Shown here one piece after another: positions 1 through 64,000 of a stretch of 64,000 nt of DNA. The notes under the pieces were generated by a model, which saw nothing but the letters and a program-made list of their open reading frames with translations, did not search any database and was not told the origin of the DNA. Source of the stretch: Malachius bipustulatus (lineage: Eukaryota > Arthropoda > Insecta > Coleoptera > Melyridae); assembly GCA_910589415.1 (NCBI GenBank), contig OU342634.1, positions 20,271,144 through 20,335,143 of the forward strand, read 5' to 3'. Both the position numbers and the translations under genes were made by a program. Position 1 is the first letter of the stretch. Each line of letters starts with the position of its first letter.

Positions 1-260
1 GACCTAGGATAAGGACGTTGTCATGCGACAGCAGGAGAGATGCAGCAGGATTCCTGACCAGCCGCAACGTTTGCGAATGGAGAGTAGGTTACTACGTGTG
101 CAAAACTCCGATCTCTGGCGAACGCGAGTCGCGAAGAAACGGTATATGCGATTTGGCGTTTTGCTCGACACGCATTCTATGTTTTCCTGCCGAGGAAAGT
201 GGATGTGGCTGTCTATTGTGCGAATAGTTTTCGCGAGTTCGCGATGTTTCTGCTTTTCCA
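1..260. other. GC- and CpG-rich patch at the left edge
   Basis: This patch is clearly richer in G, C and CpG than the following 40 kb, with several CG-containing words such as TCGCGAGTTCGCG near 232. Short open frames exist on both strands but none has a recognisable domain. It could be the edge of an exon or CpG-containing promoter of a gene to the left, or the end of a mobile element. I cannot decide between these. Confidence 0.3.
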
Positions 261-1737
261 AAGTTGAAGTCTTCTACAGTTTTTTGGCTACAGGAAATTT
301 AATTGTGATTTTAGGGAACATCCAAGAATCCTGCAAATTCGTGATTGAGAATTACTGAAAGAAAATCGGAAAATTGCTAGAAAGTCGCTTGCTTCATCTA
401 TCTCATTGTTGTATTAGTACCGTGCCTATAGGTACCAACTTCTGGAAATCCTCAAAAATGTATCCTCAAAAAAGTGGATGTGCGAATAAACAATTCCTGA
501 GGATGTAGTTTTCCTGATATTATCGAAATATGGTCATGATTCCATCAAAGATGGAGATTCTCGGGAGTGTATTTTCTTAGTGTATTATTGTGGAAACAAG
601 TTTTTATATAGATTAGATTTTACTAAAAAAATTAACAGATCCTGCGGATAATTTTTTTTGTTTTTGTTGGTGAAATCGTGAATAAACCTAAATTTTTACA
701 TCCACGCTCTTCCGTATTCGAATCATTTATTTATAGGTATAGGTAGAAGATGGATGTACATACCTACTATAATAATCGGAAATTGGAAAAGGTTCCAGGA
801 ATCATGGAGGGATTCAGTATTTTCTGCAAAAAATAAAATGTGCATCTAATAACAATTATTATTTATTATTGTGATCGTGCGTAGTGAAGTCATGTGACTT
901 AAGTAGTCATGACTTATCTAGACATGAAATTGATTGGGCGATTTTTCTCGGAGAATTGAGCATCATATAGGTTTGCACAGAAAGCGTTGCCATACCAATT
1001 CCCTTAAGTGAAAATTGTGCAGTGGGATTTTAGATAAACTTGAAATCCTGACATCTTAAAAAATTAAGACTATAAAATGAAAACAAAAAAAATTTATCGG
1101 AAGAAAATTGTTTCGCGAAAAAAAATTATGAAGGAGAAAATTAACTTTTTTTCGGCCTGCTTTTCTATATTTTTGCAATCTAAATTATGAGGAGTGAGCT
1201 CGGGAGTGAGATAATGTATGTATTACGTTTTTATGAGGATTTCCCCCCCTTCATCTAGTTGTTTCTCCTGAAAGTTCAAAATTAATTCAGATATCAGATA
1301 TGATTTGTCCGTTTTCCTTTAAAAATTGTTTCGCGAGTCCTTGATTCGAAAATCATGACTGTTTTGGCCTGCTTTTCGCTATTTTTTGCATACAAAATCA
1401 AGTAGGAAACACCTGAAACTGCCAATTTGACCCTTTCTCGCTATTTTCGCAAGAAATTCAGGTAGACTGATATGACTTTTGCCCTGTTATACTATTTTCG
1501 TTCATCTAAAGCTTCAAATCGTATGAAAAAGTTCAACAATCAACTTTTAGTGTATTTTTTAACAAAAAATACACTATTGAGGACGACATCACTTTTCGAA
1601 AATCACCCAAACTCATCAAATGTCCACCGATCATGACCCCCAGATCACGAAAAAGTGGTTTTCCAAAATTCACCTGCCCACGATATATATATATATATTT
1701 ATATATATATATATATATTTCTCCAAAATCGCGAAAT
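261..1737. other. AT-rich non-coding stretch with a TA microsatellite
   Basis: No coding region is supported here. The only distinct structure is an alternating TA tract at about 1684-1719, interrupted by a TTT. The rest is AT-rich unique-looking sequence. Confidence 0.6.
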
Positions 1738-3150
1738 TTCGATTTTAAAAACGCTCCTGTGGCTTTATCTTTTAAGATTAGTGAACGAAATTTTGGGTCC
1801 TTGTAAAATTTGGGAATGACGTTGGATTTTCGTTGAAAAACTTTCCAAAAGTCCCATCACTTCTACAGGGTGTCCCTTCAAAATTCCAGGTATCCGGTTT
1901 TTGTCATCTCATTTCAGGTCGCAGTTTTGAATCTAGGAGGCTGAAATTTTTGTGGGAGTAAGATATCTATAAAAACTGGTCTGGTATTGTACTTGAGCAA
2001 AATCGGCCGAGCCGTTTCAAAATGGCGGCCATTTTAATTTTTGGAAAAAGGACTATTTTTTGAACCCCTGTATAAGCTAGATAGAAAAAGAGTTTTATAT
2101 CAAATTCACAATATTGGAAGTAAATGACTTGAAATTTAATTTCATGCAACAAAATTTGCATTTTTCCTATTAATAAGCCAGTGGCGTGGGTAGGAAAAGG
2201 GTAAAAATGGCTAAATTTCTCCAACAATTTATGAGCACATTTTTGAAGTAATTAAACTGAAATTTTTACAGTAGACAACTATACTAATAGACTTCAACCC
2301 TTGAGAATTTCAAAAAGTAAATAAGAAAAATGGCGGAGATATTCGATTTTTTTTTACATGATGTTTTTTTTAAATTAATTTCTCTAAATTTTTAAAAACG
2401 CTCCTGTAGCTTCATCTTTCAAGATTAATGAACGAAATTTTTTACTCTTATAAACCTTAGGGCTGACGTTTGATTTTCGTAAAAAACATTTTCCTAGAGT
2501 TGTGTTACTTCTACAGGATGTCCCTCCGAATTTCAGAAAAAAAAACCGTCCGTGAGGCACGGTTTCTGGTCGAAGTTTTCAATCTAGAGCGCTGAAATTT
2601 TTTTGGTAGTAAGATACCCTCAAGTAGTCGTCTGGTACTGTATTTGAGTAAAATAGGTAAAGACATTCCAAAATGGCGGCCTTTTCAATTTTTGGAAAAT
2701 GGCTAGATTTTGAACCCCTAAATAGGCAAGATCAAAAACTTTTAAACAAAATTAACAAGATTGGAATAAACTTATTTGAAATTTGAGCTAATGCAATACA
2801 ATTTGCATCATTTCTATTAATAAGCCAGAGGCGTGGGTAGGAAAAGGGTAAAAATGTCTACATTTCTATAAACATTCATGAGCTTATTTTTGAAGGAATA
2901 GAACGGAAATTTTGATAGTAGACAACTATACTAATAGCATTTAACCTTCAAAAATTTCAAGAAGCAAATATAAAAATGGCGGAGATATATTCGAATATTT
3001 ATAAATGATGTTTATTCCTCTAAAATTTCAAACTTTCGGTTTTCAAAACTCTCCTTTCAGTTTTTTCCGAATTTATTAAAGGTAGTGTAAAAAATAGTAT
3101 TTTTCAAGTAAAGTTAGCCAGTGGCGGGCATAGGAAAAGGGACAAAATTG
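1738..3150 (+). repeat. Diverged tandem duplication, about 650-bp unit, two copies plus a partial third
   Basis: Copy 1 starts near 1738 with a motif reading TTTTAAAAACGCTCCTGTGG. Copy 2 starts near 2390 with the same motif and one change. Both then share, in the same order, a TACAGG(G/A)TGTCCC word (1864 and 2512), a CAAAATGGCGGCC word (about 2020 and 2672), AATAAGCCAG-GGCGTGGGTAGG (about 2172 and 2820), and GTAGACAACTATACTAATAG (about 2271 and 2920). A more degenerate third copy follows to about 3150 (GCCAGTGGCGGGCATAGG at 3118). Many indels and substitutions show it is old. A related sequence sits in inverted orientation at 51490-51835, so the unit is a dispersed repeat and not a purely local duplication. 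No long ORF survives. Confidence 0.8.
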
Positions 3151-5790
3151 TAAAATTTTGCCAATTTTTTTGATTTTTAAATTTAAAAATCCGATCTAAG
3201 GCACGTGTTGAAACGAAATGAAATGAAATTATCACAGAAAATTTTTCACATTAAAGCACTACGCTAACATGACATGACTGTGGAAAATTTCAGAAAGCCA
3301 ATAATTTAAAAAGCGGTGAAAATATTCATAATTGAATCGCATAAAAATACACTATTTCTGCGATTGATGCGCAAGAAGGTTTTTTTATATGAAATTGGAT
3401 TTCGCGGATTTTTAATTTAGAAACACATCGACGTTTCAAATCCTGACCAGAAAATCTGGTAGCTATATCCAATGAAAAATTGAAAATTCAAGTTGCTTAC
3501 AAGTCAATAGGAAATCAATAAATGCCAACAAGAAAGGTTTTTCGAATTGTGAATTCTTATTTCATTGTCATAGTTACTGACGTTTCGGATCTTTATCAGA
3601 AAAGTAGTAACATGAAATGAAAATTGGAAAATTGAATACTGGAAGAAAAAACAAAGTATTTTTCCATCTGCATGCTTGTCCGATATTTTTTTTCAACATA
3701 ATTTCACTTATGATAAAATCGATTGTTTTGATCGACCTCATCATTACTTTGCAAAAAAAATCCTCAAAATTGGAAAAATCAGCTTCATTTGGCCCGATAT
3801 TTTTGAAAAAAAATTGTAGAAAAAATTCGTCTAACCGTTACGGCTAAACTCGAGTTACAAACGTTTTTCTTTATAAAAAATTGTATGTACCTATATTTTC
3901 TTTGATACGTGGGAGCGTTTGATAATAAATAACTTCGAAAAATATTTCTTGCATTCTTGTGAATTTCTGATATGCAGTATCGCAAAAAGTTCGCATCAGA
4001 CTATGGGAAAGTGTTTTTTTTTCAATCTTTTTTTGTCAAAACTTTTTGTCATGAGTTTGTACTTTTCAAAGGATTAAATTTGAGCACATTAGAACTAGAA
4101 CTTTTGGTTCCAGAGAAAATGACGCTTATCAAAACTTCAAAATTACAAGAAAATATAATAATTTGAAAATAGAATGTGTTTTGAGGGAAATTTGGTAAAA
4201 TTCGTTAGATATTCACCAAATGTAGTTATGAATAAAATGATTTTTTTTTTATACAGGTGACAAATTTATGACAAAAAAATATAGTAGATTAGTAGCTATA
4301 TAGTTTTTGAAACAAGTAACCAAAACGACTTAAGTACTTTTCCCAACTTTTAACATATTAACAAATTTGAGACTTATTGGAAGGTTGATAATAATAGAAG
4401 CAACCCTTTTCTTCCTGATAAAAGATATTATGAGTTGTTATCACGTTGGCTATTTTGACGATTTATAATTTAAATTTTATGGAAAAGCTTAAAAGCGTTT
4501 TTAGCCTTCCATAAAACATTCTAAAACTGCAGCTGCACAACAATCGCGGTAGATATCTGTCGAGCTTTAACCCTTTGAAATTTCAATTTTTAAAAACCAT
4601 CTTGCAGCCCTACCTATTCATCTATTGTAATTTTTTATGATACTTTCGCCCTCATTTCTTAGAAAAATCTCGTCATCACCTACAAGTTTGCCCATAGAAT
4701 CGCTTTATTGCATCAAAAAGATGCCAAACTGAGGTAAAGGGTTCGTTTGTGTCCTTGGAATTCAGTTGCAAGTTGTATGGACTGCATTACGCCATAAAAC
4801 TAGATAGCATCCGCACTATAATGGCTAAAAAGCAGCCTTTAAAAATTGGCAGAACAGATAAAAGAGTTAAAAAGAGTTGAATTCCTGGTAAACCTTCCCA
4901 AGCCTAACAATTAACATTGCATCCCCTTGACGTTTAATTTTATAGCTCTAAATTCACCAGTGAGAAACCCTTTTTTATTGTTGCCAAATGTATTTTACAA
5001 AACGGCGACAAAGTTGACCGCCGGGTTTTATGGGGTCACCTTTGTATTTTAAAGGGTGTTTATAACTTCGGTATACTTTGTGGTTTTTACGACTTTTATA
5101 GGTTTATTTTTAGGACTTTTTTTTTTTTTTCTAGAGATCAGCAAATGTTCAATTTTATTTACTTGGCGTTTATACTTTTAATAATTTGTTTTATTATTCT
5201 CGTGAATATGAGTAAAAAATTACATCTTCAACTGACTTATTTCGTTATTATTTGAATTATATTTAAAAAAAATTACACACTTGACTGAAAACAGGGAGTG
5301 ATTATTTATACGGGTAATTTTATCAATGCAAGGGTGCTTGAATTAGAGAGCACATTACGATTATAGGAACTTTCAAAAAGTTTACTATCAAAATCATCAT
5401 GCAACTCACTGCATGACTCCTTCAAGCCGTTTTTAGAACAAGGCATAACAGTATTACCATTATCCACATAACGGTTCCAGAAGGCCATGTTGGATGCAAC
5501 ACAACACGTCTAATATTAGGATGGGTCGTTAACCTTAGAGCTAGTATTGATGTTAATTGCTAAAGAGGTGAAGAGGAGACTTGAAAAGTCAACCGGGCTA
5601 GTTTGTGCCCTAAGTCATTGCTTCATTATGTCAGAAGAAAGTAGAATTAAAATATTTGATATAAATTTACCTTTTCTTCTTCTAATTATTATTACATACT
5701 TTCTATTTAACGTTAGTGAAAAAAATAAACAAAAATTTTACATTTAGTACTCAATTACATATACCCATCTCATGTTATTGCCTATAAACT
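3151..5790. other. AT-rich non-coding stretch, nothing recognised
   Basis: Very AT-rich with homopolymer runs. The open frames are short and have no recognisable domain, signal peptide or flanking gene structure. I see no RNA gene and no clear repeat. Confidence 0.55.
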
Positions 5791-5793
5791 ATA

Positions 5794-6371
5794 CAGGATG
5801 TTCCTAAATACCAGGTAGATACGAAAGGAGGCAATTCTTTGGCTTATTATATTATGCTTAAAATTCATATAAAAATAGGTCCGCAACAGCTTCGTCACCG
5901 ATCTACAGAGTGTTGAAATTTTAAGATTTTTCTTTTCTTTATAGCTTCTTGAGGTTTATAGCTTCATCCCAGCTTTAATTTTTAACAGGCAGTGACGGCG
6001 AAACTATCAAAATTAATGGAAACGATAAATTATCCCAAAAAGTCAGAACTTTTTGCCATTTTAAAAATTTTAATTTCTTATTTGAATTTGAATTTATAGG
6101 AGAAAAAAAGTTTCTAATAAAACAGAAAATTCATGTTGTGCTTTAGAATCAAACAGCGGCGTATCACAAGAAAAGTTCGGGGGAGAAATGGAGGCGAAAT
6201 GGGAGAAATTCAGGAAAAAAATCTTTCTATAAATTCTCACAGCCGTTTGTCATAGCCAATAATGTAAGCCCTGTATTTAAAATTTGAGGTAAATATCTCA
6301 AAAACTATGGGAGATATTAAGAAAATTTAATTTCAATACCCTGCGTAGATCGGTAACGAAGCGTTCTTGTA
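5794..6371. repeat. Imperfect inverted repeat, probable old non-autonomous element
   Basis: The left side begins with an end-like TATACAGGATGTTCC. Sequence at about 5881-5925 (CAACAGCTTCGTCACCGATCTACAG) is matched in inverted orientation at about 6325-6370 (CTGCGTAGATCGGTAACGAAGCG). The arms are diverged and the outer boundary on the right is unclear. No coding capacity is seen. Confidence 0.5.
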
Positions 6372-6924
6372 TTTATTTAGAAACACGAACGTATATCTGT
6401 GATCTTTTGTACTTATGTTTTAATCTTTAATTATTTTATATTTTACTTCTTATCAATAAATATAGTGATCAAGGGACTAACCAGTTCCAAAACGTTTAAA
6501 TTAAAAAACTATTAAAGTCTAAAACCAAGAAACTATTCAAAATATCCCCATTCAATATAACTGCGTGTATCCCCATCCCATTTTTTAATTGCTAGATGGG
6601 TCGTAAAGCTTTTGGAGTATGGTCGTCAGAATTGTTAATTATGCCTTCATTTCAAATAATTAAATTTTAGAAACTTCTCAAAATTGACCATTTTAATGGT
6701 TAAGAATATGTTTTACTCATTATTGTGGTTATCATAGTTTTTACCACTAAGTATACCATTTCATCAATAATTAGGGAAGTATAAAGATGTATTAGTCAAT
6801 AATTTTATTCTTTTCATCCGGACGACAGAAAAAAATCAACAAAAGTGAGAAGAGACATTCTTCCAGCAGCTGATGATAACCTCCGTCATCGTAGCAGAGC
6901 AGGTTATCCAAAATTCATATTTAT
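6372..6924. other. AT-rich non-coding stretch, nothing recognised
   Basis: No supported coding, RNA or repeat feature. Confidence 0.5.
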
Positions 6925-7290
6925 AATAGTAGAATTATGTGCTATTTATGTGTGCAATTCATAATTATTTTTGAGCTCAAAATTTAAAAGTTTACTCAAA
7001 AATTAACATTTTTCAATGCTCTACCAACATGGCGTCACTCATCGCTTAAAGATGCAAAAAGTAAAAAATTCAAATACTTGCCTTTTAGAATTATGTGCTA
7101 TTTATGTACATAGGTCATAGGTACTTATATGTGCAATTCATAATTTTTGTGCTCCCATAGTTAACTGAAAAATTAATCTTCACGCTAGCAGAACATTGTC
7201 ATATGTTAATTTTTGAGAAAACTAAGAGAACACAAAAATTATGGATTGCACTCATAATAATTAGCACATAAATAGCACACGATTCTAAAA
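6925..7290. repeat. Cluster of direct and inverted copies of a short AT-rich unit
   Basis: The word TAGAATTATGTGCTATTTATG occurs directly at about 6931 and 7087, each followed by GTGCAATTCATAATT. The inverse, with AAAATTATGGATTGCA followed by TAGCACATAAATAGCACACGATTCTA, lies at about 7237-7288. This arrangement suggests an old foldback element with a duplicated arm. No ORF is associated. Confidence 0.6.
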
Positions 7291-7552
7291 TCACCAAACA
7301 CTCCTAAAGAGAAGTCAAAAAAATAAAAATAATTCTTCACATACATACCTTTTTTGTTTCAATAGGTACTATTTTTGCATTCATTTTATTTTTCTGCGGT
7401 GTTTTAATTTTTTGTTATTTATTACCATTTGCCATATCATTCGGGTAGGGATTAAATTTTTTTATAACTTCGACCGAAGAAAAGCAACAGAGGATAAGCT
7501 ACCTAGAACGTAATAAAAATTCTTTAAGATCTCGGTTTGTCGTTTCAACCGC

Positions 7553-7560
7553 TATAAAAG
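7553..7560 (+). promoter_or_regulatory. Candidate TATA box
   Basis: A perfect TATAAAAG lies in a locally less AT-rich setting. The expected start site would fall near 7583, which overlaps the ATG of the short ORF at 7581, so any transcript would have almost no leader. No clear initiator motif is present. This could be a chance match. Confidence 0.25.
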
Positions 7561-7580
7561 CGTTAGTTTGTATAGAATAG

Positions 7581-7814
7581 ATGAAGGCAAGGTTGGTGGC
7601 TGGTGCATTTTTAGTCGCGAGTTCTTTTATCGCTGCATTTCTTGTGCGACTCCGCCAGCCCTGCCCCCCTTTACCCCTTTCTCACCGCGGAGACGTGACT
7701 TCAGAACCCGCGCAAGACTCGCTAGCCAGCTTTGACTATTTTGTTCTTTTTTTACAAAGTTCAAGGCTCAACTCAAGTGTTGCTTTGCTAGAGCAAGAGC
7801 TAAATAGTAGATAG
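7581..7814 (+). CDS. Short hypothetical ORF with hydrophobic N-terminus, doubtful
   Basis: This is a 77-codon ATG-to-stop frame. Its first 25 residues (MKARLVAGAFLVASSFIAAF and onward) look like a signal peptide or membrane anchor, followed by a proline-rich stretch. It is in a patch of higher GC and CpG than its surroundings and sits about 20 bp after a TATAAAAG word. I recognise no family, and no poly(A) or splice structure confirms it. Chance ORFs of this size are expected in 64 kb, so the case rests only on the N-terminal hydrophobicity and the composition shift. Confidence 0.2.
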   Translation: MKARLVAGAFLVASSFIAAFLVRLRQPCPPLPLSHRGDVTSEPAQDSLASFDYFVLFLQSSRLNSSVALLEQELNSR

Positions 7815-7815
7815 A

Positions 7816-9048
7816 GCTAGATTATTACCGGGAAGGTAGATACAACCTCTCATGCTCCTTATACCTACGTCAATAAACTGGCAGTGACTACAAGAATCTG
7901 AGTACAGGTGCCAATTATAATTACACAATTATGGGATGATTTCTATTGGAGAGGTTACGAATTTTGAATTTTTTTTTTTTTGCTTTTCTTTGAAACTTGT
8001 TACAAGCTATAATTAAGCCACTGAAGATGTTTCATGTCCATGCTCCATACAACATTTCTTCTTTTTTAGTTTTTATTTCCTAACTTTGATAGCCCGGTCA
8101 GTAATTCAAAAACTTCCTAAACAATTTGAAAAAAACTTAATTCATCTGAATCTTGTTCCAATAAAAGACATACTATTATCTTAAGAAAGACAATGAATTA
8201 CCTACTTGAAAAAAATTCTGAGAAAGATCCATCCCATGGGGTATCCATATTTTTTCCATACTCGTCAGCAACCCACGACGGTCTCCCTATACCAATAAGT
8301 ACTCGAATAATACAGAAAACAATAATCAAAATATTGAACAGCAGAAAAAAGGCAAAAAAAAGAAGGCAAAATTTCTCAATTCCAATCATTATTGAGCATC
8401 AAAAAAATGTTACAATGACGACAAAATTAATTGTCATCAGAACGACTGTCATCATCGAGTAGACCGGAGACTTCAAAAGGAGAGTATGTACCCTTTATAT
8501 AAATAAACTATGACTAAATTATTGATAAATTTTGGTAGCTAAAGTCATTCACAGAAAAGTTAAGATGAAAAGTCATGACCACCTTGATGGACATTTTGTT
8601 CTGAACGTTTTCATGCTGTTATGTACTAGTGGTTTAAACATTGTAATAATATCTCCTTTATTCGGTTCGATTATCTCAACTTATCTTATGAGATATGGTA
8701 TGGCAAATTGACTTTGGGACACCCTGTATACTATCCTGCGATCCGGAATCCCTTTTGTGATTTCTTAATCTGATTTGGACATGCACGGAAGAAATGTTTT
8801 TCATAAACTTTTTTTGTTTCAACCTGTATAAGAGTGCAAAAATGATATTTCATGCTCAAATCTAATTGGTAATTAAAAACTTATTGATCACACGTTGCAA
8901 TATATCGTGATAATTTTCTGGAAAAATTTAGAATTATGACTGAATTAGGTATTCTCAGACTGATTACACTGAGCTCTCATTAAATAAGCTCTGAAAAGTA
9001 ATCATAATCCCACTTCTGAATTTATTTTTATCATCCATTCTTTAGCTC
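7816..9048. other. AT-rich non-coding stretch with one element-end motif
   Basis: No gene is supported. An isolated GGGACACCCTGTATA at about 8717-8730 matches the inverse of the CAGGGTGTCCC end motif found elsewhere in the window, and probably marks a truncated mobile-element end. Confidence 0.5.
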
Positions 9049-9288
9049 AGTGAAGTTGGCACCCCTAAGTGCGAATTTTTGTAAAATTCAAACGGAATTC
9101 GTTTGTCCACCGTTTGTTCAACCAAAATTTTCGTTTGTCCACCCTCAAAAAAATAAAATAAGATTTTTTTAAATTTTACCTTATTTTTTTAAAGGATGGA
9201 CAAACGAAATTTTTTTTTCGACAATCGTGGACAAACGAATGCCGTCTAAATTTTACAAATATTCGCATTTAGGGGTGCCAACTTCACT
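9049..9288. mobile_element. MITE-like foldback element, 240 bp
   Basis: The left arm starts AGTGAAGTTGGCACCCCTAA. The right arm ends with its complement, TTAGGGGTGCCAACTTCACT. The arms extend about 65 bp inwards through words containing CGTTTGTCCAC, and the centre is an AT-rich loop near 9150-9180. It has no coding capacity, consistent with a non-autonomous DNA transposon. No clear target-site duplication was found, so the family is unassigned. Confidence 0.8.
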
Positions 9289-9480
9289 AAGTTCCTTTCA
9301 CTTAATATTTTTTATTTTATTTTATTTTCTATCTGCACTCTGCTCGTAAGCGTAAGCCTATAATCAAAATTTCAATATCCATTATACATTCTATTTGATT
9401 ACATAATAATTATTACCTAACATAATTCTCACTGGAAACAGATTTAAAATATTTAGGTAATATTATAGGACATATGATAT

Positions 9481-9990
9481 CTGACAGACAATCAAAAGTG
9501 TCGGAAACAAAAGACCTAACAGTAGATCGCCAACTGGCGAACCTGACCTACTTTTATCTCAACAAACATCCCGTCAGAATCAATAATACTTGAGACGTAA
9601 AGGGTTATAGAAGGAAAAAGGAATTCGCTCATCATCCCTAAGAAAGGGTTGCGCAACCAATCCAGGTCAAGACATGCCGCCTCACAGGTGCATCTGGCAT
9701 AATTACTTACATCAACTCAGCAGACTGCGGACTCCTTCCCTTCCTTTGCTACCCTCCATCCTGCGACCCTCAAGCACCTGCTTTGAGGGGAGCCTGCAGT
9801 GATGTCGGCTCGTGAGAACAGTGGATTTTTCAAGGAAAGTTACTCCTCTCATTGTAACATTATTATATATGTATGTTGTATGTACCATATATATTGTAAT
9901 ATCAGTTATTCCATTTCCGTGGTGAGCGTAGTAGATGGTCGTGCTCCATACTGTTGGAACCTTATATCTTCAGCAGGAGGAAATTCACTT
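9481..9990. other. GC-richer island, possible transposon fragment
   Basis: About 9520-9830 departs from the AT-rich background with words such as GATCGCCAACTGGCGAAC and GACCCTCAAGCACCTGC. It lacks a long ORF on either strand. The base composition resembles an inserted mobile-element end or an exon, but no diagnostic motif was found. Flanking sequence returns sharply to AT-rich DNA. Confidence 0.3.
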
Positions 9991-12386
9991 TAATGTCTGC
10001 AAAAAAAAAAGAAAAATGTTTAAACTTCTGGAATAGTAATATATTATGTATATAGTTAATAAGTTAACTTAAAGAAGCTCGTTAATTTGAAATTGTATGA
10101 AATTAAATTTTTTATCGCAAATAAAACTGATTGTATTAAAATAGGCAACGTTGCAGAATAGTCTCCATCTGCCCTCTGTCTGGTGTTCTTTTTAACCCTT
10201 TTACTATCTAGGAAGAATGGCGGCTTGTGGGAACTCACCTATAATCACAGTTTCTACCTGCTTCCTTGCCGATCTCCGCCTATCTAGACAGTGATTTTTA
10301 GAATTTTTTCTGCTCCAAGGGAGCTAATTTAATATAATCAGGTAAAATGAGCCAACCTCCAGAGCTATAAAAAACAAACCCTAAATTAATAGCATCTTAG
10401 ATCTTAATAATGAATTGTTTTAATTTTTCCATATTGGAGATGCATTAATTAAATTACCTATTTGGCTGATTTGTAGGAGGTGCCTAGAAAAAATGCACCT
10501 ACAAGTTTTTTTTTCTTATTTCAAGTATCTTATATTTTCATTTTGTAATTTCATTGCAATCATTACGAAAAACGCCAACGATCGGGCAACGGGTCTCAAA
10601 AAAACAATTTAAAAAAAGTATTTTCTTATGAAAACAACTTTTCTCTGGTATCTGGAAGTCGGGCTTATTAAAGAACCGAATATTACAGTCTAGGCAGTAA
10701 TTTTCAAGAAAAATTTTCACCCCCTCGCTTCTTATTTGTGAAATTTTCAGAAAAAAATTCAATGTCTTCAGAGTGGGACGTAATTTTGTGTGAGCGTAAC
10801 TGCACTGTTATACGAATGGAAACAACAATACAGTTTCAAAAAATTGTCAGTAACGCTCAGAAGTAATGTTTTGATCATGTTTGAACCCTTATATTTTGAT
10901 AATGGAAAGTCGCGCAACAAAATAGATTTTAATTCTGGAATTTCCATAGCCCAATGATTCCTCGAGAGAGTTTACAAAGCCGTATCAAGAAAATTGAATT
11001 TCCGCAAATTTGCATTTCTCTACCACTTGGTCGGTTTTTGTCATAATTATTAATAATCTCACGCTCTAGGCATCATTTGTGTTTTAGGTTTTGACGTTAT
11101 GACATGGAACAATAACGCGAAAAAGGCTCAAAAACAGGGATAGCTGGATTATAAAATTGAACCTATTATTATTGAAATACATACTTGAAATAATTATTAT
11201 TATAGTTAAGAAAAATACTATACGCAAATCGTAGTAATCTGAAAGAAATCTTTTGTTTTGTATAAGTAAGTAAGTCTCAAAGGTCTATTGCTTGGTTCAC
11301 TCACGCATGCTCTTATAGAGGGTAAGTTTTTTAAAGTGCTAAAATGCCTTATCTCGAAAACGATTTCAAATATTTTCATGAAATTTCATTTTGCATGAAA
11401 TTTTGATCACTTTTAGTAAATAAAATGTTTGACATATTTACGATATTTTTTTTCCTCCATCCCCTTTTAAGGGGTGGGCTGTAATTTTGAATAAGGCTGA
11501 AAATACGTAGGAAATTGCTTTCCTCTTCCCCCCCTCCTTGTAAGTGTGGCGGGGATACATTTTAAATTTTAGTTAGGAAACCTTGGTTTTTTTGGTAGAT
11601 TCGGATTTTACGACTAATAATAATATTTCGATATATGATAGAAGGCGGTGTAATTGACAATTTTTTTTCGCTTTGTCTTATTTGAACTAAACTGAACGAA
11701 AAAGATCCATCAAATCACAAAAAAATATTTAGATAAAACTGAATCTGCAATATAAGTAATATAAGTAGTATAATATAAGCAATATAAGTAATAAAAGTTT
11801 TCTCTAAAAGTACACCATGCATTGCAGATATTCTGTTTCAGTTTTTACCCCACACATTTTCCAGTCATGCAAACTAATCAGTGAACTATGAATACACTGA
11901 AACTTCTAAGTTTTCACCGTGAGTCAGTAATAAAACCCGAGGAATTTGATCCCTTGAGCATCCCTTCATGTTATAAACAAGAAAAGCCCATATGTGCTTT
12001 TAACTTTCTGGTGTCAGTTTTTGTGTGGCGTAGGAACGTATTAACTTTACGAAAATGTTTGTCATTTTAAGGTGAAGTCTTTTGTTTGATTGCAATAAAA
12101 GCTAAAAATATCTTCGGTGATGATTTACATGAGAGAGTTTTGACGATTTATCTTATTTAGATCATAATAAAAAAAGTTCTTACAAAATCAGAAAATATTT
12201 ATTTATTTTTAATTAAATAAAATAATATTTATTTGACGTCAGTAAGAGTATAGTGTCTATAAGTTGTTACTTCTCTTATATTTTAGCGCACTTTTTTTTA
12301 ATTGTACCATTTTGAAGAACGTAATCAAAATAAAAATAAAAAGTAGTTAAAAGACATTTTCTATGTAGTTCTCCGAACTTATGACG
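9991..12386. other. AT-rich non-coding stretch, nothing recognised
   Basis: No convincing coding or RNA feature. A short direct repeat of ATATAAGTA-type words lies at about 11750-11800. Confidence 0.5.
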
Positions 12387-12420
12387 TATAAAAGAACATA
12401 AGCAGCATCTTCAGAGTCAG
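12387..12420 (+). promoter_or_regulatory. Candidate core promoter: TATA box plus initiator
   Basis: TATAAAAG at 12387-12394 is followed by TCAG at 12417-12420. The A of this arthropod-type initiator lies about 31 bp after the first T of the TATA box, which is the canonical spacing. No coding frame follows: the first downstream ATGs are closed within a few codons. If real it would drive a spliced or non-coding transcript. Confidence 0.3.
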
Positions 12421-13986
12421 ACAAGTGTAAATGAATCTTATATTTTAATCTAATTATTACCTCCTGCATGGATACTCAAAAATGAGAGAATGTTTTGAGA
12501 AAATATGTATTATTTTGTACCATTGATAAGAAATTGTTTCTAACTAATCAATAAACTTATAATAAACCAAATTTTTGTATGAACCAATTATTTTAACCGA
12601 AAAATTATGTTACTTTTATTCATATTATGATGCTTGGAAAACAGTTAAAACTTCCCAGACGATAATTTTTTCTGTGGATAGCTCATTTTCCAATTGGGGG
12701 ATAAAAACCCTTGATGAATTGTTACTTCTGTTGCACTGCTACAATATTATATTTCCTTGATCTCAAGATATACGAATTTCACCTGCACTGCAAAGGTAAA
12801 AACCTACAGACACGCACAGCCTGTTAGTTTCCCTTTTTTACTCGCCATTAAACTCGAATTAGAATTAAAATTCAAATATGCAGGTGTTCTTTCAAACCCC
12901 TCTTCTTAGTAAGGTATCTATAATACGCAAGGCACCGCCCTTAAATATTTAGTGCAATCTATCAGTCAGGAACTTCCTGTTAGTTGTGCACTGGGTAATT
13001 TTTGTCAACTTTCACTTTTAAATTCTGCTTATTGATTGTGTTTTGTATCCACGAATTGCCGTGTATAAAGAATGGGTTTAGATTTGTTTTAGTTTTAAAA
13101 CACATTTCAAAGCTGTGGTCTTTTTAAGGTTTACTTGTCATTTGATTTTGTAATTATTAATTAATTAATTAAAGAAAATTATTGAAATTATGCTGGTAAA
13201 GGTAATTGTAGTATTCAACTACTGTGTATGAATGACAGATAACAATAATAAATGTGAATAATAGTAAATAATAAAATAATAGTGAAAACAACATTACTTT
13301 GGCAATCTTGAGCGTGAATTCCTAATGATGTCGAACTGCGATTGGTTCTTACTCGTGATTTTTCTTTTATTGTTTCACATTCTGAGCTGCGATTTACTCC
13401 TCCTGTAAATGTGCGTCCAATCTTATGTCATGAGATATGTACGTCATTTTTAAGCTGGAATCGACAGGGTAGGTAATTAATGTTTTATTAATTAGTCATT
13501 AAGATATAAAAAAGATTTACTCGAAACTAAAATTTTTGTTATAAATTGAATGAAGTTATGATATGCGCATTAAACTCAAGTACCTATAATAGTAATGAAA
13601 CAAAAATTCCGTAATAAATCATTCGTTATACTCTGATTAACCTGTAATAACAACGGCACACAAAAATTATTTTAACGGAAAGGTAAGCGTGTACAATTAT
13701 TGTAATGAGACGCTCAATTTATTATTTCGTAAGATAAATTACATTTAATATGTTCACAAACCGCATAAAAATGTACGATGCCCTGTTATTCTAAGATTGA
13801 ATGAATTTTTATGTATGAAAACTCTTTATAATAATTATTATTCCACCGAAGACTAACTGCATTTTAAATTTATATAATATAACCCAGTGATTCTTAATAG
13901 GTAACTGGACTATGAACTAAATTTCAAAAGGAAAAAATAGTAGATTTAAGAGAAGTATAAATGGTTAGACGTAGGTATACAGGGTA
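12421..13986. other. AT-rich non-coding stretch, nothing recognised
   Basis: No gene is supported. A weaker promoter-like pair (TTAAATATTTAG near 12941 and TCAGT near 12962) is present without a downstream ORF. Confidence 0.5.
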
Positions 13987-14966
13987 CAGGGTGCGGTTAA
14001 CAATTCGATGCTCACCATTGGGATCTCGGAAACAGTAAAAGATACAGGGTGGATTAAATTAGAGAAAAGTTGCACAATTTTATACTTATTAAGAATCTGA
14101 AAGAAAATTTATGTAAACTTCAGGCGTTGCTGAAATATCCTGAAAAAACTTAAAAATGGAGATTTCTTATTTCAATCATATCTTTTTTATTATTGAAAAG
14201 AAATTGAAATATTTTTCTAGGTTTACATAAGTCATCAAAAGGTATCATCTGTCATTTCCAAAATTTTCAAGGACTACTAGATCCCTAATAGAGTTTTCAT
14301 AGCCAACTTTTGTTTTTCTTATGACCGCCATATTTTTTTCGTGTCATTCGCTATTAAAAAAATCAAGGAAACAAATAATCTATCACATTTAAAAAAAAAT
14401 CTTAAAAATTTTTGTGCTTTAGTCGAAAAAAATAACCTTTGTTTAACCGAATGTCATAAAAAACCTATAAAACCTATAAGGCAAACAATTTCAAGTCGCG
14501 ACGTCATATTGACGTGATTCGGTGAAACCATTTTCTTTGTTTTTTCGAATAAAGAATAAAATTTTTAAATTTATAGATTGACATTTAGAAAAGAATGGCA
14601 TGAAAAAACAATATGGCGGCCATAAGAAAAACAAAAGTTGACTATGAAAACTCTGGGATCTAGTAGTCCTTGGAAATTTTGGAAATGACAGATGATACCT
14701 TTTGATGACTTATTTTTAATATAAGTTAATATAACCTACAAAAAATTTCAATTTCTTTTCAATAATAAAAAAGACATGATTGAAATAAGAAATCTTCATT
14801 TTCCAGTTTTTTCAGGATATTTCAGCAACGCCTGAAGTTTCCATGAATTTTCTTTCAGATTCTTAATAAGCATAAAATTGTGCAACTTTTCTCTAATTTA
14901 ACCCACCCTGTATCTTTTACTGTTTCCGAGATCCCAATGGTGAGCATCGAATTGTTAACCACCCTG
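13987..14966. mobile_element. Foldback DNA element with CAGGGTG ends and TA flanks, 980 bp
   Basis: It begins CAGGGTGCGGTTAACAATTC and ends with the complementary GAATTGTTAACCACCCTG, with TA immediately outside each end (13985-13986 and 14967-14968). The inverted arms can be followed for about 370 bp: CTCACCATTGGGATCTCGG pairs with CCGAGATCCCAATGGTGAG, and further inside ATGACCGCCATAT pairs with ATATGGCGGCCAT. The centre near 14480 is diverged. It has no transposase, so it depends on another element. The TA flank and terminal motif suggest a Tc1/mariner-like origin by inference. Confidence 0.85.
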
Positions 14967-15854
14967 TATATAAGAATTTTATTGTCAGCCCGAAATTGTA
15001 GGTAATAACATAAAAAAAAAAACATAAAAAATAATGAAAAATAAATAGATAACAAATAAATCGCTAATAAAAAAATATAAAAACTAAAGAATGTTAAAAC
15101 AAAAATAAAAATAGGCAAATAAATAAATGAAAGAATAATATGTTTTGAAGATATTGATTGATTGTTGCATTTCATTAGAAAAGACTGTGACTAATGGGGT
15201 CTAATTAAACCCTGAGGTCATCCTCACCACCACTACTAAATTTCAAAAGTTGTCAATAGTATTTTTAATGCCACTAAACATGTGCGAATATTTTATAGGT
15301 TAAATAATTGTTATGGAAAATCAACGGAAATTCAGAAAAATAACAAACTTGAGTATGGTGGGAAGGGATTATGCATCCCAAGCAACTTGGTTTCCAAGGG
15401 ATAAGCTTTGGCCATTCCCTCACCATGCTTCGAACTTTATACTCAAAACCTTCCCACTCAAACCTTCCCAACCTTTTTATTAAAACCACGAAATCTTCCC
15501 ATGAGAGGAGTTCTATAGTTTTTCCTCTTGTATCTTGCATAGTGCTTCTGACTATGCAAATTATGTCGTGACTTTTACAGGATCCAGTTCCTTTCGACCA
15601 GGATATTTTCCAGAAATTTCTATACTTTCAGGCGATTCGAAGGACCACCCTGACTTTCAGGGAATGACGAGAGACGTGTAGAATATCTTCGTTCTTATAT
15701 GGCTTTATTTTAACAAAACTTATATAAACTCGTGTACATCAAAAAATCTGTTGTATTATGTTACTATGGAATTGATAAAAAAAAAACTAAATCTGACTGA
15801 AAGATATTGCGTCTGAAGCTATATTACTGTATACAATGAAGTGGAAGGAGTCAC
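14967..15854. other. Non-coding stretch, nothing recognised
   Basis: AT-rich to about 15270, then slightly richer in C around 15360-15540. Short overlapping open frames there on both strands show no recognisable domain. Confidence 0.4.
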
Positions 15855-16240
15855 TCCTCATCCCTTGTAGTTGTAAGTGGCTGTTCAGACTGTTTTGACC
15901 GATGGGTGAGCACTCAAACTAGTAGCATAGGCTCCCCACCGTCCAGTTTGATTATACGATGGAAGGCCTGTTTCTGCATGCTAAAACCTGCTATGAGCAG
16001 TCTGGGCCTGTATATCATGGTGTTGCCTCCCAATACTGCTCTAAACTTTTTATAAGTGACTTACTTACATGCTCTACAAACGTTAAACGTGTTCCCTGGT
16101 TGCGATCTTCACGTACTGGCTTAAACAGCTCTTTACCCGGAACGTATAGGAACCCATACGATCTGCACCGTTTTCTTGTCACCCAAACTGTCCAGTGCCT
16201 CGGCACATTCCTGAATCAGAGGGGAGTAATCGTAATATTC
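15855..16240 (-). pseudogene. Decayed LINE fragment, RNase H-like region
   Basis: Read on the minus strand, 16136-16234 gives a stretch DYSPLIQECAEALDSLGDKK followed by TVQIVWVP. This matches the pattern of the C-terminal RNase H domain in jockey/R1-type non-LTR retrotransposons, where an LxWVPGH motif precedes the catalytic histidine. Here the reading frame stops soon after, and the expected GH and GNE residues are not kept. Farther on, near 15850-15910, another frame reads QNSLNSHLQLQGMRSDSF, which resembles the conserved segment just before the terminal zinc knuckle in the same elements. Stops and frameshifts show it is dead. The assignment rests on short motifs only. Confidence 0.45.
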
Positions 16241-16845
16241 CTATTTCAGCCCTGCTCGCTGTTTGGAGAATGGCGTGCCCCCCATCGACCCCGTTTTTAT
16301 CCAAATGGATAGCGGTGCCAGCCCTTAGAATGTAATTCAATGCGGGTGACGGGGGTAGTTTTCGTTACGTTTGTTATTGATTGACTGGCGAGCCGTCGTT
16401 GTTGTAGTTTAGCCAACGAGAGGAGAGATTTTCCACAAGACCATAGAATCATAGCTGATATCTGAACCAAATCTGTGAAACAAAAAATGGGGCTTAGGTA
16501 TTTTCGCAAAATTTTTAGCGATGTTATCATAACTTCGAAATATAAAATATTAGAAACAATTTTTTTGAAATCTCTAAAAACGAGACCTCCGAAAATAATC
16601 TATGCCCCATAATCAAGTCTGGTGTATTTAAAATATTTATTTTTAATTTTGAGTAATTTTTTTACCGGAGTGAAGTGAGCAACGTAATGCGGTGCAGCGC
16701 TCCACACACGCTCTGGCGTGCCCTGTTCAAATCTGATGTATTTCTGAATTTTCGCCAATATTACGGATATTTACTTCCAGTAATTACTATTATACCTAGA
16801 TAGTCTCAGGATGCATATACATATAAGAAAAAAACTATAACTTGA

Positions 16846-17408
16846 AATAAAAAAGCGTTGCTGGGTCGTGGAACTGGTTTACCCGATTTCCTTAATTTTT
16901 TCAGGCAAGATGCGCATTGACGTGACGATCGACATAATATGTGAAAATGAAAGCGGCACGACGTCATCATTTTGAGAAAGAATCTAAAATTCGCAAAAAT
17001 TTCATTTTTTTGCGTGAACGGTTCAAGAGGTAACAGTCGATTTTCGAAATTTTTTATGAGAGACGGTCCTTGAAGTGATACATCATATACCGTAAAAATC
17101 AGCCCCTAACACTATCATTTACAACAATAAAATAAAAGCATGACAAATAGTGCTACATGTATTTAGGAGTTTTAATTTTTCAATGACCGTTTCTCATAAA
17201 AAAAATTAAAATTCGGTCCTGACCCCTTGAACCGTTCAGGCAAAAATCTGAAATTTTTGCCATTTTTAATTTATTTCTCAAAATGTTGGCTTCATTTTCA
17301 CATTTAATTATGTCGACCGCCATTTCGATGCGCATCTTTCATGAAAAAATTAATCTTAAAATTAATAAAAATCGGGAATTTCCGGTCCCACCAAAAGCGT
17401 TTTTTATG
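16846..17408. mobile_element. Foldback element, about 560 bp
   Basis: The left arm from AATAAAAAAGCGTT (16846) pairs with the right arm ending AACGC-type sequence near 17408. Good internal pairs are AAGATGCGCAT (about 16910) with ATGCGCATCTTTCATG (about 17327), and GAACGGTTCAAG (about 17018) with CTTGAACCGTTC (about 17227). The loop is around 17090-17150. It has no coding capacity. The outermost bases are diverged and no target duplication is evident. This is probably a non-autonomous DNA transposon. Confidence 0.75.
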
Positions 17409-20400
17409 CCAAGCTATCAATTTTTCAAAATCAATTTTATGCCAAAATCATTTTTTTTTTTTAGAAATTTTAATTTAAAAACTGTATCAACTTCAGATAA
17501 ATTTGACCATCTCATAGCGACAGACACATAACGAGCAAATTTTAATAAGAACTGATTTTTATTTTATTTTGAAGAGTAAACTCAATATGTTACAATGATT
17601 GAAAATCAAGGATAATAGTACTCGTATTTAAAAATCTGTAATTCCAAAATAGACTCGTTTTGTTTGTCCTTAATTTCAAAATCAGTATATCATAATCATC
17701 TATTTGAATTGGTTCTATGAGTACGAGTTTGTATGTACGAATTAATGAGAAATTCTCATTTTCAGTTCTTTTGGGTCAAGGTTTGATTATCATGGATTTG
17801 CTAGGAAAAGTTTAATACAGTGATGTCAAATTGTTGATCAAATTGATTAAAAAGTTGAAAATACGTACCTATATCTATGGAAATATTAAGAATATAAACA
17901 TAAAACTTTATTATGTTTAGTTTATTAAGGGTAGTAAAAATTATCAAGTTGGCAATTAACCTTAATAAAATATATTTTACCTAAAAAAAATCCAACCTAG
18001 GAAAACTGTTTAATTAAAGAAAATCTTGATTTAATAAGTTAATATTAAATAGTAAAAAGGGGGTGGTTGTATCGCATGGTATTAACCGGATTTTGGAAAT
18101 GCTCATCTAGGTTTATAATTTGCAGTTAATTAGCAAAATTTTAAAATGTCAGTGTTTTAAATTTTACGAAGTTGCTCTATTTTGAACATCACTCACTTCA
18201 TTGTATACTTGGCATCATTGCAATTATTGTTATTTAAACACCATGTTAATTCTATTATAATGATAGGTGGAATAGAAAGGTGCGAGATATAAAATGTAGC
18301 ACGAGGTTTTTTTTACATACACAAGCGCGTTTCGAATTCTACTTCTGAGTTCTACAGCCATTCATCAATTTTATATCTCCTAGCCTTAGCCTATCAGATT
18401 ATTTGCGTTTTTTATGCTTTAATTTGACTAATATGCATTTGAAACGATGTAGACCTACATCAGATACAGGTATAGTATGATACGTCGCTTTCTAATTGAC
18501 TGTTTAAAAGAATGGCGGACAAGTAGTTTGAAATTGGGTCGATTTTAAATGTTGTATTAACTCACTGATTTGAATATTTCCATAGTAACAACTGGAAGAT
18601 CGACAGCTTGATCTGTGATTTTCTCAAGGCAAAAAAATTAGAAAAGGTACACTGATCACATTTAATGTGTATTTAAATCTTAATTGACAACAATATTTAC
18701 GATAGAAATATAATGTTTGATAACGAAATTACAGTTGGAAAATCTTGAATTGGTTGGTTTGCGGGTAATGTAATGAATAAAATTAAGTTACGCTTTTGAA
18801 AAATTGCCACAACGCCAGTGTCGTAGCCACATATGGATTACTAGGGGTCAGAACCCTCCCATAGACAGTCTAATGTGATTAAATAAATAAATAACTTAAA
18901 TAACTTAAATAACGTTTTACCACTCGAATAAAAATCACGATGTAACATGTGACATAAGGAACAAGCTCAGGAAAGTGCTTAGCCGGCATTTGGTTTCAGA
19001 CACAAAAGGGCTGAGGTGGACAATAAAAATATCTAACTGGATCTTGGAATAACATAATTACCTAAATCTCACATTCTCACAACTGGCTGTTAGTCGAAGC
19101 CGAAGACAAACTGAACCAGAAATTTTCAAACACATATTATTCTCTAATTATATGAGACATTCTCCAGCAGGCGTATTTATTCGTCAATTTAACTTTCAGA
19201 TACTTTTTAGGACTGCTGACTGTCCAGGACTACAAAAATTCTATTTCTTCTAAGAAATATTCTAATATTACGTTTTATATTTTATACTCGAAAATTTTAC
19301 CTTGAAATTAGAAATTTATTTCCAAACAATGGGTTTAAATAGTTTAACTGTATATAAGAAGTGGGGGAACTACAATAAATTATGACTTAAAAAAATAGAC
19401 TGCCGCTAGATTTTTTTTTTGCATTTTTACAACTAGATACCCTAAGCCCTGAGATTGAATTCCATTGATTTTCCTTCGGTTGAAATGAAGTTTTAGTAGT
19501 TATACCTATCAATGGTAAGCAAATTTGAAACATTTTGGAAATTATAATTGAATAATAAGTATATTTTCTAAGTGGGTTATTAATTATTATGGGACAGGTA
19601 CCTACCTAATAACTAATTATTTTAGTCTGTAGTCCAGTGAGAATGAGTTAAAAATTAAGTTTAATTTTTTAATTTTTACATATGCGTAAATTTTAAACTA
19701 TTGAGAAATTGCGTGACAATGAACATTTAAAAATATTCGCCTGCGGCGCTTGTTTGTAGCGCTTCCTTAAATCCCCTCCCTCCCTCCCTTAAATTCATTT
19801 AACATTCTTTGTAATTTTATGAATTAGTCAAATTCATGATCGAACCCCTTCCCATCCCATAAGAAAATCCTGGATGTACTGCTGCACAACGCCAACGTTT
19901 GCTTTTCTGATTTGAGAAAAACTTATATTGTTTAATGTCCTAATTATTAGGAACACAGCTCTACTGATTTTATGATTAGCTCCAGCTTGAAATTCACAGA
20001 GTAAATATATAGATAAAGTTTGCATCTTTATGAATACGCAGGAAGTCTCTCAAATAATAACTGCTAAAGTGTGTACAAAAAAAATACTGGACGGTTGATT
20101 GTTCTACATATTTTGTAATTTTTTTACAACAATTATTGTCGAATTTCACAAAAAGTCAGGCGACAGCTGCTAGTAGTGTGCAATTGTGCAATTGTGTAGT
20201 TTGTAGGAAGGGGTGAAGTTATACTTTAAGATTTTTTTTCCAAAACGGAATAGCTGCAAAAAGACGCTCAGCTACTTAACTAAGAAGTGTGTAAAATCTG
20301 ATTGTTTTAGATTGAGGTTTGGAGGTGCCCCCACATAAAATAGGTGCTTCAAAATAATCAATTATAATATAATAGAGGCATTTTTTCAACGTCGAGGTCA

Positions 20401-21317
20401 TTATGTCTTAGTAATAATGAATCCTGAGAGTATGGAAAAAAAGTTTAAGCTTTTTTACGAAAATTTTCAAATTTCAAAAATCTAAGGGCACCTCTAAACG
20501 TTGAGTTAGTGAACAAATATTTTGCAGGGTTGTTTTAGGAAACACTACCCAACTTTCCCCGTGTACCTATTCCATTATATTCCAGAAAACTTTATATTTT
20601 CACTCCACCTACTAACTGTGCATGTCATTTGACATCTTTTTCAAAGAAAAAAGAATTAGCGAAATCAAAAAATTTACCTTCACCGAGAAGGTAAAATAAA
20701 AATATCCCATGCATATGACGCGTACTTTTTGTGTAACACTGGTATAACAAGATATAAAATGTCAAGTAAATTTTTCATAAAAGAAGCACCAACATTCCTT
20801 TAGGTACTTCCTAGGATACCTACTTGGAAATCGATTTTAATTTTCAATGATGTTTAAAACGAATCATTTTAGCCTGATAAGAACTAAAATGGTAACTTTC
20901 CTCCGTGCTTAATATAGAGTAAATATTAAGTTGCTGATAATTTTTGTGAGAATTTCAGTAAACAAGATCAGGGTCATTCTTTACAAACATTGCCAAGCGT
21001 GAATAAAATATAGAAATATAGATTGTGAGAGATGAAGACAAATCATAGGCCGCGTACAGGGGGAACGAATATATCAAACTGATAACGACTTATGTTATCA
21101 TGGATCATGGAAGGCTTTATAGTTGGGAAGATAAACAACTTACGTAAAATATGAGCTTAGTCATTTGATTTGAAAAAAAGAAAATCTAAAAACAAATGAG
21201 GGTTTGGTTGTTAGAAGATAACTATATTGATGTTAGCCTATAATTTGTATCATTTTATTGTATATGAATCTCTATTTTTGCTGTAACATATTCATGAATT
21301 TTTGTTTTAATAATTAT
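17409..21317. other. AT-rich non-coding stretch, nothing recognised
   Basis: No coding, RNA or clear repeat feature is supported across this interval. Short open frames are scattered on both strands and lack recognisable content. Confidence 0.5.
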
Positions 21318-23602
21318 ACACAGAAAAAACAGATTCTTTGATTTAAGAATTTCAATTTCTTTGACTTTAATTTGTTTGAAACCAACAAATCTTGTTTAAC
21401 CTGAACAAGATATTTTTGGCTTAAAAATATGCGTTTTTTTGATGTAAGAGTGCGGTTTCTTTAAATTTATGCAACCAGATTTTTTTAAAGTAACAAATTA
21501 TAATCTATTTTCAACAAAATATTAATTTAACATTATCAAACAATCCGCATGGTTACTTCAATGCACGTGTTGTTCGACCGAAAAAAATTACAGTGAAACC
21601 CAACTATAATAATTATTTGCATTAAATAAACCCATTTTCTTACTCTCGACTTTAAAAATTTTGTTGTAAGCATCCATAATTTTGAAAACATCTGATATTT
21701 CATTGCTGTAAATGAGGAAGGTTTAGGTGAAACAAATATTTAGTTGGTATGGCATACGGTCAAAAGGAATAATACATGAATTCCAAACAAATCATTTATT
21801 TGTTTGAAAACTACAGCAAATTTAAAAGAAAATTTTCGTTGGCTGAATGCATCCAATCAGAATAATACTATAAGTCACGTGAGGTTTTCCACGAATGGAA
21901 ACACTGGAATTTAAACTTGAACTTGCGTACCTACTTGCTTTTTGGCGTTACCTACAACTCTATCGATCGGGAAACAGTTCAACACAACTACGGCACCTGT
22001 CGCGTTGGCGTCTCGTTGATTTTGTCTTGTGCTTGTGCCCTCTTGTCACCCGTCCTGATTCGGCGTTCTCCCAGTTCTTTGATACTCATTTTGAGTATAT
22101 AGTTGTGTTTATGGTATCCATGGTGCAATGGAGGAGTCCTATATAGAAACTGGATTGCAGCATCTCATTACTGATTTTACAAGTAAGTAAGTACGCACTG
22201 TGATATGTTAAAATGGCGATCCACATTATTAGTGTATTTTTTTGGAATTTCGTATACCTAATTATTTGATTATTGAACAAAAGAGTGCATAATTACATTT
22301 CATACCTTGACGATGTCAATCCATTTTGTAAAGTAAGGTATGGTCTAAAAACTTTACCTAAACCATGCAGTAGGTACTGGATAGTTAAATGTGAAGTTCC
22401 GGAATTTTTATTATGTTAGCCTGCTTCATTATGTTTAGCCTACTGTGCCTATGCTCTTACTTACAGGTTTCCGAAAATTTACGAAATTCGTAGATTAATT
22501 CAAGTAAAGTGAATTTTTCATCTTTGGTATTTTCATTTGTCGTTACTTGGCTTGCATAATTCTAACTCATTGCCACAGTCAAATAATATGTGAAATGAAA
22601 GAAACTGCTTGACTAGGTACCTATATCTATAATCATTATAAAAAACATAAGTACCTACCTAATCTAACTTCTAATTTACTGGAAAATTTGAAACCTCTGT
22701 TATTTAGTTGAGGTTGAATTATATAATTATTTACAGGCTACTGCTGGATTCGTGAGTGACCCCGCGGAACCACCTCTAACAAAAAAAAACGAGAAATCCA
22801 GAATTTCCGGAAGACACCCAAGCTGTGGAACAACTGCCTTCACTTGAACTGTCTATACACATAAGATGATACCGCCTTCTTCAGATGTTATTCAGATTAT
22901 TCAGTTACCATCGACTACGACTGACACCCAGAATGAAATCAAAAATGTTTTACCTATTTTTTGTTAATGTGATATTTTTTAAGTAAAAAAACATTACATG
23001 TCATCCTTGTGAAAGATGATAAGTGCATAATATGGATATAATGTATGTTATTAATTTTAAAAATAATTAAAAATAGTTTTTATCCAAATAAATCTGTACT
23101 TGAGTTTTATTTTATTCAACATATCTCACCTTTGAAACCAACATCATATTTATTTCAGTTAAGAGGATAACATTTTGATCGAAAAATATATTTATTTAAT
23201 CCAAGAATCCAATAGATTTAATTCAAATAAATATCTATTTGGAAGCTGTTTTGTCAGCACATAAATCAAACAAATCCATGTTTGAGTGAAAATCGACTAC
23301 TGTTTGAATTGAGAAAATATTCCTTCAAATGAAAACTTTCATGATGTTTCGTAAGAAGTTTTGTTTATTTCAAGCAACCAAATATTAATTTGTGTTAAAA
23401 AATTTCACTTCTTTATTTCAAAGCTGCGACAAATTGAACTAAGGACACATTGTGTTCAGCAAAACTTTTATTGTGTTGGATATTCAAAGAATTGGGTATT
23501 TTGAAGTAAACAAGTCATTCTCTTCGCCGTATAGAAAGAAATAATTTATTTGAGGCAAGCAAATATTGTTAAATTCAAAGAAATACTTTTCTCTGTGTAA
23601 TA
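21318..23602. mobile_element. Possible 2.3-kb element bounded by imperfect ACACAGARAAA inverted ends
   Basis: The left end reads ATTATACACAGAAAAAACAG. The right end reads TTTTCTCTGTGTAATAATG, whose complement is CATTATTACACAGAGAAAA. Both ends are followed inwards by TTCTTTGA- and CAAATA-type words for about 300-400 bp (21330-21560 and 23150-23590). AATAAT-like sequence flanks both ends but no exact target duplication could be fixed. The interior contains a compositionally distinct segment with gene-like signals. Alternatively, the two ends may be independent copies of a short repeat flanking an ordinary gene. Confidence 0.4.
21870..23100 (+). other. Gene-like unit: promoter-type island, possible small exons, poly(A) signal
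   Basis: A GC- and CpG-richer island at about 21870-22080 includes a CCAAT word, CACGTG at 21878 and several CpGs. An ATG near 22129 opens a frame beginning MEESYIETGLQHLITDFT, which runs into a strong donor-like GTAAGTAAG at about 22180. Acceptor-like TTACAG sites lie before 22467 and 22739. The segment after 22739 is open for about 31 codons in one frame and is followed by AATAAA near 23090. Joining these sites keeps only a very short frame, so the coding status is uncertain. No family is recognised. It may be a host gene, a non-coding RNA or transposon cargo. Confidence 0.25.
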
Positions 23603-24335
23603 ATGTAAACAAACTACCTACTTCATTTTTTATGTTTTACTATTACCTATATTAAATTTACTTTTTACAAGCCAATTTGAATTTGATATTTATGTAATTT
23701 TAAACTTATTGAGTTTTTTTTTCAGTTGATGTAAGATGTTCGTATAGGTATATCATCTAAAGTAACGAACAGGTAAAGCAGCGGAAGTTACAAACACTTT
23801 TCCAAATAATATAAATTGTTGAAATATAATTATTAATATTATAACGCTTTACGTTAATGTCTTCCTCAGGATTAATTTAATTCGAAATCTAATTTTGAAA
23901 TTTAATTTGAACTTCTAGACAATACCGCTTTTTTCACACTGTCACCGCAATACAACGGAAGTCAAGGAGTCTTGAATCCGGTGTAAACGGCTAGTAGACA
24001 TTCCCATCGCCGAAACAATGAAGCGAGGGAGTCAATGCAATAATAATGCCCGTTTAGAACAAGGAACAAGGGCAAGATGTAAAGACAGATGTAAAGGGTT
24101 AAATGGAGCATATTAATGCACCTCTAGTGCAGTGTGGGAAGCTGATGGTAAGGTTGAAATTAAATATAGACAGTGCCTACGTCTCCGGCTCCAGTACCTG
24201 ATTATAGTACAAAGTCAGTCAAAGCTTTTCAGTCAGTCAAGGGAAACCCCCATAAAAAATCTAGACACATCATTCTGTTCATATTGGTTTAAGAACTTTG
24301 TAACCAATCTATTCCATCTGAAGTAAGGTGATGGT
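23603..24335. other. Non-coding stretch, nothing recognised
   Basis: AT-rich to about 23920, then moderately GC-richer to 24200. No supported gene. Confidence 0.45.
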
Positions 24336-25400
24336 GGATGTCATGGAAACCGTCAATAAATTTAGTTGCTGGACACTCTCCTACAATGTGAGTTGTTGTT
24401 TCCTCAACTTCGCCACAAATAAGACAATTTTGACTTGGAACTGCCATTCATTTTGAATAACATTCAGTTCATGGCCAGTTCTTAATAAACCGTTTAGTTT
24501 ACTTCAGAGCTTTCTTGGTAAGTCGAATCCGGGAATTTACTTTGTTGGATCTTAGATAGAATGATGATTGAAAACATTCTCTTTCCAAGAATTCTCTGTT
24601 CCATTGAAAACGATCTCTCCAAGAATCCAGTGGGGAAAACAGCTCATGGTTTTCTTGCCAAAATGGATTTAGAGATTTCAGTCTTGTCGTAGGAGGATTT
24701 TTGAAGATCTTCTCAAAAATCGTTATTTGTCTTCTGAGTCTAGGTGGTATATTGTTTGAAATTATGAGCGTTATTCATCCAGATTAGGCAACAATATTCG
24801 GCTGTAGAATACACAAGCTAAATGCCTGCAACTCTTAATGTGTCAGCAAGAGCTCCCCAAACCAGAACCGGCAAGTTTATGTAAAATGTTATTCCTTGTT
24901 TTGAGTTTCTTTAGCAATTTGCCGATATGCGGTTTGTAAGTTAGCGAAGTATCAAAAGTTACTCCAAGCCACACTGGATTGAAATTGTGTTTCAAAACTA
25001 CATTGTTCATCGAGACTTGTAGTTTCCGATGTTTCTCGTGATTGTTCAGATGGAAACAATTAATATACTTCGGTTTTGTGGGATTGGGATAAAGACGCCA
25101 TTTCTTGACGTATGGTCTACCATGATTTGATAGTCTTCATTTAATACATTTTCGATTTATTCAAAACGTTTATGTTGATAAGAAATAAGAGTTAAGTCAT
25201 CAGCATATATGAATTTTCTGCAAGTAAATGGTCTCTGATGGTAAGTTACTGATGGTACTTAAGTTGAACAATTATAGCGCTAGTAGTGATCCTTGAGCCA
25301 GTCCATTATTGAGGTAATTGACTCAACTGCTTTTTTCATTCACTAAAACTCTAAATTCCGGTTTGATAGCATAATAATAATAATCAATTAAGGTGTGACA
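24336..25400 (-). pseudogene. Decayed jockey/CR1-like LINE reverse-transcriptase fragment
   Basis: On the minus strand the order of motifs matches the C-terminal half of a jockey/CR1-type reverse transcriptase. A frame near 25277-25306 reads NGLAQGSLLA (the QGS motif). KFIYADDLTLIS contains the catalytic YADD at 25196-25207. Near 24930 there is VWLGVTFDTSLTYKPHIGKL, and near 24850 GSGWGALADTLRVAGI. Around 24590 comes WNREFLERECFQSSF. The end carries a C-x2-C-x8-H-x4-C zinc knuckle (CLICGEVEETTTHIVGEC) at about 24373-24426. Several in-frame stops and frameshifts separate these pieces, so the copy is inactive. The endonuclease half and the first catalytic aspartate are missing. It is clearly older than the LINE at the right edge. 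Confidence 0.85.
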
Positions 25401-26713
25401 AGTTACGGCCCTTGCGGCTTTTTCTTTAGCTTCAATTTTTAATATTTTACTTTTCTTCTTTCATTTTCATGAAATTTCAGGGGGAAAACCTAACCCGACC
25501 AAATGACCTGACTTATTGAAGGGGGGGGGCTAGTGGAGGGGAATTATCTTCGCGAAGGCGCAACATTACCCAGAAAAAAAAAACGAATGGAATATGGAAT
25601 CAAGTCAATTCAAATTCAATTCTAAAGAATTACACATTCTATAATTTTGAATTTTCAAAGTCCAATATACAATGTACCATGTTGCATGCAAATTTAATAA
25701 GTAAGGAATTCGTTTTCTTATGTATAGTATAGGTAATAGGTATGTACTAACTTCAGACAAAATGATTATATTGCTGACATCAGCGTAGCCACTGCCAAAT
25801 TTATATTCTTTATTAGCTCCACCGATCCCGTTTATGCGATATCTTCATCACCCCTCCTCATCAGTTATACCGCTTAAATTTACATCATCGCCCTCCTCCA
25901 CAAACATGTTTTTTAGGGGTTGTGTACAAAGACAAAGACGTTTTATTTAGTTCATTTCCGTTAACTTTTTTGCTCTTTCAGTTATATTTTATGTATTCTT
26001 ATAGGTAGGTACTATTCTATCCATGCACCTTCCTATCCAAGCACCCATATCCCATACTTATATTTAAATGGCGATAAAACTTTTTTGTACCTGTTTTAGT
26101 CTCGATATTTTCGTTATCGTTTCAGAGGTAGGTACTGGTTATAAATTACAAGACACATTTCGGAGGTTGAGTATTCACCATCTTCAGAGCCAAATCAACG
26201 TTATCATTACAAAACAAAATACAAAAAAAAAAAACGTTTCATCGTGTGTGAGGTTAAGTGTGAGAGAGTTGCCAAACTGGCGGTAAATATCGCCTCGAAC
26301 AAATTTTGTTATTAATCGCTTTCTTGTCTGTCTGTCATTCTGTCTGTCTACCTGTGTACGCTAATCTCGCAATGGACTTTAAATAAAGACGAAGAGCTAG
26401 AAAAAGGGACTTGAAACTTTCAACATAGCTCAGAACTGAAAGACAATGCAATACTAATTCTCTTTTTTGACTGTCTGTTTATCTGTTCGGTACAATTTTT
26501 GGAAAATACCGCGCGCCATGAGAGTGCGTGGGCGGAGCCGCATGTGTCTGTCATAATCTCATCAATATGTTTAAATTAATTATTGCAAAATTAATTACAT
26601 GATTGTGTTAATCGGCTTTTGGAAGGGGAGCCTGGAAAAAGTCGAGAAATTTAAAACCAGTCTGTTAAAATTTTATAACTGTGAATTTATCTGTAAAATT
26701 GATTAGGTATATA
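25401..26713. other. Non-coding stretch, nothing recognised
   Basis: Includes a short G run near 25521 and generally AT-rich DNA. No supported gene or RNA. Confidence 0.5.
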
Positions 26714-27431
26714 CAGGGTGTTGATTTTCAAAGCGGGCCATAGGGGATTAGCATTGCGCAAGTGGTTTTTGAGGATTCCTGCTCGCCGTTTAAACTGACA
26801 GAAATGGTTTTGGTATCAAAATGAAGCTAAAATTATTGCGCATAACGCTTGACATCAGAAATTAATTTAATTTCACGTTGTTTTCTAAAATTCTTCAGTA
26901 AAAATTCAAGTAATTGTTAATGTTTAATCACTAAATAGCATGCCTTGCCTAAACAATAATGACGTTTCTACGTTTTGACAATCCAATAATAAAACATTGG
27001 TCTATTAAAAAAATTCACGGCAAATAAATCGCGAACCCTCCTGTAACTGGCTACACTGTAGTAGGTTTTCACCATAAAGACCCTTTCTTGGTTTGTATAA
27101 CCCATTTTTAAATAGAATCAGTCTTTATTTTTACTTACTGACTTATAAAGTTTTATTATTGGATTGTTAAAACGTAGAAACGTCATTATTGTTTAGGCAA
27201 GGCATGCTATTTTGTGATTAAACATTAACAATTACTTGAATTTTTACTGAAGAATTTTAGAAAACAATGTGAAATTAAATTAATTTCTGATGTCAAACGT
27301 TATGCGCAATAATTTTAGCTTCATTTTGATACCAAAACCATTTCTGTCAGTTTAAACGGCGAGCAGGAATCCTCAAAAACCACTTCCGCAATGCTAATCC
27401 CCTATGGCCCGCTTTGAAAATCAACACCCTG
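26714..27431. mobile_element. Foldback DNA element with CAGGGTG ends and TA flanks, 718 bp
   Basis: It starts CAGGGTGTTGATTTTCAAAG and ends CTTTGAAAATCAACACCCTG, with TA just outside both ends (26712-26713, 27432-27433). The arms pair almost perfectly for about 280 bp, for example AAAGCGGGCCATAGGGGATT with AATCCCCTATGGCCCGCTTT, and near the inner end CATGCCTTGCCTAAACAATA with TATTGTTTAGGCAAGGCATG. The loop is about 26994-27150. High arm identity suggests fairly recent activity. No transposase is encoded. A Tc1/mariner-like affiliation is inferred from the TA duplication. Confidence 0.9.
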
Positions 27432-29011
27432 TATGTGTCTATTGTTGCCGCAGCATTACAATCGCGTTCCTTTGCATACCTGATTGATTATAAAGTATAT
27501 TGATCGATTTTTTTATCTTTGTCGTAAAAATAATATAATTAAATGGAATGAACCAAAAAATGGCCAGTAATCGAAGGCATGAATTGTCATTTTCTTCCTC
27601 TGTTAAACTTTTGATCGATTTCAACCCCCTTTCCATGATAATGTTGATTTTTTGGTCGAGTAACTGCCAATTTTAAAATGACGGTTAAAACTGCCACACC
27701 TTGGTGGATGTCCTGTCTATAGGTCTGTCTGCCTGTAGAAATCGTTTATGCTACCTTTGTTTTGGGCTATTTAAACACTCGCTGAAGCGCGATCTGGTAT
27801 TACAATATGTGGGTCGGTAATATGTTTGTCTCTCTCACGCAAGACTTGTGTATTAGGTCGATCTCTGTCGTTTATATTTGCAGGCGCTATACCTACTACT
27901 ATCACCCACCCCTCTTGCATATTTATCACCGGATAACGTTTATAAGGTAGGTATGCAGAAACTGAATGCGTTTTGAATATTAAACTGTGGAAATAGTTTA
28001 TAACTTCCTTTTGGCTTGGGAATAAATTAATTTGTGTTAGTTAAAACTTTTTTTCATCGTATTGTAGTATACTTACCATTCATTACAAGTACATACGGTA
28101 TTTTTTCTGCAATATTAAAAAAATTAATGAAATTTTAGGGTAAAATTAAATGTGGTTATTGGCGACTAAGCAGATCTGTCCTAGCAGTATTTTAAAAATA
28201 AAAAATATACGGTTACCATGCATTTATTACTTTCGTAAGTAATTATACGTTTGAAAAAACTGGTTAATATTTATAGAATAAAATTTGGAGTTGTCAGTTA
28301 TCGACTGAAAGAGTTGCAAATGTTATCAAGCGCTGTGAAAGAGAATCGACAACACTGTACACACACGATTAAAAACATATGGTAGTGATTTTCAGGTGCC
28401 CGCAACCCTCTTTTTTCCCATAACCCTTTCTGTTATATGCATTAACATGGCCTACTTCTCTAATGAGCCGAATCTTGGGATAGATTGATGATTCAAAGGG
28501 CTTTGAAAGTTTTTAGGATTGTGATTGGGACTGGGACTGACCTACCTCCTCTGCTGTTTCCTCTTCACTCTTAATTATCTATTATTCGTGGTTGGAAACA
28601 GACATTTGCTAGGCAGGAAATGCTACTCCTGTATTTGTGTGACTGCCACCTTAGACCATTAGTATAAATTTCATTGCACCACCTTTCATTTTTGTTATCA
28701 CCTAATTAATTTTACAAGGTGTCCCATAATATGTGGCAATCTCCTGGATTTGGTTAAATTTAGTAAAAAATAGATAAATAAGAATTTTCTTTTGGTTGTA
28801 TATATTTTTTATATGATAATTATGATTTTATGGTCTTTGACAGTAAATTAGGCAGAAACAAAAGAACAATCCCAAAAAGATTTTTTTTTAATCTGGGGAG
28901 TGAAAAAAAAAAATTTTTTTGGTCTATAACTTTTTTGAAAGGCAATTTCAAGCATCAATTATAAGAAATTTGATTTTGGGAATGGGTTATTGGATTTTTA
29001 TAATACTAAAT
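27432..29011. other. AT-rich non-coding stretch, nothing recognised
   Basis: No supported gene. AAGGTGTCCCATAATATG near 28718 resembles a degenerate end of the CAGGGTGTCCC repeat group. Confidence 0.5.
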
Positions 29012-29031
29012 TCCGGGGGGGGGGGGGGGGG
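29012..29031 (+). repeat. Poly-G tract
   Basis: A run of about 20 G residues follows TTCC in an otherwise AT-rich region. It is a simple homopolymer, and its exact length may be an assembly uncertainty. Confidence 0.8.
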
Positions 29032-29093
29032 GTTCGGTTCGCTGTTTTCTTTGGTTTGGCAAGGGTTTCCGCTGAGACCTGGTCCTTTTTTTT

Positions 29094-29181
29094 TAGGTGT
29101 TCGCATGCAGTCGACGGCAGAACAGCAGGATCGCGGGCAGGATTTGAGAATTGTGCAGAGGGAATGCATGAATCGAAAATA
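29094..29181 (+). other. Possible exon: GC-rich patch between splice-like sites
   Basis: A TTTTTTTTAG acceptor-like run precedes an 88-bp patch of coding-like composition that contains a frame MQSTAEQQDRGQDLRIVQRE ending at TAG near 29181. A second frame is also open through the patch and could splice at a following GTACTT. No partner exon or known domain was found. It could be a transposon fragment. Confidence 0.2.
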
Positions 29182-30231
29182 GGTACTTACATCCTTTCTT
29201 CTTTTTAAGACTTCATGAAAAAGATTCTGTTTCATGATTTCGGGATATTTTTCTCAGTGAAAATTGCTCTCGAGATTATACGAAGTTAGTTTCTCAAATA
29301 TTTTAGTTGCAGACCAGAAATCGACTATCCTCAGCTCAGGAGGCTTGGTTTATAAAGTTTGGAAATGTTTGGCATGTTCGATGTTTCATTTATTTACAAA
29401 TTAATGTAATTGCAATCAACTGTCAAGTTTTTCATGACAACCATTAATTGCGGACCCTAGACAGCAGAACCTCCGTTACCTCTGCATACTTTCTGGTTTC
29501 TTGCCTTTGCTGCAGTTTTTTTTTCTCAATTCTATCATTTCCTTTAATACAGGAAACAATTTCTTTATACATATTCAGTAATTTGTTAAATCTATCTTCA
29601 TTCAAATATTATGCAAAGCCTTCGTGGTTCTGACTTCAACCTCATTAGATAAATAATATAAGTAAGTAGTCGAGTCTGCTGCTCAGTGTCATTTTTGGGA
29701 ACTACTCATTTTATTTAGAACTAGATCAGACGCAACATACTTTTCCTACAAATGGGGGAATTATGCATTCATATTATTACTTTTGATACTATCTGAAACA
29801 ATGTTCAATTTTAGAACTTGTTTTCGATTAAAGGATCATCAATCAACGTTACATCATTTAGAAAACAAAACAGGATAAATTATTATGGATGGACAGAAAA
29901 ATTACGAAACTGCATTGAATAAAAAGTCAAAGGAAGACAGACACATTGAATTGAAGAGGGGACACGCAGGCATCGTTGCAAATTTAGGTCACATTAATGA
30001 TAAAAGACAAAATCGCCACGTGGTGCAATATGTTCGACTCTGAAACTAGTATCGCTTTATTAACGTTAGCAAGCAAACAATAATAATACAACGACGTGGT
30101 TCATGAATTTCGTAACAACTGCGTGTGGGTAAAGGTCACCTGTATCTTATTTGTGCGTGCGATAATATATTATAAATTCTAAGTCTAAGCACATAGTTGC
30201 CAAACCTACTAAGGTACCTACTATTTATATG
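29182..30231. other. AT-rich non-coding stretch, nothing recognised
   Basis: No coding or repeat feature is supported. Confidence 0.5.
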
Positions 30232-30880
30232 CAGGGTGTCACTTATAATGATAGTAGGCTGTATTTCTGTACCAATTTTAAGTAGAAAAGTTCATATAAA
30301 CATAATATGTGTTTTAAAAAGTCTGGTTTTCTAGATACAGAGTGTCATTTTTTTTAAATCATTTTTTTATTAATATCTCAAAGATCCTTTTGCTGATTTT
30401 CGATAAATTTAGTGTTGTTCGTTGTGATAAGATGCTAAATTAGCAACTAGATGCTAATTATGGGTTCTAGTGGCGTCCCGGGGGGGTAGTCTCACGAATA
30501 ATATTGTGGGTAATAATAATATTGACGAAAAACATTACTTTTTTTCGGACTAAGCGGCTTAATTTCAACTTTTTTTTGCTTTTTATATTTTTCCGTATCT
30601 TACTTCGTTTTCGAGAAAAAAATTAAAGCCACTGCAATAACGTAATCATTAAAATTTAAATCAATATTTCGGCATGCACTGAAGTGGCTTTTTTTTCTCT
30701 CGAAAACGAAGTAAGATTCGGAAAATATCGAAAGACAAAAAGTTCTATTTTTAGCTGCTTAATTCGAAAAAAATATAAAATTTGTAAACAAGTAACCTAA
30801 GATTAAAACATAAACATTTATCAATTAACATGTCTGAACTTTAATAAACGAACTTAATACAGGCTGTCACGGATATAGTC
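30232..30880. repeat. Repeat with CAGGGTGTCAC end and an internal inverted repeat
   Basis: An element-like end, CAGGGTGTCACTTATAATG, begins at 30232. Inside, about 30535-30645 pairs with 30670-30775: CGTATCTTACTTCGTTTTCGAG near 30592 is matched by CTCGAAAACGAAGTAAGATTCG near 30700, and the outer parts (TTTTTCGGACTAAGCGGCTTAA and its inverse) also pair imperfectly. The right outer boundary is unclear; ACAGGCTGTCAC at 30861 may be a second, direct-oriented end. No ORF. Confidence 0.55.
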
Positions 30881-32506
30881 CCGCAAAATTTATATTCAGA
30901 TATTAGATTTTCTTCTGAGTAGAAAATTGTCTGTAAACTTGGTATTTTTTCAACTCCTTAACATGTTACAGCTGTTATAGTTGCAATAAGATTGATTTGA
31001 TTTTTGTGAATAGGATGAAACGTTCGATCCTGTCAATTCCAAAAACCAGGAAGAAATTCGTAAGAGTGTTGAATTTTCTTATGGCAAGAGCTTTCCTTGC
31101 TATGTTTAGTTTTAAGTGGGACTTGTTTTTTTTTTATTACTGCTTGAGATGTTATTCCGGTTTACGCAATGCGAATAGAACGGACAAATAATTCTCAAGA
31201 CAATCAAGATGAGGGATCCTTGACGTCAGTGATAGACGTCACGACAACCGAAATAGGCCGCTGACTCCAACCAGAAAAAAAACATTGACAACACCGTTTG
31301 CTGTTTGTTAGTAAAATCGAGGCCACAGGCATTTCGGTACGCATTCTTGCAAACAAACAAGCTGGTTAGCTGATAAGTAAATTCTGAGTAGAATTCGGGT
31401 CGCCATGTCATTTACATAATTAGGAATTACCAGTTTGTCTTTTTTCAGAACTTGAAAAAGCTTGAATATAATGAAATTACAATATTTTAGTTTCATGCAT
31501 TGTAAATTCCTCAGACATTCGAATAGGTAAAATAGGTAAACGCAAGGTTAATGCTATTTTTCAATGAAGATTCAAATTTTTTATTGGTGAATAAAACGTA
31601 GGTACGCATAAAAAATAATAGTAAGAATTTTATTGTTACTAAGTAAAGTATAAACAATTTATAAGAATATTAGTATATTTACTTAATTTTAAGACAAATG
31701 GATATTAACGAAGTTACAGGTACAGGTGTTGAATGTAAAAAATACGTTTTTTTTTGTATAACTCAAAAACCGGCTTAGTGTATTTTCATGAACTTTTTTG
31801 TGTCTTTTTCTATTAATTAATCCAATTTTACAGCAATAATTACATGTGTTATTTTAAACAGGGACGTATCGATGTACAGCAGTAGGGGTCCAACTTGTGA
31901 TATCCAAGCTTTATGATAGGTCCACGAAAAATTTTGGTTTGGACATATTTTTCCAAAATCCAGACCTTAATGATACAAAATTCTTAACAGTTTTTGAGAT
32001 TATGCACAAGTAAGATAGTCGAGAGGAACAAAGGGCTCGTTGCACAAACGTAACTAAAAATATTTCAGATAATTACTGATTTTAAATTGAAAATTTTGAA
32101 AATATGGTAAATATTTTCATTGATCTTTTATTTTTCATCAGTAATTACTTAAAGGAAGTAGAATTTGTTTTAAGCAATATCAGACGAATATTTTGATAAA
32201 ACAGGGCATTTTAAAATCAGTAACTATCTGGCAAATTTTCAACTACATGTTTGTGGAACCGGACAAAAAATTTATACGTGTTTTTCGTAAATTTTTTCAA
32301 ACTTTTGAAAAAAATTACAGATTTGACGTGGGGCTTCTTGTATCCGAGATCTCCCAACCATTAAAAATTTGGCCACGTTGCCTAGAGTTATGAGTTCAAC
32401 TTTGAGAGAGTTTTTACATTAAATTCTGTAAATAAATGTCTAAATTAGCTACGTTTAATCTTGAATAGGTTAATACTAATTCAAAAAAAAAAAAAAAATT
32501 CAAATA
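30881..32506. other. AT-rich non-coding stretch, nothing recognised
   Basis: No supported gene, RNA or clear repeat. Confidence 0.5.
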
Positions 32507-32652
32507 CAGGGTGATTCAGGTTTTACCTATTGTTAACTCTTAGGGAACGATATAGAATCGAAAAATGTCATCGAAACATCGAAAATAATCATATTATTTT
32601 TCGATTCTCTATCGTTCCCTAGAGTTAAGTAGGTAAAACCTGAATCACCCTG
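32507..32652. mobile_element. Small MITE with CAGGGTGATTC ends and TA flanks, 146 bp
   Basis: It begins CAGGGTGATTCAGGTTTTAC and ends GTAAAACCTGAATCACCCTG, with TA outside both ends (32505-32506 and 32653-32654). The arms pair for about 60 bp through GGGAACGATA and its complement TATCGTTCCC. Nearly the whole element folds into one hairpin. It is non-coding. Confidence 0.9.
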
Positions 32653-32821
32653 TATATTTATAGACAATTATACCTACACATTTAGTTCATTTTATTATAT
32701 GATGCGGTGCTATTATTCTGCTGTGTGATTTGTAATTTTGCCGATACATTTCAATATTGAGTAGTTATTAATGAACAAAATCTTGAAAGTAATTTAAATT
32801 ACATTTTTTGTATTTTTAGAT

Positions 32822-32965
32822 CAAAATTGATGTCTGAAACTGACAGTACTAAAAATTCCATTTTGGAAAATCGGCAAGCAGAAACTTCAACTTCTGGTTC
32901 GAGGAAATTTTTCTGCTTGCCGCTTCTCTGAAATTGCATCAATCAGTTTCTGACATCAATTACGA
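32822..32965. repeat. Short inverted repeat, about 145 bp
   Basis: AATTGATGTCTGAAACTGA near 32827 pairs with TCAGTTTCTGACATCAATT near 32943. CGGCAAGCAGAAA near 32872 pairs with TTTCTGCTTGCCG near 32919. It is probably a degenerate MITE; the ends are undefined. Confidence 0.65.
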
Positions 32966-33117
32966 TACCAGTAAATTAGTGCAAATTTGAAAATTAATTC
33001 GAATTTTCTTTTGGATCTTTCTACATTATTGTTAGTTTTAACTGAAAATAGGCTCGGTGAATAGAAATCGACATTCTCAAAAATTATTTCCTGTTATCAT
33101 TTTTGTGGACCTGGATA

Positions 33118-33150
33118 TCTAAACCTAAACCTAAATCTAAATCTAAACCT
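33118..33150 (+). repeat. Short hexamer array of CTAAAC and CTAAAT
   Basis: About five hexamer units alternate between CTAAAC and CTAAAT. It differs from the common insect telomere unit TTAGG, so it is treated as a minor microsatellite. Confidence 0.7.
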
Positions 33151-35028
33151 GATGGAGATATAATTTGCCCAAAACTGAATTTTCATGTTAAAACCGTATA
33201 TGACCCATTTACAAGTTTTCAATATGCATACTGGTATCTCAAAAATTGTTGAGAATTTGCACAATAAAACTTATGCACTTTTTGTATCAGAAATGTCTAG
33301 CTTTTGTAAAAATATGTCAAAATCAAAATTTATCTAATGCCATAAAAATTGGGGGATAGGTACGCCTCTTTGTCCCGCATCTACCGTATATGAGGTATAA
33401 AGAATTATTCTGGTAAAGCGTCCATGTAAAAACAAACTCATTGGCTTTTTTTTTAGACAAATTGAAAATTCATTAATATACGGCCGGTGTCTCATTTAAA
33501 AAACAAATTGGCGTCTTCTTTCGCCATTTTTAAATGTACCGCTATCTTGGTAATATTTAATCTCGATTCGTTATTGTTTAGGTTGCCTCTAAGCTAGAAG
33601 TTGAACTTTTTGTAATTAGCAGTTTAAAAGAATCACCCTGTATAGATTCACAGGTAGGTAATTATTGTCGTATTATTATATGTATTACTTAATAGAAAAA
33701 TAACTTACTATTTATTAATAGAAAATAAATAAATAATCCGTAAAAAAATATAAAGTTATTTTGTAGTAAGTACAAAAATGAATGTATTTTTTTTTTAATT
33801 TATTTGGAAGATTGAGCTTCGTTAATACCTAATTTAGAGAATGGGTTCATTAAGATTTTTTTGTCTTAAAATTCGGTAGATATTTTACAGGAGAGGTTTG
33901 TTCCCTTTATTCCGTATCACTCTGTATAATAATAATAATGATAATAATTTGTGTCATATGAGATAAATTTTCTGGGGAACCGGCGAACTTGGCATAGATT
34001 ACGTGGTCGGTAGCACATACGAGTATTATGATGGTTTTGTATAAAAATAATCAAGTTTCTCAAGATGCAGAATGCTACCAACCTAAAAAATGTCCCAATA
34101 AATTTTTTTTTCCAAAAAGCGGGATCAGGAGTCTTACCGAATATGGTCAAAGACATATTTTGCCGAATGCAAACATTTATGTAACTCCATAACGGAATTA
34201 CAAATCAATTAATTATAGCTACATAATAGATAATGTGGGTATATGAAAAGGGTAAAAAAGAGGTTTGTTAAATGTTAATCCTTGCAGGTGCATCCAGAAC
34301 AAGTCAGGTCTAATTTCATATGTTTGGACGCTTCCAGAAGGCAAAATCATGGACTTGATAAAATCAACCGGTCTGGGCTTTGCTTGCACCTTGCCTTCTA
34401 CGTGAAATCATCATCTCTTGAACGTTAGACACACTACTACTATGCATATATCTCTATAATCTTCAAATATCTGAACTAAAACTAAGGGGAAAAAATTATG
34501 TTAATATAAAAGAGTACCTGAATCGCATTATTAAAATTTAAGATGAAAAATATTTAGATTCAGTAAGGAGGCAAATTTAAGTAAGACCCTTTTACCTAAA
34601 CTTAAATATAATTTTTTCATTTACAAATTAACCTTAATAGATCAAACTTTGTGATGGATTATAAATAATTTATATGTACTAAAATTAATGCTAGTAGGTA
34701 AGACATGAGACATAAGTTCTTTAAAAATGTATTCATGAATTCGACAAATACTTTTTCACATCAATGGATCGTCGTTATCCTTGTGACTTTCAAAGTTTTC
34801 TGCCCATTTTAAGGGAACTTACTTGTGGTAATTATAGTTGTCGATCTAAGGTCCTGCTTTTCCGACATAGACACGCAATAAAGAAGAATTCTCTGATGTA
34901 TTGCTGATGTAATCAGCGGTTATATCTTATTAAAAAATAATATGTAATTCATATTCAGACAAGTTTGCGACCAGTTTATGTTCACAATAATTGATGGAAG
35001 AAAATGAGTTTTACTATATTCGATAACT
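33151..35028. other. AT-rich stretch; one element end and one possible exon
   Basis: GAATCACCCTGTATA at about 33630 matches the right end of the 146-bp MITE at 32507 and is a solitary end. Near 34288, after a TCCTTGCAG acceptor-like site, a frame starting VHPEQVRSNFICLDASRRQN stays open for about 45 codons to a stop near 34428. No related family is recognised and no partner exon was found, so it is not called a gene. Confidence 0.35.
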
Positions 35029-35201
35029 GGGGCCCGTTTCATAAAACATTTACAAATGACAATTCGACAAATTGTCACTTGTGTTGCTTCGAGTTTCTAA
35101 AAACCACTGTAATTTATTATAATATGATTATAGAAATTTGTCACAATCTCAAATGTGACAATTTGTCGAATTGTCATTTGTAAACGCCGCGAAAATGCCC
35201 C
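35029..35201. mobile_element. MITE-like foldback element, 173 bp
   Basis: It begins GGGGCCCGTTTC and ends GAAAATGCCCC. Inside, TTTACAAATGACAATTCGAC pairs exactly with GTCGAATTGTCATTTGTAAA, and the pairing extends through AAATTGTCAC. The loop is AT-rich. There is no coding capacity, and the target duplication is not resolved. Confidence 0.75.
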
Positions 35202-37782
35202 AATCGTCGATATTTTATATGAGCCATGTACATATTACTTATAGTAGGATTAACTTTAAAAAGTCAGATGTGACGTCTTACTAACCGTCCGAATTAATAT
35301 TTTTAATTTCACCAGAAAATGTCAAACAGTTAATTGTCAAGTTGTGAACGAGCGTAATTATTGAAGGAATCATTCAAAAAATGAATTGAACCGCTTACGT
35401 CAGTTTGAGAGCCACTGACAACTACATAAAATTTATTCACGTAATGACATTCTATCCTCTGTGTTGTGCATTTAATTCTCATTCAAAACCAATGTTGACG
35501 TATACTTATTTATGCGGGATGGAGTGTTTAGACAAACTAGACGGTTACTATAAAAACACGTACATGAAACAAAATAAATCGACCTATCAAAAGGATGTGT
35601 ATTCTTAATCGATACGTATGACTTTTTAGACTTTATTGGACTATACTTTCAATTAATGTGATTTTATGAAAAAACACAAAAATTCCCATTTGTCATAATT
35701 GATATAGTAGTGGCACCTGACCGGAATAGTTGTCTTAGATCTACACAGATCTACACGAATGATAAAACTTGGAACAAGATTTGCACAACAAAACTACCAA
35801 CTGCATACTAGCCATCTATCATCTGTCATAAACAGAAAATTCATAAGGAAAAAGCAACTGAAGCCAGCAGAAAAAAGTACCAGAATAGTAGTAGTAGAAA
35901 TAGTAGGGTAAATAAACTACTATGCATTTGTATACTTCTCTGGGCTCAATAATTTTTTTTAATTTTTCTGTTTCTCGTGCATAGTGACTTAGGTACCTAA
36001 TAAGAAGCATAATTATAATTATTTAAAAATACTTATCAAAGTACGTAGTACCTATCAAACATATCAACATAGACTGAATTAGAAAATCACCAGGGTTCGA
36101 GGTTAAAGTTAGCAATTCTAATCAGCGTATGGAGCCCATTAATTTTCTTCTTTCCAAATTACTAACCGTCATTCGATAATAAATGCGACCTCACAAATAA
36201 CGAGGTCTTCTTAACTAATTAAAATTTAAACTTTTCGAGGATATACGCATTGTGTGAGTGTTTGCAAATCTCGTTCACCTTGATTCTATAGCAATGGAAA
36301 TTTGAGGTGTTATTGCCTCGCTTCGCTGGACGCCTGACGATTAATTTCAACCTTGCCCATGTAAGGTTTATCACTCATTCATGCAAAATATGAATTTGAT
36401 TACTATTATTATATCTAATAATAAATAATATATCGTTTCTAATTTGGGATTGAGCGTGAAAATCTTCATAATAAATATTCATACTGCCTTCAGATTCTTT
36501 TAATCATGCAGGCAATATAGCAATAGATTTAAAAGCACGAAAACGAAGCCTTTTATGAAGTAAGTTTTGCAGGAGGAAAGGTAAATATTTAAGGGGGCAA
36601 TAGGATGTGTCATTGCAAGTAGAAAAGTTCATATGAACATTACATATCCAGTTTATATCCAGGCAGTTTAAATTTTCCTGATCAGGACCAACTCTAACTA
36701 AATATCGGACAGAAAAGTTACAACAATTTAAATGTGTCAAAAAATCGTGTATAGTATTATAGTAGGTAAAATTCTGGCGAATAGAAAGGTTATTGAAAAT
36801 TTGTAATACTCTCCATTTTTCATTCTGCGTCAATATTTACATAATTTTGTGTTAGTGGCGTCAATATTCTTATACAACCCATATCTGTATAGTCGACGCC
36901 AATTTGTTTAAATATATTAATTAAAATCAAAATCCTCCAATTCCTCCATGGTATTCCTGTATAAGGCTTCTTTTAGGTCCATTGTTGCTGGTTGCGGCTC
37001 GTAATCTCTATACAGAGGATGTGAAGAAAATATTCAAAGCAAGATAATATGTCTATTACTTATTTATTACAATCAGTAACGAATGACAACTTTCTTGAAA
37101 AAAAATTTACTGCTCTAATCTGCTCGAAACTAATTCTAAAACTACGTAGGTATATAGTTATAATAATAGTGCGTATACTTGAATAATAAATTTTATTAGG
37201 GGAACAGAGCTCTTTGTTGCATATTTTAAGTTTTTTTTTATGTTCTAGGATTTATGTATGGGATTACTCTGTACGACATAAACTACATGCGAATAACCAC
37301 ATACAATTCCAGTACGGGACAGGTCCAGTAAAGCCTGTTTTCGGGAACTCTCTAGAAAAGAAAACACACGTGTGTAATAATCGTGACCAAGGGCTTTGTT
37401 ATCCTGACGATTCAGCAAATCCTTCGTGCTTTGTGTGTATTCCAATATGGGACCTGCAAATATGAAGCCAGTTTTAAGGGCGTCAAGCGGGTCTTACCGG
37501 TCGTGTTAGTTAAGAAAACTGCCAATGTTCCCACAATATGAATAGATGAAAATCTAGCCCTATACATGTAATAATTATTGTCTGAAATTTTTTCATGTAG
37601 TTTTGTAGAGATAAGTTTGTTAAAACCATCGTGTGAAAAGTAGCAATTGCGTGAACTTATTTTACGTAAAATAAATCAAACTGAAATAGAAAATTATAAT
37701 TATTTTAAGTGCTAGTTTTGTGAAATGCGATTCTCTAAAAAAAACAATAATAATTACTATTTAGGTAATTACACTTCAATCA
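35202..37782. other. AT-rich stretch, no gene recognised
   Basis: No convincing coding feature. A minus-strand open frame at 36504-36833 (about 108 codons, starting at a TTG and without an internal ATG near its beginning) contains several cysteines and could be a transposon remnant, but no motif secures this. Confidence 0.4.
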
Positions 37783-38016
37783 ATGAAATCGATAATACCT
37801 TTATTAATGTTTTGTTACGTGTACAGCGTGGCGAAATCGACCAATAGCAAAGCAAATAATGCAGAAGCCATGCATTATAAATATATAAAGAGAGAGGGGT
37901 CATTATTTGAATGGCATTGTGTCCTGGATCTTAGTCCTTGCGAGTTGACAAGTAAATGGAAAATAAAAACATGGCAATATTCTATGCCATTAGATACTCG
38001 GAACACTCCATCATAG
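37783..38016 (+). CDS. Short hypothetical ORF with signal-peptide-like N-terminus
   Basis: A 77-codon ATG-to-stop frame starts MKSIIPLLMFCYVYSVAKS, a good match to a eukaryotic signal peptide (lysine, hydrophobic core, small residues before a possible cleavage near residue 19). The rest (about 58 residues) has two cysteines in HCVLDLSPCEL and is basic overall. A donor-like ACAAGTAAAT lies inside at about 37949, so it could also be a first exon. No family is recognised and no promoter is evident. If this is a sap-feeding insect, small secreted proteins are common, but that is only context. It may be a chance ORF. Confidence 0.25.
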   Translation: MKSIIPLLMFCYVYSVAKSTNSKANNAEAMHYKYIKREGSLFEWHCVLDLSPCELTSKWKIKTWQYSMPLDTRNTPS

Positions 38017-39349
38017 ATGGCCGTACTGATTTTTTTTATACATGCATTCAAGGCTTATTGAAAAATCAATAGACGTATAATCATGTGAAGACAAAAATAG
38101 CAGTGAAAGGGAGGTATTTTACATATTTTGAGATCCCTCATACAAAAAATATCTTCTCGCAAAACTTTAACTTCAATTTCTTTTTTTTTATATACCCGTG
38201 ATAAGTTAACTGACATCTTTTCTATCCCTTTTGTTACCATTTTATATCTATATTTTACATTATGTATAATATTGATGTTTTTCTTCCGCCATTTCATGCA
38301 CTCGGTCCAGCTTCTGCCGCAATTTCATTTTATTGTGAGATGAGATGGAAAATATCATTCGTTGGAGCTTACGGGGCTTTGTTTTACAAGCGCTATAAAG
38401 CTTCTTGAAGGGCCGTCAAGGGCTCATCAATTTTGCGGTTTTTATCATTGCTATATACGAAATTGCTTTTCTACTCGCGTTTTTTGTTCTAAAAAATCAA
38501 CTTCAGGCTTTATTATGGTGAGGTTGGGGATGTTTAAAATGATTCCTTTCATACTTATGCGTCGTTATGGGTTTTAGAGTAGAGCTTTTCGCTTTGAATG
38601 GGGTAGGAGTTAGCTCACTATATGGTTGTCCTATACGGGGTGTGAACTTTTTTCCTGTCCACTATGAGGATCTCGCTAATCTTTGCTCCTAGCATATCCT
38701 GAAAAAAATCAAACCATCTCATTTCAATCTTCTCTTACGATTTGAGTTGTAAATTTATCAGTAGCACCAAATTCCGGCTTGCATTTCCACGGTGAATTTG
38801 GATGACTAGGTACTCTTGATTAATACCAAAAAATATTTTCACTTTTTCAAAATATCATAAAATTAATAAGAAATACTTATAGAGCATAATTTTTGGTGAC
38901 CTCTTTAAAAAATACTAAAAACATAAAAGTAAACGTTTTTAAGTCAGTAAGACTCTCGCCTTTCGATCCTCTTGGTGGTAAGTAATTCTCTGTCTAGCAA
39001 ATCGAGTCTTTGGTTTAGGTCCTGGTTTTTCTGCAAGACTGAGGACAAGACTGCAAGACCAATTCTGGTCATCACTGTTTGATGAATAAAATCGTGATAT
39101 TCATCAGGATAATCGTCACCAGAAGATTGAGGTCAAGAGAAAAAGCTCCATTTATAACCACCCATGATCCCATGAACAATTGGGTGAAACATATGTATGA
39201 AAGAAAATTTATTTTAAAGGTTTGCTACAACATGGGATTCCCAGAAAAATTATTCCAAATTCCGAGAGAGTACACAAAATGAAATTGAGCGTTGTACTTA
39301 ATAAGAGTCGTGCATTTTCTACAATACGCAAAAATATAAGTGTGGCACC
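38017..39349. other. AT-rich non-coding stretch, nothing recognised
   Basis: No supported feature. Confidence 0.5.
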
Positions 39350-40671
39350 CCAAAATTTTGTCTGATTTTGATTGATTTTGGATTCAATAATCCAAAGGGG
39401 TTTCGATATTGTTTTCGCATGGCAGCAGCCCTATCCTTTATTTTTCTGCAATATTTGATCTAAACTCAAAAAAACTGTCCGTGGTTTTCGTACCTCCGGC
39501 GCTATACAAATACTTGTTAATTTTTCTTGTAAGCTTAGATGAGCCAATTTTTAAACTTGTTGTCTCACCTCGAGACAGTTTTCAAATTTTGCATTTAGCG
39601 CCTTGTTTTTAAAGGATGATCTCAAAAAACCAACTGTTTGCTCTTGAAGTGCATAACTTTTGTCATCGTCAACCGATTTTTGAAATTTTTGACTCGTATT
39701 GAAAGTAAAACTTTAGACAAGAAAATCCAGTGAAGACAATTGACTCAAGACAATAGACATTGAAAACAAAAGATACCATAAAAAATTATTCAACTTTAAA
39801 TTTCTTCAAAATCAACTTGCCTCCGAACTAGCCTTAATTTGTGAACAATTTAAAAATTTTCTTGCTGACACGAGATAAAAAAAACCAAATTACATCTGCA
39901 CGATTTTAGGAGATCAAACTCTTTCATACTTGAGAGTTCGAACCATCGTTCCAAAAATTCTAACAATCACTACTTGACTGAAACTAGCTCACGATTGCTA
40001 GACTTTTCGTAACGATGGTTACATATCATTGTCATACAAGAGGTGATCCCACTGAAAATTTGAAGATGTAATTTGGCCGCTGTTATCAACATTTTTTGTC
40101 CCATGTTAACAAGAGATAGTTCTTAAAGTGTTCACAATTAAAGGCTGGGTTCGGAGATAAGTTCATTTTCGTTCAATTTTCCCCCCAAAACCCCCCATAA
40201 CAGAAGAAATTTAAAGTTGAAATCTTTAGTTTTTACTGTTTATCCTTAATCAATTCTCGTTATTGGATTTTCTTGCGTGAAGAGTTTGCTTCAAACCGAG
40301 ACTCAAATTTCCAAAATCGGTTGGCGAGGGAAAAAATTATGCACTTCAAGAGCCAACAGTTGATTTTTTTGAGATCGGCTTGTAAATACAGGTGTTAAAT
40401 CGAAAATTTGAAAACCGTCTCGAGGTGAGACATCAAGCTTCAAAATTTGCTCATCAAAACTACAAAAAAATATTTATTTGGAAAATACCCCCGGGTAAGA
40501 AAACCAAGAAGTGATTTTTCACGCCTTCACTCTCATCATCAATCTGTAGAAAATTTATTGGCAGTTTTTAGATTCAAAAAGAAAAATAAATGATGGGGCT
40601 GCTGACTTGTGAAAACAAATTCGAAATTCCTTCAGGATATCGTAAAATAATCAAAATCAGTCAAAATTTGG
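39350..40671. mobile_element. Long foldback element, about 1.32 kb, nearly full-length palindrome
   Basis: The outer arms pair CCAAAATTTTGTCTGATTTTGATT (39350) with AATCAAAATCAGTCAAAATTTGG (40649). Further pairs are TCTCACCTCGAGACAGTTTTCAAATT (about 39563) with the inverse near 40410, AACCAACTGTTTGCTCTTGAAGTGCATAA with its inverse near 40340, and CTCCGAACTAGCCTTAATTTGTGAAC with its inverse near 40120. Pairing continues almost to a centre near 39990, where CACTACTTGACTGAAACTAGC occurs. The arms are about 640 bp each but noticeably diverged. There is no ORF, and a target duplication is not clear. Confidence 0.75.
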
Positions 40672-43600
40672 ATTCTTCTCGATAGGTATTTGCTTCCAAA
40701 CGACGTGGGTTAATCGAGGAACATAATGACGAAACAGTACTCATTTCCAAGTTTACTTGAATAAGTTGTCTCGCATACTTAGTCTCTGCAGCATATTTTA
40801 TATTTGTTTTTTTCCCTTACGCCGGTCCTGTCGTATGTCCTGCTAATATTACAGGACAGGTACATATCGGGTATTGATTGGTGTTAGAATGAACGTAATT
40901 TGCCAGGAAGGCCAACGCGCATTACCCATTAAATATTAATCCAATGTACGCCAACACAAATACCGCCAACTACCCTGATGGCGGTATCCGCCCCCATTCG
41001 CCCCTTCCTCTGACAGTTGCGAACTGGAAATTACAAACGCGAGAATCGGTAATGAATCTACTTTGGCTACCTACCTTTTTAATGACCCATCGAATCGATT
41101 ATTGCCGTCTAGCTTCCATAAATTTTTTTGTATGTTTCTATATTTATTTTCTCTTATAAATTTTACATGTTTGGTGACCTGATTTTATTTTAATGCTTTA
41201 TTATAAATTATTTACACTTACTTACCATTCCCTTCTACACTTACTAAAAACTGTTTACTAGAAGTAAGTTTTCAAATATTTTTTTTTAGCAGAAAAGATG
41301 TAAGTACCTACCTAATCAATTTTATTTTCAGTCAAATTTCGAAAACTTGGTTACAGAAGAGCTTTGGGTTAGAATTAAATAGTTTTTTAATAACCGTTCA
41401 TTTTTTAACTATAAGGATATGAAAATAAATCTTATGATTTTTAAATCATCGTTACATACTCCTTTTTGGAGTTCACTCTTATTGGACCTAGCAGTTCTGA
41501 TTTTCACAATCCAGGTAATTTTTTTTCAATAAGTTCATAATACATAGGTATAGGTAATAAAATTAAATTCCAAGGAGAATTAATAAGACCAACAGCCATT
41601 AAGCAGTTCTGCCAAGTAAGGCTTTACAACAGCAATTTTTTGAAAAACATAGTTAGCTACTTGTAAAAATTCTACATTTTTTTGTTGGTAAAATTGTAGT
41701 TAACAGGAATTGCAAAACTTTATAAAAATTCAGGTATTTGTGAAATGTAAAATTGTTATCGTTCAAATTTTCCAGAACCACAATGACATGCAATAAAAAT
41801 TTGACAACCCTGTAGATGCCAATAAGACAGCAGGAAGATAAGCCTGGTATTGGTAAATGTTGCCAGTTCTTAGATATCATAGAAATAGATGAGCGGTTGC
41901 AGCGCTGGTAGAGAAGCAGATTATACCTACCTCTTTTTATAAGTGCAGTGCAGTGACCTGGGCGCAAGAAGGAACGCATTGTGACTGCGTTTGCGTTTAT
42001 CATCGCGTTGCGTTTCCACTGCTTAGCATTGCATGGCTTTGCTTTGCTCATTACTTCGCTTTCGCTTGGTTTGGTCCGTCCGCATTGAACTGGCATGCAC
42101 CAAGATACAGATACCCCTTCCCTCCCATCTCTTCTCCATAGCGACAGCCCGACAGTTTGACAGCAGCTAAATACCTACCAATCCCACCTCCTGTTTGCGA
42201 GCGAGACAATCAACAAACTCCTAAACTGACTGGTTGTACAAATTAAACAAACCACCTAGAGTGTGAAAAAACGTTGCCACATCGGAATTTCTGGATTAAA
42301 TTAAACCTTTCTGCAGCCGGCACTGTATTTTTTAGTATTCATTAAAAATTGCTTTGGCGAAAATAAAACTATTTATTAACACACCTGCACGTTATTGTCA
42401 CATCATCACTTTTTTCTAGCATTTTTTTGAAGTAGCCACTGGGTTCTGATTTCTTTTATCGCCAGCTAATAAGTTTGGAGAAAACACTAGAAAACTTTGT
42501 AGGGCATGATCTCGTATACGTATGTTCATTTAAAAAGTTACCATCCCTCTTGGTTTGTGAAGTAAACATTTTTTAGAAAATTTCATAGAAACAATAAAAA
42601 TAGTAATAGCAAGGGGCCCAACAATCTAGCAAAGCGAGGAGCAAGAACGCCGCTCATAGGGCCATCAGAACCTGTTTTGCGGAGTAGGAGAAAATGTTCT
42701 TAAGACAAAATAAAGAAAGAAAAGTAAACCCAAAGAGAAAACCTCTGGGAAGACGTCCCAGGGTTAAGACAGGCCCAATTAATGCTTGGGAAATACAACC
42801 AAAAAGATTTGAAACGAGGGGGATGAAACTCCAATACATCTCCTTTAGCAACCAGTGGCAAATGACCATCTTTAGAACCATCGAAACTCCTAAATCTCCT
42901 CCTAGAACTGGAACTGGATGGGTTTCTGCATTCGAATAGTCACTAGAAAGGGCACACAAAAGATCTTCTAGGTTGTAGTGCGTAGGTAAGAAAGCGAGAC
43001 ATTTTTGGCATTAAAATTAGCTTACCAGATTCGTTCTGGGCTACCTCCCAGAGTCAAGCCAAAAAAATTATTTTATTGGAAATACATCAAAAGAAAGGGG
43101 TTAATAAATACAAAGGAAATAATAAGTAGAAAACAAAACACAATACAAAATAAGATTATTGACGAAAAATTCTCTATCCCCCCCTCTTTCTTTGCCCAAG
43201 CAATGGGTGTATTTTTTAGGATATTAAATAGATACTCAATTATTGGAGTACTTGCGATTGGCTATTTATTTAGAAGAAGTACCTAAGTTTTTCAAAAAAT
43301 AAAAAATAAATAACAATTTGTGACGCGCTTCGACAATTTTTACAAACATGGTCTCCTTACCAAGATAATAAAATTAACCCTGATAAATTTCTATCAAGTG
43401 TCTGCAAATCTAATCACAGCAGGACAGTAAAGGGTAATTTTTAAAGGTCATCGTAAGATTTTCAGGTAAATATACATCGAATGATATCTAAATCTGAGAC
43501 ATCGTGGAATGCTTTGCGTAGGCCTCCAACTACCTGCAGGACTGGTTCGAAGACTTAAGATCAGCGTTAGTCAAGCGAGCAAATATGCGATACCGACCCC

Positions 43601-43850
43601 CTAGCCCCTGGCCTCAAGATAAAGATAAAGCTCAGGAGTGGAGTACTGAATAGAAAGAGAGCATGACGGAAAATAAATTATACTGCTGCTTTGAGGGCTA
43701 AAAAAGAAGTACTATACTATAAATAAAGTATTTAGTGGATAAAATAATAAACGAATAGGTAAGTATTACTAAAAATAAATGAATTGATTTTCGGTTAATT
43801 AGTATTTTTTGATTCTTTAATAATTATTATTGAAAAATTCGACCAGATTG
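40672..43850. other. Non-coding stretch with two composition islands
   Basis: At 41945-42170 a CpG-containing island carries repeated GCGTTGCGTTT- and TTGCTTTGC-like words. It could be a promoter or element end. At 42660-43280 there are moderately long open frames on both strands with basic, proline-containing translations, such as KPKRKPLGRRPRVKTG and SGLPPRVKPKKLF in two plus-strand frames. They may be pieces of an unrecognised element. No known domain was found. Confidence 0.4.
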
Positions 43851-43859
43851 ATGAAACAT
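43851..43859 (+). repeat. Target-site duplication, left copy (ATGAAACAT)
   Basis: Nine bases immediately outside the left terminal inverted repeat are repeated exactly at 59841-59849. A 9-bp duplication is the length typical of Mutator-like elements. Confidence 0.92.
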
Positions 43860-43954
43860 GTTGGAGTGAAGCTATCCACACCAGTCCAGCCACACGACAT
43901 ATGCACTCCCGCACAGCGGTCGACGTAGATAAACTTTTAAACGGGCTATATTTG
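43860..43954 (+). repeat. Left terminal inverted repeat, unique part
   Basis: These 95 bp match the complement of 59747-59840 with two substitutions and a one-base indel (CACTCCCGC versus CATTCCGC; GGGCTATA versus GGGCCATA). Similarity continues inwards into the first 165-bp monomer. They are the likely transposase-recognition ends. Confidence 0.92.
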
Positions 43955-46159
43955 TTCATCCACACGACACGAAATTTCAGTTTTTAATTTTTTTTAATAT
44001 GACAGACGGCGTGACAAACATTGAGACCCCCCGCAGTATTTTCGAAATACAATCGTGTAACATACCCTAGAAGGAAATTCTGGCACAACGACTCTAAAGG
44101 TGGTTTCAGCCTGATAAAGTTCATCCACACGGCACCAAATTTCAGTTTTTAATTTTTTTTAATATGACAGACGGCGTGACAAACATTGAGACCCCCCGCA
44201 GTATTTTCGAAATACAATCGTCTAACATCCCCTACAAGGAGATTCTGGCACAACGACTCTAAAGGTGGTTTCAACCTGATAAAGTTCATCCACACGACAC
44301 CAAATTTCAGTTTTTAATTTTTTTTAATATGACAGACGGCGTGACAAACATTGAGACCCACCGCAGTATTTTCGAAATACAATCGTCTAACATCCCCTAG
44401 AAGGAAATTCTGGCACAACGACTCTAAAGGTGGTTTCAGCCTGATAAAGTTCATCCACACGGCACCAAATTTCAGTTTTTAATTTTTTTTAATATGACAG
44501 ACGGCGTGACAAACATTGAGACCCCCCGCAGTATTTTCGAAATACAATCGTCTAACATCCCCTACAAGGAGATTCTGGCACAACGACTCTAAAGGTGGTT
44601 TCAACCTGATAAAGTTCATCCACACGACACCAAATTTCAGTTTTTAATTTTTTTTAATATGACAGACGGCGTGACAAACATTGAGACCCACCGCAGTATT
44701 TTCGAAATACAATCGTCTAACATCCCCTACAAGGAGATTCTGGCACAACGACTCTAAAGGTGGTTTCAACCTGATAAAGTTCATCCACACGACACCAAAT
44801 TTCAGTTTTTAATTTTTTTTAATATGACAGACGGCGTGACAAACATTGAGACCCACCGCAGTATTTTCGAAATACAATCGTCTAACATCCCCTACAAGTA
44901 GATTCTGGCACAACGACTCTAAAGGTGGTTTCAACCTGATAAAGTTCATCCACACGACACCAAATTTCAGTTTTTAATTTTTTTTAATATGACAGACGGC
45001 GTGACAAACATTGGGACCCACCGCAGTATTTTCGAAATACAATCGTCTAACATCCCCTACAAGGAGATTCTGGCACAACGACTCTAAAGGTGGTTTCAAC
45101 CTGATAAAGTTCATCCGCACGGCACCAAATTTCAGTTTTTAATTTTTTTTTATAATGACAGACGGCGTGACAAACATTGAGACCCCCCGCAGTATTTTCG
45201 AAATACAATCGTCTAACATCCCCTACAAGGAGATTCTGGCACAACGACTCTAAAGGTGGTTTCAACCTGATAAAGTTCATCCACACGACACCAAATTTCA
45301 GTTTTTAATTTTTTTTAATATGACAGACGGCGTGACAAACATTGGGACCCACCGCAGTATTTTCGAAATACAATCGTGTAACATCCCCTAGAAGGAAATC
45401 CTGGCACAACGACTCTAAAGGTGGTTACAACCTGATAAAGTTCATCCACACGGCACCAAATTTCAGTTTTTAATTTTTTTTAATATGACAGACGGCGTGA
45501 CAAACATTGAGACCCACCGCAGTATTTTCGAAATACAATCGTCTAACATCCCCTACAAGTAGATTCTGGCACAACGACTCTAAAGGTGGTTTCAACCTGA
45601 TAAAGTTCATCCACACGACACCAAATTTCAGTTTTTAATTTTTTTTAATATGACAGACGGCGTGACAAACATTGGGACCCACCGCAGTATTTTCGAAATA
45701 CAATCGTCTAACATCCCCTACAAGGAGATTCTGGCACAACGACTCTAAAGGTGGTTTCAACCTGATAAAGTTCATCCGCACGGCACCAAATTTCAGTTTT
45801 TAATTTTTTTTTATAATGACAGACGGCGTGACAAACATTGAGACCCCCCGCAGTATTTTCGAAATACAATCGTGTAACATCCCCCAGAAGGAAATTCTGG
45901 CACAACGACTCTAAAGGTGGTTTCAACCTGATAAAGTTCATCCACACGGCACCAAATTTCAGTTTTTAATTTTTTTTAATATGACAGACGGCGTGACAAA
46001 CATTGAGACCCCCCGCAGTATTTTCGAAATACAATCGTGTAACATCCCCCAGAAGGAAATTCTTGCACAACGACTCTAAAGGTGGTTTCAACCTGATAAA
46101 GATCATCCACACGGCACCAAATTTCAGTTTTTAATTTTTTTTAACATGACAGACGGCGC
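43955..46159 (-). repeat. Left subterminal tandem array, 165-bp monomer, about 13.3 copies
   Basis: Monomer starts (TTCATCCACACG) recur at 43955, 44120, 44285, 44450, 44615, 44780, 44945, 45110, 45276, 45441, 45606, 45771, 45937 and, as a partial final copy, 46102. Each contains CAAATTTCAG, an A/T run, GACAGACGGCGTGACAAACA, GTATTTTCGAAATACAATCG and CTGGCACAACGACTCTAAAG. The 1-bp shifts come from two monomers with TTTATAATGACAG instead of TTAATATGACAG. Those two lie 661 bp apart, which implies duplication of a four-monomer block. Short ORFs seen here are by-products of a monomer length divisible by three. Orientation is opposite to the right array. Confidence 0.95.
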
Positions 46160-46892
46160 CAATAATTTGTCACCCTCTGTAAAATCATCAAAATACAATC
46201 CCCTGTGAAAACTTTAAGGTGCTTTTCGTTATTATTTAGTCTCTAAGCCCAGATATTAGCAAACTGAATATTTCCACCGCTTAGACTGTGAGCCTGCTCT
46301 AACTGAATTTAAAATGTTTACCTTATACCTTCCGTAACACACCGTGTTATACTCACTGAGAGGTCTGACGGTGAATTCAATATTCTAAGCGTCGAGTTGA
46401 ACATCGTAGTGTGCTCTTCATTGGAGATATACCTAACCGAGTACCTAACATATTATTGTACTGTATTATCCAAGTTGATTTTCTTGTAGCATTTTACAAG
46501 AAACATTTTTCTTGTCTTCTATAGGATTTTAAGAATTTTTAGTTCTCTGGAGCTTAGTTTTATTCTTTTAAAGTGATTCTTATAGAATTTCTCACATGCC
46601 TACCTGTTTTTAGAGATTTTTTGATACCGCCATCATTTATTGTGCATCTATTTCATTTATCTTGTGCCAATAATATTATTTTGCATATTTGCAAGTAGAT
46701 TTTCTAGGTTTATTAATTACTTGTCCTTTTCATTTACTTATTTAATTTTTATCGTTTTTGGTTGGAGTGTATGTGTGGAGTGTTTTAATTTTGGTAGGTA
46801 GGTTACAGTTTCTAAATATTAGGTTTCATTTCTACTGTACTGGTATTTAGGTACATTTTGACCAAAAACTCGACTCAAAAGTGAAAAACAAA
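46160..46892 (+). promoter_or_regulatory. Non-repetitive leader upstream of the transposase
   Basis: About 730 bp of AT-rich unique sequence lies between the left array and the transposase ATG. It must hold the promoter and 5' untranslated region if the element is autonomous. I see no decisive TATA box or initiator, and no clear splice sites that would add coding sequence. Confidence 0.4.
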
Positions 46893-49800
46893 ATGTCGCG
46901 TCGAACCTATAACCCAGTCTTACTGGCAAATTTCTTCAATTCAAAGAATGTTTCTTATGAAGAACTTATAAAACTCAATTACAATGAACCAATTTTTCGA
47001 GAAGCCGCAATGTCAGTTTTCGGTGATTCAAGAAAAATGAATCGTTACGTGATATACATGTGTCTGAAAAGAGATACCAAAAAGATATCATCTATGATAA
47101 GTAAAAAAATGGCAGACAGCGTATACGTTGTTGACTATATGCCCAGAAAATCTATTAAAAAAATTTTAAAAATAAAGCGAATATTGGAGTCGCTTAAGGT
47201 AACGTCCGCTGATATGCTCGGTACATATCGCAGTACTAATTCTGTCTACGGAAACTTATGTAAGCGGCTAAATATGAAAGATAATGTAGTAAACCGTAAA
47301 AGGCTTTATATGTTTTGTCGGAGGAATGTAAATCGCCTATTTTGTAATTCTATTCCTGCTAATTATGATGCTATTCCTAAATGCAATCAATTTACTCAAA
47401 GTGTCAAAACAAATGAGTTTCTAGGTAAGCTAAGCCCTCTTCTTTCCTCGACTCCTTTATCTGCAGACGTCAGTACAAATCTATCTAACACTTCAGATAA
47501 TTTTGATTTGCCTTTCGTACAAAATTGTTCTTTCTCTGAACGTAGCGCCGATAAAAGTGTCTGCAATATATCCGATTCATTTTCTTCCATAAAGTCTAAT
47601 GAAATCACTCCCAGTTCTGAGAAAATTCCAACACCAATATCTGACCTAAAAATACATGCGCACCACAATAAGACGTTACCAGAAGGTTCTACCAATATGA
47701 AAAATGAACAGTGGAAGAGACCCACCTATAGAGAATGCACATACAAAGAGGGAGAATTTTTGTTAACTAAGAACGAAATGGACTCAATTTTCCAAAACAA
47801 AAAGCTTCAATCTGATATATATCCACATATGATGCGTCAAAAAATAAAATCTGTTAATAACACTTGTCCGATTTACATTAAGCAAAGCCGATTCGTACAA
47901 AGTTTCAGTTTTATTAAGATATACGCCTACTGCGCACATTTCTGTAAAAAATTTATTTTAAAGGTAGAAACTTCGCCAAATTCTTCCGGAAAACACATCG
48001 TTACTGTTCATAGTTCTTCAAAAAAATTTAATCACCTTCAGTGTAAATCTACACAAGTAAGAGGGATAGAAAGAAGTACAATTAGAAATGAATTAAAGAG
48101 TATGACACCGTTCCAAAGAAGAGAAAATGATGTCCTTAAATTAGATAAATTTTCTATGTCAAAGAAAAATTTTGGAACCGTAAAGTCTGATTGTGTGTAC
48201 AGGAAAATTAGATCAGAGAAACTTTCTCTCAATGACAGACACAAAGATGATTTTCTGGATTTGTATTATATGCGGAAACATCACTCAAATTATATTCAAG
48301 AAATTGGTGTTCCATTTTATGCTTACATTTTTAGTCAAGAGCAATTGAGTATATTGTCAAAATTGAATAGTTCTGTCCTATTTTTGGATGCCACCGGATC
48401 TTTAGTAAAAAAGCCAGAAGGTGAGCTGAAAAAGTGCTTTTATTACGCTGGAGTCGTACAAATGCCGAATTACAATAATAGAATTTGCCCTATTTTGGAA
48501 ATGGTTTCCTGTAGACACGATGCTGGAACAATCAGTTCTTGGCTGTTAAAATATAAAACTTATTGCTTATCTAACATCAATAAAAAATGGCCCCCATTTG
48601 ACAGAGTGGTGGTAGACTTCAGTTTCGCTTTCCTAAACGCTATATGCTGTGGTTGGAATTGTATGGATTTACCGAAATATCTAGAACTCTGCTATTATTT
48701 TATTTTGACAAACAATAATTGGCCCACAAATGTAATCAAGATTCATATTTGCTGTTTCCACATGTTTAAAATAATGGCAGACGACGTTAACATGTTCTTT
48801 GCGGATGACAGTGTCAAGTCTCAAATAAAGGAAATCTTAGCGGCTGCTTACAACATTCATTCCTGGAACGAAATCAACGACTGGTTTCATCATTTTTGCA
48901 TTGTCCTAAGTTCTGAATATCAAAACGATAAGTTTAAAAAGTCTTTCCAGTCACTTATTAATATATGTTTGCAAACTAAAATTGCCTCTAAAGACGTGGA
49001 ATACTCCCCTGAAAATAATTCAAACCATCATACTAAGTCGGATTCAGTTTACAAAAATAGCCCCTTTTTTCAACATTTTCAATCCAAAATAGATAGAGAA
49101 ATTGAAAGCACTACGTACGAAATTCCATCCTCATCGAAGAATCAGTTTTATAATATAAAGTTTCTTCACCATGCTTCAAAAAAATACATGTCTTATCTAC
49201 CTTTGTGGAGTGGACTTTTAACGTTGGACAATAATAGACTAAGTAATGCTCCTGTAGAAAGATGGTTTAACAATGTCAAAAACCATTTGGCAAAAAAGAT
49301 AATGCGGCAAAAATGTAGCAGAATTATTCGAAGGATTCGGCAACATGTGTTGTTTCTCTACAAAGAAATTAAATTTTCTATTCGAAACAAACGATGTACC
49401 ATGATCAACACAACGACTACGACGGGAGACAAGGATATGGGACTGCTTTCGCAGGAAGAATGGGGAGCTAAGCAGGGGGACAAAGTCAGTTATTTTCAAG
49501 GTAACGCCTTAAGAACGTCACTCAAAAAATGTAAATTGTCATCTATTAGCTGCAGTTCAACGAGTATGGTTCCGTTTGTAAAAAATTCAAGTCATAAAGG
49601 AATATTAGTTTACCCTGAAGATGACGATGAACTGGCTATTTGTGCTTATTGTGGACGCGGTAGTTTTGAAAAGTATACTGCATGGGTAAAATGTGATTCT
49701 TGTCATAGGTGGGTACATCAAGTTTGCGATAATCCTATAATTCTTGATGCGGATAGAGATGTGGACTTCTATGCCGGTTCTTTTATTTGTAAGATATGCC

Positions 49801-51407
49801 AGTCTTCTAAAACTTATGACATACCAATTTCAACCGACATCACCAATTTAAGGAGAAGATTTATGGATTATCTCAACAATTCTCGTCTATCAATTGAAAA
49901 GCTCCGAGAAATAGAATTGGAAACCAGGCCCCAATCATTGTCAGAAGTATGGAGAAGAGAACGCAAGTGCCGAGTTACAGCATCCCACTTCGGTGAAATT
50001 TGCAAAGCAAAGCAAACTTCTTTTAAAAATATTATATCAAGAATCATTGAGGGGAAACAAGTTTCTACAGCGGCCACAATTCACGGGAAGTCGTGTGAAG
50101 CTCAGGCTAAGAAAGAATATGAAGCTAAAAAAGGAGTAAAATGTGAAGAATCGGGGCTTTTCATTCACGAGCAATTGCAATATCTGGCAGCTTCTCCAGA
50201 TGGACTGGTTGGTAAAGATGGCCTTCTGGAAATTAAAAGTCCATACAAATTAAGATTTGAAGATTCCCTCACATATCAGTTCGACTTTCTTCATTCTGAC
50301 GGCTCACTAAAAATCTCTCACAATTATCATTATCAAATTCAAGGACAATTGGCAGTTACAAACCGAGATTGGTGTGACCTGATTATTTACACTTTCAAAA
50401 ACATCAAAGTAGTTAGGGTGTACAGGAATGAAGGATTTTGGAAAGGAATGCTCCGTAAATTGAAACAATTCTATCTGTTTTATATGCTGCCTAATATTGT
50501 TTGTCCCACGTTAAATATCAGTAATATCCATTATTCATCAATAAAATGGACTACAGAAAAAGACTTGACATTTTTTGAAAATAATTTGGTCAAAGATACC
50601 TCATATTACACTTCGTTGCCAAATAAACGAGGTTATATCATAACATCGAGTATGTCAGTCAAATTTTCAATAAAACAAATCCATATCGACGATTTTGTCA
50701 CATTAAATCCACGGGAAAAACTGAGCTGCTTCATCATAGACCACTCCATACATGTATTTTTGAAAAAATCTAATGTAAAAATTGAGGATTATCAGATAAT
50801 ATCTGTCTCGAAAACTGAAATTATTTTTGGAGACGAGGACTTGACTGAAGAATTCGTTGATGGTCTTAGTTTTAATAAAGAAGTAATTATCATGCCAGTC
50901 TATAAGAATGACCATTTTATACTTTTAATTGCCAACATGAAATTAAAAATTCTTACTATGATTGACTCTTTAGGCCATGAAACAATTACTAAGAACTATT
51001 ATATATCCAAATTAAAGAACGTTCTTGCCAGAAAAAAAATCCAAGACACTACTTTTGTAATTAATATATTGGAACATGTACGACAAAATGATTCATATAA
51101 CTGCGGTGTCTTTGTGATCTATTTTTTCAAATGCATTATCAACGGAGAGGATTTAACAAGACATTGTGACATAAATAGATTCCGAGAGGAACTAAAGTGG
51201 CTTTTATTAGAGAATAGTGATGATATGTCACAAAAATGCCTATTTTGTTCAAACGAAGCCGTTGACAATGCAACGTCGTTCAAATGCTCAAGTTGTCGAA
51301 GATTGATTCACATTAAATGTCTGCTCACAACAACTGAAATTAATAATAAAGTGCCGTTAACGGAAAAAACTCTTAACGGTCTTTGCGACCTCTGCCGAAT
51401 AAACTGA
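46893..51407 (+). CDS. MULE-like transposase with PHD, YqaJ nuclease and Ulp1/C48 protease domains
   Basis: This is an uninterrupted 1504-codon frame. I chose the ATG at 46893; the frame is open four codons further up but only from a GTG. About residues 347-381 hold a C/H cluster (C347, C351, H373, H381) in the position of the WRKY/FLYWCH-type finger of MULE transposases. The catalytic core shows D499 in FLDATGS, D575 in VVVDFS, C620xxH623 in ICCFHMF and E789 in NAPVERWFNN. A PHD finger (917-969) has the full C4HC3 set. About 1013-1190 is YqaJ-like, with D1103 (ASPDGL), E1113 and K1115 (LEIKS) and Q1148/Q1150/Q1152. About 1320-1415 is an Ulp1/C48 peptidase with H1341, D1358, Q1398 and C1404 (SYNCGVFV). 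A second C4HC3 finger ends the protein (1449-1501). Inferred roles: transposition by the DDE core, chromatin binding by the fingers, end processing by YqaJ, and SUMO/ubiquitin-like cleavage by C48. Confidence 0.92.
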   Translation: MSRRTYNPVLLANFFNSKNVSYEELIKLNYNEPIFREAAMSVFGDSRKMNRYVIYMCLKRDTKKISSMISKKMADSVYVVDYMPRKSIKKILKIKRILESLKVTSADMLGTYRSTNSVYGNLCKRLNMKDNVVNRKRLYMFCRRNVNRLFCNSIPANYDAIPKCNQFTQSVKTNEFLGKLSPLLSSTPLSADVSTNLSNTSDNFDLPFVQNCSFSERSADKSVCNISDSFSSIKSNEITPSSEKIPTPISDLKIHAHHNKTLPEGSTNMKNEQWKRPTYRECTYKEGEFLLTKNEMDSIFQNKKLQSDIYPHMMRQKIKSVNNTCPIYIKQSRFVQSFSFIKIYAYCAHFCKKFILKVETSPNSSGKHIVTVHSSSKKFNHLQCKSTQVRGIERSTIRNELKSMTPFQRRENDVLKLDKFSMSKKNFGTVKSDCVYRKIRSEKLSLNDRHKDDFLDLYYMRKHHSNYIQEIGVPFYAYIFSQEQLSILSKLNSSVLFLDATGSLVKKPEGELKKCFYYAGVVQMPNYNNRICPILEMVSCRHDAGTISSWLLKYKTYCLSNINKKWPPFDRVVVDFSFAFLNAICCGWNCMDLPKYLELCYYFILTNNNWPTNVIKIHICCFHMFKIMADDVNMFFADDSVKSQIKEILAAAYNIHSWNEINDWFHHFCIVLSSEYQNDKFKKSFQSLINICLQTKIASKDVEYSPENNSNHHTKSDSVYKNSPFFQHFQSKIDREIESTTYEIPSSSKNQFYNIKFLHHASKKYMSYLPLWSGLLTLDNNRLSNAPVERWFNNVKNHLAKKIMRQKCSRIIRRIRQHVLFLYKEIKFSIRNKRCTMINTTTTTGDKDMGLLSQEEWGAKQGDKVSYFQGNALRTSLKKCKLSSISCSSTSMVPFVKNSSHKGILVYPEDDDELAICAYCGRGSFEKYTAWVKCDSCHRWVHQVCDNPIILDADRDVDFYAGSFICKICQSSKTYDIPISTDITNLRRRFMDYLNNSRLSIEKLREIELETRPQSLSEVWRRERKCRVTASHFGEICKAKQTSFKNIISRIIEGKQVSTAATIHGKSCEAQAKKEYEAKKGVKCEESGLFIHEQLQYLAASPDGLVGKDGLLEIKSPYKLRFEDSLTYQFDFLHSDGSLKISHNYHYQIQGQLAVTNRDWCDLIIYTFKNIKVVRVYRNEGFWKGMLRKLKQFYLFYMLPNIVCPTLNISNIHYSSIKWTTEKDLTFFENNLVKDTSYYTSLPNKRGYIITSSMSVKFSIKQIHIDDFVTLNPREKLSCFIIDHSIHVFLKKSNVKIEDYQIISVSKTEIIFGDEDLTEEFVDGLSFNKEVIIMPVYKNDHFILLIANMKLKILTMIDSLGHETITKNYYISKLKNVLARKKIQDTTFVINILEHVRQNDSYNCGVFVIYFFKCIINGEDLTRHCDINRFREELKWLLLENSDDMSQKCLFCSNEAVDNATSFKCSSCRRLIHIKCLLTTTEINNKVPLTEKTLNGLCDLCRIN

Positions 51408-51489
51408 TCGCAAATCATAGTGCAAATCATTAGGCAAATATAGCAAATCGTTATTTTCTTCTCGAATTTTTTTAGGGTTGAAGGCTATT

Positions 51490-51835
51490 ATGTAGTATAG
51501 CTGTCTATGTAAAAATTTCAGTTCAATCTCTTTGAAAGTGTGCCCATAAACGGTTATTAAAATTTAGCCATTTTTACCGTATTCCAACCAACGCCACTCT
51601 GTATTATTAATAAAAATATTGCAAATTTTATTGCATTAATTCAAATTTCAAATAATTTTCTTCCAATCTTGTTAATTTGGGTGAAAAGTTTTTTTCCCAG
51701 CATGCTTATATAATAGGGGTTCAAAATCTAGTCATCCAAAAATTCAAATAGCCGCCCTTTTGAAACAGCTCGGCAGATTTTACTCAAATTCAATACCAGC
51801 CCACCTATTTATATCTTAATACCACATAAATTTCA
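51490..51835 (-). repeat. Nested or shared dispersed repeat inside the transposon
   Basis: Read on the minus strand, this stretch follows the 1930-2230 and 2590-2870 copies of the tandem repeat at the left of the window. Shared landmarks in order are CTGAAATTT, GTAAGATA-like sequence, TTGAGTAAAAT, TTTCAAAA-GGCGGC, TTTGAACCCCTA, AACAAGATTGGAA and the GGTAAAAATGGCTAAATTT word at its end. No coding capacity. It is either an old repeat that inserted into the transposon or a segment the transposon captured. Confidence 0.75.
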
Positions 51836-52240
51836 GTCCCCCCCCGTGTCGGGGTTGCTAGTCCCCCATTGGGAGCTCCCCGGGTGGCGGATAGGGGAAT
51901 GTCGTCCATATAGATGACACCGGGGGAATTATAGATACCCCGGGGCTGATCAAAACTAGCAAAAAACATGGTAGAGGACATAGAACCCACACAGCCTCGC
52001 CCGGTGCAATACCATCTTTCTGGCTTAGGCGCCGTGAAGTTGCTTTAAAGAGCTGACGTTTCGTTGCTGTGCCAGAGATTCCAGTTTAGGGGGTAAGAAA
52101 CAATAATATGCATGGATGGCGTTCCCGGGGTTAAAATTTCCCAGAGTTAAAACGACCCCCCATTCGGATCTACGGGCGGGGGCTAATCCAGGGCACATTC
52201 ATGCAGGAGAAAGAATAATAACACCTCCAGAATGGAAAAA
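51836..52240. other. GC-rich patch inside the transposon, possible nested LINE fragment
   Basis: There is an abrupt change to G/C-rich sequence with several C or G runs, for example GTCCCCCATTGGGAGCTCCC and CCCGGGGTTAAAATTTCCC. No long ORF crosses it. The composition is unlike the transposase gene and the arrays. It resembles a 5' region of an insect LINE, but this is an impression, not a match to a motif. Confidence 0.4.
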
Positions 52241-52705
52241 TTTATAGTCGACTTTTGTAATATGTATTAGAGGTTTAAACACGAATATCAATTCAGTACA
52301 TCAACATCTTCAGGTATAATAATTATAATACCATAATGAAATCAATTTATTATATTTTCTAATTTAAAAATTTCATAAAAACACCATTTTACTATCATTT
52401 TATTATATTAATTATAGTTTTTTAAAGTATTTTAAGTTTTTGCATGTTTTTTTTACGAGTGAACAAGGGACCAATCGGCCCTGAAACGTTTCGTTTTTTA
52501 TAAAAATCTTTTTATAAATAATATTTTCATTAAAGAACCCAATTCCCAATTAAATAACACAGAAATTCAACTATATAATATATAGTATGTCTCATTAGTG
52601 TGGGATTCATCTCTGACAGCTTCACATTTGAAGCTAGAGAAAAAAAAAGGGACGAAAATTGTATGGTTTGAAGAGACCTACAACCTAAAACAATTTTCAG
52701 CTATA
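52241..52705. other. AT-rich spacer before the right array
   Basis: AT-rich unique sequence between the GC-rich patch and the first right-array monomer. No gene is seen. Confidence 0.5.
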
Positions 52706-55700
52706 CACGATTGTATTTCGAAAATACTGCGGGGGGTCTCAATGTTTGTCACGCCGTCTGTCATATTAAAAAAAATTAAAAACTGAAATTTGGTGCCGTG
52801 TGGATGAATTTTACCAGGTTGAAACCACCTTTAGAGTCGTTGTGCCAGAATTTCCTTCTAGGGTATGTTACACGATTGTATTTCGAAAATACTGCGGGGG
52901 GTCTCAATGTTTGTCACGCCGTCTGTCATATTAAAAAAAATTAAAAACTGAAATTTGGTGCCGTGTGGATGAACTTTATCAGACTGAAACCACCTTTAGA
53001 GTCGTTGTGCCAGAATTTCCTTGTAGGGGATGTTACACGATTGTATTTCGAAAATACTGCGGGGGGTCTCAATGTTTGTCACGCCGTCTGTCATATTAAA
53101 AAAAATTAAAAACTGAAATTTGGTGCCGTGTGGATGAATTTTACCAGGTTGAAACCACCTTTAGAGTCGTTGTGCCAGAATTTCCTTGTAGGGGATGTTA
53201 CACGATTGTATTTCAAAAATACTGAGGGGGGTCTCAATGTTTGTCACGCCGTCTGTCATATTAAAAAAAATTAAAAACTGAAATTTGGTGCCGTGTGGAT
53301 GAACTTTATCAGGTTGAAACCACCTTTAGAGTCGTTGTGCCAGAATTTCCTTCAAGGGGATTTTATAAGATTGTATTTCGAAAATACTGCGGGGGGTCTC
53401 AATGTTTGTCACGCCGTCTGTCATATTAAAAAAAATTAAAAACTGAAATTTGGTGCCGTGTGGATGAATTTTACCAGGTTGAAACCACCTTTAGAGTCGT
53501 TGTGCCAGAATTTCCTTCTAGGGTATGTTACACGATTGTATTTCGAAAATACTGCGGGGGGTCTCAATGTTTGTCACGCCGTCTGTCATATTAAAAAAAA
53601 TTAAAAACTGAAATTTGGTGCCGTGTGGATGAACTTTATCAGGCTGAAACCACCTTTAGAGTCGTTGTGCCAGAATTTCCTTGTAGAGGATGTTACACGA
53701 TTGTATTTCGAAAATACTGAGGGGGGTCTCAATGTTTGTCACGCCGTCTGTCATATTAAAAAAAATTAAAAACTGAAATTTGTTGCCGTGTGGATCAACT
53801 TTATCAGGTTGAAACCACCTTTAGAGTCGTTGTGCCAGAATTTCCTTCAAGGGGATTTTATAAGATTGTATTTCGAAAATACTGCGGGGGGTCTCAATGT
53901 TTGTCACGCCGTCTGTCATATTAAAAAAAATTAAAAACTGAAATTTGGTGCCGTGTGGATGAATTTTACCAGGTTGAAACCACCTTTAGAGTCGTTGTGC
54001 CAGAATTTTCTTCTAGGGTATGTTACACGATTGTATTTCGAAAATACTGCGGGGGGTCTCAATGTTTGTCACGCCGTCTGTCATATTAAAAAAAATTAAA
54101 AACTGAAATTTGGTGCCGTGTGGATGAACTTTATCAGTTTGCAACCACCTTTAGAGTCGTTGTGCCAGAATTTCCTTCTAGGGTATGTTACACGATTGTA
54201 TTTCGAAAATACTGCGGGGGGTCTCAATGTTTGTCACGCCGTCTGTCATATTAAAAAAAATTAAAAACTGAAATTTGGTGCCGTGTGGATGAACTTTATC
54301 AGGTTGCAACCACCTTTAGAGTCGTTGTGCCAGAATTTCCTTGTAGGGGATGTTAGACGATTGTATTTCGAAAATACTGCGGGGGGTCTCAATGTTTGTC
54401 ACGCCGTCTGTCATTATAAAAAAAAATTAAAAACTGAAATTTGGTGCCGTGTGGATGAACTTTATCAGGCTGAAACCACCTTTAGAGTCGTTGTGCCAGA
54501 ATTTCCTTGTAGAGGATGTTACACGATTGTATTTCGAAAATACTGAGGGGGGTCTCAATGTTTGTCACGCCGTCTGTCATATTAAAAAAAATTAAAAACT
54601 GAAATTTGTTGCCGTGTGATCAACTTTATCAGGTTGAAACCACCTTTAGAGTCGTTGTGCCAGAATTTCCTTCAAGGGGATTTTATAAGATTGTATTTCG
54701 AAAATACTGCGGGGGGTCTCAATGTTTGTCACGCCGTCTGTCATATTAAAAAAAATTAAAAACTGAAATTTGGTGCCGTGTGGATGAATTTTACCAGGTT
54801 GAAACCACCTTTAGAGTCGTTGTGCCAGAATTTTCTTCTAGGGTATGTTACACGATTGTATTTCGAAAATACTGCGGGGGGTCTCAATGTTTGTCACGCC
54901 GTCTGTCATATTAAAAAAAATTAAAAACTGAAATTTGGTGCCGTGTGGATGAACTTTATCAGGTTGAAACCACCTTTAGAGTCGTTGTGCCAGAATTTTC
55001 TTCAAGGGGATTTTATAAGATTGTATTTCGAAAATACTGCGGGGGGTCTCAATGTTTGTCACGCCGTCTGTCATATTAAAAAAAAAATAAAAACTGAAAT
55101 TTGGTGCCGTGTGGATGAACTTTATCAGGTTGCAACCACCTTTAGAGTCGTTGTGCCAGAATTTCCTTGTAGGGGATGTTAGACGATTGTATTTCGAAAA
55201 TACTGCGGGGGGTCTCAATGTTTGTCACGCCGTCTGTCATTATAAAAAAAAATTAAAAACTGAAATTTGGTGCCGTGTGGATGAACTTTATCAGGCTGAA
55301 ACCACCTTTAGAGTCGTTGTGCCAGAATTTCCTTGTAGAGGATGTTACACGATTGTATTTCGAAAATACTGAGGGGGGTCTCAATGTTTGTCACGCCGTC
55401 TGTCATATTAAAAAAAATTAAAAACTGAAATTTGTTGCCGTGTGGATCAACTTTATCAGGTTGAAACCACCTTTAGAGTCGTTGTGCCAGAATTTCCTTC
55501 AAGGGGATTTTATAAGATTGTATTTCGAAAATACTGCGGGGGGTCTCAATGTTTGTCACGCCGTCTGTCATATTAAAAAAAATTAAAAACTGAAATTTGG
55601 TGCCGTGTGGATGAATTTTACCAGGTTGAAACCACCTTTAGAGTCGTTGTGCCAGAATTTTCTTCTAGGGTATGTTACACGATTGTATTTCGAAAATACT

Positions 55701-58700
55701 GCGGGGGGTCTCAATGTTTGTCACGCCGTCTGTCATATTAAAAAAAATTAAAAACTGAAATTTGGTGCCGTGTGGATGAACTTTATCAGGTTGAAACCAC
55801 CTTTAGAGTCGTTGTGCCAGAATTTTCTTCAAGGGGATTTTATAAGATTGTATTTCGAAAATACTGCGGGGGGTCTCAATGTTTGTCACGCCGTCTGTCA
55901 TATTAAAAAAAATTAAAAACTGAAATTTGGTGCCGTGTGGATGAACTTTATCAGGTTGAAACCACCTTTAGAGTCGTTGTGCCAGAATTTTCTTCAAGGG
56001 GATTTTATAAGATTGTATTTCGAAAATACTGCGGGGGGTCTCAATGTTTGTCACGCCGTCTGTCATATTAAAAAAAATTAAAAACTGAAATTTGGTGCCG
56101 TGTGGATGAACTTTATCAGGTTGCAACCACCTTTAGAGTCGTTGTGCCAGAATTTCCTTGTAGGGGATGTTAGACGATTGTATTTCGAAAATACTGCGGG
56201 GGGTCTCAATGTTTGTCACGCCGTCTGTCATTATAAAAAAAAATTAAAAACTGAAATTTGGTGCCGTGTGGATGAACTTTATCAGGCTGAAACCACCTTT
56301 AGAGTCGTTGTGCCAGAATTTCCTTGTAGAGGATGTTACACGATTGTATTTCGAAAATACTGAGGGGGGTCTCAATGTTTGTCACGCCGTCTGTCATATT
56401 AAAAAAAATTAAAAACTGAAATTTGTTGCCGTGTGGATCAACTTTATCAGGTTGAAACCACCTTTAGAGTCGTTGTGCTAGAATTTCCTTCAAGGGGATT
56501 TTATAAGATTGTATTTCGAAAATACTGCGGGGGGTCTCAATGTTTGTCACGCCGTCTGTCATATTAAAAAAAATTAAAAACTGAAATTTGGTGCCGTGTG
56601 GATGAATTTTACCAGGTTGAAACCACCTTTAGAGTCGTTGTGCCAGAATTTTCTTCTAGGGTATGTTACACGATTGTATTTCGAAAATACTGCGGGGGGT
56701 CTCAATGTTTGTCACGCCGTCTGTCATATTAAAAAAAATTAAAAACTGAAATTTGGTGCCGTGTGGATGAACTTTATCAGGTTGAAACCACCTTTAGAGT
56801 CGTTGTGCCAGAATTTTCTTCAAGGGGATTTTATAAGATTGTATTTCGAAAATACTGCGGGGGGTCTCAATGTTTGTCACGCCGTCTGTCATATTAAAAA
56901 AAAATAAAAACTGAAATTTGGTGCCGTGTGGATGAACTTTATCAGGTTGAAACCACCTTTAGAGTCGTTGTGCCAGAATTTCCTTGTAGGGGATGTTACA
57001 CGATTGTATTTCGAAAATACTGAGGGGGGTCTCAATGTTTGTCACGCCGTCTATCATATTAAAAAAAATTAAAAACTGAAATTTGGTGCCGTGTGGATGA
57101 ACTTTATCAGGCTGAAACCACCTTTAGAGTCGTTGTGCCACAATTTCCTTCTAGGGTATGTTACACGATTGTATTTCGAAAATACTGCGGGGGGTCTCAA
57201 TGTTTGTCACGCCGTCTGTCATATTAAAAAAAATTAAAAACTGAAATTTGGTTCCGTGTGGATGAACTTTATCAGACTGAAACCACCTTTAGAGTCGTTG
57301 TGCCAGAATTTCCTTCTAGGGTATCTTACACGATTGTATTTCGAAAATACTGCGGGGGGTCTCAATGTTTGTCACGCCGTCTGTCATATTAAAAAAAATT
57401 AAAAACTGAAATTTGGTGCCGTGTGGATGAACTTTATCAGGTTGAAACCACCTTTAGAGTCGTTGTGCCAGAATTTCCTTCAAGGGGATTTTATAAGATT
57501 GTATTTCGAAAATACTGCGGGGGGTCTCAATGTTTGTCACGCCGTCTGTCATATTAAAAAAAATTAAAAACTGAAATTTGGTGCCGTGTGGATGAATTTT
57601 ACCAGGTTGAAACCACCTTTAGAGTCGTTGTGCCAGAATTTCCTTCTAGGGTATGTTACACGATTGTATTTTGAAAATACTGCAAGGGGTCTCAATGTTT
57701 GTCACGCCGTCTATCATATTAAAAAAAATTAAAAACTGAAATTTGGTGCCGTGTGGATGAACTTTATCAGGCTGAAACCACCTTTAGAGTCGTTGTGCCA
57801 GAATTTCCTTCTAGGGTATGTTACACGATTGTATTTCGAAAATACTGCGGGGGGTCTCAATGTTTGTCACGCCGTCTGTCATATTAAAAAAAATTAAAAA
57901 CTGAAATTTGGTGCCGTGTGGATGAACTTTATCAGGCTGAAACCAACTTTAGAGTCGTTGTGCCAGAATTTCCTTGTAGGGGATGTTACATGATTGTATT
58001 TCGAAAATACTGAGGGGGGTCTCAATGTTTGTCACGCCGTCTGTCATATTAAAAAAAATTAAAAACTGAAATTTGGTGCCGTGTGGATGAATTTTACCAG
58101 GTTGAAACCACCTTTAGAGTCGTTGTGCCAGAATTTCCTTCAAGGGGATTTTATAAGATTGTATTTCGAAAATACTGCGGGGGGTCTGAATGTTTGTCAC
58201 GCCGTCTGTCATATTAAAAAAAATTAAAAACTGAAATTTGGTGCCGTGTGGATGAATTTTACCAGGTTGAAACCACCTTTAGAGTCGTTGTGCCAGAATT
58301 TCCTTCTAGGGTATGTTACACGATTGTATTTCGAAAATACTGAGGGGGGTCTCAATGTTTGTCACGCCGTCTGTCATATTAAAAAAAATTAAAAACTGAA
58401 ATTTGGTGCCGTGTGGATGAACTTTATCAGGCTGAAACCACCTTTAGAGTCGTTGTGCCAGAATTTCCTTCTAGGGTATGTTACACGATTGTATTTCGAA
58501 AATACTGCGGGAGGTTTCAATGTTTGTCACGCCGTCTGTCATATTAAAAAAAATTAAAAACTGAAATTTGGTGCCGTGTGGATGAACTTTATCAGTTTGC
58601 AACCACCTTTAGAGTCGTTGTGCCAGAATTTCCTTCTAGGGTATGTTACACGATTGTATTTCGAAAATACTGCGGGGGGTCTCAATGTTTGTCACGCCGT

Positions 58701-59746
58701 CTGTCATATTAAAAAAAATTAAAAACTGAAATTTGGTGCCGTGTGGATGAACTTTATCAGGTTGCAACCACCTTTAGAGTCGTTGTGCCAGAATTTCCTT
58801 GTAGGGGATGTTAGACGATTGTATTTCGAAAATACTGCGGGGGGTCTCAATGTTTGTCACGCCGTCTGTCATTATAAAAAAAAATTAAAAACTGAAATTT
58901 GGTGCCGTGTGGATGAACTTTATCAGGCTGAAACCACCTTTAGAGTCGTTGTGCCAGAATTTCCTTGTAGAGGATGTTACACGATTGTATTTCGAAAATA
59001 CTGAGGGGGGTCTCAATGTTTGTCACGCCGTCTGTCATATTAAAAAAAATTAAAAACTGAAATTTGTTGCCGTGTGGATCAACTTTATCAGGTTGAAACC
59101 ACCTTTAGAGTCGTTGTGCCAGAATTTCCTTCAAGGGGATTTTATAAGATTGTATTTCGAAAATACTGCGGGGGGTCTCAATGTTTGTCACGCCGTCTGT
59201 CATATTAAAAAAAATTAAAAACTGAAATTTGGTGCCGTGTGGATGAATTTTACCAGGTTGAAACCACCTTTAGAGTCGTTGTGCCAGAATTTTCTTCTAG
59301 GGTATGTTACACGATTGTATTTCGAAAATACTGCGGGGGGTCTCAATGTTTGTCACGCCGTCTGTCATATTAAAAAAAATTAAAAACTGAAATTTGGTGC
59401 CGTGTGGATGAACTTTATCAGGTTGCAACCACCTTTAGAGTCGTTGTGCCAGAATTTCCTTGTAGGGGATGTTAGACGATTGTATTTCGAAAATACTGCG
59501 GGGGGGGGGTCTCAATGTTTGTCACGCCGTCTGTCATATTAAAAAAAAAATAAAAACTGAAATTTGGTGCCGTGTGGATGAACTTTATCAGGTTGAAACC
59601 ACCTTTAGAGTCGTTGTGCCAGAATTTCCTTCAAGGGGATTTTATAAGATTGTATTTCGAAAATACTGCGGGGGGTCTCAATGTTTGTCACGCCGTCTGT
59701 CATTAAAAAAAAAATTAAAACTGAAATTTCGTGTCGTGTGGATGAA
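52706..59746 (+). repeat. Right subterminal tandem array, 165-bp monomer, about 42.7 copies
   Basis: The same monomer as in the left array, in opposite orientation. Starts (CACGATTGTATTTCG or variant) recur every 165 bp, for example 52706, 52871 and 53036. Variants at a few positions define monomer types: AAGGGGATTTTATAAG, CTAGGGTATGTTACACG, GTAGGGGATGTTAGACG and GTAGAGGATGTTACACG. These types recur in fixed orders. The identical four-part segment starting at 54283 is found again at 55109, 56100 and 58741, separated by 826, 991 and 2641 bp, that is 5, 6 and 16 monomers plus one base each time. This shows higher-order blocks made by unequal exchange or conversion. No protein is encoded. Confidence 0.95.
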
Positions 59747-59840
59747 CAAATATGGCCCGTTTAAAAGTTTATCTACGTCGACCGCTGTGCGGAATGCATA
59801 TGTCGTGTGGCTGGACTGGTGTGGATAGCTTCACTCCAAC
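59747..59840 (-). repeat. Right terminal inverted repeat, unique part
   Basis: Complement of 43860-43954 with two substitutions and one indel; it ends GCTTCACTCCAAC. Confidence 0.92.
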
Positions 59841-59849
59841 ATGAAACAT
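59841..59849 (+). repeat. Target-site duplication, right copy (ATGAAACAT)
   Basis: Exact copy of 43851-43859 directly outside the right terminal repeat. It fixes the element boundary. Confidence 0.92.
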
Positions 59850-59920
59850 TGCAAGTAAAAAGACTTTATATAAGAGACGATTCTAAGATTAGGACAAAAT
59901 GTAACTCCTCTAATCATTTG

Positions 59921-60404
59921 ATCCTTCAGTAGTTTATCCATATTATATAAACTTTACAAAAACTCCTATCGCGTACTAACCCTAAAGATCCCTGAAGTCC
60001 CTAAATAGATAACGTTCTTTTTCCCTAACACCAAACCGAAGTAGGTACCAAGATATGAAGAAACCTAAGAAAGCTGAGTCAGTGAAAAACTCCTTTAGCA
60101 TACTAACACTAAAGATGCTAAGAAAGAAGAAACCTAAGAAAGCTGAATCAGTGGAATGTTTATAACAGCAAGAGTAGCAAGCCAAAATTTACTGCTCTCT
60201 TGATTTAATCCTTCAGTATAGTTTTATCCATATCTTATAGATAAACTTTACAAAAACTTCTATCGCATACTAACATTACTAACCTTAAAGATCCCTGAAG
60301 TCCCTGTAGATATAACGTTGTTTTCCCTAACACTAAACCGAAGTACAAAAGAAGAGATGTGAAAAAATCTTAGAAAGTTGAGTCAGGGGGAAGTTTATAA
60401 CAGC
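59921..60404 (+). repeat. Imperfect tandem duplication, period about 286 bp
   Basis: ATCCTTCAGTA-GTTTATCCATA at 59921 recurs at 60207. Both are followed by AACTTTACAAAAACT, AAAGATCCCTGAAGTCCCT, CCCTAACAC-AAACCGAAGTA, AAGAAAGCTGA/AGAAAGTTGA-GTCAG and TTTATAACAGC. The first copy holds an extra internal repeat of the AAGAAACCTAAGAAAGCTGA word (about 60059 and 60129). No coding function. Confidence 0.8.
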
Positions 60405-61217
60405 CTACTCTGACCAAACACGTTAGTGAAACATTTTTTTAAAGTAGTCCAAAACAAATTATGTCATAAACTATGACCAACTGTACGATTTTTTAGATAA
60501 TGCACAAGGTATAAAGGATCGTTCCAATACCTTAGAAACCAACCTATAAAAAGTTGCCTCTAAAAGAAAGAAAGATGTACGAGAAAAAAAAATCACTTTA
60601 AAATATTTTTAATAATAATAATTTTAGCATGGTATAATTTAAAAAAAATTAACAAAAAGTGATGACAGTAGAAAAGAAAAGGTATTACAGATCTAAGCAA
60701 CGGTAACAAGGACAAAACATCGTCACAGTTCCTTCTCAAGCTATGAAATTCCTTGGCGAGGCTATAATTGATAAACCAAAGAGAGAAAAGTCGGTCACTT
60801 CAAAAGAGTCAGGTAGTTTTCTAATATCATTAAAGTGTTTCAGGTAAATTACTATAGCCAATATTTTCAGTCAAGTTACTAACTTGACTGCATGCTATAA
60901 ATTACCCAAATTAATTACCTACTAGGAGTGAAATAATAAGTATGTACTTAGTTGTAGGTAGATATTCTTTAATTTCGTGGTAATAATTTATTACTGTTAC
61001 TCAACTTTCTTTCTCGTAACCATTATTGAAAATTTCACACTGATCATTGATCATGGTCCTTGCATGGTTGTCTCCCAGGTCAAACCTTCATCATAAATTC
61101 TATTAGGTACCATTTTTATATTCTGTACAAAAACATTACTTCTTGGTATGGCAGGAGTGGAATCAGGGATTTTATCTGCACGTTATCATCATATTTCAGT
61201 TCAGTGCTGTTCATATA
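60405..61217. other. AT-rich non-coding stretch, nothing recognised
   Basis: No supported feature. Confidence 0.5.
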
Positions 61218-61403
61218 CAGGGTGAGGCGTGAGAACCTTAGGGCATTTTTATATGGAGAAGTCCTGGGAGTAGAAGTCTAAAAATTTGTACGTGTATAAT
61301 TTCGATTTTGACGAGCTGAACTAAAATATTTACAACCCCTCACCATTTCCGGTTATACCGGAAGTTGCCATCAACTTTCTTATTTTAAATGGGACACCCT
61401 GCA
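61218..61403. repeat. Element fragment with CAGGGTG and CACCCTG ends
   Basis: It starts CAGGGTGAGGCGTGAGAACC and ends GGGACACCCTG. The left end is preceded by TA, but the right end is followed by CATA, so a simple TA duplication is not intact. The inner arms do not pair well, so this may be two remnants of the CAGGGTG family and not one element. Confidence 0.45.
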
Positions 61404-61617
61404 TATTATTACATTTTCAGATTGCCTGAAAAAATGTAATAAAAATGGTGTTTGTAGTTCAAAATTGGAACGAGAGGTTTATGAGTTATAAACAAATGAA
61501 AAACCAAATTTTCCATTTTCAAAGCAGTTTAGGTTGAAAACGGGTCAAGGATGAAAACGGCTTACATGTCTCTATCTTAACTTTTCACGTAGTATCTTAT
61601 GGTGCTGATGAAATTTG

Positions 61618-61671
61618 TATCTTCTTCTTAGTCCTAACATCGTTGTCGATGTATGGTGATTGATATGGCTG
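61618..61671 (-). other. Probable 3' end of the RTE-like LINE
   Basis: About 50 bp follow the stop codon on the minus strand, ending in ACTAAGAAGAAGATAC. RTE-type LINEs usually have very short 3' untranslated regions ending in short tandem repeats, and AAGAAGAAG fits. The exact end is uncertain. Confidence 0.45.
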
Positions 61672-64000
61672 TCACCCGGGGTTGTCTAAATTTCTCAGGA
61701 CCTGCTGAACGGTCCTTCTCCAGCGTTTCCGGTCATTTGCTTGCCGTGCTGCGGACGCAAAGCTCGAGTCCACAAGCTTTTCCACCACTTCAGTCCAACG
61801 GGTCGGTGATCGCCCACGCTTCCTCTTTCCCTCAAGTCGTCCTTGTACCATCAGTTTTTCCATGGTATCGTGGCGTGCGATATGTTCGAAAAACTTAAGG
61901 ATTCGTCCATATGTCAACGATGAGAGTCTCTGGACTGGCTTGACTTCGTTTAGGATGGAAACGTTCGTTCTTCTGGCTGTCCATGGGATCCGCAGCATTC
62001 TCCGCCACACCCACATCTCAAAAGCATCTATTCGCCGCCGGTCGGCTGCGCGAATGGTCCAAGTCTCCGAGGCGTAAGAAAAAATCGGAAAAATGAGCGT
62101 ATTAACCAATTTGATTTTCGTGGCTTTCGTTATGTTACGATCCTTCCATACTCTGGACAATTGCATCATAGCATTCCGAGCAATTTCTATGCGTCGTCTA
62201 ATTTCATATTCGCATGAGCCGTATTTATGCAACATCGATCCTAGATAAATGAATTTATCCACTACTTCGAAGCGCCCTATACTTCTCGGTTGATTATGAT
62301 GTTCATTATCGCGGTCAACGATCATAATTTTGGTCTTATTAATGTTTATTTTTAGCCCAAAGTCAAAACTCACGACTTCAAGTCTTTGGATCAGTTCTAA
62401 GAGCTCTCTTACACTGCTCGCAATCAAGGTTGTATCATCTGCGAATCGGAGGTTTGAAAATCTCTTTCCGGCAATTTTAATTCCACCATTCCACTGTTCC
62501 AAAACTTGTCTCATTATAATCTCACTATATACTTTATACAGTAATGGTGAGAGCACGCAACCCTGTCGTACGCCTCTCCGAATATTGCATCTATCAGATA
62601 AAGTATTTTCGATCTTCACCACTGCTTCCGAGGCTTCGTATAGATTTTTAATGAGGGTTGTCAGATGGATTGGTACGCCGATTTCAATTAAAGTACTCCA
62701 AAGTTTCGGCCACCTGACATTATCGAAGGCCTTCTCATAGTCAACGAAGCAAATATACATTGGAACGCCATACTCCCGAGCTTTTTCTGTCAGCTGTCTT
62801 GCATTAAAAATGTGTTCACGGGTTTCCCGCCCCTTGACAAATCCAGCCTGTTCCTCAGAAATCTGACGATCGATAAAAGCACTTAGACGCGCTTGCAACA
62901 CGTACAGCATGATTTTACTAGCGTGAGATATAAGCGCTATTAGGCGGTAGTTATCACAGTTGGTCTTTGGTCCTTTTTTGTGGAGCGGCAATAAGACAGA
63001 CGTGGACCAATCTTTTGGCCAGAGTCCCGCTTTCCATATTCTTTGGCAAAGGAAATGCAGGATTCTCAGGCCTCTGTCGTCCAAAGTTTTTAAAACATCT
63101 GCTGATATTTGATCGATTCCAGTCGCCTTACCATCTCTCAGCTTCCTGATTGCTGCCTTAACTTCGTCCAGGAGTATATCCGGCTCCTCTTCATAATCGC
63201 CGAGTTCGTCGACAACAGAGTCTGGATCGGTATACAGGGTCCCACAGTAGTTCTTCCAGATGGAGGCTATCTTATTCAACTCCGTAGCCGGCACATTCTG
63301 CTCATCGTGTATTATCCAGTGTCGTGTCTTGAATTTACGAGTAATGATTCTAATTTTCTGAAATAGATCTTTTGTGCTATTCGTTGCTGCATGGTTTTGA
63401 ACCTCTTCGCACATAGTCGCTAGATACGCATTTTTGTCTCTACGGGTTGCACTCTGTATGGCTCGGTTCAGCAAATTATAACGCTCGAGGTCCACAGTGT
63501 TATCCAACCCTAGAGATTTGATCTCCCTTCGTTCACGTATCAACTCCCTTGTTTCTGTTGTTATCCAAGGTTTCCATTTGTTATCTAGGTGTTCGTTTGG
63601 CATTTCCTTGAGTGACGATATAACAGCCGTTTTCATAGTCTGCCATATCTTCTCGGGGCTCTCATTCTCAATATCTTGAACCAAAGGTGCAACTTTGTCC
63701 ATGACAGAATCGTTAAAGCGTTGAACATGAACAGCATTCAATGGGGGGAGCTTTCTTATTTGTCTTCTTTGACAGTTTTTGAATCTGGCGAAATATTCGC
63801 ACATCAGAAGCTGATGATCACTTCCGCAGTCTGCCGATGGCAGCGTCTTCGCCGCTCGAACAGAAGCTCTCCAACGCTGCCTAACTAAGATGTAATCAAT
63901 TTGGTTTTTGTACTTGCCATCCGGTGATCTCCAAGTAAATAAACGTCTTTTGTGATGTTCAAACATAGAGTTTACAATCGCAAAGTTGTTGTCAATGCAA
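61672..64000 (-). CDS. RTE/BovB-like LINE polyprotein, 5' part cut by the window edge
   Basis: The frame stays open for 775 codons and runs off the right edge; the ATG at 63966 is internal. Numbering from that ATG: residues 11-52 are the end of an apurinic-type endonuclease (TWRSPDG, QIDYILV, and catalytic SDH with D50-H51). About 300-560 are the reverse transcriptase, with SVLLPLHKKG, NYRLIAL, D409 in CFVDYEKAFD, RRGVRQGCVLSPLL, and FADD at 508-511. The C-terminus has YLGSMLH, SETWTIRAADRRRIDAFEMW and WRRMLRIPWTARRTNVSIL, a segment typical of the RTE/BovB clade. The visible part has no stop or frameshift, so the copy may be young. Product role: nicking target DNA and copying the element RNA by target-primed reverse transcription in the nucleus. 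Confidence 0.93.
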   Translation of the reverse strand, partial: CIDNNFAIVNSMFEHHKRRLFTWRSPDGKYKNQIDYILVRQRWRASVRAAKTLPSADCGSDHQLLMCEYFARFKNCQRRQIRKLPPLNAVHVQRFNDSVMDKVAPLVQDIENESPEKIWQTMKTAVISSLKEMPNEHLDNKWKPWITTETRELIRERREIKSLGLDNTVDLERYNLLNRAIQSATRRDKNAYLATMCEEVQNHAATNSTKDLFQKIRIITRKFKTRHWIIHDEQNVPATELNKIASIWKNYCGTLYTDPDSVVDELGDYEEEPDILLDEVKAAIRKLRDGKATGIDQISADVLKTLDDRGLRILHFLCQRIWKAGLWPKDWSTSVLLPLHKKGPKTNCDNYRLIALISHASKIMLYVLQARLSAFIDRQISEEQAGFVKGRETREHIFNARQLTEKAREYGVPMYICFVDYEKAFDNVRWPKLWSTLIEIGVPIHLTTLIKNLYEASEAVVKIENTLSDRCNIRRGVRQGCVLSPLLYKVYSEIIMRQVLEQWNGGIKIAGKRFSNLRFADDTTLIASSVRELLELIQRLEVVSFDFGLKININKTKIMIVDRDNEHHNQPRSIGRFEVVDKFIYLGSMLHKYGSCEYEIRRRIEIARNAMMQLSRVWKDRNITKATKIKLVNTLIFPIFSYASETWTIRAADRRRIDAFEMWVWRRMLRIPWTARRTNVSILNEVKPVQRLSSLTYGRILKFFEHIARHDTMEKLMVQGRLEGKRKRGRSPTRWTEVVEKLVDSSFASAARQANDRKRWRRTVQQVLRNLDNPG

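What the first reader, a model, noticed from the sequence alone, without database searches (positions are those of the whole stretch)
46893..51407. Single protein joining DDE transposase, PHD, YqaJ nuclease and Ulp1-type protease
All catalytic sets are visible in one frame: D499/D575/E789 with CxxH; D1103/E1113/K1115 with a QxQxQ stretch; H1341/D1358/Q1398/C1404. Plant MULEs with Ulp1 genes and KDZ elements with Ulp1 domains are known, but I do not know of a described element with this full order. A nuclease of the lambda-exonuclease fold beside a DDE core could process ends or gaps. The protease could remove SUMO or a ubiquitin-like protein at the target, or cleave the polyprotein itself.
Basis: partly seen in the sequence, partly recalled or inferred. 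Interest (0 to 1): 0.93.

Follow-up and report, generated by a model that had tools for sequence, protein, structure and literature searches.

The report
Satellite-armed transposon with four-part transposase
This is a complete, recently mobile DNA transposon that looks like the little-studied Rehavkus kind, flanked by long inverted satellite arrays, whose single protein joins a transposase to a chromatin-type finger, a DNA exonuclease fold and a SUMO-type protease fold, a combination not met in the papers searched.

Summary
The frame 46893-51407 encodes one 1504-residue protein. Pfam, AlphaFold models and structure comparison support a DDE core, PHD finger, YqaJ (lambda-exonuclease-fold) nuclease and Ulp1/SENP-type C48 protease, with a second PHD-like finger at the end.

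A copy with an identical protein sits elsewhere with its own 9-bp duplication. The anatomy matches Rehavkus, used in print as outgroup of Mutator-like elements; Rehavkus-1_TC has a 164-bp satellite in its termini. The searches and passages seen mention no YqaJ or C48 in Rehavkus.

Relatives show a modular C-terminus: six C48-bearing relatives lack YqaJ, and two proteins have a USP-like tail instead of C48. C48 Cys, His and Gln are kept in 14 of 14 aligned C48 members. Five monomer types (144-168 bp) without clear similarity occur among 11 loci read.

Best reading: cut-and-paste transposition with ubiquitin-like-modifier removal at chromatin (inferred); YqaJ an optional end-processing nuclease (inferred). 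Real; a new variant of a known kind.

The parts
43851..43859 (.). left target-site duplication ATGAAACAT (9 bp)
   Evidence: read directly; identical to 59841-59849
43860..43953 (+). left terminal inverted repeat outside the array (94 bp, GTTGGAGTGAAGC...)
   Evidence: 28 matches to this end in the genome
43954..46158 (+). left satellite arm, 165-bp unit, 13.4 copies
   Evidence: Tandem Repeats Finder
46159..46892 (+). 5' non-coding stretch between left arm and ORF
   Evidence: core 46159-52703 matches the C14:21.43 Mb copy with 0 mismatches and one gap
46893..51407 (+). single ORF, 1504 aa transposase
   Evidence: identical protein at G000:C14:21430259-21434782
47715..48182 (+). beta-rich region before the DDE core (residues 275-430); C282, C325, C347, C351, H381 invariant in the 11-row alignment A1; fold not identified
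   Evidence: invariant columns; strands; no supported Pfam match
48282..49376 (+). DDE (RNase H fold) catalytic core, residues 464-828; D499, D575, C620xxH623, E789
49641..49799 (+). PHD finger, residues 917-969
   Evidence: Pfam PF00628 7.7e-7
49950..50366 (+). YqaJ nuclease domain, residues 1020-1158; D1103, E1113, K1115
   Evidence: Pfam PF09588 6.9e-19; LHK-Exo and lambda exonuclease folds
50661..51218 (+). Ulp1/SENP-type C48 cysteine protease, residues 1257-1442; H1341, D1358, Q1398, C1404
51237..51347 (+). C-terminal PHD/C1-like zinc finger, residues 1449-1485
   Evidence: sub-threshold Pfam C1_2 6e-4, PHD 1.1e-3; Cys/His columns kept in all six rows of A4
51408..52703 (+). 3' non-coding stretch between ORF and right arm
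   Evidence: present in the second copy
52704..59747 (-). right satellite arm, same 165-bp unit in inverted orientation, 42.6 copies
59748..59840 (-). right terminal inverted repeat outside the array
59841..59849 (.). right target-site duplication ATGAAACAT (9 bp)

Best explanation
The locus is a complete, recently mobile DNA transposon of the Rehavkus kind (outgroup of Mutator-like elements in print). The DDE core cuts the element out at its terminal repeats and inserts it with a 9-bp stagger (shown by anatomy, not biochemistry). The PHD finger and the C-terminal finger tether the complex to chromatin (inferred). The C48 protease takes SUMO, or a related modifier, off proteins at donor or target chromatin or off the transposase itself, easing silencing or repair control (inferred). 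The YqaJ nuclease is an optional helper that trims or resects DNA at the break (inferred, weaker).
Confidence: 0.65

Rival explanations
1. The C-terminal domains are passenger or relic modules: the transposon works by its DDE part alone and PHD, YqaJ and C48 drift.
For: YqaJ is missing or has changed catalytic residues in several relatives; copies with broken C48 moved; C48 is less conserved overall than the DDE core.
Against: C48 His/Gln/Cys in 14 of 14; YqaJ, where present, is more conserved than the DDE core; a USP-like domain stands in the same place in P0017/P0018.
Confidence: 0.15
2. The protease is a self-processing enzyme that cuts the 1504-residue protein into separate transposase, nuclease and protease.
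For: Unlike enzymes in one chain; the fold lists also hold, lower down, viral proteases of the same fold.
Against: No Gly-Gly in the window protein and none at a shared border in nine sequences; the best folds are SENP, Ulp1 and NEDP1; protease-broken copies moved.
Confidence: 0.07
3. The YqaJ nuclease drives expansion of the satellite arms by resecting breaks so that repeats anneal, making the element a satellite factory.
For: The five subfamilies whose DNA was read all have arrays of 144-168-bp units; arms of the two near-identical copies differ by blocks of whole units while the core has no substitution.
Against: The C2:34.07 and C3:0.08 Mb copies, of a subfamily without YqaJ (C2 copy translated), have arms of 15-25 units too; the two arms of one element share no unit type, so no exchange between arms is seen; unequal exchange or assembly error could also change arm length.
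Confidence: 0.12
4. A domesticated host gene rather than a transposon.
For: Long intact frame.
Against: TIRs, TSDs, dispersed copies and a short non-autonomous derivative.
Confidence: 0.01

Closest known systems
Rehavkus DNA transposons (e.g. Rehavkus-1_TC of Tribolium castaneum)
   Same: 9-bp TSD, single ORF, PHD finger, minisatellite before the 3' TIR (PMC6446971); 9.5 kb with a 164-bp satellite in inverted termini (PMC10218199)
   Different: Arms far longer here (13 and 43 units against mostly five and eight); YqaJ, C48 and the second finger are not mentioned in the passages seen; own-genome subfamilies carry dissimilar monomers
Ginger1 transposons (PMC2836005, passages)
   Same: DDE transposase with a C-terminal Ulp1 domain, in one family with PHD; the paper also notes a C19 peptidase with another transposase and proposes a role for such proteases in transposition
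   Different: Gypsy-integrase-like DDE; here D575 and E789 are 214 residues apart with CxxH between; the word YqaJ does not occur in its main text
Mutator-type proteins with YqaJ (P0024 Macrosiphum, P0008 Lasius)
   Same: DDE transposase fused to a homologous YqaJ domain (Pfam; hhalign of YqaJ to P0008 4e-39)
   Different: DDE is Pfam's Mutator family, with no detectable similarity to this one for P0008; no PHD reported; C48 in P0008 only hinted by motif
ISL2EU elements (PHIS superfamily, PMC4482050, passages)
   Same: A DNA transposon that brings a YqaJ exonuclease domain
   Different: YqaJ is in a second ORF; the transposase is of PIF/Harbinger kin with a THAP domain
Foldback elements (Tetris, Tm1, Galileo; passages)
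   Same: Long terminal repeats built of tandem units; Tetris and Tm1 have about 9-bp TSDs
   Different: No such multi-domain transposase in the passages seen

Membership tests
Rehavkus | 9-bp target-site duplication | tested here: met
   window copy and 7 more of 10 copies read at both ends
Rehavkus | PHD finger in the transposase | tested here: met
   PF00628 7.7e-7
Rehavkus | single ORF | tested here: met
   one ORF of 200 aa or more inside the element
Rehavkus | minisatellite before the 3' TIR | tested here: met
   165-bp arrays, in both arms
Rehavkus | TIR of 26-400 bp | tested here: met
   94-bp repeat outside the arrays; much longer if arrays are counted
Rehavkus | arthropod or annelid host | not testable with these tools
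Rehavkus | transposase sequence similarity to a described Rehavkus protein | not testable with these tools
   no sequence under that name was at hand
Mutator-like elements in the strict sense | DDE triad with CxxH between the second D and E and a large insertion | tested here: met
   D499, D575, C620xxH623, E789; that this is a hallmark is recalled
Mutator-like elements in the strict sense | DDE sequence recognisably similar to the Mutator family | tested here: not met
   no Pfam Mutator or MULE match in 11 proteins; hhalign to one Mutator-family protein 0.15, controls 0.24 and 0.40
Mutator-like elements in the strict sense | fold of an IS256/MULE-type transposase | tested here: inconclusive
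Ginger1 | integrase-like DDE with close D-E spacing | tested here: not met
   214 residues between D575 and E789; the short spacing is recalled
Peptidase C48 (Ulp1/SENP) | fold | tested here: met
Peptidase C48 (Ulp1/SENP) | His-Asp-Gln-Cys active site | tested here: met
   H1341, D1358, Q1398, C1404
Peptidase C48 (Ulp1/SENP) | cleavage of SUMO or a related modifier | not testable with these tools
   needs an enzyme assay
YqaJ / lambda-exonuclease fold | fold | tested here: met
YqaJ / lambda-exonuclease fold | catalytic D, E and K | tested here: met
   D1103, E1113, K1115 in the window protein; all three in 11 of 13

The most novel reading that the evidence does not exclude
A family of transposons has made removal of ubiquitin-like modifiers part of the transposase. 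The protease slot was filled separately by a Ulp1-type and a USP-type enzyme, beside a histone-reading finger, with a swappable viral-type exonuclease. Each lineage travels inside its own nucleosome-sized satellite arms, so these elements would both evade SUMO-based silencing and seed new satellite DNAs.
Probability: 0.3. Interest if true: 0.8.

Novelty: new variant of a known kind. Interest (0 to 1): 0.6.

Why it matters
SUMO-linked silencing is a brake on transposons in animals (recalled). A transposase that carries its own SUMO-type protease, with its catalytic His, Gln and Cys kept in 14 of 14 aligned members and a USP-like domain in its place in two relatives, makes 'does the element strip modifiers in order to move?' testable with point mutants of one protein. 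The same elements carry long satellite arms with a different monomer in each subfamily read but a steady 144-168 bp length, so they are candidates for how nucleosome-sized satellites arise and spread. Two insertions with identical proteins suggest recent activity.

Tried and rejected
Mutator assignment by sequence: no significant Pfam transposase match in 11 proteins, hhalign to a Mutator-family DDE no better than controls; Rehavkus by anatomy kept instead. Terminal-repeat motif repeated in each satellite unit as a binding site: a 14-of-17 match in the window subfamily is not significant (p 0.10), and three other subfamilies give p 0.32-0.56. Shared ancestry of the monomers: only short matches among the five types, best E about 0.015 with doubled units. 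Exchange between arms: not seen in the three elements compared. Self-cleavage at Gly-Gly: no shared site. FLYWCH-type finger before the DDE core: suspected by eye, no Pfam support. C48 in the Lasius protein: motif and hhalign score 24 against controls of 11-12, but no Pfam match. A PDB relative of the P0018 tail: none by sequence. Whether the satellite occurs outside elements: at least 391 unit matches, but only the best 150 or so were listed, all on contigs C1, C6, C13 and C14, so open. Viral contigs: one weak match, not followed.

Counts and dropped rows. The tree used 19 sequences; P0005, P0014 and P0016 are short chains without an architecture label. The conservation figures used 10 of 13 sequences (P0019, P0020, P0023 partial) and 44 of 45 pairs (P0002/P0010 left out as near-duplicates). 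Of 35 protein matches in the genome (lower bounds), DNA of 13 copies was fetched at least in part. Ten copies, one of them a 672-bp derivative, were read at both ends for TSDs; six more loci (L037-L042) showed one end only. Papers: section 8 and passages of PMC6446971; passages only of PMC10218199, PMC13359780, PMC4079207, PMC3169594, PMC2836005, PMC4482050 and PMC13289751; all others listings only. Of eight papers with the word Rehavkus I opened three.
Full report

2. The element. Inverted arrays of a 165-bp unit flank the gene: 43954-46158 (13.4 copies) and 52704-59747 (42.6 copies). Outside them lie 94-bp terminal repeats starting GTTGGAGTGAAGC, then a perfect 9-bp duplication ATGAAACAT. 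The element is 15,981 bp. The copy at C14:21.43 Mb has an identical protein, TSD CTTCCGTGG, and a core with no mismatch and one gap in 6546 columns; its arms have 20.4 and 28.6 units. Parsed unit by unit, the two copies differ by blocks of whole units (left 13 and 20, right 40 and 28) with the order of the others mostly kept; a few unit types occur in one copy only.

3. Relatives in the same genome. The search gave 35 protein matches, lower bounds. The C2:5.09 Mb copy (38% identical protein; 23,010 bp; TSD CGCTCGATC) has arms of a 153-bp unit. The C6:11.6 Mb copy (38%; TSD TTATCGATA read) has 144-bp units. The C2:34.07 and C3:0.08 Mb copies have 157-bp units, lack YqaJ (C2 copy translated; C3 frame of the same length) and show no TSD. 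A 168-bp array lies beside the C16:16.86 Mb copy, only one side read. Including the window, 11 loci were read for arrays; nine show both arms. The five monomer types share only short matches. Termini share RYYGGNGTGAA by eye.

4. Broken-protease copies that moved. Copies on C1 and C13 share a stop in the C48 region and the same 2175-bp insertion, and differ by 1 in 8727 columns; the C14:22.2 Mb copy shares the stop and the insertion as far as read. Their TSDs are TAAACTTTT, AACCAATGC and ATTTTTCAT. Their truncated protein would still hold DDE, PHD and YqaJ, and intact copies exist, so this does not decide between help in trans and a dispensable protease.

5. Relatives elsewhere. Three protein searches returned 8, 9 and 10 proteins. 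The order PHD-YqaJ-C48 is seen in P0001-P0004, P0011, P0021 and P0022, and in the partial P0019, P0020 (Callosobruchus chinensis) and P0023; for most of these C48 rests on alignment and active-site residues, Pfam reporting it only for P0003 and P0011. Others have C48 without YqaJ (P0006; P0015, Pyrocoelia pectoralis), a C48-like stretch without the active site followed by PHD and C48 (P0007, P0012, P0013; the first stretch judged by eye, no C48 match), or a USP-like tail (P0017, P0018). In a tree of 19 DDE domains the USP, C48-only and pseudo-C48 groups are each well supported. P0009, without YqaJ, groups with six YqaJ-bearing proteins (98/97), but that fork is open; the YqaJ label needs at least two changes, so YqaJ was lost or gained more than once and the tree does not say which.

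6. Conservation by domain, ten YqaJ-bearing proteins, 44 pairs: N-terminus 21.9%, beta region 44.0, DDE 41.5, PHD 43.4, YqaJ 47.0, C48 35.7, C-terminal finger 40.8. So YqaJ, where kept, is held at least as tightly as the DDE core, while C48 is looser overall but constant at its active site (H, Q, C in 14 of 14, D in 13 of 14).

7. What it works like. Shown: anatomy of cut-and-paste transposition, recent copies, conserved catalytic sites, folds. Inferred: that PHD binds histone tails, that C48 removes SUMO or a related modifier, that YqaJ resects DNA. Best argument for the protease: active-site constancy and the USP-like domain in the same place in another lineage. Best arguments against essential roles: YqaJ absent from several relatives, and mobility of protease-broken copies.

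8. What is known. Rehavkus is recorded with 9-bp TSD, one ORF, a PHD finger and a minisatellite before the 3' TIR (PMC6446971; its main text has no word beginning Ulp1, nuclease or peptidase), and Rehavkus-1_TC with a 164-bp satellite in its inverted termini (PMC10218199). The 2026 arthropod MULE survey has none of the words YqaJ, Ulp1 or PHD in its main text (PMC13359780). Searches pairing YqaJ with transposon terms listed no paper that, by title and abstract or by the passages opened, describes this architecture (one search listed 33 of 34). Ginger1 and Mutator transposases with Ulp1, one Ginger1 with PHD, and a C19 peptidase beside another transposase are noted in PMC2836005, which already proposes a role for such proteases in transposition. 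ISL2EU carries YqaJ in a second ORF (PMC4482050). The single parts are thus known; the full order in one Rehavkus-like protein, its modular turnover and the very long subfamily-specific satellite arms are what this adds.

9. Verdict.

Noticed in passing
G000:C16:21196911-21209463 (L016, L017): Two copies of the 144-bp subfamily lie head to head in a 12.5-kb palindrome, 99.1% self-complementary, with arrays on both sides. It could be a real palindromic element or an assembly fold-back.
   Followed up: partly
P0017 and P0018 (unnamed contigs): Related DDE transposases with a USP-like (C19, perhaps C98) tail in place of C48.
   Followed up: partly
P0007, P0012, P0013: A C48-like stretch without active-site residues precedes PHD and the C48 with its active site; a possible pseudo-protease (by eye).
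   Followed up: no
L008:1501-6015 (-) and P0002: YqaJ catalytic residues are changed (E to Q and K to T; D to G) although the frames are open.
   Followed up: partly
window 61672-63966 (-): 764-aa ORF with a reverse transcriptase domain (PF00078 1.4e-34), probably part of a retrotransposon beside the element.
   Followed up: no
L043 (G000:C4:26845379-26846050): A 672-bp non-autonomous derivative with both termini and TSD ATCTCCAAG.
   Followed up: partly
L023-L026 (C2:34.07 Mb and C3:0.08 Mb copies): Complete-looking elements with 157-bp arms and no YqaJ but without a target duplication.
   Followed up: no
L046: A viral contig encodes a 33% identical match that falls mainly in the YqaJ part of the query (position by my arithmetic).
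   Followed up: no
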